Positions 1-64,000 of a stretch of 64,000 nt of DNA are shown here, in pieces. Both the position numbers and the translations under genes were made by a program. The notes under the pieces are model-generated. The model saw only the letters and a list, made by a program, of their open reading frames with translations. It made no database searches and was not told the DNA's origin. Source of the stretch: Streptomyces sp. NBC_01260 (GTDB lineage: Bacteria; Actinomycetota; Actinomycetes; Streptomycetales; Streptomycetaceae); NCBI RefSeq assembly GCF_036226405.1, contig NZ_CP108464.1, positions 8,122,001 through 8,186,000 of the forward strand, read 5' to 3'. Within the stretch, counting starts at the first letter, position 1; every line of letters begins with the position of its first letter.

Positions 1-877
1 GCACCCCGTCGTCGTCTGGTACGAGACGCTGCCCGGCGCCTCGATGGAACCGCCCCGGCCCGTCGCCGGAGCCATCGCCGACGCCGATGTGTGGATCGAG
101 TTCGCCGTCTCCTACCTGATGCACTCCAACGCCTTCCGCGCCGCCATGGCGAACGGCTGCCGCTACACCAACCTCACCGCGATGGACGTCCAGATGCTGG
201 TCGCCACCGTCGGCCGCCCCGACTTCCAGGGCGTCATACGCCTCGGCAAGGCGCTCGTCGCCCTCCTGGAGGCCGCCGACGAGGTCCGGATCACCTCCGC
301 CAACGGCACCGACCTGGTGGGCCGCAACGGCGACCGGCCGATCAACCTGCGCGGCAAGCCCGCCGAGAAGCCCGGCGAGACCGTCATGCTGTCCGGCCAG
401 ATCTCCTGGAACCCCCTCGAAGAGACCCAGGACGGCGTGCTCGTCTTCGACGGAGCCCTGTGGCCGCCGGACGAGATCGGCCTGCTGCGCAACCCGGTCC
501 GCTGCACCGTCGAGAAGGGCGTCGTCACCAAGATCGAGGGCGACGCCGACGCGGACACCTTCCGCCGCTGGATGGAGTCCTTCGACGACCCGAACATGTT
601 CCGCGTCGCGCACTGGTCGCTCGGCTTCAACCCCGGCGTCCTCGCGCCGACCGGACGCATCGTCGAGGACGAGCGCGTCTTCGGCTGCGTCGAACTCGGC
701 ATCGGAACCAAGGGTGCCTGGATCGGCGGCGAACCGTGGGTCGCCGCCGCCCACACCGACGGCAGCGTCCTCGGCCCGTCCATCTACCTCGACGGCGTCG
801 CCATCGAGGAGAACGGGCGCTACGTGCACCCGGACCTCGTCGCGATCTGCCGCGACCTGGGCGTCGCAGGCTACTGA
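1..877 (+). CDS. NicX / aminopeptidase T-like metalloenzyme (5' end missing)
   Basis: The reading frame is open from the left edge, so the N-terminus lies outside the window; the first internal ATG (position 44) is not a likely start. The remaining ~290 residues resemble the C-terminal part of the aminopeptidase T (M29) / 2,5-dihydroxypyridine 5,6-dioxygenase superfamily. Visible signs are the Gly-rich segment VELGIGTKGAW and the near-terminal AHTDGS, where family members place a metal-binding His and Asp. The family covers both peptidases and ring-cleaving Fe(II) dioxygenases, and sequence alone does not decide between them here. A strong hairpin follows the stop codon, so the unit ends here. 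Confidence 0.6.
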   Translation, partial: HPVVVWYETLPGASMEPPRPVAGAIADADVWIEFAVSYLMHSNAFRAAMANGCRYTNLTAMDVQMLVATVGRPDFQGVIRLGKALVALLEAADEVRITSANGTDLVGRNGDRPINLRGKPAEKPGETVMLSGQISWNPLEETQDGVLVFDGALWPPDEIGLLRNPVRCTVEKGVVTKIEGDADADTFRRWMESFDDPNMFRVAHWSLGFNPGVLAPTGRIVEDERVFGCVELGIGTKGAWIGGEPWVAAAHTDGSVLGPSIYLDGVAIEENGRYVHPDLVAICRDLGVAGY

Positions 878-881
878 TCTC

Positions 882-916
882 CGGGCGGGCCCGCACCCCC
901 GGTGCGGGCCCGCCCG
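882..916 (+). terminator. Strong hairpin terminator after the NicX-like gene
   Basis: A perfect 16-bp G+C-rich inverted repeat (882-897 with 901-916) leaves a 3-base loop, five bases past the stop codon. No long T-run follows, which is usual in high-G+C actinomycetes. Confidence 0.75.
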
Positions 917-968
917 TCACCCGTGAAACCGTTCCGCGACGCGAGTTACGCGACGTGAGAGGAGCGCC

Positions 969-2270
969 ATGCCCACCCCACCCCCCGTCACCTACCGCCA
1001 CGGCGGTCTGGTCTGTACCGACCACGCCATCGACGTGCCGCTCGACCACCGCACACCCGAGGGCCCCGCCATCGCCCTCTTCGCCCGCGAAGTCGTCGCC
1101 GAGGGACGCGAACACGAGGACCTGCCCCGTCTCCTCTGGCTCCAGGGCGGCCCCGGCGGCCGTGCCGAGCGCCCCAACGCCGCGGGGGCCTGGCTGCGCC
1201 GCGCCCTCACCGAGTACCGCGTCGTCCTGCTCGACCAGCGCGGCACCGGCCGCTCGACCCCCGCCGACCGGCGCACCCTCGCCCGATTCGGTACGGACTC
1301 CGAGGCCGCCGCCGGATACCTCGCGCACTTCCGCGCCGACTCGATCGTCTGCGACGCCGAACTCCTGCGCCGCCGGCTCCAGGGCGAACAGCCGTGGAGC
1401 GTGCTCGGCCAGAGCTTCGGCGGCTTCACCACGCTCACCTATCTCAGCCTCGCCCCCGAAGGGCTCACCCGGGCCTACATCACCGGCGGACTGCCGACCC
1501 TCACCGGCCACGCCGACGACGTGTACCGCGCCGCCTACGCCCGCACCCTCACCCAGAACGAGCGCTACTTCGCCCGCTACCCCGGCGACCAGGCCCTCGC
1601 CGACGCCGTCGCCGCGCACCTGGACACCCACGACGTCCGGATGCCGACCGGCGAACGCCTCACCGTGCGCCGCTTCCAGACCCTCGGCATCACGTTCGGC
1701 ACCGCGTCCAAATCCGAATCGCTCCACTACCTCCTGGAGACCGCCTTCACCGACGGCGTCGACGGGCCGGAGCTCACCGACACCTTCCTGCGCGGTGTCG
1801 ACGCCGCCGTGTCGTTCGCCGAACGCCCCCTGTACGCCGCACTCCACGAGCCGATCTACGCTCAGGGCGGCCGTGCCACCGACTGGTCCGCGCACCGCGT
1901 CCGCCAGGAGTTCCCCGCCTTCGACGCCACCGCCGGGGGCCCTCTGCGGTTCACCGGTGAGATGGTCTACCCCTGGCAGTTCGAGGAGGACCCCGCGCTC
2001 GTCCCGCTGCGCGGCGCCGCCGAGGAACTCGCCGCCCGCACCGACTGGCCGGCCCTCTACGACCTGGACCGGCTCGCCGCCAACGAGGTCCCCGTCGTCG
2101 CCGCCGTCTACCACGACGACATGTTCGTCGACCGGGAGCACGCCCTGGCCACCGCCGACGCCGTACACGGCCTGCGCGCCTGGGTCACCGACGCCTACGC
2201 CCACGACGGGGTCAGGGCCGACGCCGCCGTGCTGGACCGGCTGATCGCGATGGGCCGCGGCGAGGTCTGA
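969..2270 (+). CDS. Proline iminopeptidase-like alpha/beta hydrolase (S33 family)
   Basis: A 433-residue alpha/beta hydrolase, the usual length for actinomycete proline iminopeptidases of the ~430-residue type. The oxyanion-hole region reads LWLQGGPGGR near residue 60, followed by the family motif VVLLDQRGTGRS near residue 90 and the nucleophile elbow GQSFGG near residue 145. The C-terminal acid and base lie around VYHDDMFVDREHA. There is no signal peptide or membrane segment, so it should be cytoplasmic and release N-terminal proline from short peptides. The ATG follows the Shine-Dalgarno sequence GAGAGGAG at normal spacing. Substrate preference is inferred from the family. Confidence 0.85.
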   Translation: MPTPPPVTYRHGGLVCTDHAIDVPLDHRTPEGPAIALFAREVVAEGREHEDLPRLLWLQGGPGGRAERPNAAGAWLRRALTEYRVVLLDQRGTGRSTPADRRTLARFGTDSEAAAGYLAHFRADSIVCDAELLRRRLQGEQPWSVLGQSFGGFTTLTYLSLAPEGLTRAYITGGLPTLTGHADDVYRAAYARTLTQNERYFARYPGDQALADAVAAHLDTHDVRMPTGERLTVRRFQTLGITFGTASKSESLHYLLETAFTDGVDGPELTDTFLRGVDAAVSFAERPLYAALHEPIYAQGGRATDWSAHRVRQEFPAFDATAGGPLRFTGEMVYPWQFEEDPALVPLRGAAEELAARTDWPALYDLDRLAANEVPVVAAVYHDDMFVDREHALATADAVHGLRAWVTDAYAHDGVRADAAVLDRLIAMGRGEV

Positions 2271-2279
2271 CACGGGCAC

Positions 2280-2316
2280 CGGGGGCAGGGCACCTCTCGG
2301 GAGTGCCCCGCCCCCG
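2280..2316 (+). terminator. Hairpin terminator after the iminopeptidase gene
   Basis: 14-bp arms (2280-2293 and 2303-2316) pair with a single mismatch around a 9-base loop. It lies directly between the iminopeptidase stop and the next start codon. Confidence 0.65.
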
Positions 2317-2322
2317 ACGCAT

Positions 2323-3042
2323 ATGATCTACGGGTCCGCAGGCCGACCGCCGTCCTGCCACGCCACCGAGGGGTGCCCCATCCGTTCCGTACGCGTCCGG
2401 CTGCCCGAACAGCGCGGTGAACTGCTGGCCCGGCACGAGGACGGCGTGGACCTGCACCATCTGGTGTGGCGGCTGGGGCCCGGGTGGCGGGTGTGCAGCA
2501 GCGCCGTGCTCGGCGGCGGCATCGGCCCGCGGGACTGGATCCTCAACGCCCAGGTGCCCGGCGGCTATCCGCGGATGGACCCCGACCGCCACCTCGCCGA
2601 GATCGCCGCGGCCGAACACCTCAGCGGGCCCGGCGCCGGTCTGATGACGGCCGCCGATGTCACCGCGTACACGGTCGCCGCGGACGAGGGCGTCACGGCC
2701 ACCGCCACCTGCGGCCTCGGAGTACGCGGCTGGGCGGCGGCCCCGGCCGAGGACGCCGGGGCACCGCCGCGGCCCGGCACGGTCAACATCGTCGTCATCC
2801 TCCCCGCGCCGCTCTCCGACGCCGCACTCGTCAACGCCGTCGCCACCGCCACCGAGGCCAAGGTCCAGGCTCTCCTCGACGCAGGGCTCGACTGCTCCGG
2901 CACCCCCACCGACTCCGTCTGCATCGCCGCCCCCGCCCCCGAGGCCGGACCGGGCGAACCGTTCGCCGGGCCGCGCTCGCTCTGGGGTGCGCGACTCGCC
3001 AGGGCGGTGCACGCTGCGGTACTCGAAGGCGCGCTGCCGTAA
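2323..3042 (+). CDS. cbiZ: Adenosylcobinamide amidohydrolase, CbiZ family
   Basis: A 239-residue CbiZ-type protein. CbiZ removes the aminopropanol side chain from adenosylcobinamide, giving cobyric acid that can re-enter B12 synthesis. The best evidence is the C-terminal block with TVNIVVILPAPLSD near residue 147 and the family-typical CSGTPTDSVCIAAP near residue 190; the N-terminal half has the Gly-rich SSAVLGGGIGPRDWILN. No clear Shine-Dalgarno precedes this ATG, and the first ~20 residues look unlike a domain, so the true start is uncertain. It stands alone among salvage genes; the B12-dependent mutase at 42.7-46.7 kb is a possible beneficiary, but that is inference. Confidence 0.75.
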   Translation: MIYGSAGRPPSCHATEGCPIRSVRVRLPEQRGELLARHEDGVDLHHLVWRLGPGWRVCSSAVLGGGIGPRDWILNAQVPGGYPRMDPDRHLAEIAAAEHLSGPGAGLMTAADVTAYTVAADEGVTATATCGLGVRGWAAAPAEDAGAPPRPGTVNIVVILPAPLSDAALVNAVATATEAKVQALLDAGLDCSGTPTDSVCIAAPAPEAGPGEPFAGPRSLWGARLARAVHAAVLEGALP

Positions 3043-3103
3043 TCCTGAGCATCCGTAACGCCGCGAGCCGACCCGGGCGCGGCCGACGAAGGGAATCGCC
3101 CTC

Positions 3104-4012
3104 ATGAGCGCAGCAACAGCCGACGTCACCCCGCAGCGGCCGGTCGTCGCCGTCCTCGGTACCGGAATCATGGGGTCGGGAATGGCCCGGAGCCTGCTCC
3201 GGGCCGGGCTGGAGGTCCGCGCCTGGAACCGTACGCAGGCCAAGGCGCAGCCCCTCGCCGCGGACGGCGCCACCGTTACCGGCACGGCCGCGGAAGCCGT
3301 ACGCGGCGCCGACGTCATTCTCACCGTGCTCAACGACAAGACCTCCGTCGCCGCCGCGCTCACCGCCGCGTCCGACGGGGTGCGCCGCGGCCAGGTCCTG
3401 CTGCAGAGCTCCACCGTCGGACCGGATGCCTCGGTCGAGTTGGCTCAACGCGCCGCGGACCTGGGCCTCGTCTACCTCGACGCCCCGGTCTCCGGAACCA
3501 GGCAGCCCGCGGAACAGGGCGCGCTGACCGTCTTCGTCTCCGGACCGTCCGCCGCCCGCGAAGTGGCCGCACCCGTGCTCGACGCGATCGGACAGCGCAC
3601 GGTCTGGGTCGCCGAGGAACCGGGGGCCGCCTCCAGGCTGAAGCTCGTGGTCAACACCTGGGTGATCAACATGGTGGGCGGCGTGGCGGAGTGCCTCAAC
3701 CTCGCTGAGGGGCTGGGCGTGGACCCACAGCTGTTCCTCGACGCCGTGAGGGGCGGCCCGCTCGACTCCGGGTATCTGCACGGCAAGTCCGCCGCGGTCC
3801 TGTCCGGCGATCTCACCCCGAGCTTCGCCCTGAGCACGGCACTCAAGGACACCCGTCTCATCCTCGAAGCCGCCGAACAGACCGGGCTACGGCTGGATCT
3901 GACCGCCGCCTCGGCGGCCCGCTTCGAGCGCGCCGAGGCGACCGGGCACGGCGGCGAGGACATGATCGCCACCTACTACGCGGGCCGGCCGGCAGAGAAG
4001 GACGCCGGCTGA
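3104..4012 (+). CDS. NAD(P)-dependent beta-hydroxyacid dehydrogenase (3-hydroxyisobutyrate dehydrogenase family)
   Basis: 302 residues, the standard length. An N-terminal Rossmann fold starts VAVLGTGIMGSGMARSLL (around residues 13-30). It is followed by the family signature DAPVSGTRQPAEQGALT near residue 126, where the SGG-type substrate loop normally sits, and a catalytic Lys in SRLKLVVNTW near residue 180. Members oxidise short beta-hydroxyacids or reduce the matching semialdehydes; the exact substrate (3-hydroxyisobutyrate, tartronate semialdehyde or glyoxylate) cannot be read from the sequence. The start follows GAAGGGAA. The gene ends inside a bidirectional terminator shared with the converging sulfite-oxidase-like gene. 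Confidence 0.85.
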   Translation: MSAATADVTPQRPVVAVLGTGIMGSGMARSLLRAGLEVRAWNRTQAKAQPLAADGATVTGTAAEAVRGADVILTVLNDKTSVAAALTAASDGVRRGQVLLQSSTVGPDASVELAQRAADLGLVYLDAPVSGTRQPAEQGALTVFVSGPSAAREVAAPVLDAIGQRTVWVAEEPGAASRLKLVVNTWVINMVGGVAECLNLAEGLGVDPQLFLDAVRGGPLDSGYLHGKSAAVLSGDLTPSFALSTALKDTRLILEAAEQTGLRLDLTAASAARFERAEATGHGGEDMIATYYAGRPAEKDAG

Positions 4013-4073
4013 GCCGGGCCGCCACGGGTGGTGCCGGGCGAGCCGCTCGGCACCACCCGTGGCGGCCCGGCTC
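4011..4073. terminator. Bidirectional terminator with stop codons of both genes at its edges
   Basis: A perfect 25-bp inverted repeat (4011-4035 with 4049-4073) encloses a 13-base loop. The plus-strand stop (4010-4012) and the minus-strand stop (4072-4074) overlap the outer ends of the stem, so one hairpin serves two converging genes with no spare bases. Confidence 0.85.
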
Positions 4074-5346
4074 AGACGACCCGCACCTCGTGCCGGACCA
4101 CGGCATCGAACAGGTACCCCTGCGTGTTGTGCACAGCAACCTCCGGCTGGGTACGGCCCGTCCGGTCAGTCGCCCGCGCCAGCAGGACGGCGGGGCCACG
4201 GTCTTCCGGCAGCCAGTCTGCCGACCAGCGGACCCAACTGCTGCTCCTCGACTCGTCGCGCAGCCGCGCGCGGCGCCACCGGGCGCCCCCGTCGGTGCTG
4301 ACCTCGACCGTACGCACGGGTGCTCCGCCCGACCACGAGCGGCCCGTCAGCACGTGGCGCCGACGGGCGGCAAACGACGCACCCGGAGTCAGCTCGAAGG
4401 CGCTCTTCAGCGTCTGCCGGGTCAGCGGGGCACTGCCCTCCGGCGGATAGCCGGGGCCGAACAGCCGGTACAGCCCGGTGTTCCACGGGGAGACCAGGGG
4501 CGCCGCGCTCACCTCGATGTCGCCGACCCACTTGACGTTCGCGACACCGATCCAGGACGGCACGATCAGCCGCACCGGATGGCCGTGGTCGGGCGGCAGC
4601 GGTTCGCCGTTCATCTCGAAGGCGAGCAGTACGTCGTCCAGCGCCTTCGAGACCGGCAGCGGCCGGCGGACCCGTCCCAGATTGATGCCGTCGCTGATCA
4701 CCTCGTCGTCCAGGCCACGCGGCAGTACGTCGACCGCATCCCCCGTGATGCCCGCACGGCGCAGCACATCGGCGAGCCGGACCCCGCGCCAGCGGGCCGT
4801 CCCGATTGCGCCCAGGGTCCAGGCCGTCCCGCTGACCTGCTGGCTCTGCTGCGTCGTGTAGTAGCTGCGGGCGTTGCCCGCGCACTCGACGAACGAGGTG
4901 CGCGTGAACGACGGCAGAGCGCGCAGCTCGTCGTACGTGAACTCCACCGCCGGGCCGCTGAGCGCGTCGCCCCAAACCCGCAGCTTCCAGGCGGCCGAGT
5001 CGATCCGCGGGGTGCTGGTGTGATTGCGCACGAAGAAGCGGTCGGCCGGAGTGAGCAGCCCGGTCGGGCGCAGTGCCGCGAAGTTCGTCTCGGCGTTGGT
5101 GCCCCGCACGGTGAACACCTCGGGCGGCAGCGGCTTCACGATCCCGGGCGCGGGGGAGGGGGCGCCGGGCGCGGCATGCGCGGGGGCGGCGAGATCGGCA
5201 AGCGGGCCGGCCACCGAGGCGGCCGCCACCAGCCTGAGCAGATCACGGCGCTCGATACCTGCGGAACGGGCGGCGCCACGCGCCCACTGGCGCAACCGCA
5301 TCCCGTCGTACGTGGCCTCGGGCGGAGGAACGGACCTCATGAACAT
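4072..5346 (-). CDS. Tat-exported sulfite oxidase-like molybdopterin oxidoreductase
   Basis: 424 residues. The N-terminus carries a twin-arginine signal (IERRDLLRLV, Arg33-Arg34, then a hydrophobic stretch and AHA near residue 57), so the folded enzyme should be exported. The mature protein has the sulfite oxidase molybdenum domain: the cofactor-binding Cys in FVECAGNARS (Cys155), the PPDHGHPVRL loop, and a C-terminal dimerisation-type domain near KSAFELTPGA. No heme domain is present, so electrons must go to a separate carrier. It lies only 36 bases after metX on the same strand, suggesting a sulfur-related operon with metY and metX. Oxidation of sulfite or of another S- or N-oxide is possible; the substrate is inferred. 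Confidence 0.8.
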   Translation of the reverse strand: MFMRSVPPPEATYDGMRLRQWARGAARSAGIERRDLLRLVAAASVAGPLADLAAPAHAAPGAPSPAPGIVKPLPPEVFTVRGTNAETNFAALRPTGLLTPADRFFVRNHTSTPRIDSAAWKLRVWGDALSGPAVEFTYDELRALPSFTRTSFVECAGNARSYYTTQQSQQVSGTAWTLGAIGTARWRGVRLADVLRRAGITGDAVDVLPRGLDDEVISDGINLGRVRRPLPVSKALDDVLLAFEMNGEPLPPDHGHPVRLIVPSWIGVANVKWVGDIEVSAAPLVSPWNTGLYRLFGPGYPPEGSAPLTRQTLKSAFELTPGASFAARRRHVLTGRSWSGGAPVRTVEVSTDGGARWRRARLRDESRSSSWVRWSADWLPEDRGPAVLLARATDRTGRTQPEVAVHNTQGYLFDAVVRHEVRVV

Positions 5347-5382
5347 CTCCAGGGTGCGGGGAAATGGGCCAGCGGCGGTGAA

Positions 5383-6465
5383 TCAGCGGCCAGGACCAGG
5401 CCGGTCCGACAGCAACTCCCTCACCAGAGCGCCCACCTGGACCGTCTCGATCAGGAACCCGTCGTGGCCGTACGGGGACTCGACGATTCGGGCCCGGTCG
5501 GCGCCGGGCAGCAGCGTGGCCAGCTCCGCCTGCTGGGTGGGCGGATAGAGCCGGTCGGAGTCGATGCCCGCGACCAGCGCGGGCATCCGCGCGCGGCGCA
5601 GCGCCTGCGCGGTGCCGCCCCGTCCGCGTCCGACGTCGTGCCCGTTCATCGCCTCGGTCAGCGTGACGTAACTCCCCGCGTCGAAGCGGTGCACCAGTTT
5701 GGCCGCGTGATGGTCGAGATACGACTCCACCCGGTACCGCCCGCCCTGCCGGGGATGTTCACCCGGCTGTGCCTCGCCACCGAACCGGGAGCCGAGCTCC
5801 GGCTCGCTGCGGTAGGTGACGTGGGCGATCCTGCGGGCCAGACCGAGGCCCCGGTGCGGGCCCTCGCCCGGTGCCGCGTCGTGGTAGTGGCCACCGCGCC
5901 ACGCGGGGTCGGAGCGGATCGCGGAGATCTGCACGGAGCCCCAGGCTATCTGCTCCGCCGAGGCCGCCGCGGGCGCCGCGAGCACCAGCAGCGATCCGGT
6001 GCGCTCCGGCCGGCCGACGGCCCATTCGAGCGCCCGCATACCGCCCATCGATCCGCCGATCACCGCCGCCCACCGGCCGATGCCCAGCGCGTCGGCCAGC
6101 GCCGCCTCGGCCGTGACCTGGTCGCGGACCGTCAGATACGGGAAGCCGCCGCCCCAGTGCGCCCGGTCCGGGTGCCTGGACGACGGACCGGTGCTGCCCT
6201 GGCAGCCGCCGAGTACATTCGGCGCGACGACGAACCAGCGCTCGGTGTCCAGCGCCTTGCCGGGACCGACCAGCGCGTCCCACCAGCCTTCTGAGGGATG
6301 GCCGGACCCCGCGGGCCCGGCCACATGGCTGTCCCCGGTCAGGGCGTGCAGCACCAGGACCGCGTTGGAGCCGTCGGCCGCCGGGCGTCCCCATGTCTCG
6401 TACGCCAGTTGCACACCGGGCAGTGCCCCGCCCGACTCCAGCGGCAGCGGCCGGTCCAGGCGCAC
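5383..6465 (-). CDS. metX: Homoserine O-acetyltransferase
   Basis: Transfers acetyl from acetyl-CoA to homoserine, making the substrate of MetY for homocysteine synthesis. It is an alpha/beta hydrolase-fold protein: the motif VLHALTGDSHVAG near residue 38, PNVLGGCQGSTGPSS near 82, nucleophile elbow GGSMGG near 137, and the C-terminal Asp and His in AGIDSDRLYPP and YGHDGFL. The GTG start used here (6465) gives 360 residues, but the codons upstream stay open and read like family N-termini (EGDPPGRRSWVRL). The only start-like codon there is a CTG at 6555 overlapping the metY stop as CTGA, which would give 390 residues. It lies directly downstream of metY. Confidence 0.92.
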   Translation of the reverse strand: MRLDRPLPLESGGALPGVQLAYETWGRPAADGSNAVLVLHALTGDSHVAGPAGSGHPSEGWWDALVGPGKALDTERWFVVAPNVLGGCQGSTGPSSRHPDRAHWGGGFPYLTVRDQVTAEAALADALGIGRWAAVIGGSMGGMRALEWAVGRPERTGSLLVLAAPAAASAEQIAWGSVQISAIRSDPAWRGGHYHDAAPGEGPHRGLGLARRIAHVTYRSEPELGSRFGGEAQPGEHPRQGGRYRVESYLDHHAAKLVHRFDAGSYVTLTEAMNGHDVGRGRGGTAQALRRARMPALVAGIDSDRLYPPTQQAELATLLPGADRARIVESPYGHDGFLIETVQVGALVRELLSDRPGPGR

Positions 6466-6551
6466 CCAGGAGCGACGGCCCGGCGGGTCCCCCTCCCGCC
6501 GGCCTCCGGTGGCCGGCGGGAGGGGGAGTGCGGTCGAGGGGGCCGTCCGGT

Positions 6552-7913
6552 TCAGGACGCCGCCTTCGCGGCCCGGAGTCCGGCCTCCAGATCGGCCTTG
6601 AGGTCATCCACGTTCTCCAGCCCGACCGAGAGGCGGACCAGCCCGGCGGTCGCCCCGGTGGCGGCCAGCTGCTCCTCGGTCAGCTGGCTGTGCGTGGTCG
6701 ACGCCGGATGGATGATCAGGCTCCGGACGTCACCGATGTTGGCGAGGTGGCTGAACAGTTCGACCGCCTCCACGAACCGCTTGCCCGCCTCCACCCCGTC
6801 CCGCAGCTCGAAGGCGAGCACAGCCCCGGCGCCCCGGGGCAGATAACGGCGCCCCGCCTCGTACCACTTGCTCGATTCGAGCCCGGCGTAGTGGACGGCC
6901 GACACCTCGTCCCGACGCTCCAGCCATTGGGCCAGCGCCAAGGCGTTCGCGGTGTGCCGCTCCAGCCGGAGGCTCAGCGTCTCCACGCCCTGCAGCAGCA
7001 GGAAGGCGGAGTGCGGGGAGAGCGCGGGGCCGAGATCGCGCAGCAGCTGCACCCGGAGCTTGACCGCGAAGGCGCTGGGGCCGAGGTCCGGCCAGTAGCG
7101 CAGACCGTGGTAGCTCGGGTCGGGAGAGTTGAAGTCGGGGAACCGCTCGGCGTGCGCCCCGAAGTCGAACGTACCGCCGTCCACCACCACACCGCCGATG
7201 GTGGTGCCGTGCCCGCCGAGGAACTTCGTCGCCGAGTGGATGACGACGTCCGCGCCGTGCTCGATCGGGCGCAGCAGGAACGGCGTGGGCACGGTGTTGT
7301 CGACGATCAGCGGCACCCCGGCCGCGTGTGCGGCGTCGGCGACCGCCCGGATGTCGAGGACGTCACCGCGCGGATTGCCCAGCGTCTCCGCGAACAGCGC
7401 CTTGGTGTTCGGCCGGATCGCCGCCGACCACGCCTCGATGTCGTCCGGGTCGTCGACGAACGACACCTCGATGCCGAACCGGGGGAGCGTATGGCGCAGC
7501 AGGTTGTAAGTGCCGCCGTACAGCGAGGTGGACGAGACGATGTGGTCCCCGGCGCCGGCCAGCGTCAGCAGGGCGAGGGTCTCGGCGGCCTGTCCGGAAG
7601 CGAGCGCCACCGCGGCGACGCCGCCTTCCAGCGCGGCGATCCGCTGCTCCAGGACGTCCTGGGTGGGGTTGTGGATCCGGGTGTAGATATTGCCGGGTTC
7701 GGCGAGCGAGAACAGGTCCGCGGCGTGCTGGGTGTCCCGGAAGACGAACGACGTCGTCTGGTAGATCGGCACGGCGCGGGCGCCGGTCGCCGGATCGGGG
7801 ACGGCCCCGGAGTGGATCTGCTTGGTCTCGAACGACCACGCGGCACCTGGGTCCTGACGGTCCTGGTCCTTGGGGGTGTGCCCTGCGGTGACGGAGTCGA
7901 CGGGCTGGCTCAT
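6552..7913 (-). CDS. metY: O-acetylhomoserine sulfhydrylase (PLP enzyme)
   Basis: 453 residues, normal for the family. It makes homocysteine from O-acetylhomoserine and sulfide. Motifs in order: the substrate loop PIYQTTSFVF near residue 49, YTRIHNPTQDVLE near 77, the PLP-stacking segment TSLYGGTYNL near 129, the Asp that contacts PLP nitrogen in PLIVDNTV, and the Schiff-base lysine in HSATKFLGGHG (Lys230). The ATG follows AGAGGAAC. It is the first large gene of a leader peptide-metY-metX-sulfite-oxidase-like operon, a context that supports sulfur control. Confidence 0.95.
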   Translation of the reverse strand: MSQPVDSVTAGHTPKDQDRQDPGAAWSFETKQIHSGAVPDPATGARAVPIYQTTSFVFRDTQHAADLFSLAEPGNIYTRIHNPTQDVLEQRIAALEGGVAAVALASGQAAETLALLTLAGAGDHIVSSTSLYGGTYNLLRHTLPRFGIEVSFVDDPDDIEAWSAAIRPNTKALFAETLGNPRGDVLDIRAVADAAHAAGVPLIVDNTVPTPFLLRPIEHGADVVIHSATKFLGGHGTTIGGVVVDGGTFDFGAHAERFPDFNSPDPSYHGLRYWPDLGPSAFAVKLRVQLLRDLGPALSPHSAFLLLQGVETLSLRLERHTANALALAQWLERRDEVSAVHYAGLESSKWYEAGRRYLPRGAGAVLAFELRDGVEAGKRFVEAVELFSHLANIGDVRSLIIHPASTTHSQLTEEQLAATGATAGLVRLSVGLENVDDLKADLEAGLRAAKAAS

Positions 7914-8105
7914 GGTGTTCCTCTGCGGTTCTCGGTGCGGGCGTGGTCAGGCACCGGTGCCGGTACCCCGGCGGGGCCGGTCAGGACGGGGTGACGGCCG
8001 TCCGTGCCGAGGGGGGCGCGGGCGGTGGCGCGGCGGGCCGCGGGCGTGCCGAAGCCGGGGCGGTGCCTGAAGGGGGAATCGACGCCTCGGTGGCGTCCGT
8101 GCCGG
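7914..8105 (-). promoter_or_regulatory. Structured 5' leader between the leader peptide and metY
   Basis: About 190 transcribed bases separate the leader peptide stop from metY. They hold several short inverted repeats, including a 12-bp palindrome GGCACCGGTGCC just upstream of the metY ribosome-binding site. Alternative folding here could couple leader translation to metY expression. I looked for a SAM-IV-type riboswitch core and did not find one. Confidence 0.4.
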
Positions 8106-8216
8106 TCAGCTGCTCAACGGAGCGGGGGCGCGGCGGATGCGGCGGCTACACGCCGAGGATGCGAGGCGACCCAGATCGACGTGGCGCCGCGAGACGAGTG
8201 TCACGGTCGCGGGCAT
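8106..8216 (-). CDS. Short leader peptide of the metYX operon
   Basis: A 36-codon reading frame that is too short for normal gene calling. It encodes the block SRRHVDLGRLASSACSRR, which matches the conserved SRRHVDL core of the small leader peptides that actinomycetes place before sulfur-assimilation and methionine genes. Cysteine and clustered arginines in the block are typical. ATG 8216 sits where the promoter at 8223-8251 would start transcription, so the peptide is probably leaderless; an internal GTG (8204) would give 32 codons. Stalling at the Cys/Arg stretch when sulfur amino acids are scarce is the likely mechanism, inferred from the family and its position ahead of metY. Confidence 0.75.
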   Translation of the reverse strand: MPATVTLVSRRHVDLGRLASSACSRRIRRAPAPLSS

Positions 8217-8222
8217 GCGGCG

Positions 8223-8251
8223 AGCGTGTCAGCGGGCCTCGTGTGCGTCAA
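8223..8251 (-). promoter_or_regulatory. Probable promoter of the metY leader and operon
   Basis: On the minus strand TTGACG (8251-8246) is followed after 17 bases by CACGCT (8228-8223), and the leader ATG lies about 7 bases further on. The -35 is good and the -10 is weak but actinomycete-like. Between here and the cdhB stop (8252-8471) I see no other gene. Confidence 0.45.
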
Positions 8252-8471
8252 CCGCCCGGTGCCGCGGCCGAGCCGTCCGCGGGTGCTGTTCGAGGCGTAC
8301 GGAACAGTGGGCGCCGGGCAGTGGCGCGCTGCTCCCGCACCATGCCTGATCTGCGCGGACGCCCATGGAACAGCACTGTGCCCGGACGACCGGGGGAACC
8401 AGTGGTCCGGGCAGGGGGCGGGGCACGATTTCATCCGGCCGCAACAACAGGGGCCGGCCGGACCCCGTCGT

Positions 8472-8969
8472 TCAGTGCGCGGCGGGGACCTCGGCGATCG
8501 AGCGGCCCGCCCAGGAGGGCGCCGCCTCCGTGAGAGCGACGAGGGCTTCGCGTACCTGGTCCGGGAACGGAACGGTGCGGCCGGCCCGCTGATCCACGTG
8601 GAGGGCGAGCAGTTCGGTGGTGGCCACGGGCTCGGCGTCCGGGCCCGGTTCGGCGTCGTCCTGCGTGTCCGGTCCGAGCACGTACAGCTCATGGGCGATT
8701 CGGGTCTTCTTCGCGTCGGCGCCCAGCACCCGGGTCCGGACGGCGAGCCGGTCGCCCTCCGACACATCGCGCAGATACCGGATATGGGACTCGACCGTGT
8801 ACAGCGAACAGCCGGTGCGCTCCCGGTACTCGGAGTGCAGACCGGTCTCGATCATCATCCGGTCGGTCGCGAAACCGAAGACGAGTACGTAGAACGCCTC
8901 GCTCATATGGCCGTTGTAGTCGATCCACTCCGGGCGCACGGTCTCCCGGTGCAGGGGCAGCGCACTCAC
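8472..8969 (-). CDS. cdhB: Betainyl-CoA thioesterase-like hot-dog protein (CdhB type)
   Basis: 165 residues with the single hot-dog fold of 4-hydroxybenzoyl-CoA thioesterases. The catalytic segment WIDYNGHMSEAFY has the family Asp at residue 17. The GTG start at 8969 overlaps the cdhA stop (GTGA); the frame runs further upstream, but only as an out-of-frame shadow of cdhA. Coupled to a carnitine dehydrogenase-type gene and a dehydrocarnitine-cleaving-type gene, it most likely hydrolyses betainyl-CoA to glycine betaine and CoA, as in the Pseudomonas cdh pathway. Function rests on this gene order; the protein family alone would say only acyl-CoA thioesterase. Confidence 0.75.
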   Translation of the reverse strand: MSALPLHRETVRPEWIDYNGHMSEAFYVLVFGFATDRMMIETGLHSEYRERTGCSLYTVESHIRYLRDVSEGDRLAVRTRVLGADAKKTRIAHELYVLGPDTQDDAEPGPDAEPVATTELLALHVDQRAGRTVPFPDQVREALVALTEAAPSWAGRSIAEVPAAH

Positions 8970-10003
8970 TTGGCCGCTCCCTCGGTGGGCCGCTCGGCGA
9001 GCCGGCCGGTCGCGCGCAGGACATTGATCACGCCGCGGTCGCGTTCGGCGACGAGGTCGGCGATGCTGCGGCCGTCCGCCGCCTCGTCGCAGCCGCGTAC
9101 GACCGCGTCGTACAGCTCCCGGTCCAGTTCGGGCGCTTCGAGCCGTGTCCACGGGGCCTTCAGCGAAGGGCCGAAGTGGTCGAGCATGTGCGCCATGCCG
9201 CCTTCGCCGCCCGCGAGCGCGAAGGTGAGCATCGGCCCCATGCACGCCCAGCGCAGCCCGGGGCCCTCGGTGATGGAGGCGTCGATCTCCGCCACGGTCG
9301 CCTCACCGTTGGCGACCATGTGCAGCGCCTCGCGCCAGAGCGCCTCCTGGAGGCGGTTCGCGATGAAGCCGGGGACCTCGCGATTCATCGTGATGACGGA
9401 CTTGCCGGCGACCTCGTAGAAGCGGGACGCCCAGCCCACCGCGGACGGTGCGGTCAGCTCGCCGCCCACCACCTCGACCAGCGGGATCAGATACGGCGGG
9501 TTGAACGGGTGCCCCACGACCAGCCGTCCGGCGCCCGCGGCCCGCGTCTGCATATCGCTCATCGGGTAGCCGGACGTCGAGGACGCGATCACGACCCCCT
9601 CGGGTGCGGCCGCGTCGAGGCGGGCCAGCAGATCGCGCTTGAGCTCCAGCTTCTCCGGAGCGCTCTCCTGGACGAACTGGGCGTCGGACACCGCCTCTTC
9701 GAGCGTCGCCATGACCGTGAGCCGGTCCGGCGAGGCCCCTTCGGCGAGGCCGAGCTGCTCCAGCGCCGGCCAGGCGGCGGCCACCAGCCGGCGCAGTTTC
9801 TGCTCGGCGTCGGGGGCCGGGTCCCAGGCGGTGACGTCGTAGCCACGGGCCAGGAAGTGTGCGACCCAGCCACCACCGATCACTCCGGCGCCCACGCACG
9901 CCACCCGGCGTACGTCCTCCGGCGCGCAGGGAGCCGGGGCGGTCGGTGCGGGCTCAACGGCTTGCGTGGAATGTGCGGTTGGTGCGGGCTGTGCGGCGTT
10001 CAT
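8966..10003 (-). CDS. cdhA: L-carnitine dehydrogenase (3-hydroxyacyl-CoA dehydrogenase family)
   Basis: 345 residues. After a Pro/Ala-rich N-terminal tail of about 30 residues comes a Rossmann fold (VACVGAGVIGGGW, residues 35-46). Further on are the active-site segment GHPFNPPYLIPLVEVVGG with its catalytic His, and PGFIANRLQEALWREA. Compared with fatty-acid 3-hydroxyacyl-CoA dehydrogenases, the PPYLIPLVE context fits the carnitine dehydrogenase branch, which oxidises L-carnitine to 3-dehydrocarnitine with NAD+. Start ATG 10003 follows GGAGAA; the open frame upstream of it is non-coding. It lies between cdhC and cdhB in one minus-strand operon. Confidence 0.85.
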   Translation of the reverse strand: MNAAQPAPTAHSTQAVEPAPTAPAPCAPEDVRRVACVGAGVIGGGWVAHFLARGYDVTAWDPAPDAEQKLRRLVAAAWPALEQLGLAEGASPDRLTVMATLEEAVSDAQFVQESAPEKLELKRDLLARLDAAAPEGVVIASSTSGYPMSDMQTRAAGAGRLVVGHPFNPPYLIPLVEVVGGELTAPSAVGWASRFYEVAGKSVITMNREVPGFIANRLQEALWREALHMVANGEATVAEIDASITEGPGLRWACMGPMLTFALAGGEGGMAHMLDHFGPSLKAPWTRLEAPELDRELYDAVVRGCDEAADGRSIADLVAERDRGVINVLRATGRLAERPTEGAAK

Positions 10004-10056
10004 CGTGCGGTTCTCCAGAACGAGTGGGGGGCGGGCTGCGGGTGAGGGGCGCGGCC

Positions 10057-10950
10057 TCAGCCGCGGGGCTTGAGTCCGAGCCGCTGCCGGGCCTCGTCCG
10101 GGGTGGCGACCCGGGAGCCCAGCGCCTCGGTGATCTGCACGGCACGCTCCACCAACTGGGCGTTGGTGGCCTTGACACCCTTGCCGAGATACAGGTTGTC
10201 CTCGAGTCCGACCCGTACATGGCCGCCGAGGAGGATGGACTGCGCCACCCACGGCATCTGCATCCGGCCCAGCGCGAAGCTCGCCCACTGGGCGCCCTCG
10301 GGCAGCATGTTCACCATCGACTGGAGCACGCCGGGGTCCGCGGGCGCGCCCCACGGGACACCCATGCAGAGCTGGAAGACGGTCGGGGCGTCCAGCAGCC
10401 CCTCGGCGAGGAGCTGCTTGGCGAACCACAGCTGCCCGGTGTCGAAGATCTCCAGCTCCGGCCGCACTCCCAGCTCCTGGATGCGGCGGGCGCCGGCCCG
10501 GAGCATGTCGGGGGTGGAGACGTACAGATTGCTGCCGTCGCCGAAGTTCAGGGAGCCGCAGTCGAGTGTGCAGATGTCCGGCAGCAGGTCCTCGACGTGG
10601 GGGAGGCGTTCGAGCCCGCCGACCAGGTCGGTGCCCGGCAGCTGCCGCAGCGGGGCGTCGGGGTCGATCACCAGGTCGCCGCCCATTCCGGCGGTCAGAT
10701 TGATGACGACATCGGTCCCGGTCTCCTTGATCCGCTCGACGACCTCCCGGTACAGGCGGGGGTCGCGGGACGGGGCGCCGGTCTCCGGCTCACGGACATG
10801 GATGTGCACGACAGCGGCCCCCGCGTCGGCTGCCTCGACGGCGGAGCGGGCGATCTGCTCGGGGGTGACGGGCACATGAGGGCTCTTGCGGACCGTGTCA
10901 CCGGCCCCGGTGAGGGCACACGTGATGATGACGTCCTGGTTCACGGGCAT
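10057..10950 (-). CDS. cdhC: Beta-keto acid cleavage enzyme (BKACE, DUF849), probable 3-dehydrocarnitine cleavage enzyme
   Basis: 297 residues of the Kce/BKACE family, a Zn-dependent TIM barrel. The metal pair is visible as His49 and His51 in [12 protein letters not shown], with [11 protein letters not shown] near residue 230 carrying the conserved Glu. The family moves the beta-keto acid's acyl part onto acetyl-CoA. Next to carnitine dehydrogenase and a thioesterase the expected reaction is 3-dehydrocarnitine + acetyl-CoA giving betainyl-CoA + acetoacetate. The ATG follows GGAG. Three direct repeats lie just upstream. Substrate is inferred from the operon. Confidence 0.85.
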
Positions 10951-10964
10951 GCGGAAGCGGCTCC

Positions 10965-11006
10965 TGAATCGAAGGGGATCTGATGAATCGAATGAATCGA
11001 AGGGGA
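10965..11006 (-). repeat. Three direct copies of TTCGATTCA upstream of cdhC
   Basis: Plus-strand TGAATCGAA occurs at 10965, 10984 and 10993; the first and last copies extend to the identical 14-mer TGAATCGAAGGGGA, 28 bases apart. The block sits between the regulator's stop and the cdhC ribosome-binding site, which makes it a candidate operator for the cdh operon. Confidence 0.6.
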
Positions 11007-11043
11007 AAGGAGGCGGAAGTGGGTGGGGAGATGAGGGCAGGGG

Positions 11044-11934
11044 TCAGCCGGCGGTCAGGGTCGCGTCCACATAGCGGAGCAGCGCACCGTGCATGTCCTC
11101 GGCGCTGGTGCCCGGTTCCCCCGGCGTCGTCGCGAGCACCTGGGAGGCCAGCCCGTCGATGAGGGCGGTGAGACTCAGGGCGGCCGCCTCCGGATCGACC
11201 GGCCGGAAGACCCCCTGGGCGACGCCGCGCCCGATCACCTCGGCGACCGTGGCACGCCATTGCCGGTAGTACTCGACATGGAGTTCACCGACCGCGGTGG
11301 AGCGTGCCGCCTCGGCCCAGAGATCGAGCCAGACGCTCCACTGGCGCCGCTGCTGGGCGGTGTACGGGGTCTGGAGCTCGATCAGCAGGCGGAGTTCGTC
11401 GCCGGCGTGGTCCGTGTCGGCGGTCCCGGCCGCCCGCCTGGCGGTGTCCTCGTCCATGCACCAGCGGGCCGCCGCCTCCAGTAGTTCGTCCCGCCCGGGG
11501 AAGTGGTAGTGGATGGCGGCGGTACTGGTCCCGCAGGCCTCGGCGATGTCCGAGACCCGTACGGAGTGGAATCCGTGCTCCGCGATCAGCTGGACGGTCT
11601 GCCGGACGATCTGGAGCGGTCTGCCGCTGTCCGCGGCCGGCCGCCCGGCCACGGCGTCGCGGGCGCGCCGGGGGCGGGCGGCCGACGGCGGGGCCTCGGC
11701 CTGCTGCGAGGACGCCGAGCCGTGCTCCGCGTGCGCGCCGAGCAGCCAGCCGGCGTCGACCTCCGCGATGTCGGCGACCCGGGCCAGCTCGGCCGTGGTG
11801 AAGCGACGGGTGCCGCCGAGTGAGCGCGAGAGCTTCGACGGATCGATGACCATCCGTCGCGCGAACTCGCGCTGACTCACTCCGGCATCCCGGATCACCT
11901 GTCGGACCCGCTCGGCCACCTCATCGTGCTGCAT
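11044..11934 (-). CDS. Regulator with an N-terminal Xre-type domain joined to a TetR-type repressor
   Basis: 296 residues, against ~200 for an ordinary TetR protein. Residues ~5-60 form a Cro/Xre-type helix-turn-helix (GVSQREFARRMVIDPSKLSR). A disordered Ala/Pro/Arg linker covers ~71-104. Residues ~107-155 form a TetR N-terminal domain (VRVSDIAEACGTSTAAIHYH), and the rest is a TetR ligand and dimer domain. Two DNA-binding domains in one chain imply recognition of two sequence types or a bipartite site. It sits upstream of cdhC on the same strand, so it probably controls carnitine catabolism with carnitine or an intermediate as ligand. The ATG has no Shine-Dalgarno and lies at the predicted transcription start. 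Confidence 0.85.
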   Translation of the reverse strand: MQHDEVAERVRQVIRDAGVSQREFARRMVIDPSKLSRSLGGTRRFTTAELARVADIAEVDAGWLLGAHAEHGSASSQQAEAPPSAARPRRARDAVAGRPAADSGRPLQIVRQTVQLIAEHGFHSVRVSDIAEACGTSTAAIHYHFPGRDELLEAAARWCMDEDTARRAAGTADTDHAGDELRLLIELQTPYTAQQRRQWSVWLDLWAEAARSTAVGELHVEYYRQWRATVAEVIGRGVAQGVFRPVDPEAAALSLTALIDGLASQVLATTPGEPGTSAEDMHGALLRYVDATLTAG

Positions 11935-11942
11935 GGTCAGCC

Positions 11943-11973
11943 ACGCTACCCACGTGTTGAGAAGATCTCAACA
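11943..11973 (-). promoter_or_regulatory. Promoter and palindromic operator of the Xre-TetR regulator
   Basis: On the minus strand TTGAGA (11971-11966), a 17-base spacer and TAGCGT (11948-11943) place the start of transcription at about the ATG. The -35 lies inside the perfect 19-bp palindrome TGTTGAGA-AGA-TCTCAACA (11955-11973), which fits autorepression. Confidence 0.6.
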
Positions 11974-12014
11974 TCAGATGGGAAGAATGTCGTGTGTGGA
12001 TGCGCATTGAGGTG

Positions 12015-12034
12015 CTGACTGATGCATCAGTCAG
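12015..12034. repeat. Perfect 20-bp palindrome between the sigma factor and the regulator
   Basis: CTGACTGATGCATCAGTCAG is a perfect palindrome one base past the sigma gene stop and about 80 bases upstream of the regulator start. It could be a TetR-type operator, or fold as an 8-bp stem with a 4-base loop and end the sigma transcript. Confidence 0.6.
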
Positions 12035-12035
12035 T

Positions 12036-13031
12036 TCATTCCTCGACCAGCATCCCGTTCCGGAGCTTGCTGAGGATCCGGCTGATCAGACGCGAGACGT
12101 GCATCTGCGAGATGCCCAGCTCGGCGCCGATCTGCGACTGCGTCAGCTCCTGGCCGAATCGCATCTCGATGATGCGGTGCTCGCGTGCGTCCAGATCGCC
12201 GAGCAGTGGCGCCAGCGCCTGGAGGTTCTCCACCGTCTCCATGGCGGGGTCCGCCTCGCCGAGCGCGTCGGCGAAGGTGCGTCCCGGAGTGCCGATCCGG
12301 CCCGTGTCCGTCGCGTCGGCCGGCATGTCCAGGGACCCCGCCGTGTATCCGTTGGCCGCGACGATCCCCTCGGACACCTCGTCCTCGGTGATCCCGAGGT
12401 GCCCGGCCAGCTCCTGGACCGTGGGGTCGCGGTCGAGGTCCGTGGCCAGGAACTCCTTCGCCTTGGCGATGTCGACGCGCAGTTCCTGGAGCCGGCGCGG
12501 CACATGGACCGCCCAGGTCGTGTCGCGGAAGAACCGCTTGATCTCTCCGACGATGTACGGCACCGCGAAAGAGGTGAACTCGACCTCGCGTGACAGATCG
12601 AACCGGTCGATCGCCTTGATCAGCCCGATCGTGCCGACCTGGACGATGTCCTCCATGTCGCCGCTGCCGCGGTTGCGGAACCGGCCCGCGGCGAACCGGA
12701 CCAGTGAAAGATTCATCTCGATGAGGGTGTTGCGCGCGTACTGGTGGGCGGCGGTGCCCTCCTCCAGTACCTGGAGCCGGTCGAAGAACAGCTTCGACAG
12801 CGCCCGCGCGTCCTTCGGCGCGATCTTGCCGGCGTCCTCGATCCACGGGAGTTCGTCCGTAGCCCCCGAGATGTCCGCTGCGCTCGTACTGCCGGTCACA
12901 CCTGTCATGTCTGTGGTGTCCACCATGACCGCCGCCTCTGCTGAGGCGGTCGCGACAGGAACTCCTGTCGCCGTCGGCCGTGCACTTTCCGCTCGCTCCG
13001 TAATGGCGGTCTGTGCAGTGTGCGCCGTCAT
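12036..13031 (-). CDS. SigF/SigB/SigG-family RNA polymerase sigma factor
   Basis: 331 residues. After ~60 low-complexity residues come sigma region 2 (SLVRFAAGRFRNRGSGDMED, then IGLIKAIDRFD), region 3 (HVPRRLQELRVDIAKAKEFL and the TVQELAGHLGITEDEV helix-turn-helix) and region 4 (LTQSQIGAELGISQMHVSRL). This is the non-essential group 3 family that handles stress and development in streptomycetes, where several paralogs exist and are controlled by anti-sigma and anti-anti-sigma proteins. No anti-sigma gene is adjacent; a HATPase-type protein lies at 58.9 kb and a RsbU-like phosphatase at 15.7 kb. The ATG follows GGGGAG. Which paralog this is cannot be told from the window. Confidence 0.9.
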   Translation of the reverse strand: MTAHTAQTAITERAESARPTATGVPVATASAEAAVMVDTTDMTGVTGSTSAADISGATDELPWIEDAGKIAPKDARALSKLFFDRLQVLEEGTAAHQYARNTLIEMNLSLVRFAAGRFRNRGSGDMEDIVQVGTIGLIKAIDRFDLSREVEFTSFAVPYIVGEIKRFFRDTTWAVHVPRRLQELRVDIAKAKEFLATDLDRDPTVQELAGHLGITEDEVSEGIVAANGYTAGSLDMPADATDTGRIGTPGRTFADALGEADPAMETVENLQALAPLLGDLDAREHRIIEMRFGQELTQSQIGAELGISQMHVSRLISRILSKLRNGMLVEE

Positions 13032-13195
13032 CTCGTCACGCTCCCCTGGTGGTAGGCCATGAGGTGTAGGCGTATGCCCGCAGAGAGCTTGCTCATGCGG
13101 GTAAGTGAGAGTTGATCAGGTCACAACGCGTCAATGGCCGAGAATCGACGTGATCCCTCGTCGTATCTGTGCAGGGCCGCGGGTTCGGCAGCAGA

Positions 13196-13232
13196 ACCGC
13201 CCCACCGGTACGGGGGAGCCCGGTGGGGCGGT
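13196..13232. terminator. Hairpin in the gap upstream of the sigma factor gene
   Basis: A perfect 13-bp stem (13196-13208 with 13220-13232) with an 11-base loop. It resembles the other terminators in this window, but no gene end is close on either strand, so it may end an unseen small transcript. Confidence 0.45.
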
Positions 13233-13504
13233 CGTCACCAGAGTGCCACAGCCTCGGGCGCAATGGGCACCGACCGGCGCATATCCAACGGTAGTTGAGT
13301 TGAAATCGATGGTGCACCGGCTTGCGGCTTCCGGCCGAAGGTTTCTGTCGCGTGGGTGGCCGGCGGCCGTGTGTGTGACCGTGGGTGAGCCCTGGTGGTG
13401 CGGAAGTGGCCGCTGAGCCAAGGACTTCCGTGCTCCGGCCGATCCGAGCCGACCCGTCTTCGACGCCGACGGGGGAGGGCGGGCGGTCTCTGCCTCGACT
13501 GGCG

Positions 13505-13546
13505 CGAATCGTTCAGCACGAACTCGTTCAGCGGGAATCGATCAGT
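13505..13546. repeat. Three near-tandem copies of a GAATCGTTCAG-like motif
   Basis: GAATCGTTCAG (13506), GAACTCGTTCAG (13520) and GAATCGATCAG (13535) follow each other at 14-15 base spacing, about 290 bases upstream of the quinone oxidoreductase gene. They look like a small iterated binding site. Confidence 0.45.
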
Positions 13547-13833
13547 GGGTGACGATCCGCCGGACCGGTCCGGGGTTCCACTCGACGTACTCGGTCCCGG
13601 GCCCGCGCGCCTGCCGGGCGCGGACGGCGGCATCTCGGCTCCTGTCCTCAGGTGGACCGAACCGCCCTGCCTGCAGGAAGCGCAAGGAAGGCGCCGGCGG
13701 CCCTGGGCCGCGTGCATTGCGGCCCGGTGAACCCGGCACCTCCCGGGAATACCTGCACGCGGAAGCGGCTTCCTGCTGCTGTAGGGCACCGTTCGGGCGG
13801 CCGGTGCCATGGGAAGCAGGAGAGAGGGAGCTC

Positions 13834-14754
13834 ATGCCGAAGGCGTACGTGTTCACCCGCAACGGCGGGCCGGAAGTGGAGGCCCTCGTCGAGCAGGACG
13901 CTCCGGTGCCGGGCCCCGGGGAGCTGCTCGTCGCCGTACGGGCGGCGGGCGTCAACCCGGTCGACTGGAAGCTGCGCACGGGGTACACCAGGCCCGGCAG
14001 TGAACCGCAGCCGTTCCCCACCGTCCTCGGCAGCGAGGCCGCAGGAGTGGTCGAGGCGGTCGGCCCGGACGTCGAAGGATTCGCGGTCGGCGACGAGGTC
14101 TTCGGCAATCCGGTGACCGGCGGGTACGCCCAGTACACCCTGCTCCCCGTTGCCGTGACCGCGCACAAGCCGCCCGGGCTGTCGTTCACCGACGCGGCGG
14201 CGCTGCCGGTCGCGGCGGCCACCGCGTACGACGGGGTGCGCCAGCTCGCTCCCGCCCCCGGTTCGACGCTGCTGGTCACCGGCGCCGGGGGCGGTGTCGG
14301 AACCGCCGCGGTCCAGCTCGCACACCACGCGGGCGTCAAGGTCATCGGGGTGGCGGGCGCGGCCAAGAAGGACTTCGTCGAGTCGCTCGGCGCGGTGCAC
14401 GTCGCATCAGGCGCCGGACTCGCCCGCCGGGTACGGGCGGCCGCCCCCGACGGCATCGACGCGGTCTTCGACCTGGTCGGCGGCGACACGCTGCGGGAAG
14501 TGGCTCCGCTGCTCGCCGATCCCGCCGCACTCATCAGCGCCGCGGGCAAGCCGCTGGCGGTGGAGCTGGGCGGGGCGCCGGTGGCCCGGGCCCGTACCGC
14601 GGCGGGTCTCGGTGAAGTCGCGGACCTCGTCGTCACCGGAGCCCTGCGCACGCACGTCACCCGGACCTACCCGCTGACCGCGGCGGGCGAGGCGCTGCGC
14701 GCCGTGGAGAGCGGACATGCCCGCGGGAAGATCGTGATCGAGGTGACCGCATGA
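13834..14754 (+). CDS. Zinc-independent NADP-dependent oxidoreductase (quinone oxidoreductase-like MDR)
   Basis: 306 residues of the medium-chain dehydrogenase superfamily, quinone oxidoreductase branch. The catalytic GroES-like domain has AAGVNPVDWKLRTG near residue 40 and the substrate loop PTVLGSEAAGVVEAVG. The nucleotide-binding motif VTGAGGGVGTAAVQLA starts near residue 149. The Cys/His zinc ligands of alcohol dehydrogenases are absent. Start ATG 13834 follows GGAGAGAGGGAG; the frame is open much further upstream but without coding character. It overlaps the following GNAT gene by ATGA, so the two are co-translated. Likely role is reduction of quinones or reactive carbonyls. Confidence 0.85.
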   Translation: MPKAYVFTRNGGPEVEALVEQDAPVPGPGELLVAVRAAGVNPVDWKLRTGYTRPGSEPQPFPTVLGSEAAGVVEAVGPDVEGFAVGDEVFGNPVTGGYAQYTLLPVAVTAHKPPGLSFTDAAALPVAAATAYDGVRQLAPAPGSTLLVTGAGGGVGTAAVQLAHHAGVKVIGVAGAAKKDFVESLGAVHVASGAGLARRVRAAAPDGIDAVFDLVGGDTLREVAPLLADPAALISAAGKPLAVELGGAPVARARTAAGLGEVADLVVTGALRTHVTRTYPLTAAGEALRAVESGHARGKIVIEVTA

Positions 14755-15509
14755 GCGCGCCGCAGTACCTTGCCGGTGGCGCGCACCCGCTGGACGACCC
14801 GGTCGGCGCCTCACTGACCGGCCCGCACGCCCATTTCGCCGAACGCCGCGGCCGCATCCTGCGCTACCCGGCCGACGTCACCCCCTGGGCCGCGGTTCCG
14901 GACCGGCCGGGCGTCGCGGACTGGGCCGACGCCGCAGCGCTGGCCGGGCCCGGGGGAGCGATCACCATCACCGCGTTCCGCGAGCCGCCGCCGGAGGACT
15001 GGGAGACGGTCTTCCGCGCCGAGGGCGTCCAGCTCGTCGACGCGGGCGTCGCGGCGGCCCCGGACCCGGAGGCGGTACGGCTCGGACCCGCCGACGTGCC
15101 CGAGATGCTCGACCTGGTGGCACGCACCCAGCCGGGACCGTTCCTGCCCCGGACCATCGAGCTCGGCACCTATCTCGGCATCCGGCGCGAGGGGGTGCTC
15201 GTGGCGATGGCGGGGGAACGGCTGCACCCGCCCGGCTGGAGCGAGATCAGTGGCGTCTGCACCGACGAGTCCGTACGGGGGCAGGGGCTCGCCACCCGGC
15301 TGCTGCTCGCCGTCTCCCACGAGATCAGGGAACGCGGCGAAACGCCGTTCATGCATGCCGCGGCGGCCAACACCCGGGCCGTGGGGCTCTACGAATCCCT
15401 CGGATTCCGGCTCCGTCGGCGGACGTCGTTCCTGGCGGCGCTCGCGCCGGACGGTGACCGGGCGCGGCAGGCACGGGGGGAGGCGGCCGACGCGGCGGCC
15501 CGTAGCTGA
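14751..15509 (+). CDS. GNAT-family N-acetyltransferase (FR47-like)
   Basis: 252 residues. The C-terminal half carries the acetyl-CoA binding core: motif A reads CTDESVRGQGLATRLLL near residue 166, and motif B is AAAANTRAVGLYESLGF near residue 201. The N-terminal ~100 residues resemble the companion domain of FR47/ECO1-type acetyltransferases and may set the substrate. The start overlaps the stop of the oxidoreductase gene by four bases, indicating translational coupling. The acceptor is unknown. Confidence 0.8.
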   Translation: MSAPQYLAGGAHPLDDPVGASLTGPHAHFAERRGRILRYPADVTPWAAVPDRPGVADWADAAALAGPGGAITITAFREPPPEDWETVFRAEGVQLVDAGVAAAPDPEAVRLGPADVPEMLDLVARTQPGPFLPRTIELGTYLGIRREGVLVAMAGERLHPPGWSEISGVCTDESVRGQGLATRLLLAVSHEIRERGETPFMHAAAANTRAVGLYESLGFRLRRRTSFLAALAPDGDRARQARGEAADAAARS

Positions 15510-15714
15510 TCCCCGGCAGCTCGCACGGAGGCGGACCGGGCGCCACCTGCGGGACGTCCGTCCGGGACTTCCGGCCCGCAGAGCACGGCTCCGCGGTGAC
15601 CGGTGACCTTCGGCGTGATTCAAAAGGCCGAAAGCCCCGTGTGCCGACGCCCCGGTCCGGGTGGACTGGAGATGACTGCCGGGACAGGCCCGGCGACTGA
15701 GGAAGGAGCCGGCC

Positions 15715-16935
15715 GTGACGATCGGGGTGCCGCGTCCGTCGATGGCGCGCATCGTGGAGCCGCCGATGACCGACGCAGGGGAGCGGGAGCGGGCCGCCGT
15801 CGCGGCCCGGATCAGCACCCCGGTTCTGATCTGCGGGCTGGCCCTGCTCTCCCTGATCGTGGTGGGCCTCGATGTCCTCACTGGTGAGGACCTGCGGCTC
15901 ATCCCCCTGCTGGTCGTGGTGCCCGCACTCGTCTCGGTCTTCTGCACAGTCCGGCAGACCGTCGCCGCAGCGGTCTGGATCATGCCCATCGTCGTCATCT
16001 CCCGGCTGGTGTCCGGAGGCTCGTTCTGGGACATCGCGAGCGGCGTCGGCTTCACCGTGCTGGCCTGTGCGCTGGGCGTCGGCGTCTGTGCGCTGAGGAT
16101 CCGGCACGTCAGCGAGATCGCCAGGCTGCGGTCCGCGGCCGTCGCCCTGCAGCGGCAGATCCTGCGCCCGCTGCCCGTGCTGACCGACCAGGCCCTCGTG
16201 GACGGCATCTACGCGCCGATCGAGGAGGACCACTTGGTCGGCGGCGACATCTACGAGGTCGTCCAGTCGCCGTACGGTACCCGCGTCATCATCGGTGACG
16301 TGCAGGGCAAGGGTCTTGCCGCCATAGGGGTGGGCTTCGCCGCGCTCGGCGCCTTCCGGGAGGCGGCCATCCGTGAGCCCGTCCTGACCGGTGTGGTGGA
16401 CGCGGTCGAGGACGCGGTCGCCCGGCACAACGCCTTCTCCGCCCAGACCGGCGAGATCGAGCGCTTCGTCACCGCACTGGTGCTCAGCCTCGACGGGGAC
16501 GGCCGGGTGCAGGCCGTCAACTGTGGCCACCTGCCGCCCCGGCTGCTGCACGAGGGGGTGGCGACCGCCGTTGCGCTGCGCCGTACGTCGGTGCCGCTGG
16601 GCATGGCGGAGCTCAGCAACGAGCCGCGGGTCGTGGAATGGCTGGACTTCCCGCCCGGCGCGACGCTCCTGATGTTCACCGACGGAGTGACCGAGGCCCG
16701 TGACGCCTCAGGAGCCTTCTATCCGCTGGACGCACGCCTGAGCGGCTGGACCCGGCTCGGTCACCGCGAGCTGCTGGACACGCTCCACGCGGACCTGGAG
16801 GCCTTCTCCGGCGGTGTGCGGCGTGACGACATCGCAGTGCTCACGCTGCGCGGCTCGTCGTCCGGCAGCCGCCGCAGTCCCGCGACGGCTGGCTCCGACG
16901 CACGGCGGGCCGCAGAGGCGTTCAGCGGACGGTAG
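15715..16935 (+). CDS. Membrane-anchored PP2C-type (SpoIIE/RsbU) protein phosphatase
   Basis: 406 residues. Residues ~33-130 form about four transmembrane helices without a recognisable sensor domain. A short linker leads to a SpoIIE-type phosphatase domain with the metal-binding Asp residues in VGGDIYEVV and IGDVQGKGLAA, then LLMFTDGVTEARD and RRDDIAVLTL. Such proteins dephosphorylate STAS-type anti-anti-sigma factors and so release stress sigma factors. No STAS protein is adjacent; the SigF-type sigma factor 2.7 kb away is only a suggestive neighbour. GTG start follows AAGGAG. The C-terminus is a short Ser/Arg-rich tail. Confidence 0.88.
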   Translation: MTIGVPRPSMARIVEPPMTDAGERERAAVAARISTPVLICGLALLSLIVVGLDVLTGEDLRLIPLLVVVPALVSVFCTVRQTVAAAVWIMPIVVISRLVSGGSFWDIASGVGFTVLACALGVGVCALRIRHVSEIARLRSAAVALQRQILRPLPVLTDQALVDGIYAPIEEDHLVGGDIYEVVQSPYGTRVIIGDVQGKGLAAIGVGFAALGAFREAAIREPVLTGVVDAVEDAVARHNAFSAQTGEIERFVTALVLSLDGDGRVQAVNCGHLPPRLLHEGVATAVALRRTSVPLGMAELSNEPRVVEWLDFPPGATLLMFTDGVTEARDASGAFYPLDARLSGWTRLGHRELLDTLHADLEAFSGGVRRDDIAVLTLRGSSSGSRRSPATAGSDARRAAEAFSGR

Positions 16936-16990
16936 GCCCGGCTCCGAAGCCGCGGGCCCGGGAGCCGCGAGGCGCCGAACTCACTCCGGA

Positions 16991-17022
16991 TGTCCCGTCG
17001 CGGCATTTGTCGCAGCGGGACA
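16991..17022 (+). promoter_or_regulatory. Imperfect palindrome upstream of the TetR gene
   Basis: TGTCCCGTCGC (16991-17001) mirrors GCAGCGGGACA (17012-17022) with two mismatches, centred about 40 bases upstream of the TetR start. TTGTCG (17008-17013) and TACGGT (17033-17038) could be the promoter it covers. It fits an autoregulatory TetR operator. Confidence 0.45.
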
Positions 17023-17044
17023 TTATTGGGTGTACGGTGCAGTT

Positions 17045-17716
17045 ATGAACCGGGAGCGGAAGACCCCGGAGAGGCGGAGCCGCAAGGCCCGCCGGACCCG
17101 GGACACACTGGCCCAGGCCGCGTTCGAGCTGGTGCTCGACCGGGGACTGAGGGACGTGACGGTCGAGGAGATCGCGGAACACGCGGATGTCGACCGCCGC
17201 ACCTTCAGCCGGTACTTCACCAGCAAGGAAGCCGCCGTCCTGGACTCGGTCCGGGGCGACGGGGACCGGATCAACGACGCCCTGCGGGCCCGTCCCGCCG
17301 ACGAACCACCCCTCACCGCGTACCGCAGGGCCGTCCTGGACTGGCTGGCGGACCCGGAGGCGGGGGCCTGGCACCGCCGCCCGAGGATCTTCGACCTGCT
17401 GGTCCTCGCCGAGCAGGAACCGACCCTCTACGCGGCGTTCCACCACATCCGGGTGGATGCCCAGGAGGACTCGGTCGCCATCGTCGCGCAGCGGCTGGGG
17501 ACCGACCCGCGGCAGGACATCCGTCCCGCCGTCACGGTCGCCGCGGGAGCGGGAGCGCTCCTCGCCGCCCAGGCCGCCTGGGTGCGCGGAGGCTGCCCCG
17601 AGCAGCTGCCCCGGCTCGTCGGGCAGGCATTCGACGCCCTTTCGGGAGAACTGCTCGCGCAGTTCCCCGCCGGGCCGGCGTCACACAGCACCACGGAAGG
17701 AAACGGAACATCATGA
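17045..17716 (+). CDS. TetR-family transcriptional regulator
   Basis: 223 residues. The N-terminal helix-turn-helix is TVEEIAEHADVDRRTFSRYF (about residues 40-60), preceded by a basic tail RKTPERRSRKARRTR; the rest is an all-helical ligand domain. It overlaps the SDR gene by ATGA and heads a three-gene operon TetR-SDR-alcohol dehydrogenase, so the effector is probably an alcohol, aldehyde or ketone handled by those enzymes. The palindrome at 16991-17022 is the likely site of autoregulation. The ligand is not known. Confidence 0.88.
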   Translation: MNRERKTPERRSRKARRTRDTLAQAAFELVLDRGLRDVTVEEIAEHADVDRRTFSRYFTSKEAAVLDSVRGDGDRINDALRARPADEPPLTAYRRAVLDWLADPEAGAWHRRPRIFDLLVLAEQEPTLYAAFHHIRVDAQEDSVAIVAQRLGTDPRQDIRPAVTVAAGAGALLAAQAAWVRGGCPEQLPRLVGQAFDALSGELLAQFPAGPASHSTTEGNGTS

Positions 17717-18489
17717 GCACCACCCCCACCACCACCACCGACCAGGAATTCGCCGGACGCACGGCCCTCGTCACCGGAGGGGCCTCCGGCATCGGACTGG
17801 CCCTCGCCCACCGGCTGGCCGCCGCCGGCGCGTCCGTGGTCGTGGCCGACTACGACGAGGAGAGCGCCCGCAAGGCGGTCGCCGCACTGGAGAGCACCGG
17901 GGCCAAGGCCGCGGCGGTCGCCATGGACGTCACCGACCCCGCCTCCGTCGAGGCGGGCGTGCGGTTCGCCGTCGACACCTTCGGAGCCCTGCACCTCGCG
18001 GTCAACAACGCGGGCATCGGCGGCCCGAGCAGCCCGACCGGCGAGTACGCCGTCGAGGACTGGAACCGGGTCGTCGCCACCAACCTCAGCGGCGTCTTCT
18101 ACTCGATGCGCTACGAGCTTCCCGCGATCGTCGCCGCGGGCGGTGGCGCCATCGTCAACATGTCGTCGATCCTCGGCACCAACGGCTTCGCCGGGTCGCC
18201 CGCGTATGTCGCTGCCAAGCACGGCGTCGTCGGCCTCACCAAGACGGCCGCACTCGAGTACGCGGCACAGAACGTCCGCGTCAACGCGGTGGGCCCGGGC
18301 TTCATCGACACCCCGCTGCTGCGCAACACGGAGGGCCCCGCCCGCGACCACCTCATCTCGCTGCACCCGGCCGGACGCCTCGGTACCGCGGAGGAGGTGG
18401 CGGAACTCGCCGCGTTCCTGCTCTCCGACCGCGCCTCGTTCATCCACGGCAGCTACCACCTGGTGGACGGCGGCTACTCCGCCTCCTGA
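17713..18489 (+). CDS. Short-chain dehydrogenase/reductase (SDR)
   Basis: 258 residues, classical SDR. It has the cofactor motif TGGASGIGLALA (residues ~21-32), NNAGIGG near 97, active-site Ser in NMSSILG, and the YVAAKHG catalytic Tyr/Lys pair near residue 161. An Asp at the end of beta-2 (VVADYDEE) favours NAD(H). The C-terminal VDGGYSAS is typical. It is translationally coupled to the TetR gene and lies 58 bases before a zinc alcohol dehydrogenase, suggesting a small alcohol/ketone catabolic unit. Exact substrate unknown. Confidence 0.88.
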   Translation: MSTTPTTTTDQEFAGRTALVTGGASGIGLALAHRLAAAGASVVVADYDEESARKAVAALESTGAKAAAVAMDVTDPASVEAGVRFAVDTFGALHLAVNNAGIGGPSSPTGEYAVEDWNRVVATNLSGVFYSMRYELPAIVAAGGGAIVNMSSILGTNGFAGSPAYVAAKHGVVGLTKTAALEYAAQNVRVNAVGPGFIDTPLLRNTEGPARDHLISLHPAGRLGTAEEVAELAAFLLSDRASFIHGSYHLVDGGYSAS

Positions 18490-18547
18490 GTGGCGCACGG
18501 GGGATCCGGGGGCGAGAAATCGAACAGCAGAGGTCAAGGAGGACCCC

Positions 18548-19588
18548 ATGAAAGCCGTCCAGTACCGCACCGTCGGCGCCGCACCCGAGGTCGTCACCGT
18601 GCCCGACCCGGAACCCGGCCCCGGACAGGTGCTGCTGAAGGTCACCGCCGCAGGTGTCTGCCACTCCGACATCGCGGTGATGAGCCTGCCCGCGGATCAG
18701 CTCGCCTACGGCCTCCCGCTCACCCTCGGCCACGAGGGTGTGGGCACCGTCGCCGCACTCGGTGACGGGGTCGGCGGTCTCACGGTGGGCGAGTCCGTAG
18801 CGGTCTACGGCCCCTGGGGGTGCGGTACGTGCGTCAAGTGCGCCGAGGGCAAGGAGAACTACTGCCTGCGCGCCAGTGAGCTCGGCATCCACCCGCCCGG
18901 GCTGGGCTCGCCCGGCGCCATGGCCGAGTACATGATCGTCGACGACCCGCGTCACCTGGTGCCGCTGGGAGACCTCGACCCGGTCCAGGCCGTGCCGCTC
19001 ACCGACGCCGGCCTCACCCCGTACCACGCGATCAAGCGCTCCCTGCCGAAGCTGGTGCCCGGCGCGAGCGCCGTCGTCATCGGCACCGGCGGACTCGGCC
19101 ACGTCGCCATCCAGCTGCTGCGCGCCATGACGGCCGTCCGGGTCATCGCCCTGGACGTCACGGAGGACAAGCTCGCCCTCGCCCGCACCGTCGGGGCGCA
19201 CGAGACGGTCCTGTCCGACGAGCATGCGGCGGCGAGGATCCGTGAGCTCACCGGCGGCATCGGCGCGCAGGTCGTCCTCGACTTCGTCGGAGCACCGCCC
19301 ACCGTGGCCACCGCGGGCGCCGCGGCCGCCATCGACTCCGACGTCACGATCGTGGGCATCGGAGGCGGGGCGCTGCCGGTGGGCTTCGGCTTCCTGCCGC
19401 TCAACACGACGGTGAGCGCACCGTACTGGGGATCGCGCTCAGAGCTGGCCGAGGTGCTCGATCTCGCCCGTGCCGGTTCGGTCGACGTGCACGTCGAGAC
19501 GTACTCGCTGGACGAGGCGCCGCTGGCGTACGAGCGACTGCACGACGGCAGGATCAGCGGCCGGGCCGTCATCCTCCCCAACGGCTGA
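18548..19588 (+). CDS. Zinc-dependent NAD(P) alcohol dehydrogenase
   Basis: 346 residues, standard MDR alcohol dehydrogenase. The catalytic zinc ligands are in GVCHSDI (Cys38 region) and TLGHEGVG (His/Glu). The structural zinc cluster GCGTCVKCAEGKENYC supplies four Cys residues near 98-112. The Rossmann motif VIGTGGLGHVAIQLL starts near residue 176. The best fit is the AdhA/AdhP type acting on primary or secondary alcohols. It follows the SDR in the TetR-controlled operon and is closed by a strong terminator. AAGGAGG precedes the ATG. Confidence 0.9.
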   Translation: MKAVQYRTVGAAPEVVTVPDPEPGPGQVLLKVTAAGVCHSDIAVMSLPADQLAYGLPLTLGHEGVGTVAALGDGVGGLTVGESVAVYGPWGCGTCVKCAEGKENYCLRASELGIHPPGLGSPGAMAEYMIVDDPRHLVPLGDLDPVQAVPLTDAGLTPYHAIKRSLPKLVPGASAVVIGTGGLGHVAIQLLRAMTAVRVIALDVTEDKLALARTVGAHETVLSDEHAAARIRELTGGIGAQVVLDFVGAPPTVATAGAAAAIDSDVTIVGIGGGALPVGFGFLPLNTTVSAPYWGSRSELAEVLDLARAGSVDVHVETYSLDEAPLAYERLHDGRISGRAVILPNG

Positions 19589-19608
19589 CCGTCCGAGCCC
19601 TTCCTCAT

Positions 19609-19649
19609 GACCCTGCGGGCCGTCGCACTGTGCGACGGCCCGCAGGGTC
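19609..19649 (+). terminator. Terminator of the TetR-SDR-ADH operon
   Basis: A perfect 20-bp inverted repeat (19609-19628 with 19630-19649) around a single base, 20 bases past the stop. Confidence 0.8.
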
Positions 19650-19698
19650 GTATCCGCGACCGGTGTACGCCGCGCCGCACGGGATGGATACTGCACGC

Positions 19699-20019
19699 AT
19701 GGAATTCGCCGCGATGATGACGCTGCCCGGACTGGTCATCGGCCTGACCGTCGTCGCCTTCCTCGATCAGCTGATGCTTCGCGCGGGCCGGGCCGGTCTG
19801 CTGCCGTGGCGCAACAGCGCCCGACGGGGCCAGGTGTCGGCGACCGGGTTCGAGCAGTTGCACGCGACCTTCTCGCCCGGCAAGCAGAGCGAGCTCAAGG
19901 AGCGACAGAGTGCCCTGCTGCTGCGCGACGACGAGGAGGACGGTGCCCCGCCGCACCGCTCCACCGTGGACCTCGACGGCGGCCTCGCCGTCATCCGCCT
20001 GCCCGGCCACGAGGGCTAG
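19699..20019 (+). CDS. DUF6191-type small membrane-anchored protein
   Basis: 106 residues. One N-terminal transmembrane helix (TLPGLVIGLTVVAFLDQLML) is followed by the actinomycete DUF6191-like block with ATGFEQLHATFSPGKQSELK and a C-terminal DDEEDGAPPHRSTVDLD. ATG 19699 (MEFAAMM) is chosen; ATG 19684 is in frame and would add five residues. Function is unknown. It converges with the PAP2 gene 53 bases away and has no obvious operon partner. Confidence 0.7.
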   Translation: MEFAAMMTLPGLVIGLTVVAFLDQLMLRAGRAGLLPWRNSARRGQVSATGFEQLHATFSPGKQSELKERQSALLLRDDEEDGAPPHRSTVDLDGGLAVIRLPGHEG

Positions 20020-20072
20020 CAACTCTCGTCCGGTTCAAGCCGCGACGGGCGCGGTGCCCAGGCATTGCGATC

Positions 20073-20675
20073 TCACCGCACCGCCACCAGCGGACGCAGC
20101 CGGCTGTCACGCAGCCGGACCACCGCCGGGGCACAGCGACGCGCCGCGACGGTCAACGGCCAGGCGACGAGTGCGCCGATCAGCAGCCCGACGAGCACAT
20201 CGTGCGGATAGTGCGCCCCGATCCACACCCGGGACGCCGCCATCAGCAGCGCGGCCGGCACCGCGATGGCTCCCAGCCGCCGGTCGGTCAGCCAGATCGC
20301 CATGGCCGCGGCCGCCGCGATGGCGGCGTGATTGCTGGGGAACGACCAGTCGCCGAGTGCCGGGCACGCCTCCACCGTCACGACATGCAGCGTCTGGCAG
20401 GGCCGTTGCTCGTGAAAGCCGGACTTCACCAGGTCGTTGACGAGATAGGTGGCGACCACGACGAGCGGGGCGCAGAGCGCCATGGCGGTACGCGCGGGAT
20501 CCGTGGAACGGGAGCGCCACCAGGACGCGAGCATGAGCACCGCGAACAGGGCGAGCCCGTAGTCCGACCACACGCGGACGGCGGAATCCAGGGCGGCGGG
20601 GGAGCGCTGGGCCAACTCGGTGACCCAGGTGTACAGCCCACCGTCGATCGAGGTGGCCGCGGAGGCGAGCGGCAT
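20073..20675 (-). CDS. PAP2-family membrane phosphatase
   Basis: 200 residues with about five transmembrane helices. All three PAP2 signature motifs are present: KSGFHEQRP (KxxxxxxRP), FPSNHA (PSGH-like, with Asn), and SRVWIGAHYPHDV (SRxxxxxHxxxD). The family dephosphorylates lipid phosphates such as undecaprenyl pyrophosphate or phosphatidate at the membrane's outer face. The start overlaps the DedA stop by one base (TGATG), so the two are co-translated. DedA proteins with a PAP2 partner suggest recycling or flipping of undecaprenyl phosphate; that is inference. Confidence 0.88.
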   Translation of the reverse strand: MPLASAATSIDGGLYTWVTELAQRSPAALDSAVRVWSDYGLALFAVLMLASWWRSRSTDPARTAMALCAPLVVVATYLVNDLVKSGFHEQRPCQTLHVVTVEACPALGDWSFPSNHAAIAAAAAMAIWLTDRRLGAIAVPAALLMAASRVWIGAHYPHDVLVGLLIGALVAWPLTVAARRCAPAVVRLRDSRLRPLVAVR

Positions 20676-21343
20676 CAGTTGTTGTCTCCTTCGGCAGTGC
20701 GCCGGCTGCGGGAGCGGAGCAGTTCGGCGGCGAGCGGGATGAGGGAGACCACGACCACGACAGCGACGATCGGCAGCAGATAGCGGTCGACATTCGGTAC
20801 CGAGGACCCCAGCGCGTATCCGGCGAGGACCAGCCCGGCCGTCCAGACCACGCCGCCGACGACCTGCCACAGGGCGAACACCCTGGCCGGGACGTCGAGT
20901 GCCCCGGCCAGCGGGTTGAGCACCGTGCGCACGACGGGGACGAAGCGGGCCAGCACGATCGCGCGGGCGTAGCCGTATCTGGCGAGCAGCTCCGCCGCGC
21001 GGTCGGCGCCCTCGTGCAGTCGTTTGGAGCGGCTGCGGGCGAGCAGTGCCTGGCCGCCCCGGCGGCCGAGCCAGTAGCCCGTCTGCGCACCGAGCAGCGC
21101 TCCGGCCACCGCGGCGATCAGCACCTGCGGCAACGACAGCTCGACCGGACCGTGGGTGCCGGAGACGCTGAGCAGGCCCGCCGTGAACAGCAGCGAATCG
21201 CCGGGGAGGAAGAAGCCGACGAGCAGCCCCGTCTCGGCGAAGAGCACGATGGCGACGCCGAGCGCGCCGAACGTTCCGAGCAGCGAACCGGCGTCCAGCA
21301 GGTTCACCGCTTGTGGCATGGTCGCCAGTGAGAGTACGGACAC
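20675..21343 (-). CDS. DedA-family membrane protein
   Basis: 222 residues from GTG 21343, or 214 from ATG 21319; the GTG is better spaced from GGGAGA. It shows the DedA hallmarks: ETGLLVGFFLPGDSLLFTAG near residue 37, the Gly-rich GALLGAQTGYWLGRRGG, and the amphipathic re-entrant ARFVPVVRTVLNPLAG near residue 130. About five hydrophobic segments follow. DedA proteins act as lipid (undecaprenyl phosphate) flippases. It is translationally coupled to a PAP2 phosphatase and faces a BlaI/M56 pair across a shared operator. Confidence 0.9.
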   Translation of the reverse strand: MSVLSLATMPQAVNLLDAGSLLGTFGALGVAIVLFAETGLLVGFFLPGDSLLFTAGLLSVSGTHGPVELSLPQVLIAAVAGALLGAQTGYWLGRRGGQALLARSRSKRLHEGADRAAELLARYGYARAIVLARFVPVVRTVLNPLAGALDVPARVFALWQVVGGVVWTAGLVLAGYALGSSVPNVDRYLLPIVAVVVVVSLIPLAAELLRSRSRRTAEGDNN

Positions 21344-21398
21344 GGTGGAGGGTCTCCCATAATGGTGAGCGGGTGACCCTGAGGAACACCCGGACTGA

Positions 21399-21431
21399 CT
21401 ACAGTGATGTAGACGGTCGACATCACTGTAG
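21399..21431. promoter_or_regulatory. BlaI-type operator in the divergent DedA / BlaI promoter region
   Basis: A perfect inverted repeat with 12-bp arms CTACAGTGATGT (21399-21410) and ACATCACTGTAG (21420-21431) and a 9-base centre. The left arm contains TACAGTGATGTA, of the TACA-N4-TGTA form bound by BlaI/MecI repressors. It lies 27 bases upstream of the BlaI gene and 56 bases upstream of DedA. Confidence 0.75.
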
Positions 21432-21457
21432 ACGCCCGAAGGGGGAGAAGAGTTCCC

Positions 21458-21943
21458 ATGCCACAGGTGAACGGCATATCCGGCGGAGAATTCGTCCCCC
21501 GGCCGTACGGCGGACCGGGCACCGGGCAGACACTCCCGGCCGGGCAGGAGCCCGCCCCGCAAGCCGCCGCGGCCGGTCCCGTCCCCGTGGAGCGGCGCCC
21601 CTCCGGTGAACTGGAGTCCACGGTCCTGGCGGCCCTCTGGGCGGCCGGCACCCCGCTCACCGCCGGTCAGGTACAGGAGGCGATCGGGGCGGAACTCGCG
21701 CGGACGACCGTCACCACCATCCTGTCGCGCCTCCTCGAGAAGGGCACGGTCGCCCGCACCAGGTCGGGACGCGGATTCGCCTACACCCCCACCGAGGACG
21801 CGGCCGGACTGACCGCCCGCCGCATGCACAGCGAACTGCGCAAGGACGAGGACCGCAGCACGGTGCTGGCGAGGTTCGTGTCGCAGCTCAGCGACGAGGA
21901 CGAGCGGCTGCTCCGTGATCTGCTCGACGGGGACGCCAGATGA
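21458..21943 (+). CDS. BlaI/MecI/CopY-family repressor
   Basis: 161 residues. The first ~48 residues are a Gly/Pro/Ala-rich extension not usual in BlaI. They are followed by the BlaI winged helix: LESTVLAALWAAGTPLTAGQ, TTVTTILSRLLEKGTVAR (recognition helix), then the dimerisation helices with FVSQLSDEDERLLRDLL. The family is normally inactivated by cleavage triggered by an M56 sensor protease, and the next gene (ATGA overlap) encodes one. The operator at 21399-21431 fits autoregulation and joint control of the divergent DedA-PAP2 operon. An internal start could remove part of the extension. Confidence 0.88.
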   Translation: MPQVNGISGGEFVPRPYGGPGTGQTLPAGQEPAPQAAAAGPVPVERRPSGELESTVLAALWAAGTPLTAGQVQEAIGAELARTTVTTILSRLLEKGTVARTRSGRGFAYTPTEDAAGLTARRMHSELRKDEDRSTVLARFVSQLSDEDERLLRDLLDGDAR

Positions 21944-22878
21944 TCTACGCCGTCTGGATTCCGCTGCTGGTGCCGTTCCTGGTGGTTCCCGCGGCCAGTC
22001 GGCTCGCGGATGCCCTGTCGCCCGTGCGGGCCGTGCGGCTGCTCGCCGCGACGGGCGCCGGCCTGGCCCTCTGCACCGTCTTCGCACTCGCGCTGCTGGT
22101 GGTCCCCGGCGCCGGCCGGCTGTCCGCCGTCGCCGCCGTCGGAGAGTTCGTGCGCCCGCTCGCCGCAGTCGAACCGGCCGTCGCCGTACCGCTCTCGGCC
22201 GCCGCGCTGGCGTTGCTGCTGGGCTGCGCCGTGGCCGTCACCGGCGCGGCCCGCAGGCACTGGGGCCAGCTCCACCGGGCCGCCCGCCCCGAGCGGAGCG
22301 ACGGGAGCGAGCTCGCCGTGCTGCGGGACACCCGCCCCGACGCCTACGCGCTGCCCGGACGGCCCGGCAGCCCCGGCCGGATCGTCGTCACCACCGGCAT
22401 GCTGCACGCCCTGGAACCCGCCGAGCGGGACGCGCTCCTGGCCCACGAGCGCGCGCATCTCACCGGGCGCCACCACCTGTACCTCGTTGCCGCCGAGCTG
22501 TCCGCCCGCTGCCACCCGGCGCTGCGCGCCCTGCGCGCACCCATGGGATACGCGCTGGAGCGCTGTGCGGACGAGGCCGCCGCGCATGCCGTCGGAGACC
22601 GCAGGGTCGCCGCCCGCGCGATCGGGCGCGCCGCGCTGGCCGCCCGGACGGCCGGAGGGGGCTCTGCGCCCCGCCCCGCCCCGGCGCTCGCCGCGGCGGC
22701 CGGGCCCGTACCGCGCCGGGTCGCCGCCCTGCTGGGCCGGACCGCCGTGCGCCCGCGCATCGGCCGCGCCGCCGCCGTGACCCTGATCGCCTGCCTGGCC
22801 GTCTCGGGAGCGGCCGCCCTCGATGCGACGCACGACCTGCACAGCAGCATCGAGGTCGCCCAGGGAGAAAACCCCTAG
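21940..22878 (+). CDS. M56-family membrane metalloprotease (BlaR1/MecR1-like, no sensor domain)
   Basis: 312 residues. It has two to three N-terminal transmembrane helices, a cytoplasmic loop, the zinc protease motif HERAH (169-173) with the third-ligand region ALERCADEAAAHAVG, and a last hydrophobic helix near residue 285. Unlike BlaR1 it lacks the extracellular penicillin-binding domain, so what it senses is unknown. It is coupled to the BlaI gene and probably cleaves that repressor. It carries no lipobox or signal other than its helices. Confidence 0.87.
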   Translation: MIYAVWIPLLVPFLVVPAASRLADALSPVRAVRLLAATGAGLALCTVFALALLVVPGAGRLSAVAAVGEFVRPLAAVEPAVAVPLSAAALALLLGCAVAVTGAARRHWGQLHRAARPERSDGSELAVLRDTRPDAYALPGRPGSPGRIVVTTGMLHALEPAERDALLAHERAHLTGRHHLYLVAAELSARCHPALRALRAPMGYALERCADEAAAHAVGDRRVAARAIGRAALAARTAGGGSAPRPAPALAAAAGPVPRRVAALLGRTAVRPRIGRAAAVTLIACLAVSGAAALDATHDLHSSIEVAQGENP

Positions 22879-23009
22879 GACCGACCCGGCTTCCGCGCGA
22901 TCGGCCCCCTCTGCGCCGTGCGGGCGAACCGTCCCTGCGGGAACCGCCCCGGCGCAGCCGGGATGACGCGGGCCCCGGCCGTCGACTCGCCGACCGGAGA
23001 GAAAACGGC

Positions 23010-23039
23010 CTGACAGCCCCCGCACCGCCGTGCTTAGCT
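23010..23039 (+). promoter_or_regulatory. Promoter of the ABC-F attenuator transcript
   Basis: CTGACA (23010-23015) and TTAGCT (23034-23039) are 18 bases apart. Transcription should start about 7 bases further on, at the leader ATG (23046), so the leader peptide would be translated without a 5' UTR. Confidence 0.5.
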
Positions 23040-23045
23040 GGCCCC

Positions 23046-23072
23046 ATGGGTTCGTACTACTTCTTCCGCTGA
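23046..23072 (+). CDS. Eight-residue leader peptide MGSYYFFR upstream of the ABC-F gene
   Basis: ATG at the predicted transcription start opens an eight-codon frame, MGSYYFFR, ending in TGA. Tandem Tyr-Tyr-Phe-Phe followed by Arg is unlikely filler in such G+C-rich DNA, because TAC and TTC codons are scarce outside genes here. It lies 155 bases before an ABC-F gene, with hairpins in between. Short upstream frames of this kind sense ribosome-targeting antibiotics: a stalled ribosome on the leader stops a terminator from forming. The role is inferred from this layout. Confidence 0.6.
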   Translation: MGSYYFFR

Positions 23073-23095
23073 CTCCGGACAGGGACGCCACCGCG

Positions 23096-23131
23096 CGACG
23101 CCGGGCGTCGATGTGTGACCCACAGGGTCAC
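23096..23131 (+). promoter_or_regulatory. Two hairpins between the leader peptide and the ABC-F gene
   Basis: CGACGC-CGG-GCGTCG (23096-23110) and GTGACCC-ACA-GGGTCAC (23115-23131) follow the leader frame closely. They may act as antiterminator and terminator, or hide a downstream element, depending on ribosome position. Confidence 0.45.
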
Positions 23132-23226
23132 CCCGCGTGGCGCAGTGCCCTCCGCCCGTTCGGCATCCCCGCCCGCCGCGCCCCGTCATGGGCCGCCGAG
23201 GCATGTCACCCGAGGGAAAGCTACCC

Positions 23227-24870
<1,644 letters not shown>

Positions 24871-24915
24871 CCCGCCGGCCGTACGACAGCACAGCCCGCC
24901 CCAAGCCTCAGAGCC

Positions 24916-25422
24916 TCAGGGCCCGTCGTGCGCGGACGGCCCCCGCCCGTCCGCGACAAGGGCGCACAGCCGCTCCACGAAGACCCGCTGACCCTTGACG
25001 AGGCGTTCGACGGCAACCTCCGGCGTGCACCAGGCGAACCGGTCGATCTCCGGGAACTCCTGCTGCACGCCGGAACCTCGTGGCCACTCCATCGCGAACG
25101 TCCCCGGTAGGGCCGCCGCCGGATCGAGGCCGCCCTCCATCGCCCACACCGTCACGATCTTGCCGCCGGACTGACGGGACTCGCCCAGCGCCACCCACGC
25201 ACCGTCCGGGGCCGGGTGGCCGAACTCCTCCTCGAACTCCCGCCGTGCCGCGGCCGCCGCTTCCTCCTCGGGGCCGTACTCACCCTTCGGCACCGACCAC
25301 GCCGCGCTCTCCCGGCCCGCCCAGAACGGCCCGCCCATATGCCCGATGAGGACTTCGAGACCGGATTCCCCGGTCGTACGGAACAGGAGAAGCCCGGCGC
25401 TGCGCCGCTCGTTCGGTGACAT
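24916..25422 (-). CDS. NUDIX hydrolase
   Basis: 168 residues. The Nudix box is complete: GEYGPEEEAAAAARREFEEE, then FG (residues ~46-69), with the catalytic REFEEE. Surrounding segments such as VLIGHMGGPFWAGRESAAWS fit the diadenosine/NTP pyrophosphatase-like subgroup often annotated in actinomycetes. No signal peptide, so cytoplasmic nucleotide or dinucleotide hydrolysis is the likely role; the substrate cannot be named. It converges with the ABC-F gene and stands apart from the dha genes upstream of it. Confidence 0.88.
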   Translation of the reverse strand: MSPNERRSAGLLLFRTTGESGLEVLIGHMGGPFWAGRESAAWSVPKGEYGPEEEAAAAARREFEEEFGHPAPDGAWVALGESRQSGGKIVTVWAMEGGLDPAAALPGTFAMEWPRGSGVQQEFPEIDRFAWCTPEVAVERLVKGQRVFVERLCALVADGRGPSAHDGP

Positions 25423-25476
25423 GCCGTCAAGTGTGAGTGAACGGCTCAGGAGCCGCGGCCGCCGACACGGCAGCCC

Positions 25477-25887
25477 CTACACCTTGCGGTAGTCGTACGC
25501 CTCCGACGCGGCGGCCGCCACGGCCGCTAGGTCGCCGCCCGCTGAAGCGGTGACCACCGCGGCCACCGCACCCTCCACGAAGGGGGCATCCACCAGCCGA
25601 GCCCCGGCCGGGAGTTCGTCGCCCTCGGCCAGCATCGCCTTGACCGTGAGCACCGCACTGCCCAGGTCGACCAGGACGGCGACACCCGCGCCGCCGTCCA
25701 CCTGCCTGGCCGCCTCCGCGATCAGCTCCGCACTCGTCCCGAGGCCGCCCGCGGGCGTCCCGCCGGCGGCGGCCACCGGCGCTGTCGCGCCACCGGCAGC
25801 GAGCCCCCTGGCCAGCGCGGCAACCGCCTCGGCCACCGGCCCGCTGTGCGAGACCAGCACGATCCCGACCTGCTTGTCCGCGCTCAC
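25477..25887 (-). CDS. dhaM: Dihydroxyacetone kinase phosphotransfer subunit DhaM (EIIA-mannose-like)
   Basis: 136 residues, only the EIIA-man-like domain; the HPr and EI-like domains of long DhaM forms are absent. The phosphoaccepting His lies in GIVLVSHSGPVAEAV (His14), and the second conserved block is GVAVLVDLGSAVLTVKAML. It receives phosphate from the PTS (HPr) and re-phosphorylates ADP held by DhaL. GTG start overlaps the dhaL stop by four bases. It completes a dhaK-dhaL-dhaM operon. Confidence 0.9.
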   Translation of the reverse strand: MSADKQVGIVLVSHSGPVAEAVAALARGLAAGGATAPVAAAGGTPAGGLGTSAELIAEAARQVDGGAGVAVLVDLGSAVLTVKAMLAEGDELPAGARLVDAPFVEGAVAAVVTASAGGDLAAVAAAASEAYDYRKV

Positions 25888-26498
25888 GCGGCACCCCCGG
25901 CCGCACCGTCGGCCTCGGCGAGCGCGGTGATCAGCAAGGCTGAGGACGCGGCCCCCGGATCCAGATGCCCGATGCTCCGTTCACCCAGATAGCTGGCCCG
26001 TCCCTTGCGCGCCTGCAAGGGCACGGTCGCCAGCGCGCCCGCCTGCGCCGCGTCCCGCGCCGCCTCGAACGACGTCCCCAACGCCTCGGCCGCCGGCAGC
26101 AGGGCATCGAGCATCGTCTTGTCCCCGGCCTGGGCCCCGCCCAGCTGAGCCACCGCCGTCACGCCCGTCCCGAGCGCCTGCGCCAGATCCCCGACGGTCA
26201 CGGTGGGCGCGTCACCCAACGCCTTGCCCGTACGCCGAAGCAGCGTCCCGTACAGCGGGCCGGACGCTCCGCCGACGGTCGAGATCAGCTGCCTCCCGGC
26301 CAGCATCAGTACGGCCCCCGGCGTCTGTGGCGGTTCCTTTTCCAGGGCAGCCACCACCGCGGTGAATCCGCGCTGCAGATTGCTTCCGTGATCGGCGTCC
26401 CCGATCGCCGAGTCGAGTTCGGTCAGGTGCGCCGCCTCGCGGTCCACGGCGGCGGCGGTCGTGGTCATCCAGCGGCGGAAGAAGTCGGCGTCGAGCAC
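25884..26498 (-). CDS. dhaL: Dihydroxyacetone kinase ADP-binding subunit DhaL
   Basis: 204 residues. The Mg-ADP binding motif is DSAIGDADHGSNLQRG near residue 29, with the family blocks STVGGASGPLYGTLL and GAQAGDKTMLDAL further on and RKGRASYLGERSIGHLDPGA at the end. DhaL holds ADP/ATP and transfers phosphate to dihydroxyacetone bound on DhaK. GTG start 26498 follows AAGGAG. It lies 58 bases after dhaK and overlaps dhaM. Confidence 0.93.
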   Translation of the reverse strand: MLDADFFRRWMTTTAAAVDREAAHLTELDSAIGDADHGSNLQRGFTAVVAALEKEPPQTPGAVLMLAGRQLISTVGGASGPLYGTLLRRTGKALGDAPTVTVGDLAQALGTGVTAVAQLGGAQAGDKTMLDALLPAAEALGTSFEAARDAAQAGALATVPLQARKGRASYLGERSIGHLDPGAASSALLITALAEADGAAGGAA

Positions 26499-26556
26499 AT
26501 GATCTCCTTGGGTCCATCGAGTGTGGCGGCGTGCACTGCAAGGGGGACACGGAGGG

Positions 26557-27549
26557 TCAACGGCCCCAGCGCAGTGCGGGCGTCTCCACCGGCGCGTCCC
26601 AGAGCCGTACCAGCTCCTCGTCCACCTGGCAGAGGGTCACCGAACAGCCCGCCATGTCGAGCGAGGTCACATAGTTCCCCACGAGCGTACGAGCGACGAC
26701 CACGCCCCGCTCGGACAGCGCCCGCTGCACCTCGGCATTGAACCCGTACAGCTCCAGCAGCGGTGTCGCGCCCATCCCGTTGACCAGCGCGATCACGGGC
26801 CCGTGCGGACGCAGGTCCTCCAGTACCGCGTCGACCGTGAAGTCGGCGATCTCCCGCGACGTCATCATCGGACGCCGCTCACGGCCCGGCTCGCCGTGGA
26901 TCCCCACCCCGAGTTCGAGTTCACCCGCGGGGAGATCGAAGGTGGGTGAGCCCTTGGCGGGTGTGGTCACGGAGCTCAGCGCCACCCCGAAACTGCGCGA
27001 CGACTCATTCACCTGCCGCGCGATCGCCGCCACCCGGTCCAGCGGAGCGCCCTCCTCGGCCGCCGCCCCGGCGATCTTCTCGACGAACAGCGTCGCCCCC
27101 GTGCCCCGTCGCCCCGCCGTGAACAGACTGTCGGTGACCGCGACATCGTCGTTGACGAGTACCTGGGCGACCTGGACCCCTTCCTCGTCGGCGAGCTCGG
27201 CGGCCATCTCGAAGTTGAGCACGTCACCGGTGTAGTTCTTGACGACGAAGAGCACACCCGCGCCGCTGTCGACGGCGACAGCGGCCCGCACCATCTGATC
27301 CGGCACCGGAGAGGTGAACACCTCGCCGGCGCAGGCGGCCGACAGCATCCCGGGCCCGACGAACCCGGCGTGCAGCGGCTCATGCCCGGACCCGCCGCCG
27401 GATACCAGGGCGGCCTTTCCGGCCACGGGCGCGTCACGCCGTACGACGACACGGTTCTCGACGTCCACGGTCAGTTCCGGATGGGCGGCGGCCATCCCGC
27501 GCAGAGCATCCGCGACCACGGTTTCGGGGACGTTGATCAGCATTTTCAA
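26557..27549 (-). CDS. dhaK: Dihydroxyacetone kinase substrate-binding subunit DhaK
   Basis: 330 residues from TTG 27549. It binds dihydroxyacetone as a hemiaminal on His218 in GVGIHGEPGRERRP; the second hallmark is the Gly-rich SGGGSGHEPLHAGFVG near residue 50. TTG is preferred because GGGAGG lies 6 bases before it, against 12 before the in-frame ATG 27543, and because DhaK proteins commonly begin MKMLIN. The frame remains open upstream but without DhaK similarity. The operon dhaKLM supplies dihydroxyacetone phosphate using PTS phosphate. The leader (27556-27608) is folded. Confidence 0.93.
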   Translation of the reverse strand: MKMLINVPETVVADALRGMAAAHPELTVDVENRVVVRRDAPVAGKAALVSGGGSGHEPLHAGFVGPGMLSAACAGEVFTSPVPDQMVRAAVAVDSGAGVLFVVKNYTGDVLNFEMAAELADEEGVQVAQVLVNDDVAVTDSLFTAGRRGTGATLFVEKIAGAAAEEGAPLDRVAAIARQVNESSRSFGVALSSVTTPAKGSPTFDLPAGELELGVGIHGEPGRERRPMMTSREIADFTVDAVLEDLRPHGPVIALVNGMGATPLLELYGFNAEVQRALSERGVVVARTLVGNYVTSLDMAGCSVTLCQVDEELVRLWDAPVETPALRWGR

Positions 27550-27555
27550 CGGTAA

Positions 27556-27608
27556 CCTCCCAGTTGAGCCATCGGGTGGCGCCCTGATCAGGTTCTCGCA
27601 GCTCAGGG
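27556..27608 (-). promoter_or_regulatory. Folded 5' leader of dhaK with ribosome-binding site
   Basis: GGGAGG (27561-27556 on the minus strand) is preceded by a small hairpin GCCA-N5-TGGC (27568-27580) and a larger one pairing 27582-27587 with 27603-27608 (CCCTGA/TCAGGG). The stretch contains CTGAG...GAACCTGATC, reminiscent of a thi box, but the rest of a TPP aptamer is missing. From 27609 to the Xre gene at 27875 I see no gene, only a GACTCG/CGAGTC inverted repeat at 27677-27692. Confidence 0.35.
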
Positions 27609-27874
27609 GCCGCTTCGTGAGTCGTTGGTCCCGGCGGTGGACGGCCTTCGGCGATCGGGGCCGGTGGGACCGGGGGCGACTCGCCGCCGAGTCTACTGAC
27701 GGCCTGTCATCGCTGGGGTGAGGTGCGTCCTGGCGGCTCGGCGCCCCGGCCTGGGCGCCACACTGAGGGGCGTGACGCGGGCGCGTCAACACCTCTGCAC
27801 GTGATTCCTGTCCATGTACCTGAACGGATCGTGTTTAGGTCGGGCCCTGTTGCGTCCCGTGCGGACCGGGGCCG

Positions 27875-28744
27875 TCAGGCAGCCGGGTCCGATGCCGGCA
27901 GCCGGCGGTCGGCCGCCCACGAGGTGAGGATGCGGAGCCCGTCGTGGGAGGGCGAAGCGGGTTCGGCCGTCCAGACGACGAGTTGCTGGTCGGGGTCGGT
28001 GCTGGCGGTGAGCGTGTCCCAGTCGAGCGTCAGAAGGCCGGCCACGGGATGGTTGAGGGTCTTGGTGCCCACGGTGCGGGCCTCGACATGGTGAGCGGCC
28101 CACCACTGCCGAAAGTGCGGATCCTGTACGGAGAGTTCCCCGACGAGCGACGCCAGCCGGGAGTCGTCCGGGTACTTCGCGGCCTCCATGCGCAGCTGGG
28201 CGACCGCCGTGCGGGCGACGTACTCCCAGTCCTGGTACAACGACCTCATCGCGGGATCGGTGAAGAGAATGCGAGTGTAATTCCGCTTCTTCTCCGGAAC
28301 TGCCGAGAAATCGGTGACGAGCGCGGCGGCCGGCGAATTCCAGGCGAGGACGTCCATGCGGCGGCCCATGACCAGGGCGGGAGTGGTGCTGAGGTCGTCG
28401 AGGAGCCGCTGAAGCTGCGGCTGGACCTTCTGCCTCACGCGACGGCGGGGCCGGGCGCGGTCCTTGCCCGCAAGTTCGAACAGGTAGTCGTGCTGGTCGT
28501 CATTCAGGTGGAGTACCTGCGCCAGCATCGACAGGACCGGGCCCGAGCCCTGGATGCGGCCCTGCTCGAGCCGGGTGTAGTAGTCCGTGCTGATGGCGGT
28601 GAGCTGCGCGACTTCCTCACGGCGCAGCCCCGTGACCCGCCGCGGGCCGCCGGTGTCGGGAAGGCCGACAGCGCGCGGGCTCAGTTCGGCCCGGCGGGTC
28701 CTGAGGAACTCGCCCAGCTCGTTGAGATGTGCGCTGCGGGTCAT
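27875..28744 (-). CDS. Xre-family regulator with MmyB-like ligand-binding domain
   Basis: 289 residues. The N-terminal helix-turn-helix reads RVTGLRREEVAQLTAISTDY and continues YTRLEQGR (residues ~36-63). The C-terminal ~190 residues form the MmyB-like PAS-fold domain (WNSPAAALVTDFS, NYTRILFTDPAMRSLY, HPVAGLLTLDWDTL), which binds fatty-acid-like ligands in known members. Regulators of this type usually control an adjacent short-chain dehydrogenase or oxidoreductase gene, but no such partner lies next to it here, so the target is unknown. ATG 28744 is the first start that covers the complete domain. Confidence 0.87.
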   Translation of the reverse strand: MTRSAHLNELGEFLRTRRAELSPRAVGLPDTGGPRRVTGLRREEVAQLTAISTDYYTRLEQGRIQGSGPVLSMLAQVLHLNDDQHDYLFELAGKDRARPRRRVRQKVQPQLQRLLDDLSTTPALVMGRRMDVLAWNSPAAALVTDFSAVPEKKRNYTRILFTDPAMRSLYQDWEYVARTAVAQLRMEAAKYPDDSRLASLVGELSVQDPHFRQWWAAHHVEARTVGTKTLNHPVAGLLTLDWDTLTASTDPDQQLVVWTAEPASPSHDGLRILTSWAADRRLPASDPAA

Positions 28745-28888
28745 GGTGGCCAGTGTGGCACCGAACGCACCCGGTGTGAGGGGGAGAGTTCTGTCCCTGG
28801 ATGTTCTTGGTGCGGAAAGTCTGCGTGCTCGGCGCTCTTGTCCCGGAAAGGGATGCCCTCCCATTTCCGTGTCATTTCCGCGGCCGGG

Positions 28889-29284
28889 TCAGGTGCGGTC
28901 GATGTGCACGCTGGTCGATTTCACCCGGGCGGTGGCCTGCATGCCCACCTCGAGGCCGAGCTCCTCGACCGCCTCCCGGGTCAGCAGCGACACGAGCCGG
29001 TGCGGACCGGCCTGGATCTCCACCTGCGCGGCCACATCCCCGAGCTTCACGGCGGTGACGATGCCGGGAAAGGCGTTGCGGGCCGAGGTGTAGGACGCGT
29101 CGTCCTCGCCGGCGCCGCCCTGGGCGACCTCGACGGAGAACGCGGCCAGGTCGCGGCCGTCGATGAGGCGGCGCCCGCCGTCCTCGCGGTGGGTCGCCAC
29201 GCGGCCGGCATCCGCCCAGCGGCGCGCGGTGTCCGGGCTGACGCCCAGCAGACGGGCGGCCTGCCCAATGGTGTAGGACTGCAT
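28889..29284 (-). CDS. MerR-like helix-turn-helix protein with a TOBE (molybdate-binding) domain
   Basis: 131 residues. Residues 1-50 form an excisionase/MerR-like helix-turn-helix (YTIGQAARLLGVSPDTARRW). Residues ~65-131 form one TOBE/Mop domain (SARNAFPGIVTAVKLGDVAA and TARVKSTSVHI), which binds molybdate or tungstate in ModE and Mop proteins. ATG 29284 is chosen because the promoter at 29292-29321 would start transcription there; the upstream ATG 29293 lies in the -10 box. The window encodes at least two molybdoenzymes (4.1 kb and 55-58.7 kb), but no mod transporter is adjacent. Confidence 0.82.
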   Translation of the reverse strand: MQSYTIGQAARLLGVSPDTARRWADAGRVATHREDGGRRLIDGRDLAAFSVEVAQGGAGEDDASYTSARNAFPGIVTAVKLGDVAAQVEIQAGPHRLVSLLTREAVEELGLEVGMQATARVKSTSVHIDRT

Positions 29285-29291
29285 ATGCCGC

Positions 29292-29321
29292 ATCTTAGGG
29301 GTGTATCGCTCGCATGTGCAA
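29292..29321 (-). promoter_or_regulatory. Promoter of the TOBE-domain regulator (leaderless)
   Basis: On the minus strand TTGCAC (29321-29316), an 18-base spacer and TAAGAT (29297-29292) match the housekeeping consensus well. The predicted start of transcription coincides with ATG 29284. Confidence 0.65.
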
Positions 29322-29513
29322 GCTTATTCTGTGTATTTCATGGCGGACGCGAATACTCGGCGGCCGCCCTCGCCGCCGCCCGCACACTGCGGTCGGCCGT
29401 CCCGGTCCGTCTTCCGTCCGCATACCGGCAACCGCGCCAATGTAGCGCGCGGTACACGGCCGGGTGGCCCTGCCGGGATGAGGAATCGGGGCGTGCGACC
29501 TAGTGTGCGAGCC

Positions 29514-31013
29514 ATGGCAGAAAGCGCGGCGTACCGGGGTTCTGGGCGGGGTGCGGAGTCCGCCGCCGGGCCGGACACGCCCGACCCCCGGCGGTGGCGG
29601 GCACTAGCGGTGTGCCTGGTCGCAGGCTTCATGACGTTGCTGGACGTGTCGATCGTCAACGTCGCACTGCCGTCCATCCGGGAGGGGCTGCACACCCCGG
29701 AGTCCGACCTGCAGTGGGTGCTGTCCGGGTACGCCCTTGCCTTCGGGCTGTTCCTGATTCCCGCCGGGCGGCTCGGCGACGCGCGCGGGCGCCGCGAGGT
29801 CTTCATGGCCGGACTGGTGCTCTTCACACTGGCGTCGGCCGCCTGCGGAGCCGCCCAGTCCAGCCTCTGGCTGGTCATCGCCCGACTGGTCCAGGGCCTG
29901 GCCGGGGGGCTGCTGTCGCCCCAGATCTCCGCACTCATCCAGCAGATGTTCTCGGGGCGTGAACGGGGCCGGGCCTTCGGCATGTTCGGCACGGTGGTCG
30001 GCATCTCCACCGCCGTCGGCCCGCTGCTGGGCGGACTCCTGATCCAGGCGGCCGGCGCCGAGGAGGGCTGGCGCTGGGTGTTCTACGTCAACCTGCCGCT
30101 CGGAGCCGTCTGCCTCCTGCTGGCCCGCCGGCTGCTGCCGGACACCCCGTGCGCGGGCCCGGTGCGGCTGCGGGACCTCGATCCGCTCGGGGTCCTGCTG
30201 CTGGGCGCGGGGGTGCTGGCACTGCTGCTGCCCTTCGTCCAGGCGCATCAGTGGCCGGGCGACGGGAAATGGCTGCTCCTGCTGGTGGCCGCGGTGCTGC
30301 TCGCCGCCTTCGTCGGCTGGGAGTCGCGGTGCGGCCGCCGCGGCACCCAGCCCGTGGTGAACCTCTCCCTGTTCCGAGTCCGCTCCTACTGGCTGGGCTG
30401 TCTGCTGATCCTGCTGTACTTCGCCGGATTCACCTCGATCTTCTTCATCACCACGCTCTACCTGCAGAGCGGACTGCACTACACCGCCCTGCAGGCAGGT
30501 CTCTCGATCACGCCGTTCGCCCTGGGGTCCGCCGTCGCGGCGGGCCCCGGCGGCAGGCTGGTCGGACGGTACGGGCGCCCCCTCGTCGTCATCGGCATGG
30601 CGACAGTGGCCGTCGGACTGGGGGCCACCGCGCTCGCCGTCCACCTCGTGCCCGGCCGGGGCGCCGGATGGGCGATGGCCGCCCCGCTGCTGCTGGCCGG
30701 ACTGGGCAGCGGCCTGGTCATCGCGCCCAACCAGACCCTCACCCTGTCCCAGGTGCCGGTGGCCAGCGCGGGGAGCGCCGGCGGCACCCTCCAGACCGGT
30801 CAGCGCGTCGGTTCCGCGATCGGGATCGCCGCGGTCGGCTCGGTCTTCTTCGCTCAGGTGAGTTCCGCCGGCTGGTCCAGCGCGTACGACCGCGGGCTGG
30901 TCGTCTCCGTCGCCTTCGTGGTGGCCGGACTGATCGTGGCGCTGGCCGACGTGGGCGGGGCACGGCGGGGCAGGAGTCCAACACGGCAGTCCCGTTCTAA
31001 GGTCCCGTCGTAG
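29514..31013 (+). CDS. DHA2-family MFS multidrug exporter
   Basis: 499 residues with 14 predicted transmembrane helices, the EmrB/QacA type of drug:proton antiporter. Motif D1/C-region GFMTLLDVSIVNVALPSI lies in helix 1, motif A-like GRLGDARGRREVFM near residue 84, and motif C GISTAVGPLLGG near residue 163. Substrate is not predictable. No Shine-Dalgarno precedes the ATG, and TAGTGT (29501-29506) is placed as a -10 for a leaderless transcript. It shares an intergenic region with the divergent TOBE-domain regulator and is followed 11 bases later by a GST-like gene, so export and redox detoxification may be linked. Confidence 0.88.
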   Translation: MAESAAYRGSGRGAESAAGPDTPDPRRWRALAVCLVAGFMTLLDVSIVNVALPSIREGLHTPESDLQWVLSGYALAFGLFLIPAGRLGDARGRREVFMAGLVLFTLASAACGAAQSSLWLVIARLVQGLAGGLLSPQISALIQQMFSGRERGRAFGMFGTVVGISTAVGPLLGGLLIQAAGAEEGWRWVFYVNLPLGAVCLLLARRLLPDTPCAGPVRLRDLDPLGVLLLGAGVLALLLPFVQAHQWPGDGKWLLLLVAAVLLAAFVGWESRCGRRGTQPVVNLSLFRVRSYWLGCLLILLYFAGFTSIFFITTLYLQSGLHYTALQAGLSITPFALGSAVAAGPGGRLVGRYGRPLVVIGMATVAVGLGATALAVHLVPGRGAGWAMAAPLLLAGLGSGLVIAPNQTLTLSQVPVASAGSAGGTLQTGQRVGSAIGIAAVGSVFFAQVSSAGWSSAYDRGLVVSVAFVVAGLIVALADVGGARRGRSPTRQSRSKVPS

Positions 31014-31024
31014 GGAGAAACGCG

Positions 31025-32056
31025 ATGAACGACCCCGCCCGCACCGAACCGGACGGCAACACGGAATACGGCCACAAGCCCTTCAAGCGGTCCAGGAGCC
31101 ACTTCGCCGACCGGATCACGGCCGACGGCCGCGACGGCTGGCCCGTCGAGGCAGGCCGCTACCGCCTCGTCGTCAGCCGCGCCTGCCCCTGGGCGAGCCG
31201 CGCACTGGTCTCCCGCCGTCTGCTCGGTCTGGAGAGCGCGCTCTCGCTCGCCGTCGCCGACCCGCTGCAGGACGATCGCAGCTGGCGCTTCACGCTGGAC
31301 GAGGGCGGCCGGGACCCGGTGCTCGGCATCAAATACCTCGGGGAGGCGTACGACGCGCGGGAACGCGGATACCCCGGCGGAGTCAGCGTCCCCGCCGTCG
31401 TCGACATCCCCAGCGGCAAGCTCGTCACCAACGACTACCAGCGGATCACCCTGGACCTCGCCACCGAATGGACGGCGCTGCACCGGCCCGGGGCGCCCGA
31501 CCTCTACCCCGAGCCGCTGCGCGCGGAGATCGACGACGTCATGGAGGGCATCTACCGGGACGTCAACAACGGCGTGTACCGGGCCGGGTTCGCGACCGGG
31601 CAGAACGAGTACGAGGCCGCGTACGGGGATCTGTTCCGCCGCCTGGACCTGGTGTCGGAACGGCTCGCTGACCGGCGCTACCTCGTCGGCGACACGATCA
31701 CCGAGGCCGACATCCGGCTCTTCACCACGCTCGTGCGCTTCGACGCCGTGTACCACGGACACTTCAAGTGCAACCGTTCGAAACTGGCCGAGGACCCGGT
31801 TCTGTGGGGCTACAGCCGGGACCTCTACCAGACCCCCGGCTTCGGTGACACGGTCGACTTCCACCACATCAAGCAGCACTACTACCGGGTCCACACCGGC
31901 ATCAACCCCACCGGCATCGTCCCCGTCGGCCCCGACCTGTCGGGCTGGCTGACCCCGCACCACCGGGAGCAGCTGGGTGGCCGGCCCTTCGGCGACGGCA
32001 CCCCGCCGGGACCGGTGCCGGCGGGCGAGGAGGTCCCGGCGGAGGGGCGGCCCTGA
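31025..32056 (+). CDS. Glutathionyl-hydroquinone reductase-like GST-fold protein
   Basis: 343 residues of the Xi-class GST / YqjG family. The active-site CPWA motif lies in VVSRACPWASRALVSR (Cys54). The C-terminal helical domain contains GDTITEADIRLFTTLVRFDAVYHGHFKCN, typical of the family, and the tail VDFHHIKQHYYRVHTGINPTGIVPVGPD is a family signature. These enzymes remove a thiol from thiol-hydroquinone adducts. Streptomycetes use mycothiol instead of glutathione, so a mycothiol adduct is the probable substrate. It lies 11 bases after the MFS exporter gene with GGGAGAAA before its ATG. Confidence 0.87.
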   Translation: MNDPARTEPDGNTEYGHKPFKRSRSHFADRITADGRDGWPVEAGRYRLVVSRACPWASRALVSRRLLGLESALSLAVADPLQDDRSWRFTLDEGGRDPVLGIKYLGEAYDARERGYPGGVSVPAVVDIPSGKLVTNDYQRITLDLATEWTALHRPGAPDLYPEPLRAEIDDVMEGIYRDVNNGVYRAGFATGQNEYEAAYGDLFRRLDLVSERLADRRYLVGDTITEADIRLFTTLVRFDAVYHGHFKCNRSKLAEDPVLWGYSRDLYQTPGFGDTVDFHHIKQHYYRVHTGINPTGIVPVGPDLSGWLTPHHREQLGGRPFGDGTPPGPVPAGEEVPAEGRP

Positions 32057-32062
32057 GGGGGC

Positions 32063-32563
32063 CTATTCCGTCTCGTCCAGGTGGTCGGCGTAGTACTCGA
32101 TCGCGGGACGGTAGGCCTGGACCTGGTGGTCGGCACTGGTGGCCGCCGTGACCTTGAGGAGTGTCCGTACGGCTTCGCGGGAGTCGCCGAGGTTGTACAG
32201 CGTCATCGCCAGGAAGGTCAGCAACGAGGCGTCGTGCGCGAACTCCTCCAGACCGCGGCGGAGCACCCCGCGCGCCGCCTCGTAACGGCCCAGCACCCTG
32301 AGCGTGCTGCCGAGGCCGACGAAGGCCCCGTGGCGGTACTCGGCCGGGAGCCCCGGACCCTCCAGCGCACGCTCGTAGAACGGCACGGCCTGTGCCTCCA
32401 GACCGAGGGAATCGTGCGACCAGGCGGTCTGATAGGCGATCGCGGCGTCCTGCGGATACCGCGTCGCCAGGGCCAGCAGCTGCTCGTGCGCCTGCGCGTT
32501 CTTCTGCTCGCGCAGCCGTATCGCCTGCGTCAGCGGCTCGTCGTGTTCGATTTCCGCGCTCAT
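32063..32563 (-). CDS. Tetratricopeptide repeat protein
   Basis: 166 residues made of about three to four TPR-like helix pairs (AHEQLLALATRYPQDAAIAY, HDSLGLEAQAVPFYERALE, LRVLGRYEAARGVLRRGLEE, LTFLAMTLYNLGDSREAVRT). TPR proteins scaffold protein contacts; no partner is visible. ATG 32563 is used; a GTG further upstream (32638) would add 25 residues including a hydrophobic Cys-containing stretch. It converges with the GST-like gene, with only six bases between the two stop codons. Confidence 0.78.
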   Translation of the reverse strand: MSAEIEHDEPLTQAIRLREQKNAQAHEQLLALATRYPQDAAIAYQTAWSHDSLGLEAQAVPFYERALEGPGLPAEYRHGAFVGLGSTLRVLGRYEAARGVLRRGLEEFAHDASLLTFLAMTLYNLGDSREAVRTLLKVTAATSADHQVQAYRPAIEYYADHLDETE

Positions 32564-32565
32564 GA

Positions 32566-34980
<2,415 letters not shown>

Positions 34981-35454
34981 TCCGATCCGGTGGACGGGGG
35001 AACAGGCCCTGGCTCTTCCCCCACCCGCACCGCTTCTGACCGTTCCGCCCCGGCCGACACACCGTCGAGCCGGGGCGGCGCTGTTTCCAGGACCGGACCG
35101 GTGCTGCGGAGTTGCCCCGGGTCCGCACTGAACAGCTCCTTCAGCAAAGCGAGTTGCCCACCTCGCGGGCCCCGCTCGCGCGCCGGCTGCGCGGGACCGG
35201 CCGGCCGATGAGCGCGCGCCGCCCCGGGCATCCGGCCCAGTCCGCAAGCGCGGATCGACTCGTCCGGGGACGCCCTGACGGGTGAATGTCGCGCCACGGC
35301 GGGCGCAGGGCCACCCCAGGCGGCCACCCGGCTGGTTTGCTGCAACCGGAAACTCGCGCGACGCGCGGGGAGGGCCGTTCGGCCGACCCCGGTGGAGGCG
35401 GCGCCACGCCAGGTGCGCAGTCCACCCGCGGAAGACAATCGAAGGAGCGTCCCA
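34981..35454. other. Gap between icd and ctaD
   Basis: 474 bases with no convincing gene. It holds the icd terminator (35045-35078) and must hold the ctaD promoter, but I cannot place a clear -35/-10 pair. Confidence 0.5.
35045..35078 (+). terminator. Terminator of icd
   Basis: A perfect 10-bp stem (35045-35054 with 35069-35078), extendable inward by four more pairs past a bulged A, followed by CGCTGTTT. Confidence 0.7.
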
Positions 35455-37185
35455 GTGACGACGACGGGCACAACAGGGACGGCGGAGGACGACGAGTCGT
35501 ACGCCAACGAGCTTCCGGTACACAGCAAGGAACCGGGAAACGTCGTCATCAAGTGGATGACCACCACAGACCACAAGACCATCGGCACGATGTACCTGGT
35601 CACCTCGTTCGCGTTCTTCCTCATCGGCGGTCTGCTCGCGCTCTTCATGCGCGCCGAACTGGCTCGTCCGGGCACTCAGATCATGTCGAACGAGCAGTTC
35701 AACCAGGCGTTCACGATGCACGGCACGATCATGCTGCTGATGTTCGCGACACCGCTGTTCGCCGGATTCACCAACTGGATGATGCCGCTTCAGATCGGCG
35801 CGCCCGACGTGGCGTTCCCCCGGCTGAACATGTTCGCGTACTGGCTCTACCTCTTCGGCTCGGTCCTCGCGGTGGCCGGCTTCCTCACCCCGGACGGAGC
35901 GGCCGACTTCGGCTGGTTCGCCTACTCCCCGCTGACGGACGCGGTCCACTCGCCGGGCATCGGCCCCGATATGTGGATCATGGGTCTGGCCTTCTCCGGA
36001 TTCGGCACGATCCTCGGTTCGGTCAACTTCATCACCACGATCATCTGCCTGCGCGCACCCGGCATGACGATGTTCCGCATGCCGATCTTCGTCTGGAACG
36101 TCCTGCTGACAGCTGTACTGGTCCTGCTGGCCTTCCCGGTCCTCGCCGGGGCGCTCCTGGCACTGGAGGCGGACCGCAAGTTCGGCGCTCACGTCTTCGA
36201 CGCGGCCAACGGCGGCGCGCTGCTCTGGCAGCACCTCTTCTGGTTCTTCGGCCATCCCGAGGTCTACATCATCGCGCTCCCGTTCTTCGGGATCGTCACC
36301 GAGATCCTTCCGGTCTTCAGCCGGAAACCGATCTTCGGCTACATCGGTCTGGTCGGCGCGACGATCGCCATCGCGGGTCTGTCCGCGACCGTGTGGGCCC
36401 ACCACATGTTCGTCACCGGCGCTGTGCTGCTGCCGTTCTTCTCCTTCATGACGTTCCTCATCGCGGTACCCACCGGGGTGAAGTTCTTCAACTGGATCGG
36501 CACGATGTGGAAGGGCTCACTGTCCTTCGAGACACCGATGCTCTGGTCCATCGGCTTTCTCGTCACGTTCCTCTTCGGCGGTCTGACCGGTGTCATCCTC
36601 GCGTCGCCGCCGATGGACTTCCACGTCTCGGACTCGTACTTCGTCGTGGCGCACTTCCACTACGTGGTCTTCGGTACCGTGGTCTTCGCGATGTTCGCCG
36701 GATTCCACTTCTGGTGGCCGAAGTTCACCGGCAAGATGCTGGACGAGCGGCTCGGCAAGATCACCTTCTGGACGCTGTTCGTGGGCTTCCACGGCACGTT
36801 CCTGGTGCAGCACTGGCTGGGCGCCGAGGGCATGCCGCGCCGTTACGCGGACTACCTCGCGGCGGACGGCTTCACCACGCTGAACACGATCTCGTCGATC
36901 GCCTCGTTCCTGCTCGGCCTGTCGATGCTGCCGTTCTTCTACAACGTGTGGAAGACGGCCAAGTACGGCAAGAACGTCGGGGTCGACGATCCGTGGGGCT
37001 ACGGCCGCTCGCTGGAGTGGGCGACGTCCTGCCCGCCGCCGCGGCACAACTTCGTCACGCTGCCGCGGATCCGTTCCGAGTCCCCGGCGTTCGACCTCCA
37101 CCACCCGTCCGTGCGTGAGCTCGACGAGGTCAAAGGCCACGGCGGACGCTCAACGACGGTGGCCCCGGGGGACAGGCGGGCGTGA
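35455..37185 (+). CDS. ctaD: Cytochrome c oxidase subunit I
   Basis: 576 residues and twelve transmembrane helices, the catalytic subunit of an aa3-type oxidase. The heme a/a3 and CuB ligands are visible: [16 protein letters not shown] (low-spin heme His), [13 protein letters not shown] (CuB His plus the His-Tyr cross-link Tyr), WAHHMFVTG (two CuB His) and [10 protein letters not shown] (heme a3 and heme a His). No ctaC, ctaE or qcr gene is adjacent, so this is probably an extra copy outside the main bcc-aa3 cluster. GTG start follows AAGGAG. A small membrane protein gene is coupled to it by GTGA overlap. Confidence 0.93.
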
Positions 37186-37562
37186 GCGGAGTGGCCGGCG
37201 GAGAGGAGGACCGGGTGGGCACCGACCCCGACCAGGACAGCGCCCGCGGGCTGGCCCAGATGGAGGGCTATCTGCTGTGGAACGCCGAGATCGAGGAGGC
37301 GCGACGGCTCGCCCGTCGCTTCACCGGCGAACTGCCCTGGCTCACCACCGCCCAGCGCGAGGACGTGGAACGGGTCTACGCGGCCGACCGCGCCGAGGCC
37401 TCGCGGGTGATGCTGGTCCGCATCTGCGCCCGCGCCACCGAACTGCGCGGCGAGTACAGCCGACGGTACCGCACGCTCAGGGCACGCTGCGTCGCCGCCG
37501 TCGTGGTCTGCCTGGGCACGGCCGGCGGCGCCTGCGCCCTGGTGACGTACCTGGTCAGGTGA
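37182..37562 (+). CDS. Small protein with C-terminal membrane anchor, coupled to ctaD
   Basis: 126 residues; no family recognised. Residues ~20-100 are amphipathic and helical with many Arg/Glu ([20 protein letters not shown]), and residues ~104-123 form one transmembrane helix at the very C-terminus, so the body faces the cytoplasm as a tail-anchored protein. The GTG start overlaps the ctaD stop, which implies co-translation and a role in oxidase assembly or regulation. That is inference from position only. Confidence 0.7.
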
Positions 37563-37692
37563 CCGCCGGTCGTCCGTTCTGCCGTCCCAGCAGGCGAAGT
37601 CGCATCTGCCTCGTAAAGATGAGGGGTGACGGACGCGTGCGACGGGGCAGGCGAACGGACGACCGTGCAGACCCCGAGAAGGGACGAACACT

Positions 37693-39054
37693 GTGGCACG
37701 ACCCAGGATCCTCGTTGTCGGAGCCGGATTCGCCGGGGTCGAGTGCGTACGCCGTCTCGAACGCCGGCTCCGTCCCGGTGAAGCGGACATCGCACTCGTG
37801 GCCCCGTACTCGTACCAGCTCTACCTGCCCCTGCTGCCTCAGGTGGCCTCGGGCGTCCTCACCCCGCAGTCGGTGGCGGTGTCACTGCGCCGCAGCAGCC
37901 GGCACCGCACCAGGATCATTCCCGGCGGGGCCGTCGGAGTGGACCCCATGGCGAAGATCTGCGTCATCCGCAAGATCACCGACGAGGTCGTCGACGAGCC
38001 GTACGACTACATCGTGCTCAGTCCGGGCAGCGTCACCCGCACCTTCGACATCCCCGGGCTGCTCGACAACGCCCGGGGCATGAAGACCCTGGCGGAAGCC
38101 GCCTTCGTGCGCGATCACGTCATCGCGCAGCTCGATCTCGCGGACGCCAGCCACGACGAGGAGGAGCGGGCCTCGCGGCTGCAGTTCGTGGTGGTCGGCG
38201 GCGGGTACGCGGGCACCGAGACCGCGGCCTGTCTGCAGCGGCTCACCACCAACGCGGTGCGGCACTACCCCCGGCTCGACCCGAAGCTGATCAAGTGGCA
38301 TCTGATCGACATCGCCCCGAAGCTCATGCCCGAACTGGGCGACAAGCTCGGTGAGAGCGCACTGAAGGTGCTGCGCGACCGCGGGATCGAGGTGTCGCTC
38401 GGCGTTTCGATCGCCGAGGCGGGCCCCGACAAGGTGACCTTCACCGACGGCCGGGTGGTGCCCTGCCGGACCCTGATCTGGACGGCGGGCGTCACCGCCA
38501 GCCCGCTGGTCACCACCTTCGACGCGGAGACGGTACGCGGCCGGCTGGCGGTCACCCCCGACATGAGCCTGCCCGGCCACGACGGTATGTTCGCCCTCGG
38601 TGACGCGGCGGCCGTACCCGATCTGGCCAAGGGCGACGGCGCGGTCTGCCCGCCCACCGCACAGCACGCCATGCGGCAGGGCCGCAGGCTCGCCGACAAC
38701 CTCCTGGCCACCCTCCGCAACCAGCCTCTGCGGCCCTACGTCCACAAGGACCTCGGGCTCGTCGTGGACCTCGGTGGCAGGGACGCCGTCTCCAAGCCGC
38801 TCGGCATCGAGATGCACGGGATCGGTGCCCAGGCCGTGGCCCGCGGTTACCACTGGACGGCGCTGCGGACCAATGTGGCCAAGGCGAGGGTCATGACCAA
38901 CTGGCTGATCAACGCCGCCGCGGGCGACGACTTCGTCCGCACCGGATTCCAGTCCCGCAAGCCCGCCACATTGCGCGACTTCGAGCACACGGACAGCTAC
39001 CTCACTCCTGAGCAGGTCCGCGAGCACACCGCCTCGCTGAACACCCGGATGTGA
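37693..39054 (+). CDS. Type II NADH dehydrogenase (NAD(P)/FAD-dependent oxidoreductase)
   Basis: 453 residues. The FAD-binding fold is ILVVGAGFAGVECVRRL (residues ~5-21) and the NAD(P)H fold QFVVVGGGYAGTETAACL (near 167). The second FAD contact GMFALGDAAAVPD is near 298. The family oxidises NADH and reduces menaquinone without pumping protons; the C-terminal region with RVMTNWLINAAAG is the likely membrane-contact end. Next to an orphan ctaD it could feed an alternative electron route. GTG start follows AAGGGAC. The stop codon lies within a bidirectional terminator. Confidence 0.9.
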   Translation: MARPRILVVGAGFAGVECVRRLERRLRPGEADIALVAPYSYQLYLPLLPQVASGVLTPQSVAVSLRRSSRHRTRIIPGGAVGVDPMAKICVIRKITDEVVDEPYDYIVLSPGSVTRTFDIPGLLDNARGMKTLAEAAFVRDHVIAQLDLADASHDEEERASRLQFVVVGGGYAGTETAACLQRLTTNAVRHYPRLDPKLIKWHLIDIAPKLMPELGDKLGESALKVLRDRGIEVSLGVSIAEAGPDKVTFTDGRVVPCRTLIWTAGVTASPLVTTFDAETVRGRLAVTPDMSLPGHDGMFALGDAAAVPDLAKGDGAVCPPTAQHAMRQGRRLADNLLATLRNQPLRPYVHKDLGLVVDLGGRDAVSKPLGIEMHGIGAQAVARGYHWTALRTNVAKARVMTNWLINAAAGDDFVRTGFQSRKPATLRDFEHTDSYLTPEQVREHTASLNTRM

Positions 39055-39101
39055 CCCGCGACAGCAAAGGGCCCGGCCGGATCCTTTGCTGTCGCGGGTC
39101 A
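39052..39101. terminator. Bidirectional terminator containing both stop codons
   Basis: A perfect 19-bp inverted repeat (39052-39070 with 39083-39101). The plus-strand TGA (39052-39054) and minus-strand TGA (39099-39101) are the outermost base pairs of the stem. Confidence 0.85.
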
Positions 39102-40097
39102 GCTGTGGCCCTTGTGGCCCACGGTGAGACCGGGGTCCCGCTTCGCCACCGGGTCCAGGGCCTGGTCGACGGCCTTCAGCAGGTCCGCGTCCAGCCGCAC
39201 ACCGGCGGCCACGGCGTTCTCCGTCACCTGCTCGGGACGGGAGGCGCCGATGATGGCGGCGGAGACATTGGAGTTCTGCAGCACCCAGGCGACCGCGAGC
39301 TGCGCCATGCTCAGGCCGGCCTGCTCGGCGAGCGGACGCAGCAGCTGCACCCGCTCCAGCACCTCGTCGCGCAGCCAGTCGGCGACCATGTCGGCCCCGC
39401 CCTTGTCGTCCGTCGCACGCGAGCCCGCCGGCAGGGGCGCGCCGGGCCGGTACTTGCCGGTGAGCGCGCCCTGCGCGATCGGCGACCAGACGATCTGACC
39501 GATGCCGAGCTCCTCGGACGCGGGCACCACCTCGTCCTCGATGACCCGCCACAGCGCCGAGTACTGCGGCTGGTTGGAGATCAGCGGCACCCGCAGCTCA
39601 CGGGCCAGCGCATGTCCGGCGCGCAGCTGCTCGGCAGTCCACTCCGAGACGCCGATGTAGAGGGCCTTGCCGGAGCGGACGACGTCGGCGAACGCCTCCA
39701 TCGTCTCTTCCAGCGGCGTGGTGTGGTCGTAGCGGTGGGCCTGGTAGAGGTCGACGTGGTCGGTCTGCAGCCGGCGCAGTGAGTTGTCGATCGACTCCAG
39801 GATGTGCTTGCGGCCGAGCCCCCGGTCGTTCTGCCCGGGGCCGGTCGGGAAGTAGACCTTGGTGAAGATCTCCAGCCCTTCCCGGCGCTCGTCCTTGAGC
39901 GCCCGTCCGAGGACCGCCTCGGCACGCGTCTGGGCGTAGACGTCCGCGGTGTCGAATGTGGTGATGCCGGCGTCCAGGGCGGCACGGATGCAGGCGAACG
40001 CCGCGTCCTCCTCCACCTGGGAACCGTGGGTGAGCCAGTTCCCGTAAGCGATCTCGCTGATCGTCAGACCGCTGCGGCCGAGTCGGCGGAATTCCAT
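39099..40097 (-). CDS. Aldo/keto reductase
   Basis: 332 residues, (beta/alpha)8 barrel of the Kv-beta/YghZ type. The catalytic tetrad is visible as Asp and Tyr in TTFDTADVYAQ (near residue 50), Lys in IFTKVYF (near 78) and His in YQAHRYDHTTP (near 120). The NADPH site GIGQIVWSPIAQGALTGKY and AIIGASRPEQ follow. Substrates are probably aldehydes or small ketones. It starts at ATG 40097 and has its own unit between rho2 and the NADH dehydrogenase. Confidence 0.92.
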   Translation of the reverse strand: MEFRRLGRSGLTISEIAYGNWLTHGSQVEEDAAFACIRAALDAGITTFDTADVYAQTRAEAVLGRALKDERREGLEIFTKVYFPTGPGQNDRGLGRKHILESIDNSLRRLQTDHVDLYQAHRYDHTTPLEETMEAFADVVRSGKALYIGVSEWTAEQLRAGHALARELRVPLISNQPQYSALWRVIEDEVVPASEELGIGQIVWSPIAQGALTGKYRPGAPLPAGSRATDDKGGADMVADWLRDEVLERVQLLRPLAEQAGLSMAQLAVAWVLQNSNVSAAIIGASRPEQVTENAVAAGVRLDADLLKAVDQALDPVAKRDPGLTVGHKGHS

Positions 40098-40155
40098 GTG
40101 GCTGCTCTCCCTCTGCTGGTCAGTGCCGCTCCATGGTAGGACGCCTGACGGGCAT

Positions 40156-41298
40156 TCAGGCGGCCGGAACGGTATTACGGATCAGCTTGAGGAAGGCGGC
40201 GTTGTCCGGGGTGCGCCGGATCCGGTCCAGCAGCGTTTCCAGCGAGGTCTGCGCGTCCCTGGAGTGCAGGGCGCGCCGCAGGCCGCGTACGGCGGTCAGT
40301 TCGTCGGCCGGTACGAGGAGTTCGTCGCGGCGGGTCCCGGAGGCCGCGACGTTCACGGCCGGATGGATCCGCTTCTCGGCCAGGGTGCGGTCGAGCCGCA
40401 GTTCCATGTTGCCGGTCCCCTTCAGCTCCTCGAAGAAGTACTCGTCGGCGCGGGAGCCGGTGTCCACGAGAGCCGTGGCCAGAATGGTCAGGGAGCCGCC
40501 CTCCTCGGTGAGCCGCGCGGCCCCGAAGAGGCGCTTTGGTCCGAGCAGGGCCGCCGCGTCGACACCGCCGCTGAGGGTGCGGCCACCGGCCGCGGCCGCG
40601 TTGTTGTGGGCCCGGCACAGCCGGGTGAGGGAGTCCAGCAGGATGACGACGTCCCGGCCCTGCTCGACCAGTCGCTTGGCGCGTTCGAGCGCGAGCTCCG
40701 CCAGTGCGATGTGCTCCTTGGCGGGCCGGTCGAAGGTCGAGGCGTAGACCTCGCCCCGTACCGAGCGTCGCATGTCGGTGACCTCCTCGGGACGCTCGTC
40801 GAGCAGCACCACCATCAGGTGGCACTCGGGGTGGTTCTCGGCGACCGAGGCCGCGATCTGCTGGAGCAGGACCGTCTTGCCGGTCCTGGGCGGGGCCACG
40901 ATGAGCCCGCGCTGTCCCTTGCCGACCGGGGCGACGAGGTCGACGACGCGCGTCGAGGGACTGCCCGAGGGCGTTTCCAGACGCAGTCGCTGCCGGGGGT
41001 GGAGCGGGGTGAGGTCACGGAAGTGCGGCCGGGCCCGAAGTGCTTGCGGGGGAAGGCCGTTGACACGTTCGACGGTGCTCAGGGCGCGGGGCCGGTCGCA
41101 GGTCCCCTCGACGGCATCGCCCTTGCGCAGGCCGTGCCGGCGGATGAGCGTGGCGGGGACCTGGACGTCGCGGGGGGTGGCGTGACCGTCGGCGGGGCGC
41201 AGGGCGCCGTGCCCCTGGTGGGTGATGTCGAGGACACCGGCTGCGGCCGTGGCGGCAGCGGGCTTGGTGGTAACGGGGTGTTCGAGTGTGGTGGTCAT
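40156..41298 (-). CDS. Compact Rho-like transcription termination factor (second Rho)
   Basis: 380 residues. It has a cold-shock-like RNA-binding domain (DITHQGHGALRPADGHATPR, residues ~24-43) and the complete RecA-type motor: Walker A APPRTGKTVLLQ (135-146), Walker B VVILLDSLTRLCRAHN, the Q/R-loop region RTLSGGVDAAALLGPKRLFG, and RADEYFFEELKGTGNMELRL. Canonical actinomycete Rho is roughly 600-700 residues with a long Arg/Asp-rich insertion; here the helix-extension-helix N-domain and that insertion are both missing. Walker A reads PPRTGKT where housekeeping Rho has PPKAGKT. Start ATG 41298 follows AAAGGA. It is likely a specialised paralog, not the essential Rho. Confidence 0.88.
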   Translation of the reverse strand: MTTTLEHPVTTKPAAATAAAGVLDITHQGHGALRPADGHATPRDVQVPATLIRRHGLRKGDAVEGTCDRPRALSTVERVNGLPPQALRARPHFRDLTPLHPRQRLRLETPSGSPSTRVVDLVAPVGKGQRGLIVAPPRTGKTVLLQQIAASVAENHPECHLMVVLLDERPEEVTDMRRSVRGEVYASTFDRPAKEHIALAELALERAKRLVEQGRDVVILLDSLTRLCRAHNNAAAAGGRTLSGGVDAAALLGPKRLFGAARLTEEGGSLTILATALVDTGSRADEYFFEELKGTGNMELRLDRTLAEKRIHPAVNVAASGTRRDELLVPADELTAVRGLRRALHSRDAQTSLETLLDRIRRTPDNAAFLKLIRNTVPAA

Positions 41299-41669
41299 GC
41301 GGGGTGGTCCTTTCGCGGACATGCGAATGAAGGGGCCCGGCAGAAACGGGGGCGGAGATATCACGCCCCGGACGACGGGCAGGAAAAGCCCGGTGGCAGA
41401 GCCCGTACCGGACTGAGGAAAGTCATGCGGTGAAGCTGGATCGCCGGTCGGAATGAACGGCGCATCAGCGTGATGAAAAACGTACCGGCACCGGCGCCCG
41501 AATGTCTGGGCGTACACAAGTACCAATGGCAATGTACCACGACTGCCGGACGCGCATGGCAGTCGTGGCGCGGATCGCCCCGTCGTCGCGGGGGAGCGGG
41601 AAGTGTTCGCGCGCTCCGGGGCCCCGGCTCCGGAGCGTCCTGCTTCAGCTCGGGAGCCGGGACCCGCGG
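41299..41669. other. Gap between the Rho-like gene and meaB
   Basis: About 370 bases without a gene. It carries the hairpin at 41537-41568, presumably ending the mut operon, and the promoter of the Rho-like gene, which I cannot place precisely. Confidence 0.5.
41537..41568 (-). terminator. Probable terminator of the mutAB-meaB operon
   Basis: A perfect 11-bp stem (41537-41547 with 41558-41568) around 10 bases, about 100 bases past the meaB stop on the minus strand. Confidence 0.55.
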
Positions 41670-42668
41670 TCAGACCGTCGGCCCCGGCCCCCGGAAGGTC
41701 TCCAGGATCTGCTCGGCGGCCAGCGTGGCCGGCAGGGTGCCTTCCCGTACCCGCAGTTCGAGTTCCGGTGCGAGCGCACGCACCCCGGGATGGCCGCGCA
41801 GGCTCTCCAGCAGCTCTTCGCGCACCATCGTCCACGTCCAGTCGACCTGCTGCTCGCGTCGTTTGGCCGCCAGCCGGCCGGTCGATTCGAGCAGTGTCCG
41901 GTGCTGCTCCAGCCGCTCCCAGAGGGTGTCGAGGCCGCTTCCCTCGCGGGCGCTGCACGTCAGCACCGGTGGGGTCCAGGCCGCGTCCGCCGCGTGCATC
42001 AGCCGCAGCGCGCCCGCCAGTTCGCGTGCGGCGGAGCGGGCGTCGCGCTCGTGCGGTCCGTCGGCCTTGTTGACCGCGATGGCGTCGGCCAGCTCCAGCA
42101 CGCCCTTCTTGATGCCCTGCAACTGGTCGCCGGTGCGGGCCAGTGTCAGCAGCAGGAACGTGTCGACCATATTGGCGACCGCCGTCTCCGACTGGCCGAC
42201 CCCGACCGTCTCCACCAGCACCACGTCGTACCCGGCCGCCTCCATCACCACGATGGACTCCCGGGTCGCCTTCGCGACCCCGCCCAGCGTCCCGGCGGTG
42301 GGGGAGGGGCGCACGAACGCCGCCGGGTCCACCGCGAGCCGCTCCATCCGGGTCTTGTCGCCCAGGATGGAGCCGCCGGTACGGCTGGACGACGGATCGA
42401 CGGCCAGCACCGCGACCCGGTGCCCCAGCCCGGTGAGCATCGTGCCGAGGGCGTCGATGAAGGTGGACTTGCCGACCCCGGGCACGCCGCTGATGCCGAT
42501 GCGGCGGGCGCTGCCGGAGTGCGGCAGAAGTTCGCGCAGCAGCTGCTGGGCGAGTGCCCGGTGGTCGGGCCGGGTGGACTCGACGAGCGTGATGGCGCGC
42601 GCGATGTGCGCCCGCCTCCCGTCGAGTGCCCCCTTCACATAGCTGTCGAGATCGATCTTCGGGGCCAT
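41670..42668 (-). CDS. meaB: Methylmalonyl-CoA mutase-associated GTPase MeaB
   Basis: 332 residues of the G3E/SIMIBI GTPase family. P-loop GVPGVGKST (61-69), the metallochaperone motif [20 protein letters not shown], Walker [13 protein letters not shown] near 154, and base-specificity NKAD. MeaB protects methylmalonyl-CoA mutase from inactivation and gates transfer of adenosylcobalamin. It follows mutB by 12 bases, consistent with one operon mutA-mutB-meaB. Confidence 0.95.
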
Positions 42669-42680
42669 GGGTTCAGCGGC

Positions 42681-44882
42681 TCACAGCTCGTGGCCGAGCG
42701 AGGCGCCGAGCCGCGTGACCAGGTCGTGAGCCGCCTCCGGGATCACTGTCCCGGGTGGGAAGACAGCCGCCGCGCCCGCCTCGTGCAGCGCCTCGATGTC
42801 CTGCGGCGGAATCACCCCGCCCACCACGATCATGATGTCCTCGCGGCCCTCGGCAGCCAGCTCCTCGCGAAGCGCCGGCACGAGGGTGAGATGACCGGCG
42901 GCCAGCGACGAGACGCCCACGATGTGCACGTCGGCCTCGACCGCCTGCCGGGCGACCTCGCCCGGCGTCTGGAACAGCGGGCCGACATCCACGTCGAAGC
43001 CCAGGTCGGCGAAGGCGGTCGCGATCACCTTCTGCCCGCGGTCGTGCCCGTCCTGGCCCATCTTGGCGACCAGGATGCGCGGGCGCCGCCCCTCCGCCTC
43101 CTCGAACGCGTCGACCAGCGCGCGGGTGCGGTCCACGGACGGCGACTCCCCTGCCTCGTTGCGGTACACACCGGAGATCGTACGGATCTGGCCCGAATGC
43201 CGGCCGTACACCTTCTCCAGCGCGTCCGAGATCTCGCCCACGGTGGCCATCGCGCGCGCCGCGTCGACGGCCAGCGCCAGCAGATTGCCTTCGAGTCCGG
43301 GCCCCGGCTCCCGGCCCGCCGCGTCCGTCAGCGCACGCAGCGCGTCCTGGCAGGTCTGCTCGTCGCGCTCCTCGCGCAGCCGCCGCAGCTTCTCGATCTG
43401 CTGGGTGCGCACCGAGGAGTTGTCGACCTTGAGCACGTCGATCTTCTCGTCGGTCTCGACCCGGTACTTGTTGACGCCGATGACCGGCTGGCGCCCGGAG
43501 TCGATGCGCGCCTGGGTGCGGGCCGCGGCCTCCTCGATGCGCAGCTTGGGGATTCCGGCGTCGATGGCCTTGGCCATGCCGCCCGCCGCCTCGACCTCCT
43601 CGATGTGCTGCCAGGCCCGCCGCGCCAGGTCGTACGTCAGCTTCTCCACGTACGCGCTGCCGCCCCACGGGTCGATCACCCGGCCCGTGCCTGACTCCTG
43701 CTGGAGCAGCAGCTGGGTGTTGCGGGCGATGCGCGCGGAGAAGTCCGTCGGCAGGGCGAGCGCCTCGTCGAGCGCGTTCGTGTGCAGCGACTGGGTGTGC
43801 CCCTGGGTGGCGGCCATCGCCTCCACGCAGGTCCTGGTGACGTTGTTGAAGACGTCCTGCGCGGTCAGCGACCAGCCGGAGGTCTGCGAATGAGTGCGCA
43901 ACGAAAGGGACTTGGGATTCTTCGGCTCGAACTCCCGGACCAGCTTGGCCCACAGCAGCCGGGCCGCCCGCAGCTTCGCGATCTCCATGAAGAAGTTCAT
44001 GCCGATCGCCCAGAAGAACGACAGCCGGGGCGCGAACGCGTCCACGTCCAGCCCGGTGTCCCGCCCGGCGCGCAGATACTCCACCCCGTCCGCCAGGGTG
44101 TACGCCAGCTCCAGATCGGCCGTCGCCCCGGCCTCCTGGATGTGATAGCCGGAGATGGAGATCGAGTTGTAGCGCGGCATCTTCTGCGAGGTGAACGCGA
44201 AGATGTCGGAGATGATCCGCATCGAGGGCTTCGGCGGATAGATGTAGGTGTTGCGGACCATGAACTCCTTCAGAATGTCGTTCTGAATGGTCCCGGCCAG
44301 CTTCTCGGGCGGCACGCCCTGCTCCTCGGCGGCCACGATGTACAGCGCGAGTACGGGGAGCACCGCGCCGTTCATCGTCATCGACACCGACATCCTGTCC
44401 AGCGGGATGCCCTCGAACAGCTGACGCATGTCGTAGATCGAGTCGATCGCCACCCCCGCCATGCCGACATCGCCGGTCACCCGCGGGTGATCGCTGTCGT
44501 AACCCCGGTGGGTCGGCAGGTCGAAGGCGACGGAGAGCCCCTTCTGCCCGGCCGCGAGGTTACGGCGGTAGAAGGCGTTGGACTCCTCGGCGGTGGAGAA
44601 CCCCGCGTACTGCCGGATGGTCCAGGGCTGGTTGACGTACATCGTCGGGTAGGGGCCGCGCAGATACGGCGCGACGCCCGGGTACGTTCCGAGGAAGTCG
44701 AGTCCCTCCAGGTCCTGGCCGGTGTACAGCGGCTTGACCGCGATGCCTTCCGGGGTCTCCCACAGGAGGTCGCCGTCGGAGCTCCCGGAGGACTCCTTCA
44801 CCGCCGCACGCCACTGATCCTCGGTCACCTCGGCGCCGCTGCCCGGCCCGAGCTCGATGTCGGAGAAGTCGGGGATCCGCAT
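42681..44882 (-). CDS. mutB: Methylmalonyl-CoA mutase large (catalytic) subunit
   Basis: 733 residues. The N-terminal TIM barrel binds the CoA ester ([20 protein letters not shown] near residue 78; [20 protein letters not shown] near 330). The C-terminal flavodoxin-like domain binds adenosylcobalamin through the base-off His of [11 protein letters not shown] near residue 610. Interconverts (R)-methylmalonyl-CoA and succinyl-CoA, linking propionate, odd-chain and branched-chain degradation with polyketide extender supply. The start codon shares a base with the mutA stop (TAATG), so subunits are co-translated. Confidence 0.97.
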
Positions 44883-46741
44883 TACGCCACACCCATACGG
44901 TCGAGAACGGAGGAGAGCACGGCCACCACATCGCAGCCGGCGTGGACGTACTCGTCGACACCGGCGAAATCGCCCGGCCGCCCTGCCAGGTACACCCGCT
45001 GCGCACCCGCCGACACGAGCGCCCCGGCGACCTCGCCGGCCTGCTCGGCGTAGAGCGCGTCACTGGAGCACAGACACGCCACGTCCGTCCCGGCGGCCGC
45101 GAACGCGGCGCCGGCCGACGAGGCGTCCACCTCCACCGGTTCGTGGACCGGCTCGATGCCGCCCGCCTGGAAGAGGTTCGCGGCGAACGAGGCCCGAGCG
45201 GTGTGCGCCGCGGCGGGGCCGAGTGCGGCGATGAACACGCGCGGCCGGCGACCGGTCGCCGCCAGATGGGCGTCCGAGCGGGCCCGCAGCGCCTCGAACG
45301 CCTCGTCGCGACGGACCACCGGCAGACCGCCCGGCGCGACGGCCGACGGCGCGGCCTCGCGCTCCACCGCACGCTCGGCGAGCTGCGGGAACTCGCTGAC
45401 GCCGGTAATCGGCTCCTTGCGGCGCGCCAGGTTCTTCTTGCGCGCCGCCCAGGTGGCCGCCAGCCGCTCCGCGATCATCGCGGAGTCCAGCGCGGCCGCC
45501 TGGCCGCCCGCCCGCTCGATCTCCTGGAAGAACGCCCAAGCGGCGTCCGCGAGTTCGTCGGTGAGCCGCTCCACGTACCAGGAGCCGCCGGCCGGGTCGA
45601 TGACCCGGGCCAGATGCGACTCCTCCACCAGGATCGTCGACGTGTTGCGGGCGATGCGCCGCGCGAACGCGTCCGGCAGGCCCAGCGCGTGATCGAACGG
45701 CAGCACGGTCACCGCATCGGCCCCGCCGACGCCCGCGCCCAGACAGGCCAGCGTGGTGCGGAGCATGTTCACCCACGGATCGCGCCGGGTCATCATCACC
45801 GGCGACGTCACGGCGTGCTGACGCTGCGCCCCGGCCTCCGCGGCGCCGCAGACCTCGGCGACCCGCGCCCACAGCCGGCGCGCGGCCCGCAGTTTGGCGA
45901 TCGTCAGGAACTGGTCGGCGGTGGCCGCGTACCGGAACTCCAGCTGCGCGCAGGCCTCCTCGACACCGAGCCCCGACTCGGTCAGCGCCCGCAGGTAGGC
46001 GACCCCCGTGGCCAGCGAACTGCCCAGCTCCTGGGCGGCCGAGCCGCCGGCCTCGTGGTAGGGCATCGCGTCCACGGTCAGCGCCCGCAGCCCGGGATAC
46101 TCGCGGGCGCAGCGCTGTGCCCAGTGGACCGCGGCCGTCAGGTCCGGTGCGGCGCCGCTGCGGGCCGCCTGACCCAACGGGTCCGCGCCGAGACTGCCGC
46201 GCGCCGACTGCGGTGATACGCCCCGCTCCGCGTAGAGGCGCAGCAACTCCGTCGCCGCGGCGTCGAGTTCGTCCCCCGCGTCGAGCACGACCGGAGCCAG
46301 GTCGAGATGGACGCCGGCCAGCGCCCGTGCGAGACCGGAGACCGGCACGCCACCGCCGGCGTCCCCCACGGTCAGCCACAACGAGGTGACGCCGTTCTCC
46401 AGATCCGCGAGCACGGCCTCGTTGAGGCGGGCGGGATCAGGTGTGCCGTGGCGTTGGCGAACACCCCAGCCGCCCGCCGTGCTTCCCTCGGGCTTACCGC
46501 CGCGGGTGAAAGGGGCGAAGCCCGGGAGACCGGCATCGGGCGCGTCGTCGCGCGAGGTGTAGAGAGGACGGGTGATGAGCCCGTCCTCCACCGTGGTGGA
46601 CAGTGCTTCCTCGGCGGCCGAACCCGAAACGTCCTTGCCCGACTTGCGCAGCACACCCTCGACGAGGCTCTGCCACTGCTCATGGGCGGGGTCAGGGAAT
46701 TCGGCGGCCAACGAAAGCCCGTCAGCAGGCAGGACCGTCAT
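44882..46741 (-). CDS. mutA: Methylmalonyl-CoA mutase small subunit
   Basis: 619 residues, the structural partner of MutB. It keeps the barrel ([20 protein letters not shown] near 76; [20 protein letters not shown] near 377) but its C-terminal domain lacks the cobalamin His motif: the matching place reads [18 protein letters not shown]. This is normal for MutA, which is catalytically inactive. It is the first gene of the mut operon; the upstream 220 bases separate it from a divergent DUF6325 gene. Confidence 0.95.
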
Positions 46742-46962
46742 GCCCAGATGCTAGGGCAGGTCTCAGATGAGCAGCAGAGGCGCTGGCTGTGACCTTGCAC
46801 TCTCCCAGCGCGCTTGATCCTTTACGTACTGTCGAGTAGCACCCGGGAGGGTGATTCGCTCGACATCTCCACCTTGGGTGTCGTCGGGTGATTTGCCACA
46901 GTGCGACACCAAATGACCGAAGTTATGCTGCTGGCAATCCATCCCTCCGGAGAGGACACCCC

Positions 46963-47391
46963 GTGGCTGTGGGACCTGTGGAGTACCTCGTCGTCGCCTT
47001 CCCCGGCAGCCGGTTCACCGGTGCGATCGCCCCGGCGCTGGCCGACGCGGTCGCGTCGAAGGCGGTACGCATCATCGACCTGGCGTTTGTGTACCGGGCC
47101 GACGACGGCACGCTCGAGACCGTCGAGCTGGACGACCTCGACCCCGAGGACCTCGTCTCGTTCGAGCCGGTCGAGGGCGAGGTCACCGGGATGCTGAACA
47201 CCGAAGACATCCGGAAGCTGGGCGAGAGAGTGCCGCCGGGCAGCTCCGCGGCGCTGATCGTGTGGGAGGACCTCTGGGCGGTACCGCTCACCGAGGCCGT
47301 CCGCGCGTCGGGCGGACAGCTCGTCGCGCACGAGCGGATCCCCGCCGACGTCGCGGAGGCGGCCGTGTCCGCCGCCCGCTCCGCCCGCTGA
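46963..47391 (+). CDS. DUF6325-type conserved protein
   Basis: 142 residues without signal or membrane segment. The sequence (GPVEYLVVAFPGSRFTGAIA, VRIIDLAFVYRADDG, GSSAALIVWEDLWAVPLTEA) matches the short actinomycete family DUF6325, related to DUF1269-like membrane-associated stress proteins. GTG 46963 is chosen because GGAGAGGA lies 6 bases upstream. Function unknown. It is followed 30 bases later by a SHOCT protein gene, a pairing common in streptomycetes. Confidence 0.75.
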   Translation: MAVGPVEYLVVAFPGSRFTGAIAPALADAVASKAVRIIDLAFVYRADDGTLETVELDDLDPEDLVSFEPVEGEVTGMLNTEDIRKLGERVPPGSSAALIVWEDLWAVPLTEAVRASGGQLVAHERIPADVAEAAVSAARSAR

Positions 47392-47421
47392 CACCGCACC
47401 CGCACCGGAAAGGCGTACGAC

Positions 47422-47727
47422 ATGCCGATTTTTCGAGGAGCCGGAATGAACCGCCGCGGGCCGGGCCTGCTCGGCGCGGTGGCGCGCACGGCCGTCGTCG
47501 CGGGCACCGCCTCGGCGGTCAGCGGCCGGGTCCAGCAGCACCAGCAGGCGAAGTTCAGCGAACGGGACGCGGAGCAGGCTGCCGAGCCTCAGGCGCAGCA
47601 GCAGGCCGCCGAGCCGTCTCCGGATGATCTGATCGGTCAGCTGGAGCGACTGGGCGCGCTGAAGAAGCAGGGCGTCCTCACGGATGCCGAGTTCGTGGCG
47701 CAGAAGAACAGGCTTCTGGCGGAATGA
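47422..47727 (+). CDS. SHOCT-domain protein
   Basis: 101 residues. The N-terminus is short and Gly/Ala-rich with a weak hydrophobic stretch, the middle is Gln/Ala-rich (EQAAEPQAQQQAAEP), and the last 35 residues are a SHOCT domain (DLIGQLERLGALKKQGVLTD then EFVAQKNRLL). SHOCT domains are oligomerisation tags often placed at protein ends. Probably co-transcribed with the DUF6325 gene. Function unknown. Confidence 0.78.
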   Translation: MPIFRGAGMNRRGPGLLGAVARTAVVAGTASAVSGRVQQHQQAKFSERDAEQAAEPQAQQQAAEPSPDDLIGQLERLGALKKQGVLTDAEFVAQKNRLLAE

Positions 47728-47904
47728 GCGCGGCCGTCCGGGCGGGACCGGTTTATGTGTTTCCCGTCCGCCACTCGCGGGTGTATGCGGCGTATTGATC
47801 AATGGCGGTCCCGGAAGGTGTATCCGACCGGCTTGCCGGGGCGGTGCATACGGCACCGTGCGGAGCCCGGCCGCGACGTCGCTCCCGCCCCTTTCCCGCT
47901 CCCG

Positions 47905-47940
47905 CGCATCCCCGTGGAGCCGCAGGCCGACGGGGATGCG
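47905..47940 (+). terminator. Hairpin in the gap 47728-48091
   Basis: A perfect 11-bp stem (47905-47915 with 47930-47940) and 14-base loop, about 180 bases past the SHOCT gene. It may terminate that unit. The rest of the 364-base gap shows no gene. Confidence 0.5.
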
Positions 47941-48091
47941 GTGACGCGTCATCCCTTCTGCCCCGTGTACCTGAGTCCCCGATCGATCATCCCCGGCGTT
48001 CGGCTCTGTCGAATTCCCGGCCTCATGCGACTTTTGATCCGGCCAAGCCGAAATCAATTCGAATACGTGTTGGGAAAAGAGGAAGTTCATC

Positions 48092-48889
48092 GTGGAAACC
48101 GTCAGGGCCGTCCCGGAAGTATCCGGTCTCAATCTGCGTGACCTGGGCGGCATCGCCCTGGAATGCGGCCGCCAGGTCCGGCTGGGCCGGGTGATGCGCT
48201 CCGGACAGCTCGGTGGGCTGGGTCCGGCGGACGACGCCGCGGTGGCGGCACTCGGTATCCGCACGGTCGTCGATCTGCGGACCGCGGACGAGCGCGCGTC
48301 GGCCCCCGACCGCCTGCCGCCCGGGGCCCGGCTGTTCGTCGCCGATGTGCTCGGGGACAACCCGGGCGTGGCACCCGCCCGGCTCAGGGCCCTGCTCGCC
48401 GACGCGGTCGAGGCGGAGCGGCTGCTCGGGGACGGAAAGGCCGAGGAGATGTTCGCGGAGACCTACCGGCAGATGGTGCTCTCGCCGCGCGCCGGGGCCG
48501 CGTACCGGGCCTTCGTCGACACGGTCGCCGACGGTGCCGCGGGCCCGGTGCTCTTCCACTGCACCGCGGGCAAGGACCGGACGGGCTGGGCGGCGGCCCT
48601 GCTGCTGCTCCTGCTGGGCGCCTCGCGGGATGTCGTGAGGATCGAGTACCTCGCGGTGAACCCGGTGGTGCGGGTCGCCTTCCGGCCGTACGTGCAGAAC
48701 TTTCTCGACGCCGGCGGTGACCCGGAGATCGCCTCCGCGATCATCGAGGTCCGCCCCCGCTACCTCGACACGGCGCTGGACGCCATGGACGAGCGGTGGG
48801 GAGGGCTCGACGGCTATGTGCGCGACGGGCTGCGCATCCCCGAAGCGGTCCTGCGGCGTCTGCGCACCGAACTCGTGTCTCCCGTCTGA
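48092..48889 (+). CDS. Tyrosine/dual-specificity protein phosphatase
   Basis: 265 residues of the Y_phosphatase3 (PtpB-like) family. The N-terminal signature GLNLRDLGGIALECG near residue 12 and the P-loop HCTAGKDRTG (from about residue 156) with catalytic Cys, plus VVDLRTADER near 61, are all present. M. tuberculosis PtpB belongs to this family and acts on phosphotyrosine, phosphoserine and phosphoinositides. No signal peptide is visible. GTG start follows AGAGGAAG. It is a single-gene unit ended by a compound hairpin. Confidence 0.9.
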   Translation: METVRAVPEVSGLNLRDLGGIALECGRQVRLGRVMRSGQLGGLGPADDAAVAALGIRTVVDLRTADERASAPDRLPPGARLFVADVLGDNPGVAPARLRALLADAVEAERLLGDGKAEEMFAETYRQMVLSPRAGAAYRAFVDTVADGAAGPVLFHCTAGKDRTGWAAALLLLLLGASRDVVRIEYLAVNPVVRVAFRPYVQNFLDAGGDPEIASAIIEVRPRYLDTALDAMDERWGGLDGYVRDGLRIPEAVLRRLRTELVSPV

Positions 48890-48928
48890 GGGCTGTCCTG
48901 CGACCCGTGATTGATCACGGGACAGCCC
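48890..48928 (+). terminator. Terminator of the phosphatase gene
   Basis: An inner perfect stem CCCGTGAT-TG-ATCACGGG (48904-48921) is extended by GGGCTGT (48890-48896) pairing with ACAGCCC (48922-48928) across a bulge. Confidence 0.7.
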
Positions 48929-48993
48929 TTGGGCTTCGGTTCCGCTGCCTCCGCCTCCCGGCGGCCGCGCCCCGTTCTCCGCCCGCCTCCGGG

Positions 48994-49021
48994 TTGACTT
49001 GATACCCCTAGGGGGTATGTT
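48994..49021 (+). promoter_or_regulatory. CsoR-type copper operator inside a promoter
   Basis: ATACCCCTAGGGGGTAT (49002-49018) is a near-perfect palindrome of the TACCCC/GGGGTA form bound by the copper repressor CsoR. It lies between TTGACT (48994-48999) and TATGTT (49016-49021), a 16-base spacer, so a bound repressor would block RNA polymerase directly. Confidence 0.75.
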
Positions 49022-49062
49022 GTGGGTGCATTCGAAGCGGCCGTTTCCCGGAGGAGAGCGCC

Positions 49063-49986
49063 ATGAACAACGGATTGAAGATCACCGCCTATGCCGCCGC
49101 GCTCGCCGCGACCTTCGGCGTCGCCTACGGCGTGGGCAACGGCGTCGACCCGCTGGTGGCCGCCGAGGTGCGACCCGCGCCGGAGCACGGCGGGCACGGC
49201 ACGCAGCAGGAGGAAGCCGCCGGGGCGGCGGGCCCGGCGGGCGGGCTGGGGGTATCCGAGGGGGGCTACACGCTGGAGCTGCAGACGCCTGAGGTCGGTG
49301 CCGGTGCCCGCACCGGGATACGGTTCGCCGTCGTCGAGGACGCCACCGGTCGCAAGGTCACCGCCTACCAGCGCGAACACGGCAAGGAACTGCACTTCAT
49401 CCTGGCCTCGCGCGACCTCGGCACCTACCGGCATCTGCACCCCGTGCGCGCGGCCGACGGCACCTGGTCCGTCCCGGTGGACCTGCCCGCCGCCGGTGAC
49501 TACCGGGCGTTCGCCGATTTCACCCCGGCGGCCGAAGGCGCGCGCAACCTCGTCCTCGGCGCCGACCTCGCGGTCTCGGGCGACTACCGGCCGAAGGCCT
49601 TGCCCGCCGCGCGCGCCACCGCCGTGACCGACGGCTACCGCGTGGACCTGGACGGCGGGCTGAAGGCCGGCCGGGAAAGCGATCTCAAGCTCACCGTCAG
49701 CAGGAACGGCAGGCCCGTCACCGACCTCCAGCCCTATCTCGGCGCGTACGGGCATCTCGTCGCCCTGCGCTCCGGCGACCTCGCCTACCTGCATGTGCAT
49801 CCCGCCGAGGGCGGCCCGGGCCCGGCTGTCTCCTTCGCGGCGACGGCGCCCAGCGGCGGCGCCTACCGGCTGTTCCTGGACTTCCGGCACGGCGGCAAGG
49901 TGCACACAGCCGCGTTCACGGTCGAGGCCGGGAAGCCGGACGCGGGCCGGACGCAGTCCCCGGACTCCGGCGAGCACGAGCACTGA
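49063..49986 (+). CDS. Exported His-rich protein, probably copper-responsive
   Basis: 307 residues. The N-terminus (MNNGLKITAYAAALAATFGV) is a signal peptide or single anchor. A His/Gly-rich patch (PEHGGHGTQQEE) near residue 42 and a C-terminal GEHEH are possible metal ligands. Two repeat-like segments carry matching HLHP/HVHP motifs: LASRDLGTYRHLHPV near residue 120 and LRSGDLAYLHVHPA near residue 241, suggesting an internally duplicated beta-sandwich with two metal sites. The CsoR-type operator upstream points to copper induction and a role in extracytoplasmic copper binding. No copper ATPase or CsoR gene is in the window. The function is inferred. Confidence 0.72.
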   Translation: MNNGLKITAYAAALAATFGVAYGVGNGVDPLVAAEVRPAPEHGGHGTQQEEAAGAAGPAGGLGVSEGGYTLELQTPEVGAGARTGIRFAVVEDATGRKVTAYQREHGKELHFILASRDLGTYRHLHPVRAADGTWSVPVDLPAAGDYRAFADFTPAAEGARNLVLGADLAVSGDYRPKALPAARATAVTDGYRVDLDGGLKAGRESDLKLTVSRNGRPVTDLQPYLGAYGHLVALRSGDLAYLHVHPAEGGPGPAVSFAATAPSGGAYRLFLDFRHGGKVHTAAFTVEAGKPDAGRTQSPDSGEHEH

Positions 49987-50140
49987 CCCGGGCGCGTCCG
50001 GCCCTCCCGTGCCTGCTGCCGGCACCGCACCAGCACGCCGGGATGGGCATCCGGATCCAGCTCCTCGTCGCCGGGAACGGCCGGGTACCGTGGGTGCTGG
50101 TGCGGAACGCGCCGGCGGCTTCGGGCTGTGACCGCTCGCC

Positions 50141-50587
50141 TCAGACGTTCAGCAGCCGTTCGGTGAGATCGCGGTATTGCTGGAGGGTGATCCGCAGTTC
50201 CTCGGTCCGGGTCCCGGACTCCTCGCCCTGTTGCTGGGTGCCCATCTCGCGCCGACGCTCCTTGAGGGCGCTCGCGAGGCCGTCGACGGCTGCGTCGAAG
50301 GCGCTTTCGGCTTCCCCGACCGCTCGCAGGGGGCTCTCGACGAATTCGGTCACCGCATGCTGGAGCCGCAGGATCAGCTTCTCCTGATCGCCCTCCGGGA
50401 AGAGCGGCCGATCAGCTGCGGGGACGGCTCCGGCACCCCGGTCAGGGGCTGCCGGCGGCTGTTCGGTGGCCCGGTCGGGGGCTGCCGGCGGCTGTTCGGT
50501 GGCCCGGTCGGAGGCTACGGGCGGCTGTTCGGCGGCCTCGGGGGATTCTGTGGGGATCAGGGGTGCGCGTTCGGTGTCGTATGTCAT
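50141..50587 (-). CDS. Hypothetical helical protein with a Pro-rich repeat tail
   Basis: 148 residues; no family recognised. The N-terminal third is disordered and built on three copies of an 11-residue unit (AAEQPPVASDR, ATEQPPAAPDR, ATEQPPAAPDR). The rest is helical and charged (EKLILRLQHAVTEFVESPLR, ALKERRREMGTQ), like a coiled coil. It overlaps the upstream gene by ATGA and shares with it a helix of the form VxxPxxAVxEA, so the two may be partners. Confidence 0.65.
   Translation of the reverse strand: MTYDTERAPLIPTESPEAAEQPPVASDRATEQPPAAPDRATEQPPAAPDRGAGAVPAADRPLFPEGDQEKLILRLQHAVTEFVESPLRAVGEAESAFDAAVDGLASALKERRREMGTQQQGEESGTRTEELRITLQQYRDLTERLLNV
50445..50543. repeat. 33-bp tandem repeat within a coding region
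   Basis: Two identical 33-base copies (50445-50477 and 50478-50510) and a degenerate third (50511-50543). They encode the 11-residue Pro-rich units of the minus-strand protein. Confidence 0.85.
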
Positions 50588-51159
50588 GACGTGCCACTTC
50601 CTTCCGCATGGTGCCGGTCCCGGCGGGCCGGGCTCTGCGTACCGTTGGAGACCAGGACGTCGAAGAGACCGCGGGCCTCGATCATGGCCGCTCGCATCTC
50701 CTCCGTGCCGCCCTCGCCCCGCTTGACGGCGTGCACCCGGCGGTAGCCGTTGATGTGCTCGGCGTGGTGGACGGAGAGGGCGGCGGTCTGCTCCTCGAAG
50801 TCGCTGCCGTCGGGGAATCCCATGTCCTGGGCCAGCTCCGCGAGGAGGGTGTCGGCCTCGGCGACGGCCTCCTGCGGCGCATCGACGAACCTGCTCTGTG
50901 TCTGGGTCCAGCGCTCGGTGTACCGGGCACGGGCCTCGGGCGACAGCGGACGCTCATCGAGGGAACGGTGACGCTTCACCCGCTCGCTCAGTTCGTGCCG
51001 GGCGGCTTTGGCGTCGCCGTCGTGACGGGCGAGCGTCCGGTCGTACTCGGGCCCGAAGCGGCGCTGCAGGCCGCGCCCGCCCGGCTGTTGACCGAACACG
51101 AAGAAGAGTCCGGCGGCCACCACCAGGACGACCGCGACGATGATCACGACAGTGGTCAC
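50584..51159 (-). CDS. Membrane-anchored hypothetical protein
   Basis: 191 residues. One N-terminal transmembrane helix (VVIIVAVVLVVAAGLFFVFG) is followed by a cytoplasmic helical body: RRFGPEYDRTLARHDGDAKA, ERVKRHRSLDERPLSPEARA, RFVDAPQEAVAEADTLLAEL. A similar membrane-plus-helical protein is widely seen in streptomycetes but has no known function. GTG 51159 is chosen because AGGAG lies 8 bases upstream; GTGs at 51165 and 51168 are too close to it. Translationally coupled to the next gene. Confidence 0.68.
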   Translation of the reverse strand: MTTVVIIVAVVLVVAAGLFFVFGQQPGGRGLQRRFGPEYDRTLARHDGDAKAARHELSERVKRHRSLDERPLSPEARARYTERWTQTQSRFVDAPQEAVAEADTLLAELAQDMGFPDGSDFEEQTAALSVHHAEHINGYRRVHAVKRGEGGTEEMRAAMIEARGLFDVLVSNGTQSPARRDRHHAEGSGTS

Positions 51160-51420
51160 GCTCACCACTCCTGTCGGTTCTCGGTCCGCTCCCTGCTGTG
51201 TTCCATGCTCACCATCCCTTTCGGTCCGTGCCCGGACGAGGGTCCGTCCGGGCGTGCTGCTCGTGTACCCAGCCGCACGAATTCATTCCCGGCAGGTCGA
51301 GTTGCTCGCCGTGCGAGGCGTGCGCGGATGTGTCATCGGCGTCTTTTGGAGCGGATCCGCCCGATGCGCCTCGGTATCGTGGAGGGGGCGAATCACGAGT
51401 CCTCCGAGAGGGGCGTCACG

Positions 51421-51825
51421 GTGACCGAACGCAAACCCGCCGGCATCAGCTTCGAGTCCTGGGTCGACAAACAGATCCGCGAATCCGAACAGCGTGGTGA
51501 CTTCTCCCAGCTGCCGGGGTTCGGCAAGCCGCTCGACGGCCTCGACCGCCCGTACGACGAGACGTGGTGGATCAAGGCGAAGATGCAGCGCGAGGGGGTT
51601 TCGGTGCTCCCGCCGACGCTCGCCCTGCGCAAGGAGGCGGAGGACATCCTCGCCGCCCTGCCCGAGGTCCGGACGGAGGCCGAGGTGCGGCGGATGCTGA
51701 CAGAGGTGAACGAGAAGATCGCCGAGGCCATCAGGCGGCCGCCACCGGGACCGCTCCTGAACCTCAAGCCGTTCGACGTCGATGCCCTGACCGGGGAGTG
51801 GCGCGCGGCGCGCGACTCCTCCTGA
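51421..51825 (+). CDS. DUF1992 (DnaJC28-like) domain protein
   Basis: 134 residues covering the DUF1992 domain alone: FESWVDKQIRESEQRGDFSQ, LPGFGKPLDG and WWIKAKMQREGVSVLPPTLA are its hallmarks. In eukaryotes the domain occurs in the DnaJ protein DNAJC28, but no J domain is present here. GTG 51421 follows GAGAGG; an in-frame ATG 57 bases upstream lacks conservation. Function unknown. Confidence 0.85.
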   Translation: MTERKPAGISFESWVDKQIRESEQRGDFSQLPGFGKPLDGLDRPYDETWWIKAKMQREGVSVLPPTLALRKEAEDILAALPEVRTEAEVRRMLTEVNEKIAEAIRRPPPGPLLNLKPFDVDALTGEWRAARDSS

Positions 51826-51870
51826 GGCGGCAGCCGGCGGACCACCGGCCGTCCCCGGGCCCCGGATGCG

Positions 51871-51876
51871 TAATAC
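51871..51876 (+). promoter_or_regulatory. TAATAC -10 box of a leaderless gene
   Basis: TAATAC ends eight bases before ATG 51884, so transcription should start at or next to the start codon. No good -35 is visible. Confidence 0.45.
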
Positions 51877-51883
51877 TCGGTGC

Positions 51884-52375
51884 ATGAGAACGAGTGTTAC
51901 GCGGCCAGGGCGCCAGGCGCCCGGCGAAGGCGTACGGATCCGGCGGGCGATCGCCCGGGACGCCAGGCGGCTGACCCGGCTGGTCCAGGCCTCGCGGGCC
52001 TATCAGGGGCCGTACGCCCCGATGGTCGCCGGATACCGGGTGGGCCCCGACTACATCGAGGCGCACAGGGTCTTCGCGGCCGTCGAGGAGGCCACCGGGC
52101 GGCTGCTCGGCTTCTACTCCCTCGTCCTGGATCCGCCCGAGCTCGACCTCATGTTCGTCGCCGACGACGCGCAGGGCGCCGGCATCGGGCGGCTGCTCGT
52201 CGGACACCTGCTGGACGAGGCGCGGGATGCCGGGCTCACGGGCGTGCGCATCGTCTCGCACCCACCGTCCGAGGGCTTCTACCTGAGCGTGGGAGCCACG
52301 CGGACCGGCACCGAGCGGGCCGCTCCGCCCGCGGTGATGTGGGACCGGCCCGAACTGCTGCTCCCGGTCACCTGA
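51884..52375 (+). CDS. GNAT-family N-acetyltransferase
   Basis: 163 residues. The acetyl-CoA site is motif A DDAQGAGIGRLLVGHLLDEA (residues ~92-111), and the C-terminal beta-bulge is GFYLSVGATRTGT. ATG 51884 is chosen because no ribosome-binding site is present and the -10 box at 51871 predicts a leaderless message; the ATG at 51866 lies upstream of that start. Acceptor substrate unknown. Confidence 0.85.
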   Translation: MRTSVTRPGRQAPGEGVRIRRAIARDARRLTRLVQASRAYQGPYAPMVAGYRVGPDYIEAHRVFAAVEEATGRLLGFYSLVLDPPELDLMFVADDAQGAGIGRLLVGHLLDEARDAGLTGVRIVSHPPSEGFYLSVGATRTGTERAAPPAVMWDRPELLLPVT

Positions 52376-52385
52376 GGACGGGGAA

Positions 52386-52426
52386 GGGCCCGGCCGGACC
52401 CGCGTGCGGCGGATTCGGCCGAGCCC
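52386..52426. terminator. Hairpin between converging GNAT and VOC genes
   Basis: 11-base arms (52386-52396 with 52416-52426) pair with one G-U-type mismatch around a 19-base loop; it could serve both strands. Confidence 0.5.
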
Positions 52427-52444
52427 CTGAACCGGCGCCCGCCG

Positions 52445-52834
52445 TCAGGAGGCGAAGCCCCCGTACGGACGTGTGATGATCTCCATCGCATGACCTGCGG
52501 GGTCGATGAAGTAGACGCCCCGGCCGCCGTCGTTGTGGTTGATCTCGCCCGGGTGCTTACGGTGCGGATCGGCGTAGTAGGTGGCCCCGAGCTCCTGGAT
52601 GCGGGCGTACGCCGTATCGAACTCCGCCTCCGAGACGAGGAAGGCGTAGTGCTGGAGTGTGATGGATTCGGCGGGAGTGGTCGCGAAATCCAGGGTGACC
52701 CCGTTGGCCGTGGTGACGGGGATGAACGGGCCCCACTCCGCGCCGGTCTCCAGCCCCAGGATGCCGGCCAGGAACTCTGCGGATTCCCGGTTGTCCCGGG
52801 CGTGAACGATGGTGTGATTCAACTCGACTGACAC
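52445..52834 (-). CDS. VOC (glyoxalase/dioxygenase-fold) protein
   Basis: 129 residues, one VOC domain. Metal-site candidates are His7 (LNHTIVHARDN), His61 (ITLQHYAFLV) and the Glu of GHAMEIITRPYGG near the end. The length and spacing fit the glyoxalase I / fosfomycin-resistance / extradiol dioxygenase superfamily, within which many members are unassigned. GTG start follows GGAGG. Confidence 0.85.
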   Translation of the reverse strand: MSVELNHTIVHARDNRESAEFLAGILGLETGAEWGPFIPVTTANGVTLDFATTPAESITLQHYAFLVSEAEFDTAYARIQELGATYYADPHRKHPGEINHNDGGRGVYFIDPAGHAMEIITRPYGGFAS

Positions 52835-53010
52835 GGTGGAATGCCTCCAACAGGCATCTCACGGGCACCTCCACGCCTCACCCGACCGGTGACCGACGCG
52901 CGATGCCGTACCAAAGATTCTAGGCGCACTGCCCCGGATCGTCGAGGTCCTCCGGTGCTGCCCAGCGGCTGTGACCGCGTCCGGGACGACGACGCAGGAC
53001 GCCCCGTTGG

Positions 53011-53838
53011 TCAGGCCGGGACGCCCGCGGTGGGGTTGTGGACGTCCGTGAGGGTGAAGAGTCCGCCGTCCGGATCGAGCAGTGTCGCCTCCCGTGCGTC
53101 GCGCCGCGACAACTCCTCGACGAGCGAACCGCCGTGCTTCTGCGCCGACGCGACGGCGGCGGCCACGTCGGGGACGGGGAAGTTGACCTGCCAGTGCGGC
53201 CGGATCAGCGGATCGGGGGCCGCCTCGACCGCGCCCGAGCTGATCCGGGCCAGCTGGCGGCCGCCGCAGCTGACGATCACCTCGTCCTTCGCGTACGACA
53301 CCTCGCAGCAGCCGGGCCGCCCGCTCGCCCAGTCCAGCACCTCGCCGTAGAAGATCGCGGCGTCGAACGCGCTCCTGGTGTGCAGCCGCAGCCAGGCATG
53401 TGAATGGCCGTCCGGCGCGGGCGGCGAGGTCGCGGGCTCGGTCCGTTCCCAGATGCCGAACCCCGCGCCCTCGCGGTCGGCGGCCAGCGCGCCGCGCCCC
53501 TTGCCCAGGGCCAGCGGACCCACCGCCACCGTGCCGCTGCGCTCGCGGATCCGGGAGGCGGTCACATCGGCGTCCTGGACGGCGAAGTAGGGCGTCCACG
53601 CCACCGCGACACGGAACGTGGTCGCCACCGCACCGATACCGGCGACCGGTACGTCGCCGCGGCGGGCGACCGAGAACTCCTGGCCGAGCTTGCCCGGCCG
53701 GAAGGTCCAGCCCATCACCGGGCCGTAGAACTCCTGCGCCGACTCCAGGTCCCGGGTCATGAGATTGACCCAGCAGGGCGCCGCGGGCCCGGTCAGAGGC
53801 GCGGGCGCGGATGCCGAACCAGAGGTGCTTGCGGTCAT
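53011..53838 (-). CDS. Two-domain VOC protein
   Basis: 275 residues with two VOC modules (about 20-140 and 150-270), the layout of the mycobacterial CFP30B-type proteins. Domain 1 begins CWVNLMTRDLESAQEFYGPV; domain 2 includes HAWLRLHTRSAFDAAIFYGE and ends LDPDGGLFTLTDVHNP. Several classical metal ligands are replaced, so a binding role is as likely as catalysis. It stands alone; no operon partner. Confidence 0.85.
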   Translation of the reverse strand: MTASTSGSASAPAPLTGPAAPCWVNLMTRDLESAQEFYGPVMGWTFRPGKLGQEFSVARRGDVPVAGIGAVATTFRVAVAWTPYFAVQDADVTASRIRERSGTVAVGPLALGKGRGALAADREGAGFGIWERTEPATSPPAPDGHSHAWLRLHTRSAFDAAIFYGEVLDWASGRPGCCEVSYAKDEVIVSCGGRQLARISSGAVEAAPDPLIRPHWQVNFPVPDVAAAVASAQKHGGSLVEELSRRDAREATLLDPDGGLFTLTDVHNPTAGVPA

Positions 53839-54008
53839 GGTCCTACTGCCTTCATGGGGTGTGCGGCGGATGTACGCCGGTGGCCTGCGGGCCCTCACCA
53901 GCCTCACCGGGGGCGGCCGCTCCCGCAACACGCGGCGCCGCCGCCCGCCGCGCACATGCCCCGGGGCAGCACGGAACCAGGGCCCGCCGGGCCCCCGCGC
54001 CGCACCGC

Positions 54009-54341
54009 TCAGTCGCGCTTCTCGTCGTTCTCGGGGTGGTCGCTCTCGTACCCGTGCTCACCGAGCTCGTAGGGGGAGAGTCCGCGGCCGTCGGCAGGGA
54101 AGCTGTCGTCGGCGTGGACGTCGCGCTCCTCGAGGTGGGCGCGGTGGTCCGGCGCCACCGGCTGCTCCTCGGGCCGGGGCGCGGGCGGGTCCTGGGCGCG
54201 CCGTCGCTTGCCCAGCCACACGGCACCGATCAGCAGAGCCACCAGGATCACTCCGACAACGGCCATCACCACCCCGGCCGCGCCCCGTCCGTCCGCGAGG
54301 GTGAGGGCCAGGGAATTCAGGGCTCCATGCGATACGTCCAT
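54009..54341 (-). CDS. DUF6479-type small membrane protein
   Basis: 110 residues. One transmembrane helix (AAGVVMAVVGVILVALLIGA, about 20-43) followed by a basic stop (WLGKRRR) and an acidic, Pro-rich cytoplasmic tail ending SPYELGEHGYESDHPENDEK. The pattern matches the streptomycete DUF6479 family of unknown function. No clear Shine-Dalgarno; GGGTAT lies 13 bases upstream of the ATG and could be a stress-sigma -10. Confidence 0.7.
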   Translation of the reverse strand: MDVSHGALNSLALTLADGRGAAGVVMAVVGVILVALLIGAVWLGKRRRAQDPPAPRPEEQPVAPDHRAHLEERDVHADDSFPADGRGLSPYELGEHGYESDHPENDEKRD

Positions 54342-54445
54342 GCATGCGGGATACCCCGGGACCGGGCCGTCACTCGGTAGCAAGGTCGAATTCATGTTTT
54401 AAGTGGATATACAGGTAAAAAGCGTTTCGATCGGTACGGGCCCGG

Positions 54446-54469
54446 CCGTGGCCCGCATACGGGCCACGG
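54446..54469. other. Hairpin in a divergent promoter region
   Basis: A perfect 10-bp stem CCGTGGCCCG/CGGGCCACGG with loop CATA lies between two divergently transcribed genes, where a terminator is not expected. It may be an operator or a leader structure of the gene at 54537. Confidence 0.45.
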
Positions 54470-54536
54470 CGCCCCTCGTGTCGCAGACACCCGGCCACGG
54501 GGAGAGCCTGGAGGTAACCCTCAGGAAGGAACCGCG

Positions 54537-54926
54537 GTGAACAGCACACGGGAAGCGCAGGCGGAGGAGAACCGGCAGGGCGGGGAGGTGTCGGTCGTTC
54601 TCAGCGGGTGCGCGAAGGGCGACGCGGGCACGGTCTTCGACGTGCTGCGGGCCGCATTCGCCACCGACCGGGCCTCGGTCGATGTGCCGCAGGACGTCAC
54701 GGGCAAGCGGCCCACGGCCTGGGTCGCGACCGTCGATGTGGCCGAGAAGCGGGTGGTGTCGGGGTCCGTGGAGCTCGGCGCGCCCGTCACGGTCGATGTC
54801 CAGGGTGGCTACTGGGCGGTCGAACGGCTCAGGCAGGGTCTGGCCGGAGCCTTCGCGGTGCGGGTCGTGGGCACCGTCTCCGGGGACCAGGAGGAGGAAG
54901 TGCGGCTGCGGCTGGCGAGCAAGTAG
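54537..54926 (+). CDS. Hypothetical protein
   Basis: 129 residues; no family recognised. After a polar N-terminus it alternates short beta-like stretches (VSVVLSGCAKGDAGTVFDVL, TAWVATVDVAEKRV, VTVDVQGGYWAVERLRQGLA), suggesting a small alpha/beta fold in the cytoplasm. GTG start follows AGGAAGGA. It lies 100 bases upstream of the aldehyde oxidoreductase operon on the same strand but without evident functional link. Confidence 0.65.
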   Translation: MNSTREAQAEENRQGGEVSVVLSGCAKGDAGTVFDVLRAAFATDRASVDVPQDVTGKRPTAWVATVDVAEKRVVSGSVELGAPVTVDVQGGYWAVERLRQGLAGAFAVRVVGTVSGDQEEEVRLRLASK

Positions 54927-55025
54927 GCCACCCGTGCCGTGCCGAGTCCGTAGCGAGGCACGGACCCTCTGGTGCAAATCTGGTAGAAAGCGGATAAAGC
55001 GACCCTGAGTGAGAGGCCTCGGCAC

Positions 55026-55592
55026 GTGGATCCCACCACCCAGCGGGAGGACGTCGGGGGAGACCCACGGCCGACCGCCGGCCGTTCCACCCTGACCCTG
55101 AACGTCAACGGAACCGAGCGGACACTGATGCTCGACCACCGCACCACCCTCCTGGACACGCTGCGTCAGCACCTGGCCCTGACCGGTGCGAAGAAGGGCT
55201 GCGACCACGGCCAGTGCGGTGCCTGCACCGTCCTGGTGGACGGTCGGCGGGCGAACAGCTGCCTGCTCCTGGCCGTCGCGTACGACGGCTCCCGCATCAC
55301 CACGATCGAGGGCCTGGCCGACGGCGACCGGCTGCACCCCCTCCAGGAGGCCTTCCTGGACCGTGACGCGCTCCAGTGCGGCTACTGCACGCCCGGCCAG
55401 ATCTGTTCCGCCGTCGGAGTGCTGGGCGAGGCCGCCGACGGCTTCCCCTCCCACGCCACCGGGCACACCGCACCCGTCACCGCCCCGGCACACCTGGACG
55501 CCGCCGAGATCCGCGAGCGGATGAGCGGCAATCTGTGCCGCTGCGGCGCGTACCCCCGCATCGTCGAGGCGATCGGGGACGTGGCGCCGTGA
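55026..55592 (+). CDS. 2Fe-2S subunit of a molybdenum aldehyde oxidoreductase (PaoA type)
   Basis: 188 residues with two [2Fe-2S] clusters: the plant-ferredoxin-like CDHGQCGACTVLVDG (near residue 58) and the C-terminal CGYCTPGQIC ... CRCGAYPRI. There is no twin-arginine signal, unlike E. coli PaoA, so the complex should be cytoplasmic. It passes electrons from the molybdenum centre to FAD. GTG start follows GAGAGG. The FAD-subunit gene overlaps it by GTGA. Confidence 0.9.
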   Translation: MDPTTQREDVGGDPRPTAGRSTLTLNVNGTERTLMLDHRTTLLDTLRQHLALTGAKKGCDHGQCGACTVLVDGRRANSCLLLAVAYDGSRITTIEGLADGDRLHPLQEAFLDRDALQCGYCTPGQICSAVGVLGEAADGFPSHATGHTAPVTAPAHLDAAEIRERMSGNLCRCGAYPRIVEAIGDVAP

Positions 55593-56575
55593 AGCCCTTC
55601 AGCTATCTGCGCGCCGGATCCGTCGCCGAAGCGGTCCGGGAGAGCGCGGCCAGTCCCGGAGCCCGGTTCCTCGGCGGCGGCACCAACCTCGTCGACCTGA
55701 TGAAGCTGGGGGTGGAGAGCCCCGGTCTGCTCATCGACGTGAGCAGGCTCCCGCTGGACCGGGTGACGGACACCGCCGACGGCGGACTGCGCATCGGCGC
55801 GACGGTACGCAACAGCGACCTGGCCGCCCATCACACGGTGCGCACCCGCTATCCGGCCCTCTCCCAGGCACTGCTGGCCGGCGCCTCCGGGCAACTGCGC
55901 AACACCGCCACCACCGGCGGCAACCTCCTCCAGCGCACCCGCTGCCCGTACTTCCAGGACACGTCCAAGCCCTGCAACAAACGCGAGCCCGGCAGTGGCT
56001 GCCCGGCCCGCGAGGGCGCCCACCGCGACCTCGCCGTCCTCGGCCACTCCTCCGAATGCGTCGCCACCCACCCCTCGGACATGGCGGTCGCCCTGGCCGC
56101 CCTCGACGCCACGGTCCTGCTGCACGGACCGGACGGCGAACGCGCCGTGCCCGTCACCGGTTTTCACCGGCTGCCCGGGGACAGCCCGGACACGGACACC
56201 GTGATCCGGCCGGACGAACTCATCACCGAGGTACTTCTGCCGCCGCTCCCCGACGGCACGGTCTGCCTCTACCGCAAGGCCCGCGACCGCGCGTCGTTCG
56301 CCTTCGCCCTGGCCTCCGTCGCCGCGGTGCTGCACGTCCGCGGCGGCCGGATCGAGCACGCGGCCCTCGCGTTCGGCGGCCTCGCCCATCGCCCCTGGCG
56401 GGCCCGTGCCGCCGAGGAGATCCTCCGCGGCGCACCCGCCACCGACGAGACGTACGAAACAGCGGTGGACGCCGAACTCGCCGCGGCCCGCCCGCTGCGC
56501 GACAACGCGTTCAAGGTCACCCTGGCCCGCCGGCTGGCCGTCGACGCCCTGGCCGAACTCGCCGCCCGCCCCTGA
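55589..56575 (+). CDS. FAD (and 4Fe-4S) subunit of the aldehyde oxidoreductase (PaoB type)
   Basis: 328 residues. FAD-binding motif ARFLGGGTNLVDLMKLGVE near residue 25 and GQLRNTATTGGNLLQRTRCP near 108. The latter runs into an insertion with Cys residues (RCPYFQDTSKPC and REPGSGCP), as in E. coli PaoB where it binds a [4Fe-4S] cluster. The start is a GTG overlapping the 2Fe-2S gene's stop. Confidence 0.9.
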   Translation: MKPFSYLRAGSVAEAVRESAASPGARFLGGGTNLVDLMKLGVESPGLLIDVSRLPLDRVTDTADGGLRIGATVRNSDLAAHHTVRTRYPALSQALLAGASGQLRNTATTGGNLLQRTRCPYFQDTSKPCNKREPGSGCPAREGAHRDLAVLGHSSECVATHPSDMAVALAALDATVLLHGPDGERAVPVTGFHRLPGDSPDTDTVIRPDELITEVLLPPLPDGTVCLYRKARDRASFAFALASVAAVLHVRGGRIEHAALAFGGLAHRPWRARAAEEILRGAPATDETYETAVDAELAAARPLRDNAFKVTLARRLAVDALAELAARP

Positions 56576-56594
56576 AGAGCCGAGGACTCCCACC

Positions 56595-58694
56595 ATGAGC
56601 CACGCCCCCCAGCCACTGGGTGCTCCCGTCGTCCGCCGCGAGGGCCGGGACAAGGTGACCGGCGCCGCGCGCTACTCCGCCGAACGCGACCTGCCCGGCT
56701 GCCTGTACGCCTGGCCCGTGCCCGCCACCGTCCCGCGCGGCCGCGTCACCGCGATCCGCACCGCCGGGGCGATGGCCCTCCCGGGCGTCCGTGCCGTCCT
56801 CACCCACGAGAACGCGCCGCGCACCGAGGAACCGGACGACCCGATCCTCGCCGTCCTCCAGGACGACCACGTGCCGCACCGCGGCTGGCAGATCGCCCTC
56901 GTCGTGGCCGACACCCTCGAAGACGCACGGGCGGGTGCCGAGGCGCTGCACATCACCTACGAGACCGCCCCGCACGACGTCCTCCTGACTGAGGACCACC
57001 CCGGCCTGTACACCCCGCAGACCGTCAACGGCGGCTACCCGGCTGTACGCGAACGCGGCGACTTCGACCAGGCCTTCGCCGCCGCACCCGTACGGATCGA
57101 CGCCACGTACACACTCGGCGCCCTGCACAACCACCCGATGGAGCCGCACGCCTCGACCGCCCACTGGTCGCCGGACGGGCATCTCACCGTGTACGACAGC
57201 GGCCAGGGCGCCACCAAGGTGCGCGACAGTCTCGCCACCGTGTTCAAGCTGCGGCCGGACCAGGTCACCGTCGTCTCGGAGCACGTGGGCGGCGGCTTCG
57301 GCTGCAAGGGCACCCCGCGCCCCCAGGCCGTGCTCGCCGCCATGGCCGCCCTCCACACCGGCCATCCCGTCGAACTCGCCATGCCCCGGCGCCACATGGC
57401 CGCGGTCGTCGGTCACCGAGCGCCCACCGTCCAGCGTGTCCGGCTCGGCGCCGAGGCCGACGGCACACTCACCTCGCTCGCCCACGAGATCATCTCCCAC
57501 ACCTCCACCGTCAAGGAGTTCGTGGAGCAGGCCGCCGTACCGGCCCGGGTGATGTACGGCTCCGCACACAGCCGCACCGGCCACCGGGTCGCCGCCCTCG
57601 ACGTCCCGAGCCCGTCGTGGATGCGTGCCCCGGGCGAGGCCTCCGGCATGTACGCGCTCGAATCGGCCCTCGACGAACTCGCCTCGGCCCTCGGTATCGA
57701 CCCCGTCGAACTGCGCCTGCGCAACGATCCGGCCGGCGAACCGGACTCCGGGAAGCCCTTCAGCAGTCGCGGTCTGGCCGGCTGTCTGCGGGAGGGCGCC
57801 GCCCGCTTCGGCTGGCACGGGCGCGATCCCCGCCCCGCGATCCGCCGGGAAGGGGTGCTGCTGCTCGGTACAGGCGTCGCCTCCGCCACGTACCCCGTCT
57901 ACATCGCTGCCTCCCACGCCTCGGCCCACGCCGCCGCCGACGGCTCGTACCGCATCGCGGTCAACGCCACCGACATCGGTACCGGCGCCCGCACCGTCCT
58001 CGCCCAGATCGCCGCGAGCGTGCTGGCGACCCCGGTGGAGAACGTGACGGTCGACATCGGCAACAGCGAACTGCCGGATGCCCCGCTGGCCGGTGGCTCC
58101 TCCGGCACCGCCTCCTGGGGCTGGTCGGTGCACAAGGCGGCGGCCGGCCTCGTGCGGCAGCTCGGTGAGCGCACCGGACCGCTGGCCGACGGGGGAGTGA
58201 CGGTCACCGCCGACACCGGGAGCGAGACGGCAGTCGAGTCCCCGTACGCCCGGCACGCCTTCGGGGCGCACTTCGCCGAGGTCGCCGTCGACAGCCGGAC
58301 CGGCGAGGTCCGGGTACGCCGGATGCTCGGGGTCTTCGCCGCCGGACGCATCCTCAACTCCCGTACCGCACGCTCCCAGTTCATCGGCGGGATGACCATG
58401 GGCCTGGGCATGGCGCTGACCGAGTCCAGCACCATGGACCCGGTCTTCGGGGACTACACCGAGAGTGACCTCGCCTCCTACCATGTGCCGGCCTGCGCGG
58501 ACGCGGTCGGCATCGAGGCGCACTGGATCGACGAGGAGGACCCGCATCTGAACCCGATGGGCAGCAAGGGCATCGGCGAGATCGGCATCGTCGGCGCGGC
58601 GGCGGCGATCGGCAACGCTGTCCGGCACGCCACCGGCGCCCGGCTGCGCACCCTCCCGCTCGCCCCGGACCGGCTGCTGCCGCACCTGCCCTGA
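56595..58694 (+). CDS. Molybdopterin subunit of the aldehyde oxidoreductase (PaoC type)
   Basis: 699 residues of the xanthine oxidase family. Markers in order: the N-terminal RREGRDKVTGAARYSAERDL, NHPMEPHASTAHW near 180, the molybdopterin loop VSEHVGGGFGCKGTPRPQAV near 232, and the C-terminal GSKGIGEIGIVGAAAAIGNA with the catalytic Glu. Closest in layout to PaoC, which oxidises aromatic and aliphatic aldehydes to acids. No XdhC/PaoD-type maturation factor is in the window. The start ATG 56595 has only a weak ribosome site. Confidence 0.9.
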   Translation: MSHAPQPLGAPVVRREGRDKVTGAARYSAERDLPGCLYAWPVPATVPRGRVTAIRTAGAMALPGVRAVLTHENAPRTEEPDDPILAVLQDDHVPHRGWQIALVVADTLEDARAGAEALHITYETAPHDVLLTEDHPGLYTPQTVNGGYPAVRERGDFDQAFAAAPVRIDATYTLGALHNHPMEPHASTAHWSPDGHLTVYDSGQGATKVRDSLATVFKLRPDQVTVVSEHVGGGFGCKGTPRPQAVLAAMAALHTGHPVELAMPRRHMAAVVGHRAPTVQRVRLGAEADGTLTSLAHEIISHTSTVKEFVEQAAVPARVMYGSAHSRTGHRVAALDVPSPSWMRAPGEASGMYALESALDELASALGIDPVELRLRNDPAGEPDSGKPFSSRGLAGCLREGAARFGWHGRDPRPAIRREGVLLLGTGVASATYPVYIAASHASAHAAADGSYRIAVNATDIGTGARTVLAQIAASVLATPVENVTVDIGNSELPDAPLAGGSSGTASWGWSVHKAAAGLVRQLGERTGPLADGGVTVTADTGSETAVESPYARHAFGAHFAEVAVDSRTGEVRVRRMLGVFAAGRILNSRTARSQFIGGMTMGLGMALTESSTMDPVFGDYTESDLASYHVPACADAVGIEAHWIDEEDPHLNPMGSKGIGEIGIVGAAAAIGNAVRHATGARLRTLPLAPDRLLPHLP

Positions 58695-58783
58695 CGGCGG
58701 GCGCCGCCCGGCACCGCCGCCAGGGGCAAATGCGCAGGTCATCAGGGGTGCACGGCCGGATGTGTTGCGCAACCGGCTCTACC

Positions 58784-58825
58784 GGGTCACCCTATGGAGT
58801 GACCCAGAAGTGACATCCGCTCACT
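58784..58825 (+). promoter_or_regulatory. Overlapping GTCAC/GTGAC inverted repeats upstream of the HATPase gene
   Basis: GGGTCAC (58784-58790) mirrors GTGACCC (58799-58805), then AGTGA (58809-58813) mirrors TCACT (58821-58825). The second has the AGTGA-N-TCACY form of BldD sites. The block ends about 70 bases before the start codon. Confidence 0.4.
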
Positions 58826-58893
58826 CTTTGCATTCGGGGGCCGTTCGTTCAACGGGGCGAAGCATGTGGGCCTCGATGTGAGGAGCCTCGACG

Positions 58894-59403
58894 ATGACCG
58901 TTCCACTCGACCGGCACTATCTGGTCGAACTCCAGGTTTCGGCAGAGCGTGTGTCCCAGCTGCGGCGGATCATCGCCGCGCATCTCCGCCACTGGAGTCT
59001 CGAACTTCACATCCGGCCCGTGTGCCGTGCTGTGGAGGAGCTGCTGACCAATGTCCAGCGGCACGTCGGCGACGACAGCACCTGTGTCCTCCAACTCCGC
59101 TGGTCCGGACGGCACCTCACGGTCTCCGTCGCCGACAACGGTGCCGAAATGCCGAGGCTGCTCCACGAGGGCGGCGGCCTCAGCCGGGTGATGGCCCTCA
59201 GCGACAGCTGGGGCACCTGCCGGACAGCCGAGGGCAAGGTCGTCTGGTTCACCCGGTACGCGCAGGAGCCGCAGCACATCGCACTGGTGCCGCTCCCGCC
59301 GCTGCCCGGAGTCCGCGAATTCCGCCGTCCGCCCGCCGTGGTCACGGACTTCCCCGTGGCCGCACCCGCCCGGACCGACGCCCCCGCCCCCGCCCTCGTC
59401 TGA
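58894..59403 (+). CDS. HATPase-domain protein (anti-sigma factor / RsbW-like kinase)
   Basis: 169 residues. The GHKL ATPase boxes are seen as the N box CRAVEELLTNVQRHVGDD (near residue 45) and G1 VSVADNGAEMP (near 79); the G2 region GGGLSRVMALSDSWG follows. The C-terminal ~50 residues are a Pro/Ala-rich tail. Streptomycetes have dozens of such proteins; tested ones bind sigma factors of the SigB/F family or STAS proteins. No sigma or STAS gene adjoins it. Possible BldD-type operator upstream. Confidence 0.85.
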   Translation: MTVPLDRHYLVELQVSAERVSQLRRIIAAHLRHWSLELHIRPVCRAVEELLTNVQRHVGDDSTCVLQLRWSGRHLTVSVADNGAEMPRLLHEGGGLSRVMALSDSWGTCRTAEGKVVWFTRYAQEPQHIALVPLPPLPGVREFRRPPAVVTDFPVAAPARTDAPAPALV

Positions 59404-59480
59404 GACGCGCGGCACGGAGCGGTGCCGTGCGGCCGCCCGGCCGCTGCCCCGCACTCCGTACCGCAGCACCTCGCAGTCCT

Positions 59481-59531
59481 CCCGCCCGGCGCGGACCATG
59501 CGCACCGCACGTATGGTCCGCGCCGGGCGGG
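59481..59531 (+). terminator. Terminator of the HATPase gene
   Basis: A perfect 19-bp inverted repeat (59481-59499 with 59513-59531) around 13 bases. Confidence 0.75.
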
Positions 59532-59610
59532 TACACGTGCGCCGGGCCCGCGTTGCGCCACCGCGCGCGACGCGGCACGGTCGGAGTACCGAGGCAAGGA
59601 GGCCACAGTC

Positions 59611-61023
59611 ATGCCCATCGCGACGGTCAACCCCGCGAACGGCGAGACCCTCAGGACGTTCGACGCCCTGGGAGCGGACGAGATCGAGCGGCGGCTCGCC
59701 GCGGCGGACACCGCCTTCCGGGAGTACCGCACCACCGGGTTCGGCGAACGGTCCCGTCTGATGAACCGGGCCGCGGACCTCCTCGACGAGGACCAGCAGG
59801 ACATCGCCCGCACCATGACCCTGGAGATGGGCAAGCCGGTCGGGGCGGCCCGCGCGGAGGCCGCGAAATGCGCGAAGGCCATGCGCTGGTACGCGTCCCA
59901 CGCCCAGGGACTCCTCGCCGACGAGCACCCCGCACCCGCCGACGTCGAGGACTCCGGCGCCTCCCGCGCCTACGTCCACTACCGCCCGCTGGGCACCGTG
60001 CTCGCCGTGATGCCATGGAACTTCCCGCTCTGGCAGGTCGTACGGTTCGCGGCCCCCGCCCTCATGGCGGGCAACACCGGGCTGCTGAAGCACGCGTCCA
60101 ACGTGCCGCAGACCGCGCTCTACCTGGGCGACCTGTTCCGCCGGGCCGGATTCCCGGAAGGCTGCTTCCAGACCCTGCTGGTGGGATCCGCAGCGGTCGA
60201 GGCGATCCTGCGCGACCGCCGGGTGGCCGCGGCCACCCTGACCGGCAGCGAACCGGCCGGCCGCGCGGTCGCGGCCGTCGCGGGCGACGAGGTGAAGCGG
60301 ACCGTCCTGGAACTGGGCGGCAGCGACCCGTATCTCGTCCTGCCCTCGGCCGACGTCGCCAGGGCGGCCCGCACCGCCGTCACCGCCCGGGTCCAGAACA
60401 ACGGACAGTCCTGCATCGCCGCCAAGCGGTTCATCGTGCACACCGAGGTGTACGAGGAGTTCGCCGAACGCTTCACCGTGGGCATGCGCGACCTGACCGT
60501 CGGCGACCCGCTCCAGGAGTCCACCGACGTCGGCCCGCTCGCCAGCGAGCAGGGCCGCACCGACCTGGAGGAACTCGTCGACGACGCCGTACGGCAGGGC
60601 GCGAGCGCCCTGTGCGGCGGCGGCCGGCCCGAGGGGCTGGAGGGCGGTCTGGAACACGGCTGGTTCTACGCCCCCACCGTCCTTGCCGGCATCACACCCG
60701 CCATGCGGATCCACCACGAGGAGACCTTCGGCCCCGTCGCCTCGCTCTACCGGGTGAACAGCCTCGACGAGGCGGTGGACCTCGCCAACGACACCCCCTT
60801 CGGGCTCAGCTCCAACGTATGGACCCGCGACCCCGAGGAGAGCCGACGCTGCATCCGCGATCTGGAGGCGGGCGGGGTCTTCTTCAACGGGATGACGGCC
60901 TCGCACCCCGCGCTGCCGTTCGGCGGGGTGAAGCGCTCCGGCTACGGACGTGAGCTGGCCGGACACGGCATCCGAGAGTTCTGCAACGCCACGACCGTCT
61001 GGTACAGCCCCGAGCTGCGGTGA
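59611..61023 (+). CDS. NAD(P)-dependent succinate-semialdehyde / aldehyde dehydrogenase
   Basis: 470 residues of the ALDH superfamily, GabD/SSADH branch. Catalytic Glu in VLELGGSDPYLVL (near 234) and catalytic Cys in NNGQSCIAAKRFI (near 268) are both present. The cofactor pocket is GTVLAVMPWNFPLWQVVRFA (near 130). The C-terminal PFGGVKRSGYGRELAGHGI is standard. It would oxidise succinate semialdehyde or similar short semialdehydes. ATG follows AAGGAGG. It lies 46 bases before the phosphoketolase gene and may be co-transcribed, although the two steps are not known to be linked. Confidence 0.9.
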   Translation: MPIATVNPANGETLRTFDALGADEIERRLAAADTAFREYRTTGFGERSRLMNRAADLLDEDQQDIARTMTLEMGKPVGAARAEAAKCAKAMRWYASHAQGLLADEHPAPADVEDSGASRAYVHYRPLGTVLAVMPWNFPLWQVVRFAAPALMAGNTGLLKHASNVPQTALYLGDLFRRAGFPEGCFQTLLVGSAAVEAILRDRRVAAATLTGSEPAGRAVAAVAGDEVKRTVLELGGSDPYLVLPSADVARAARTAVTARVQNNGQSCIAAKRFIVHTEVYEEFAERFTVGMRDLTVGDPLQESTDVGPLASEQGRTDLEELVDDAVRQGASALCGGGRPEGLEGGLEHGWFYAPTVLAGITPAMRIHHEETFGPVASLYRVNSLDEAVDLANDTPFGLSSNVWTRDPEESRRCIRDLEAGGVFFNGMTASHPALPFGGVKRSGYGRELAGHGIREFCNATTVWYSPELR

Positions 61024-61069
61024 CCGCGTCCCCAGCCCCCGGCCCTGTCCCGCCCGCTGAGAGGTGACC

Positions 61070-63457
61070 ATGAGCGACGCCCCACCGACCCCACCGACCA
61101 CCTGCCCGTCCGACGAAGAGATCTCCGCGCTCGACGCCCACTGGCGGGCGGCCAACTACCTGGCCGTCGGCCAGATCTACCTGATGGCCAACCCGTTGCT
61201 GACCCGGCCGCTCGCCCCCGAGCACATCAAGCCCAGGCTGCTCGGCCACTGGGGCACCTCGCCGGGGCTCAACCTCGTGTACACGCACCTCAACCGCGTC
61301 ATCGCCGCGCGCGGTATCCCCGCGCTGTGCGTCTGGGGCCCCGGCCACGGCGGCCCCGCCGTACTCGCCAACTCCTGGCTCGAGGGCAGCTACTCGGAGA
61401 CGTACCCCGATGTGAGCAGGGACGCGGCGGGCATGGGGGCACTGTTCAAGCAGTTCTCCTTCCCCGGCGGCGTGCCCAGCCACGTCGCACCCGAGACCCC
61501 CGGCTCCATCCACGAGGGCGGCGAACTCGGCTACTCCCTCGCCCACGCCTACGGCGCCGCCCTCGACCACCCGGACCTGCTCGTCACCTGCGTCATCGGC
61601 GACGGCGAGGCGGAGACCGGACCGCTCGCCGGCTCCTGGCACGCCAACAAGTTCCTCGATCCGGTCCACGACGGAGCCGTCCTGCCGGTCCTCCACCTCA
61701 ACGGCTACAAGATCGCCAACCCGACGGTGCTCGCGCGCCTCCCCGAGGGCGAGCTCGACGCCCTGCTGCGCGGCTACGGGCACGAACCGCTGTACGTGCA
61801 GGGCGACGACCCCCTCACCGTGCACCGGGCGATGGCCGCCGCGATGGACCGGGCCGTCGACCGCATCGGCGAGCTCCAGGTGGCCGCCCGGACCGGTGGC
61901 GACACCGCACGCCCGCTCTGGCCCATGATCGTGCTGCGCACCCCGAAGGGGTGGACCGGCCCCGCCGAGGTGGACGGAGTGCCCGTCGAGGACACCTGGC
62001 GCGCCCACCAGGTCCCGCTGCCCGGGGTCCGCGAGAATCCGGCCCACCTGCGTCAGCTGGAGGAGTGGCTGCGCTCCTACCGGCCCGAGGAACTCTTCGA
62101 CGCCGAAGGGCGCCCCTCGGCCCAGGTCCTCGCCTGTGTGCCCGGGGGCACGGCCCGGCTCGGCTCCAGCCCGTACGCCAACGGCGGGCTGCTCCTGCGC
62201 GACCTGCCCGTTCCGCCGCTCGACGGCCACGGGGTCCGGGTGGACCGGCCGGGCACCGTCCTGCACGAACCGACCCGGGTGCTCGGCGGTCTGCTGGAGG
62301 CCGTCATGGCGGCCACCGCGGACCGCAGGGACTTCCGGGTCGTCGGCCCCGACGAGACGGCCTCGAACCGGCTCGACGCCCTCTACGAGGCCACCGGAAA
62401 GGCCTGGCAGGCCCGGACGCTGCCCACCGACGAGCATCTCTCCCGCGACGGCCGCGTCATGGAGGTCCTCTCCGAGCACCTGTGCCAGGGATGGCTGGAG
62501 GGCTATCTGCTCACCGGCCGGCACGGACTGTTCTCCTGCTACGAGGCGTTCGCCCACATCGTCGACTCGATGGTCAACCAGCACATCAAATGGCTGCGGA
62601 CCTCGCGCCGGCTGCCGTGGCGCCGCCCCATCGCCTCCCTCAACTACCTCCTCACCTCGCACGTCTGGCGCCAGGACCACAACGGCTTCTCGCACCAGGA
62701 CCCGGGCTTCGTCGACCACATCCTCAACAAGAGCCCCGAGGTCGTCCGCGTCTATCTGCCCCCGGACACGAACACCCTGCTGTCCGTGGCCGACCACGCG
62801 CTGCGCAGCCGCGACTACGTCAACGTGATCGTGGCCGGCAAGCAGCCGAGCCTCGACTGGCTCACCCTCGACCAGGCCCGTGCGCACTGCGCGCGAGGTG
62901 CCGGGGTCTGGGAGTGGGCGGGTACGGAGGACGGCAGCCGCGAGCCCGATGTGGTGCTCGCCTGCGCCGGGGACGTACCCACCCTGGAGATCCTGGCCGC
63001 GGCCGGTCTGCTGCGGCGCCACCTGCCCGAGCTGGCGGTGCGGGTGGTGAACGTCGTCGACATGGCCCGGCTCATGCCGCACGGCGAGCATCCGCACGGG
63101 ATGCCGGACTCCGAGTACGACGCCCTCTTCACCCGCGACAAGCCGGTGATCTTCGCGTACCACGGCTATCCCTGGCTGATCCACCGGCTGGCCTACCGCC
63201 GCACCGGCCACGCCCAGCTGCACGTCCGGGGCTACAAGGAGGAGGGCACGACCACCACGCCCTTCGACATGGTGGTCCGCAACGACCTCGACCGCTACCG
63301 GCTGGTCATGGACGTCATCGACCGGGTCCCGGGCCTCGGCGTGCGTGCCGTGGCGGTGCGTCAGGCGATGTCCGACACCCGCACCCGCCACCACGCCTGG
63401 ATCCGCGAGCACGGCACGGATCTGCCCGAGGTGGCCGACTGGACCTGGGAGGGCTGA
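61070..63457 (+). CDS. xfp: Phosphoketolase (xylulose-5-phosphate / fructose-6-phosphate)
   Basis: 795 residues, the standard length. Cleaves xylulose-5-phosphate (and often fructose-6-phosphate) with phosphate to acetyl phosphate plus glyceraldehyde-3-phosphate (or erythrose-4-phosphate), using thiamine diphosphate. Blocks seen: [20 protein letters not shown] near residue 64, [20 protein letters not shown] near 94, the ThDP motif [20 protein letters not shown] near 184, and [20 protein letters not shown] near 530. ATG 61070 follows GAGAGG; a GTG two codons upstream is closer than ideal. No acetate kinase gene lies in the window to use the acetyl phosphate. Confidence 0.95.
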
Positions 63458-63474
63458 GGCCCGCGCAGCGCGCG

Positions 63475-63509
63475 GCAGGGCCGGGACGGATGCGCCGTCC
63501 GGGCCCTGC
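63475..63509. terminator. Terminator between phosphoketolase and the converging small gene
   Basis: 15-base arms (63475-63489 with 63495-63509) pair with one mismatch around a 5-base loop; the position suits both strands. Confidence 0.7.
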
Positions 63510-63522
63510 CGTACGCAAGGGG

Positions 63523-63846
63523 TCAGCGGCCGACGGCTCGGGCCAGCTGGGCCTTCGTCATCGATGAACGCCCCTTGACGTTCTTGTGCTTCGCCTCTTC
63601 GTAGAGCTGGTCGCGGGTGGGGCCCTGCGCGCCGCTGTGCGAGCGCAGACCGCCGCGCCGGGAGGGCGAGATGTCCTCGGTCGACGTACGGCTCGCGGTC
63701 CTGGACTCGCCGGAACGGGCGCGCTCCTTGTTGACCGTCCGGGCCGCGATCTCCTCGGCCCGGTCCTCACCGACCCCGCGCTCCTGGGCGGACTCCTTGA
63801 TGTGCTCGTACTGCCGTGCCCGCTTGGGACTCGATCCGCGTGGCAT
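63523..63846 (-). CDS. Small basic protein with Rho-N/SAP-like C-terminal motif
   Basis: 107 residues, strongly charged. The N-terminal half (RARQYEHIKESAQERGVGED then RAEEIAARTVNKERA) matches the small actinomycete proteins usually labelled plasmid stabilization protein. The C-terminal ~35 residues (TRDQLYEEAKHKNVKGRSSM then TKAQLARAVGR) have the helix-extension-helix form of Rho N-terminal / SAP domains, which bind nucleic acid. ATG 63846 follows GGAGAG. A stabilisation role is not supported here; nucleic acid binding is the fair inference. Confidence 0.78.
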   Translation of the reverse strand: MPRGSSPKRARQYEHIKESAQERGVGEDRAEEIAARTVNKERARSGESRTASRTSTEDISPSRRGGLRSHSGAQGPTRDQLYEEAKHKNVKGRSSMTKAQLARAVGR

Positions 63847-63898
63847 CGTGTGCTCTCCTCTCACCCGGGCTCCGTCCCGGACTCTGCGTGCGGGGCCT

Positions 63899-64000
63899 TC
63901 AGTAGCGCAGCGCCGCCGCGATCCGCCCGTGCTCCTTGAGCGAGTCGTCCGCGAGGAACACCACGTCCGCGCCGCTGTCCAGCGCCGCCTCGACCAGCTC
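63899..64000 (-). CDS. C-terminal end of an unidentified protein (cut by window edge)
   Basis: The last 33 codons of a minus-strand gene continuing past the right edge (LVEAALDSGADVVFLADDSL, ending IAAALRY). The ending resembles the final strand-helix of eRF1-like BaeRF domains of actinomycetes, in which a Gly-containing turn leads to an Ala-rich ALLR(Y/W) terminus, but the fragment is too short to decide. Confidence 0.4.
   Translation of the reverse strand, partial: ELVEAALDSGADVVFLADDSLKEHGRIAAALRY

Follow-up and report, generated by a model that had tools for sequence, protein, structure and literature searches.

The demonstrated precedent for the arrest proposed here is MsrDL (MYLIFM-stop), a leader peptide that controls the streptococcal ABC-F gene msrD through macrolide-dependent arrest at its stop codon (PMC10314930). 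According to that report, the ribosome comes to rest on the stop codon in the presence of erythromycin or azithromycin, the penultimate Phe clashes with the GGQ motif of the release factor, and the stalled ribosome covers half of the terminator. Replacement of the UAA stop codon by UGA lowered induction, and residues L3 and I4 were reported to be critical for drug recognition (PMC10314930). The ARE4 group of ABC-F proteins (CarA, SrmB, TlrC and OleB) is described as protecting against 14/15- and 16-membered macrolides (PMC6723617). Among the matches listed from the open literature, judged by titles and abstract starts, we found no aromatic leaderless upstream open reading frames (uORFs) before ABC-F genes, and a search with the peptide MGSYYFFR and its sub-strings returned a snail-sediment paper as its sole match.

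The window analysed here is a stretch of 64,000 nucleotides from Streptomyces sp. NBC_01260. It contains the frame MGSYYFFR-stop, separated by 154 nt from an ABC-F gene (Table 1). A first-pass annotation of the sequence had described this frame, promoter elements that place the transcription start at its ATG, and two short hairpins between the frame and the ABC-F gene. All of these were recovered at the positions listed. The ABC-F protein passes the NCBIfam model NF000355 (ribo_prot_ABC_F, ribosomal protection-like ABC-F; 396.9 bits, cut-off 380) and fails NF000171 (ABCF_producer, the TlrC/CarA/OleB/SrmB family; 700 bits, cut-off 800). Because of this score below the ABCF_producer cut-off, its drug spectrum is uncertain. 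A scan of the window against Rfam gave no family at gathering score.

Table 1. Features of the uORF/ABC-F locus, in window coordinates
Feature	Position	Strand	Basis and details
WblC/WhiB7-like element GAAAAC, 3 nt, -35-like CTGACA	23001..23015	+	GAAAAC 23001-23006, CTGACA 23010-23015
-10-like TTAGCT	23034..23039	+	18-nt spacer from -35; 6 nt (GGCCCC) before ATG
Probable leaderless uORF, MGSYYFFR-stop	23046..23072	+	ATGGGTTCGTACTACTTCTTCCGCTGA
Post-uORF leader, predicted long imperfect hairpin	23073..23163	+	MFE fold; arms 23075-23080 and about 23158-23163
Hairpin 1, 5 bp, GACGC/GCGTC	23097..23109	+	sequence, alignment of close relatives
Hairpin 2, 7 bp, loop of 3, GTGACCC/GGGTCAC	23115..23131	+	sequence, covariation
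ABC-F Shine-Dalgarno region GAGGGAAAG	23212..23220	+	leader sequence
ABC-F ribosome-protection protein, 547 aa	23227..24870	+	profile matches, TlrC/CarA/OleB/SrmB-related

Two further observations concern this genome. The same genome has a second ABC-F gene (G000:C1:8526712-8528310, upstream stretch L089), 46% identical, which is preceded by no leaderless frame like MGSYYFFR-stop. Upstream of the uORF promoter, at 21458-22878 of the window, a frame matching CopY/TcrY, which we take to be of the BlaI type, overlaps a frame matching peptidase M48. The CopY/TcrY match is weak (26.6 bits, cut-off 122), and the two frames may be a regulator-protease pair.

The orthologs used for comparison came from ABC-F searches of 81 and 80 Streptomyces genomes, the second at an E-value of 1e-190. 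We kept the loci whose matched part was at least 65% identical, 47 in all (31 + 16); they share descent, so that counts over them are not counts of independent events. Four of the 31 are partial matches; that in G034 covers residues 238-542 only, and its more N-terminal part is 64% identical. A frame of 7-10 residues lies upstream of 46 of the 47 genes and specifies 32 different peptides, among them MGSYYFFR, MGSYYFFL, MRSYYFFR, MRSYYYFR, MGTLYFFL, MGSFYFFL, MGSYSYYFFR, MGSYRFSFFR, MGSHKHYFFL, MGAYHYYFFL, MASWYYFL, MAFYYFR, MTFYFFL, MAFYYFP, MVFFFFL, MRFFFFL, MRHFFFL, MAFLFFV, MDFYRFP, MTFHCFP, MGSHYDFR, MFAHYYFL, MCVHYLFL and MYVHYFFL. The single ortholog without a uORF, L036, is preceded by a stretch that looks, by eye, like the coding sequence of another gene.

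The penultimate codon specifies Phe in all 46 uORFs. The inner positions tolerate H, L, R, S, D, C and W, and Tyr often stands in place of Phe. In a listing of 45 peptides that was conditioned on the penultimate Phe, the last residue is L in 24, R in 13, V in 5 and P in 3, to which L130 adds one L. The stop codon is TGA in all 55 leader entries (53 distinct), including L118 once its frame is corrected. To these figures can be added a scan that took no account of the peptide, asking for TANNNT, a gap of 5-8 nt, then ATG or GTG opening a frame of 3-13 sense codons. Exactly one such frame was found in 44 of the 47 orthologs, each with Phe as the penultimate residue (44/44). The scan missed L036, L130 and the window itself, where the -10 is TTAGCT; the peptides of the window and of L130 still have the penultimate Phe. 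Among 4700 dinucleotide shuffles, the same scan picked up a leaderless frame 59 times, never with Phe in the penultimate place, and a leaderless frame appeared in only one of the 47 reverse complements. Lack of conservation upstream of orthologs had been named beforehand as the observation that would count against the frame, and the locus passes this test strongly. The proposal of Tyr-Tyr-Phe-Phe-Arg as the arrest run stands in part: aromatic residues are kept, but the invariant portion is F-x-stop, and the octapeptide is one of the 32 variants found in 46 orthologs.

Across 23 distinct octapeptide loci, the uORF is on average 92% identical between pairs; the corresponding figures are 39% for the 60 nt upstream (ungapped) and 63% for the aligned post-stop leader. 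This set was picked by peptide, which favours uORF identity; the contrast with the shuffles (0/4700) is independent of that choice. The commonest changes in the uORF are swaps of TAC/TTC, TTC/TTT and CGC/CTC. Because conservation is at the codon level, we infer that uORFs of the MGSYYFFR type are translated. Codon 2 (23049-23051 in the window) is GGT or CGT at 23 of 23 octapeptide loci, and GGC occurs in none of the 55 uORF entries. This absence is odd in a GC-rich genome and perhaps reflects a need for an open 5' end.

The promoter of the window reads GAAAAC-GGC-CTGACA-18-TTAGCT-GGCCCC-ATG, and transcription is predicted to begin at the A of the ATG. For WblC promoters the consensus GAAAWY, 3 bp, TKGMNN, 16-19 bp, TANNNT has been described, transcription beginning 7 or 8 bp past the -10 (PMC7157823). 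GAAAAC and the spacing in the window fit this consensus; position 1 of the -35 and position 2 of the -10 deviate from it. TTAGCT departs from TANNNT, which stands at the same position in 44 of 47 orthologs. Of 50 related promoters, 72% have a run of at least three A/T between -48 and -41, counted from the uORF start, and 68% have one in the overlapping interval from -44; other 8-nt intervals between -60 and -13 have such a run in 0-8%, and the next rise is at the -10 box. A Shine-Dalgarno (SD)-like sequence occurs within 15 nt before the uORF in one case out of 43. L118, L037 and L129 were left out of the 50-promoter/leader set and of the SD counts. Since the promoter spacing puts the start at the ATG and an SD-like sequence is found in only that one case, initiation on the uORF is likely to be leaderless.

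An inverted repeat, GAGACG-N3..9-CGT(C/T)T, was seen in the promoter region of 31 of 131 upstream entries (some of them duplicate loci) and of 15 of the 47 orthologs. Its carriers are L025, L026, L028, L030-L033, L119, L121-L124, L126, L127, L131 and paralogs, in which it lies about -290 to -92 from the ABC-F start; the window lacks it. It looks like a repressor operator, perhaps of the TetR type.

We also searched for the peptide without reference to the downstream protein. Exact MGSYYFFR-stop, as a codon-degenerate pattern, occurs in 6 contig stretches, all from Streptomyces, and in 6 of 392 genomes of the genus, that of the window included; in these genomes the reversed control gave none. 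Such a search had been proposed with the first-pass annotation, and an ABC-F gene (58-100% identity) lies directly downstream at 10 of the 12 exact-peptide loci (L001-L012, some duplicated between collections). The other two, L005 and L009, are identical in sequence and end 119 nt past the uORF start. The broader pattern M-x-x-[YF]4-x-stop matched once in each of 17 of 199 genomes of the genus (reversed control 0), with an ABC-F gene downstream at all 17 matches. At the level of the class, M-x-x-[YF]FF-[LR]-stop was found in 2 of 246 genomes, both times before ABC-F genes (reversed control 1). One class-level match, MRLYFFL-stop before an ABC-F gene of 54% identity, is from another family. A class-level search with the ABC-F protein at an E-value of 1e-150 gave matches in 8 of 98 genomes, which belong to 3 of the 62 genera covered, and for this reason we regard the uORF/ABC-F system as mainly one of Streptomyces in the genomes sampled.

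The leader RNA gives a less uniform picture. Each of the five pairs of hairpin 1 is retained by 11 to 13 of the 13 close relatives aligned, without compensatory change. For hairpin 2, 9 of the 13 leaders (6 distinct) could be registered by hand, and the 4 that would not go into this register were set aside; among the 9, both sides change at 3 of the 7 pairs with pairing retained. This level of covariation was reached by 7 of 500 shuffles, and slid registers gave 0 or 1 such pair. Among the pairs predicted by consensus folding of three leader groups, 1 in 12, 2 in 14 and 4 in 31 changed on both sides, a poorer result than for hairpin 2 registered by hand. In one subgroup, the GTCCGGGCA that immediately follows the stop in short leaders can pair with TGCCCGTAGAC further on; the consensus fold picked other pairs. 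Folding of the whole leader of the window is no better than that of shuffles (z 0.14; mean z -0.9 over 50 leaders), and the 12 bases that follow the stop pair with the remaining leader no better than shuffles do (mean z -0.25 over 50 leaders, +0.38 for the window). No U-tract is evident after the hairpins in the leaders, and a classical terminator is therefore not seen. Sequestration of the SD as the main output was considered and rejected: when the first 10 post-stop nt were masked, SD accessibility went up in 5 and down in 12 of 52 leaders, a set that includes L118 (wrong frame) and L037 (inner start codon) and leaves out L129 (no SD match). The ABC-F start codons of the compared leaders were chosen by SD match, which makes the count of 42 with an SD circular, and no argument here draws on it. 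The earlier view of the hairpins as an attenuator draws some support from the compensatory changes in hairpin 2, but none from a U-tract terminator, an SD switch or the post-stop pairing, and the events downstream of the stall proposed below are weakly supported.

The aromatic leader peptide is probably a built-in antibiotic sensor of the ABC-F gene, a role that had been suggested from the window and that the comparison of orthologs supports well. We consider it probable, on the strength of the sequences, that a drug-dependent leaderless arrest peptide stalls the ribosome at F-x-stop and so relieves attenuation of the ABC-F gene, with macrolides as the likeliest inducers. Arrest at termination is suggested by the fixed penultimate Phe, the variable last residue, the stop codon that follows it, the length of 7-10 residues and the aromatic run. 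As judged from the promoter position, the transcript would begin at the A of the uORF ATG, and a ribosome starting on the bare 5' end would make the aromatic peptide of 7-10 residues. In the absence of drug, termination would be quick, the GC-rich leader after the stop would fold, and read-through into the ABC-F gene would be low. With a tunnel-binding drug in the ribosome, most likely a macrolide, the aromatic chain ending in Phe-x would block peptide release. Given the invariant F-x-stop, the ribosome would stall with its P site occupied by x and its A site by UGA. By covering the first nucleotides of the leader it would keep the leader from closing, and the ABC-F protein would be made and rescue ribosomes. 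WblC may additionally raise transcription. Macrolides are the first candidate inducers because ARE4 ABC-F proteins are described as acting on them (PMC6723617). For the window the macrolide step is an analogy, because its protein is an ARE4 relative that scores below the model cut-off.

The same arrest peptide could instead act on translation, as in ermC, with the leader hiding the ABC-F SD and the stalled ribosome setting it free. Many leaders have pyrimidine stretches (e.g. CCCTTCC) that, by eye, could pair with the SD CAGGGAAAG, and in many the TTCC after the stop is complementary to GGAA. The masking of post-stop nucleotides described above, however, gives no consistent rise in SD accessibility, and the ABC-F start codon is predicted to be open on average whether masked or unmasked; we regard this output as unlikely.

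The nature of the signal can also be read in other ways. Aromatic codon runs are typical of pheL-type amino-acid attenuator leaders, and the run in the uORF might likewise sense scarce charged tRNA-Phe or tRNA-Tyr; the wblC leader, moreover, is described as responsive to amino-acid starvation (PMC12421871). What is conserved, nevertheless, is position rather than composition, since Phe is fixed at the penultimate codon while the inner positions vary and often have Tyr for Phe, and the downstream gene serves ribosome protection rather than an aromatic pathway. An amino-acid attenuator is accordingly very improbable. A passive uORF, either a general sensor of translation speed or a bystander of transcription-only control by WblC, would make do with any slow ribosome, or with none. 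It would suit the WblC-like promoter architecture and the precedent of the Streptomyces ABC-F uORFs MLV and MVGDDDISG, which stall at the start codon (PMC12421871), where sequence should hardly matter. Retention of F-x-stop ahead of proteins in which up to a third of the residues differ would scarcely be expected of such a uORF, nor would stronger conservation than in the remaining leader, and we give this explanation almost no weight.

More distant paralogs point to a possible sister group. Leaderless frames were found in 12 of 60 paralog rows scanned: 10 are MGSL-stop or MGTL-stop (8 distinct loci, 54-60% identity), one is MLP-stop and one MRLYFFL-stop. The pattern ATGGGTWCCCTGTGA occurs in 11 of 150 genomes of the genus (reversed control 1), with an ABC-F gene downstream at 9 of the 11 (L132-L140, position 1501). 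The MGSL-stop-type paralog L100 scores 861.5 bits against NF000171 and passes the TlrC/CarA/OleB/SrmB cut-off (800), and most named relatives among 120 listed carry the TlrC/CarA/OleB/SrmB name. MGSL-stop would then be MGS-YYFF-L-stop minus its aromatic core. Because chain growth is halted by 16-membered macrolides when only very few residues have been joined, MGSL-stop could sense those of these drugs that extend to the peptidyl transferase centre. A modular leaderless termination-arrest sensor of TlrC/CarA-like ABC-F genes, in which peptide length would read drug geometry, the F-x-UGA peptides of 7-10 residues answering to tunnel macrolides and MGSL-stop to 16-membered ones, is a tentative and rather doubtful extension.

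With these uORFs the macrolide-type ABC-F relatives of actinomycetes gain a candidate sensor defined by sequence, in which one residue is invariant and for which a clear-cut arrest at F-x-UGA is predicted. Study of uORF consensus in relation to ABC-F spectrum has been called for (PMC10201436), and the length variants together with the MGSL-stop sister group open that question to direct test. An arrest peptide of the leaderless kind would also offer a clean system for stalling on mRNA initiated at its 5' end.

Among known systems, the tiaA and are5sc leaders of S. coelicolor are similar in that they precede Streptomyces ABC-F genes and have uORFs and long 5' leaders (PMC12421871). Their uORFs are drug-responsive, but they encode MVGDDDISG and MLV and come with ribosome binding sites, the genes are of the ARE5 group, and the start-codon stall is described with lincosamides, streptogramin A and pleuromutilins, not with erythromycin (PMC12421871). 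The lmrC attenuator of S. lincolnensis likewise combines a Streptomyces ABC-F gene with ribosome-mediated transcription attenuation and a mapped premature terminator (PMC8546547). It differs in that the gene is ARE5 and uORF2 overlaps the terminator, its loss leading to constitutive expression; no aromatic motif is apparent in the account given of it (PMC8546547). A conserved uORF consensus before ABC-F genes is shared with cplR, vmlR, vmlR2 and lsaA, whose consensus is 3-4 residues long (MR[I/M], MIN, MK[L/Q] and MAGN) and whose stalling is said to have little context specificity (PMC10201436). Stop-codon arrest has been demonstrated for MsrDL and is proposed here for the F-x-stop peptides of Streptomyces. 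MsrDL has six residues, UAA and a demonstrated terminator, whereas the Streptomyces uORFs are apparently leaderless, use UGA only and contain an aromatic run; phylum and ABC-F group differ as well (PMC10314930). Since UGA lowered induction by MsrDL, and L3 and I4 are critical there, a family that always uses UGA need not work in the same way. The two nevertheless have in common a short hydrophobic uORF before an ABC-F gene, a penultimate Phe and RNA structure directly downstream (PMC10314930).
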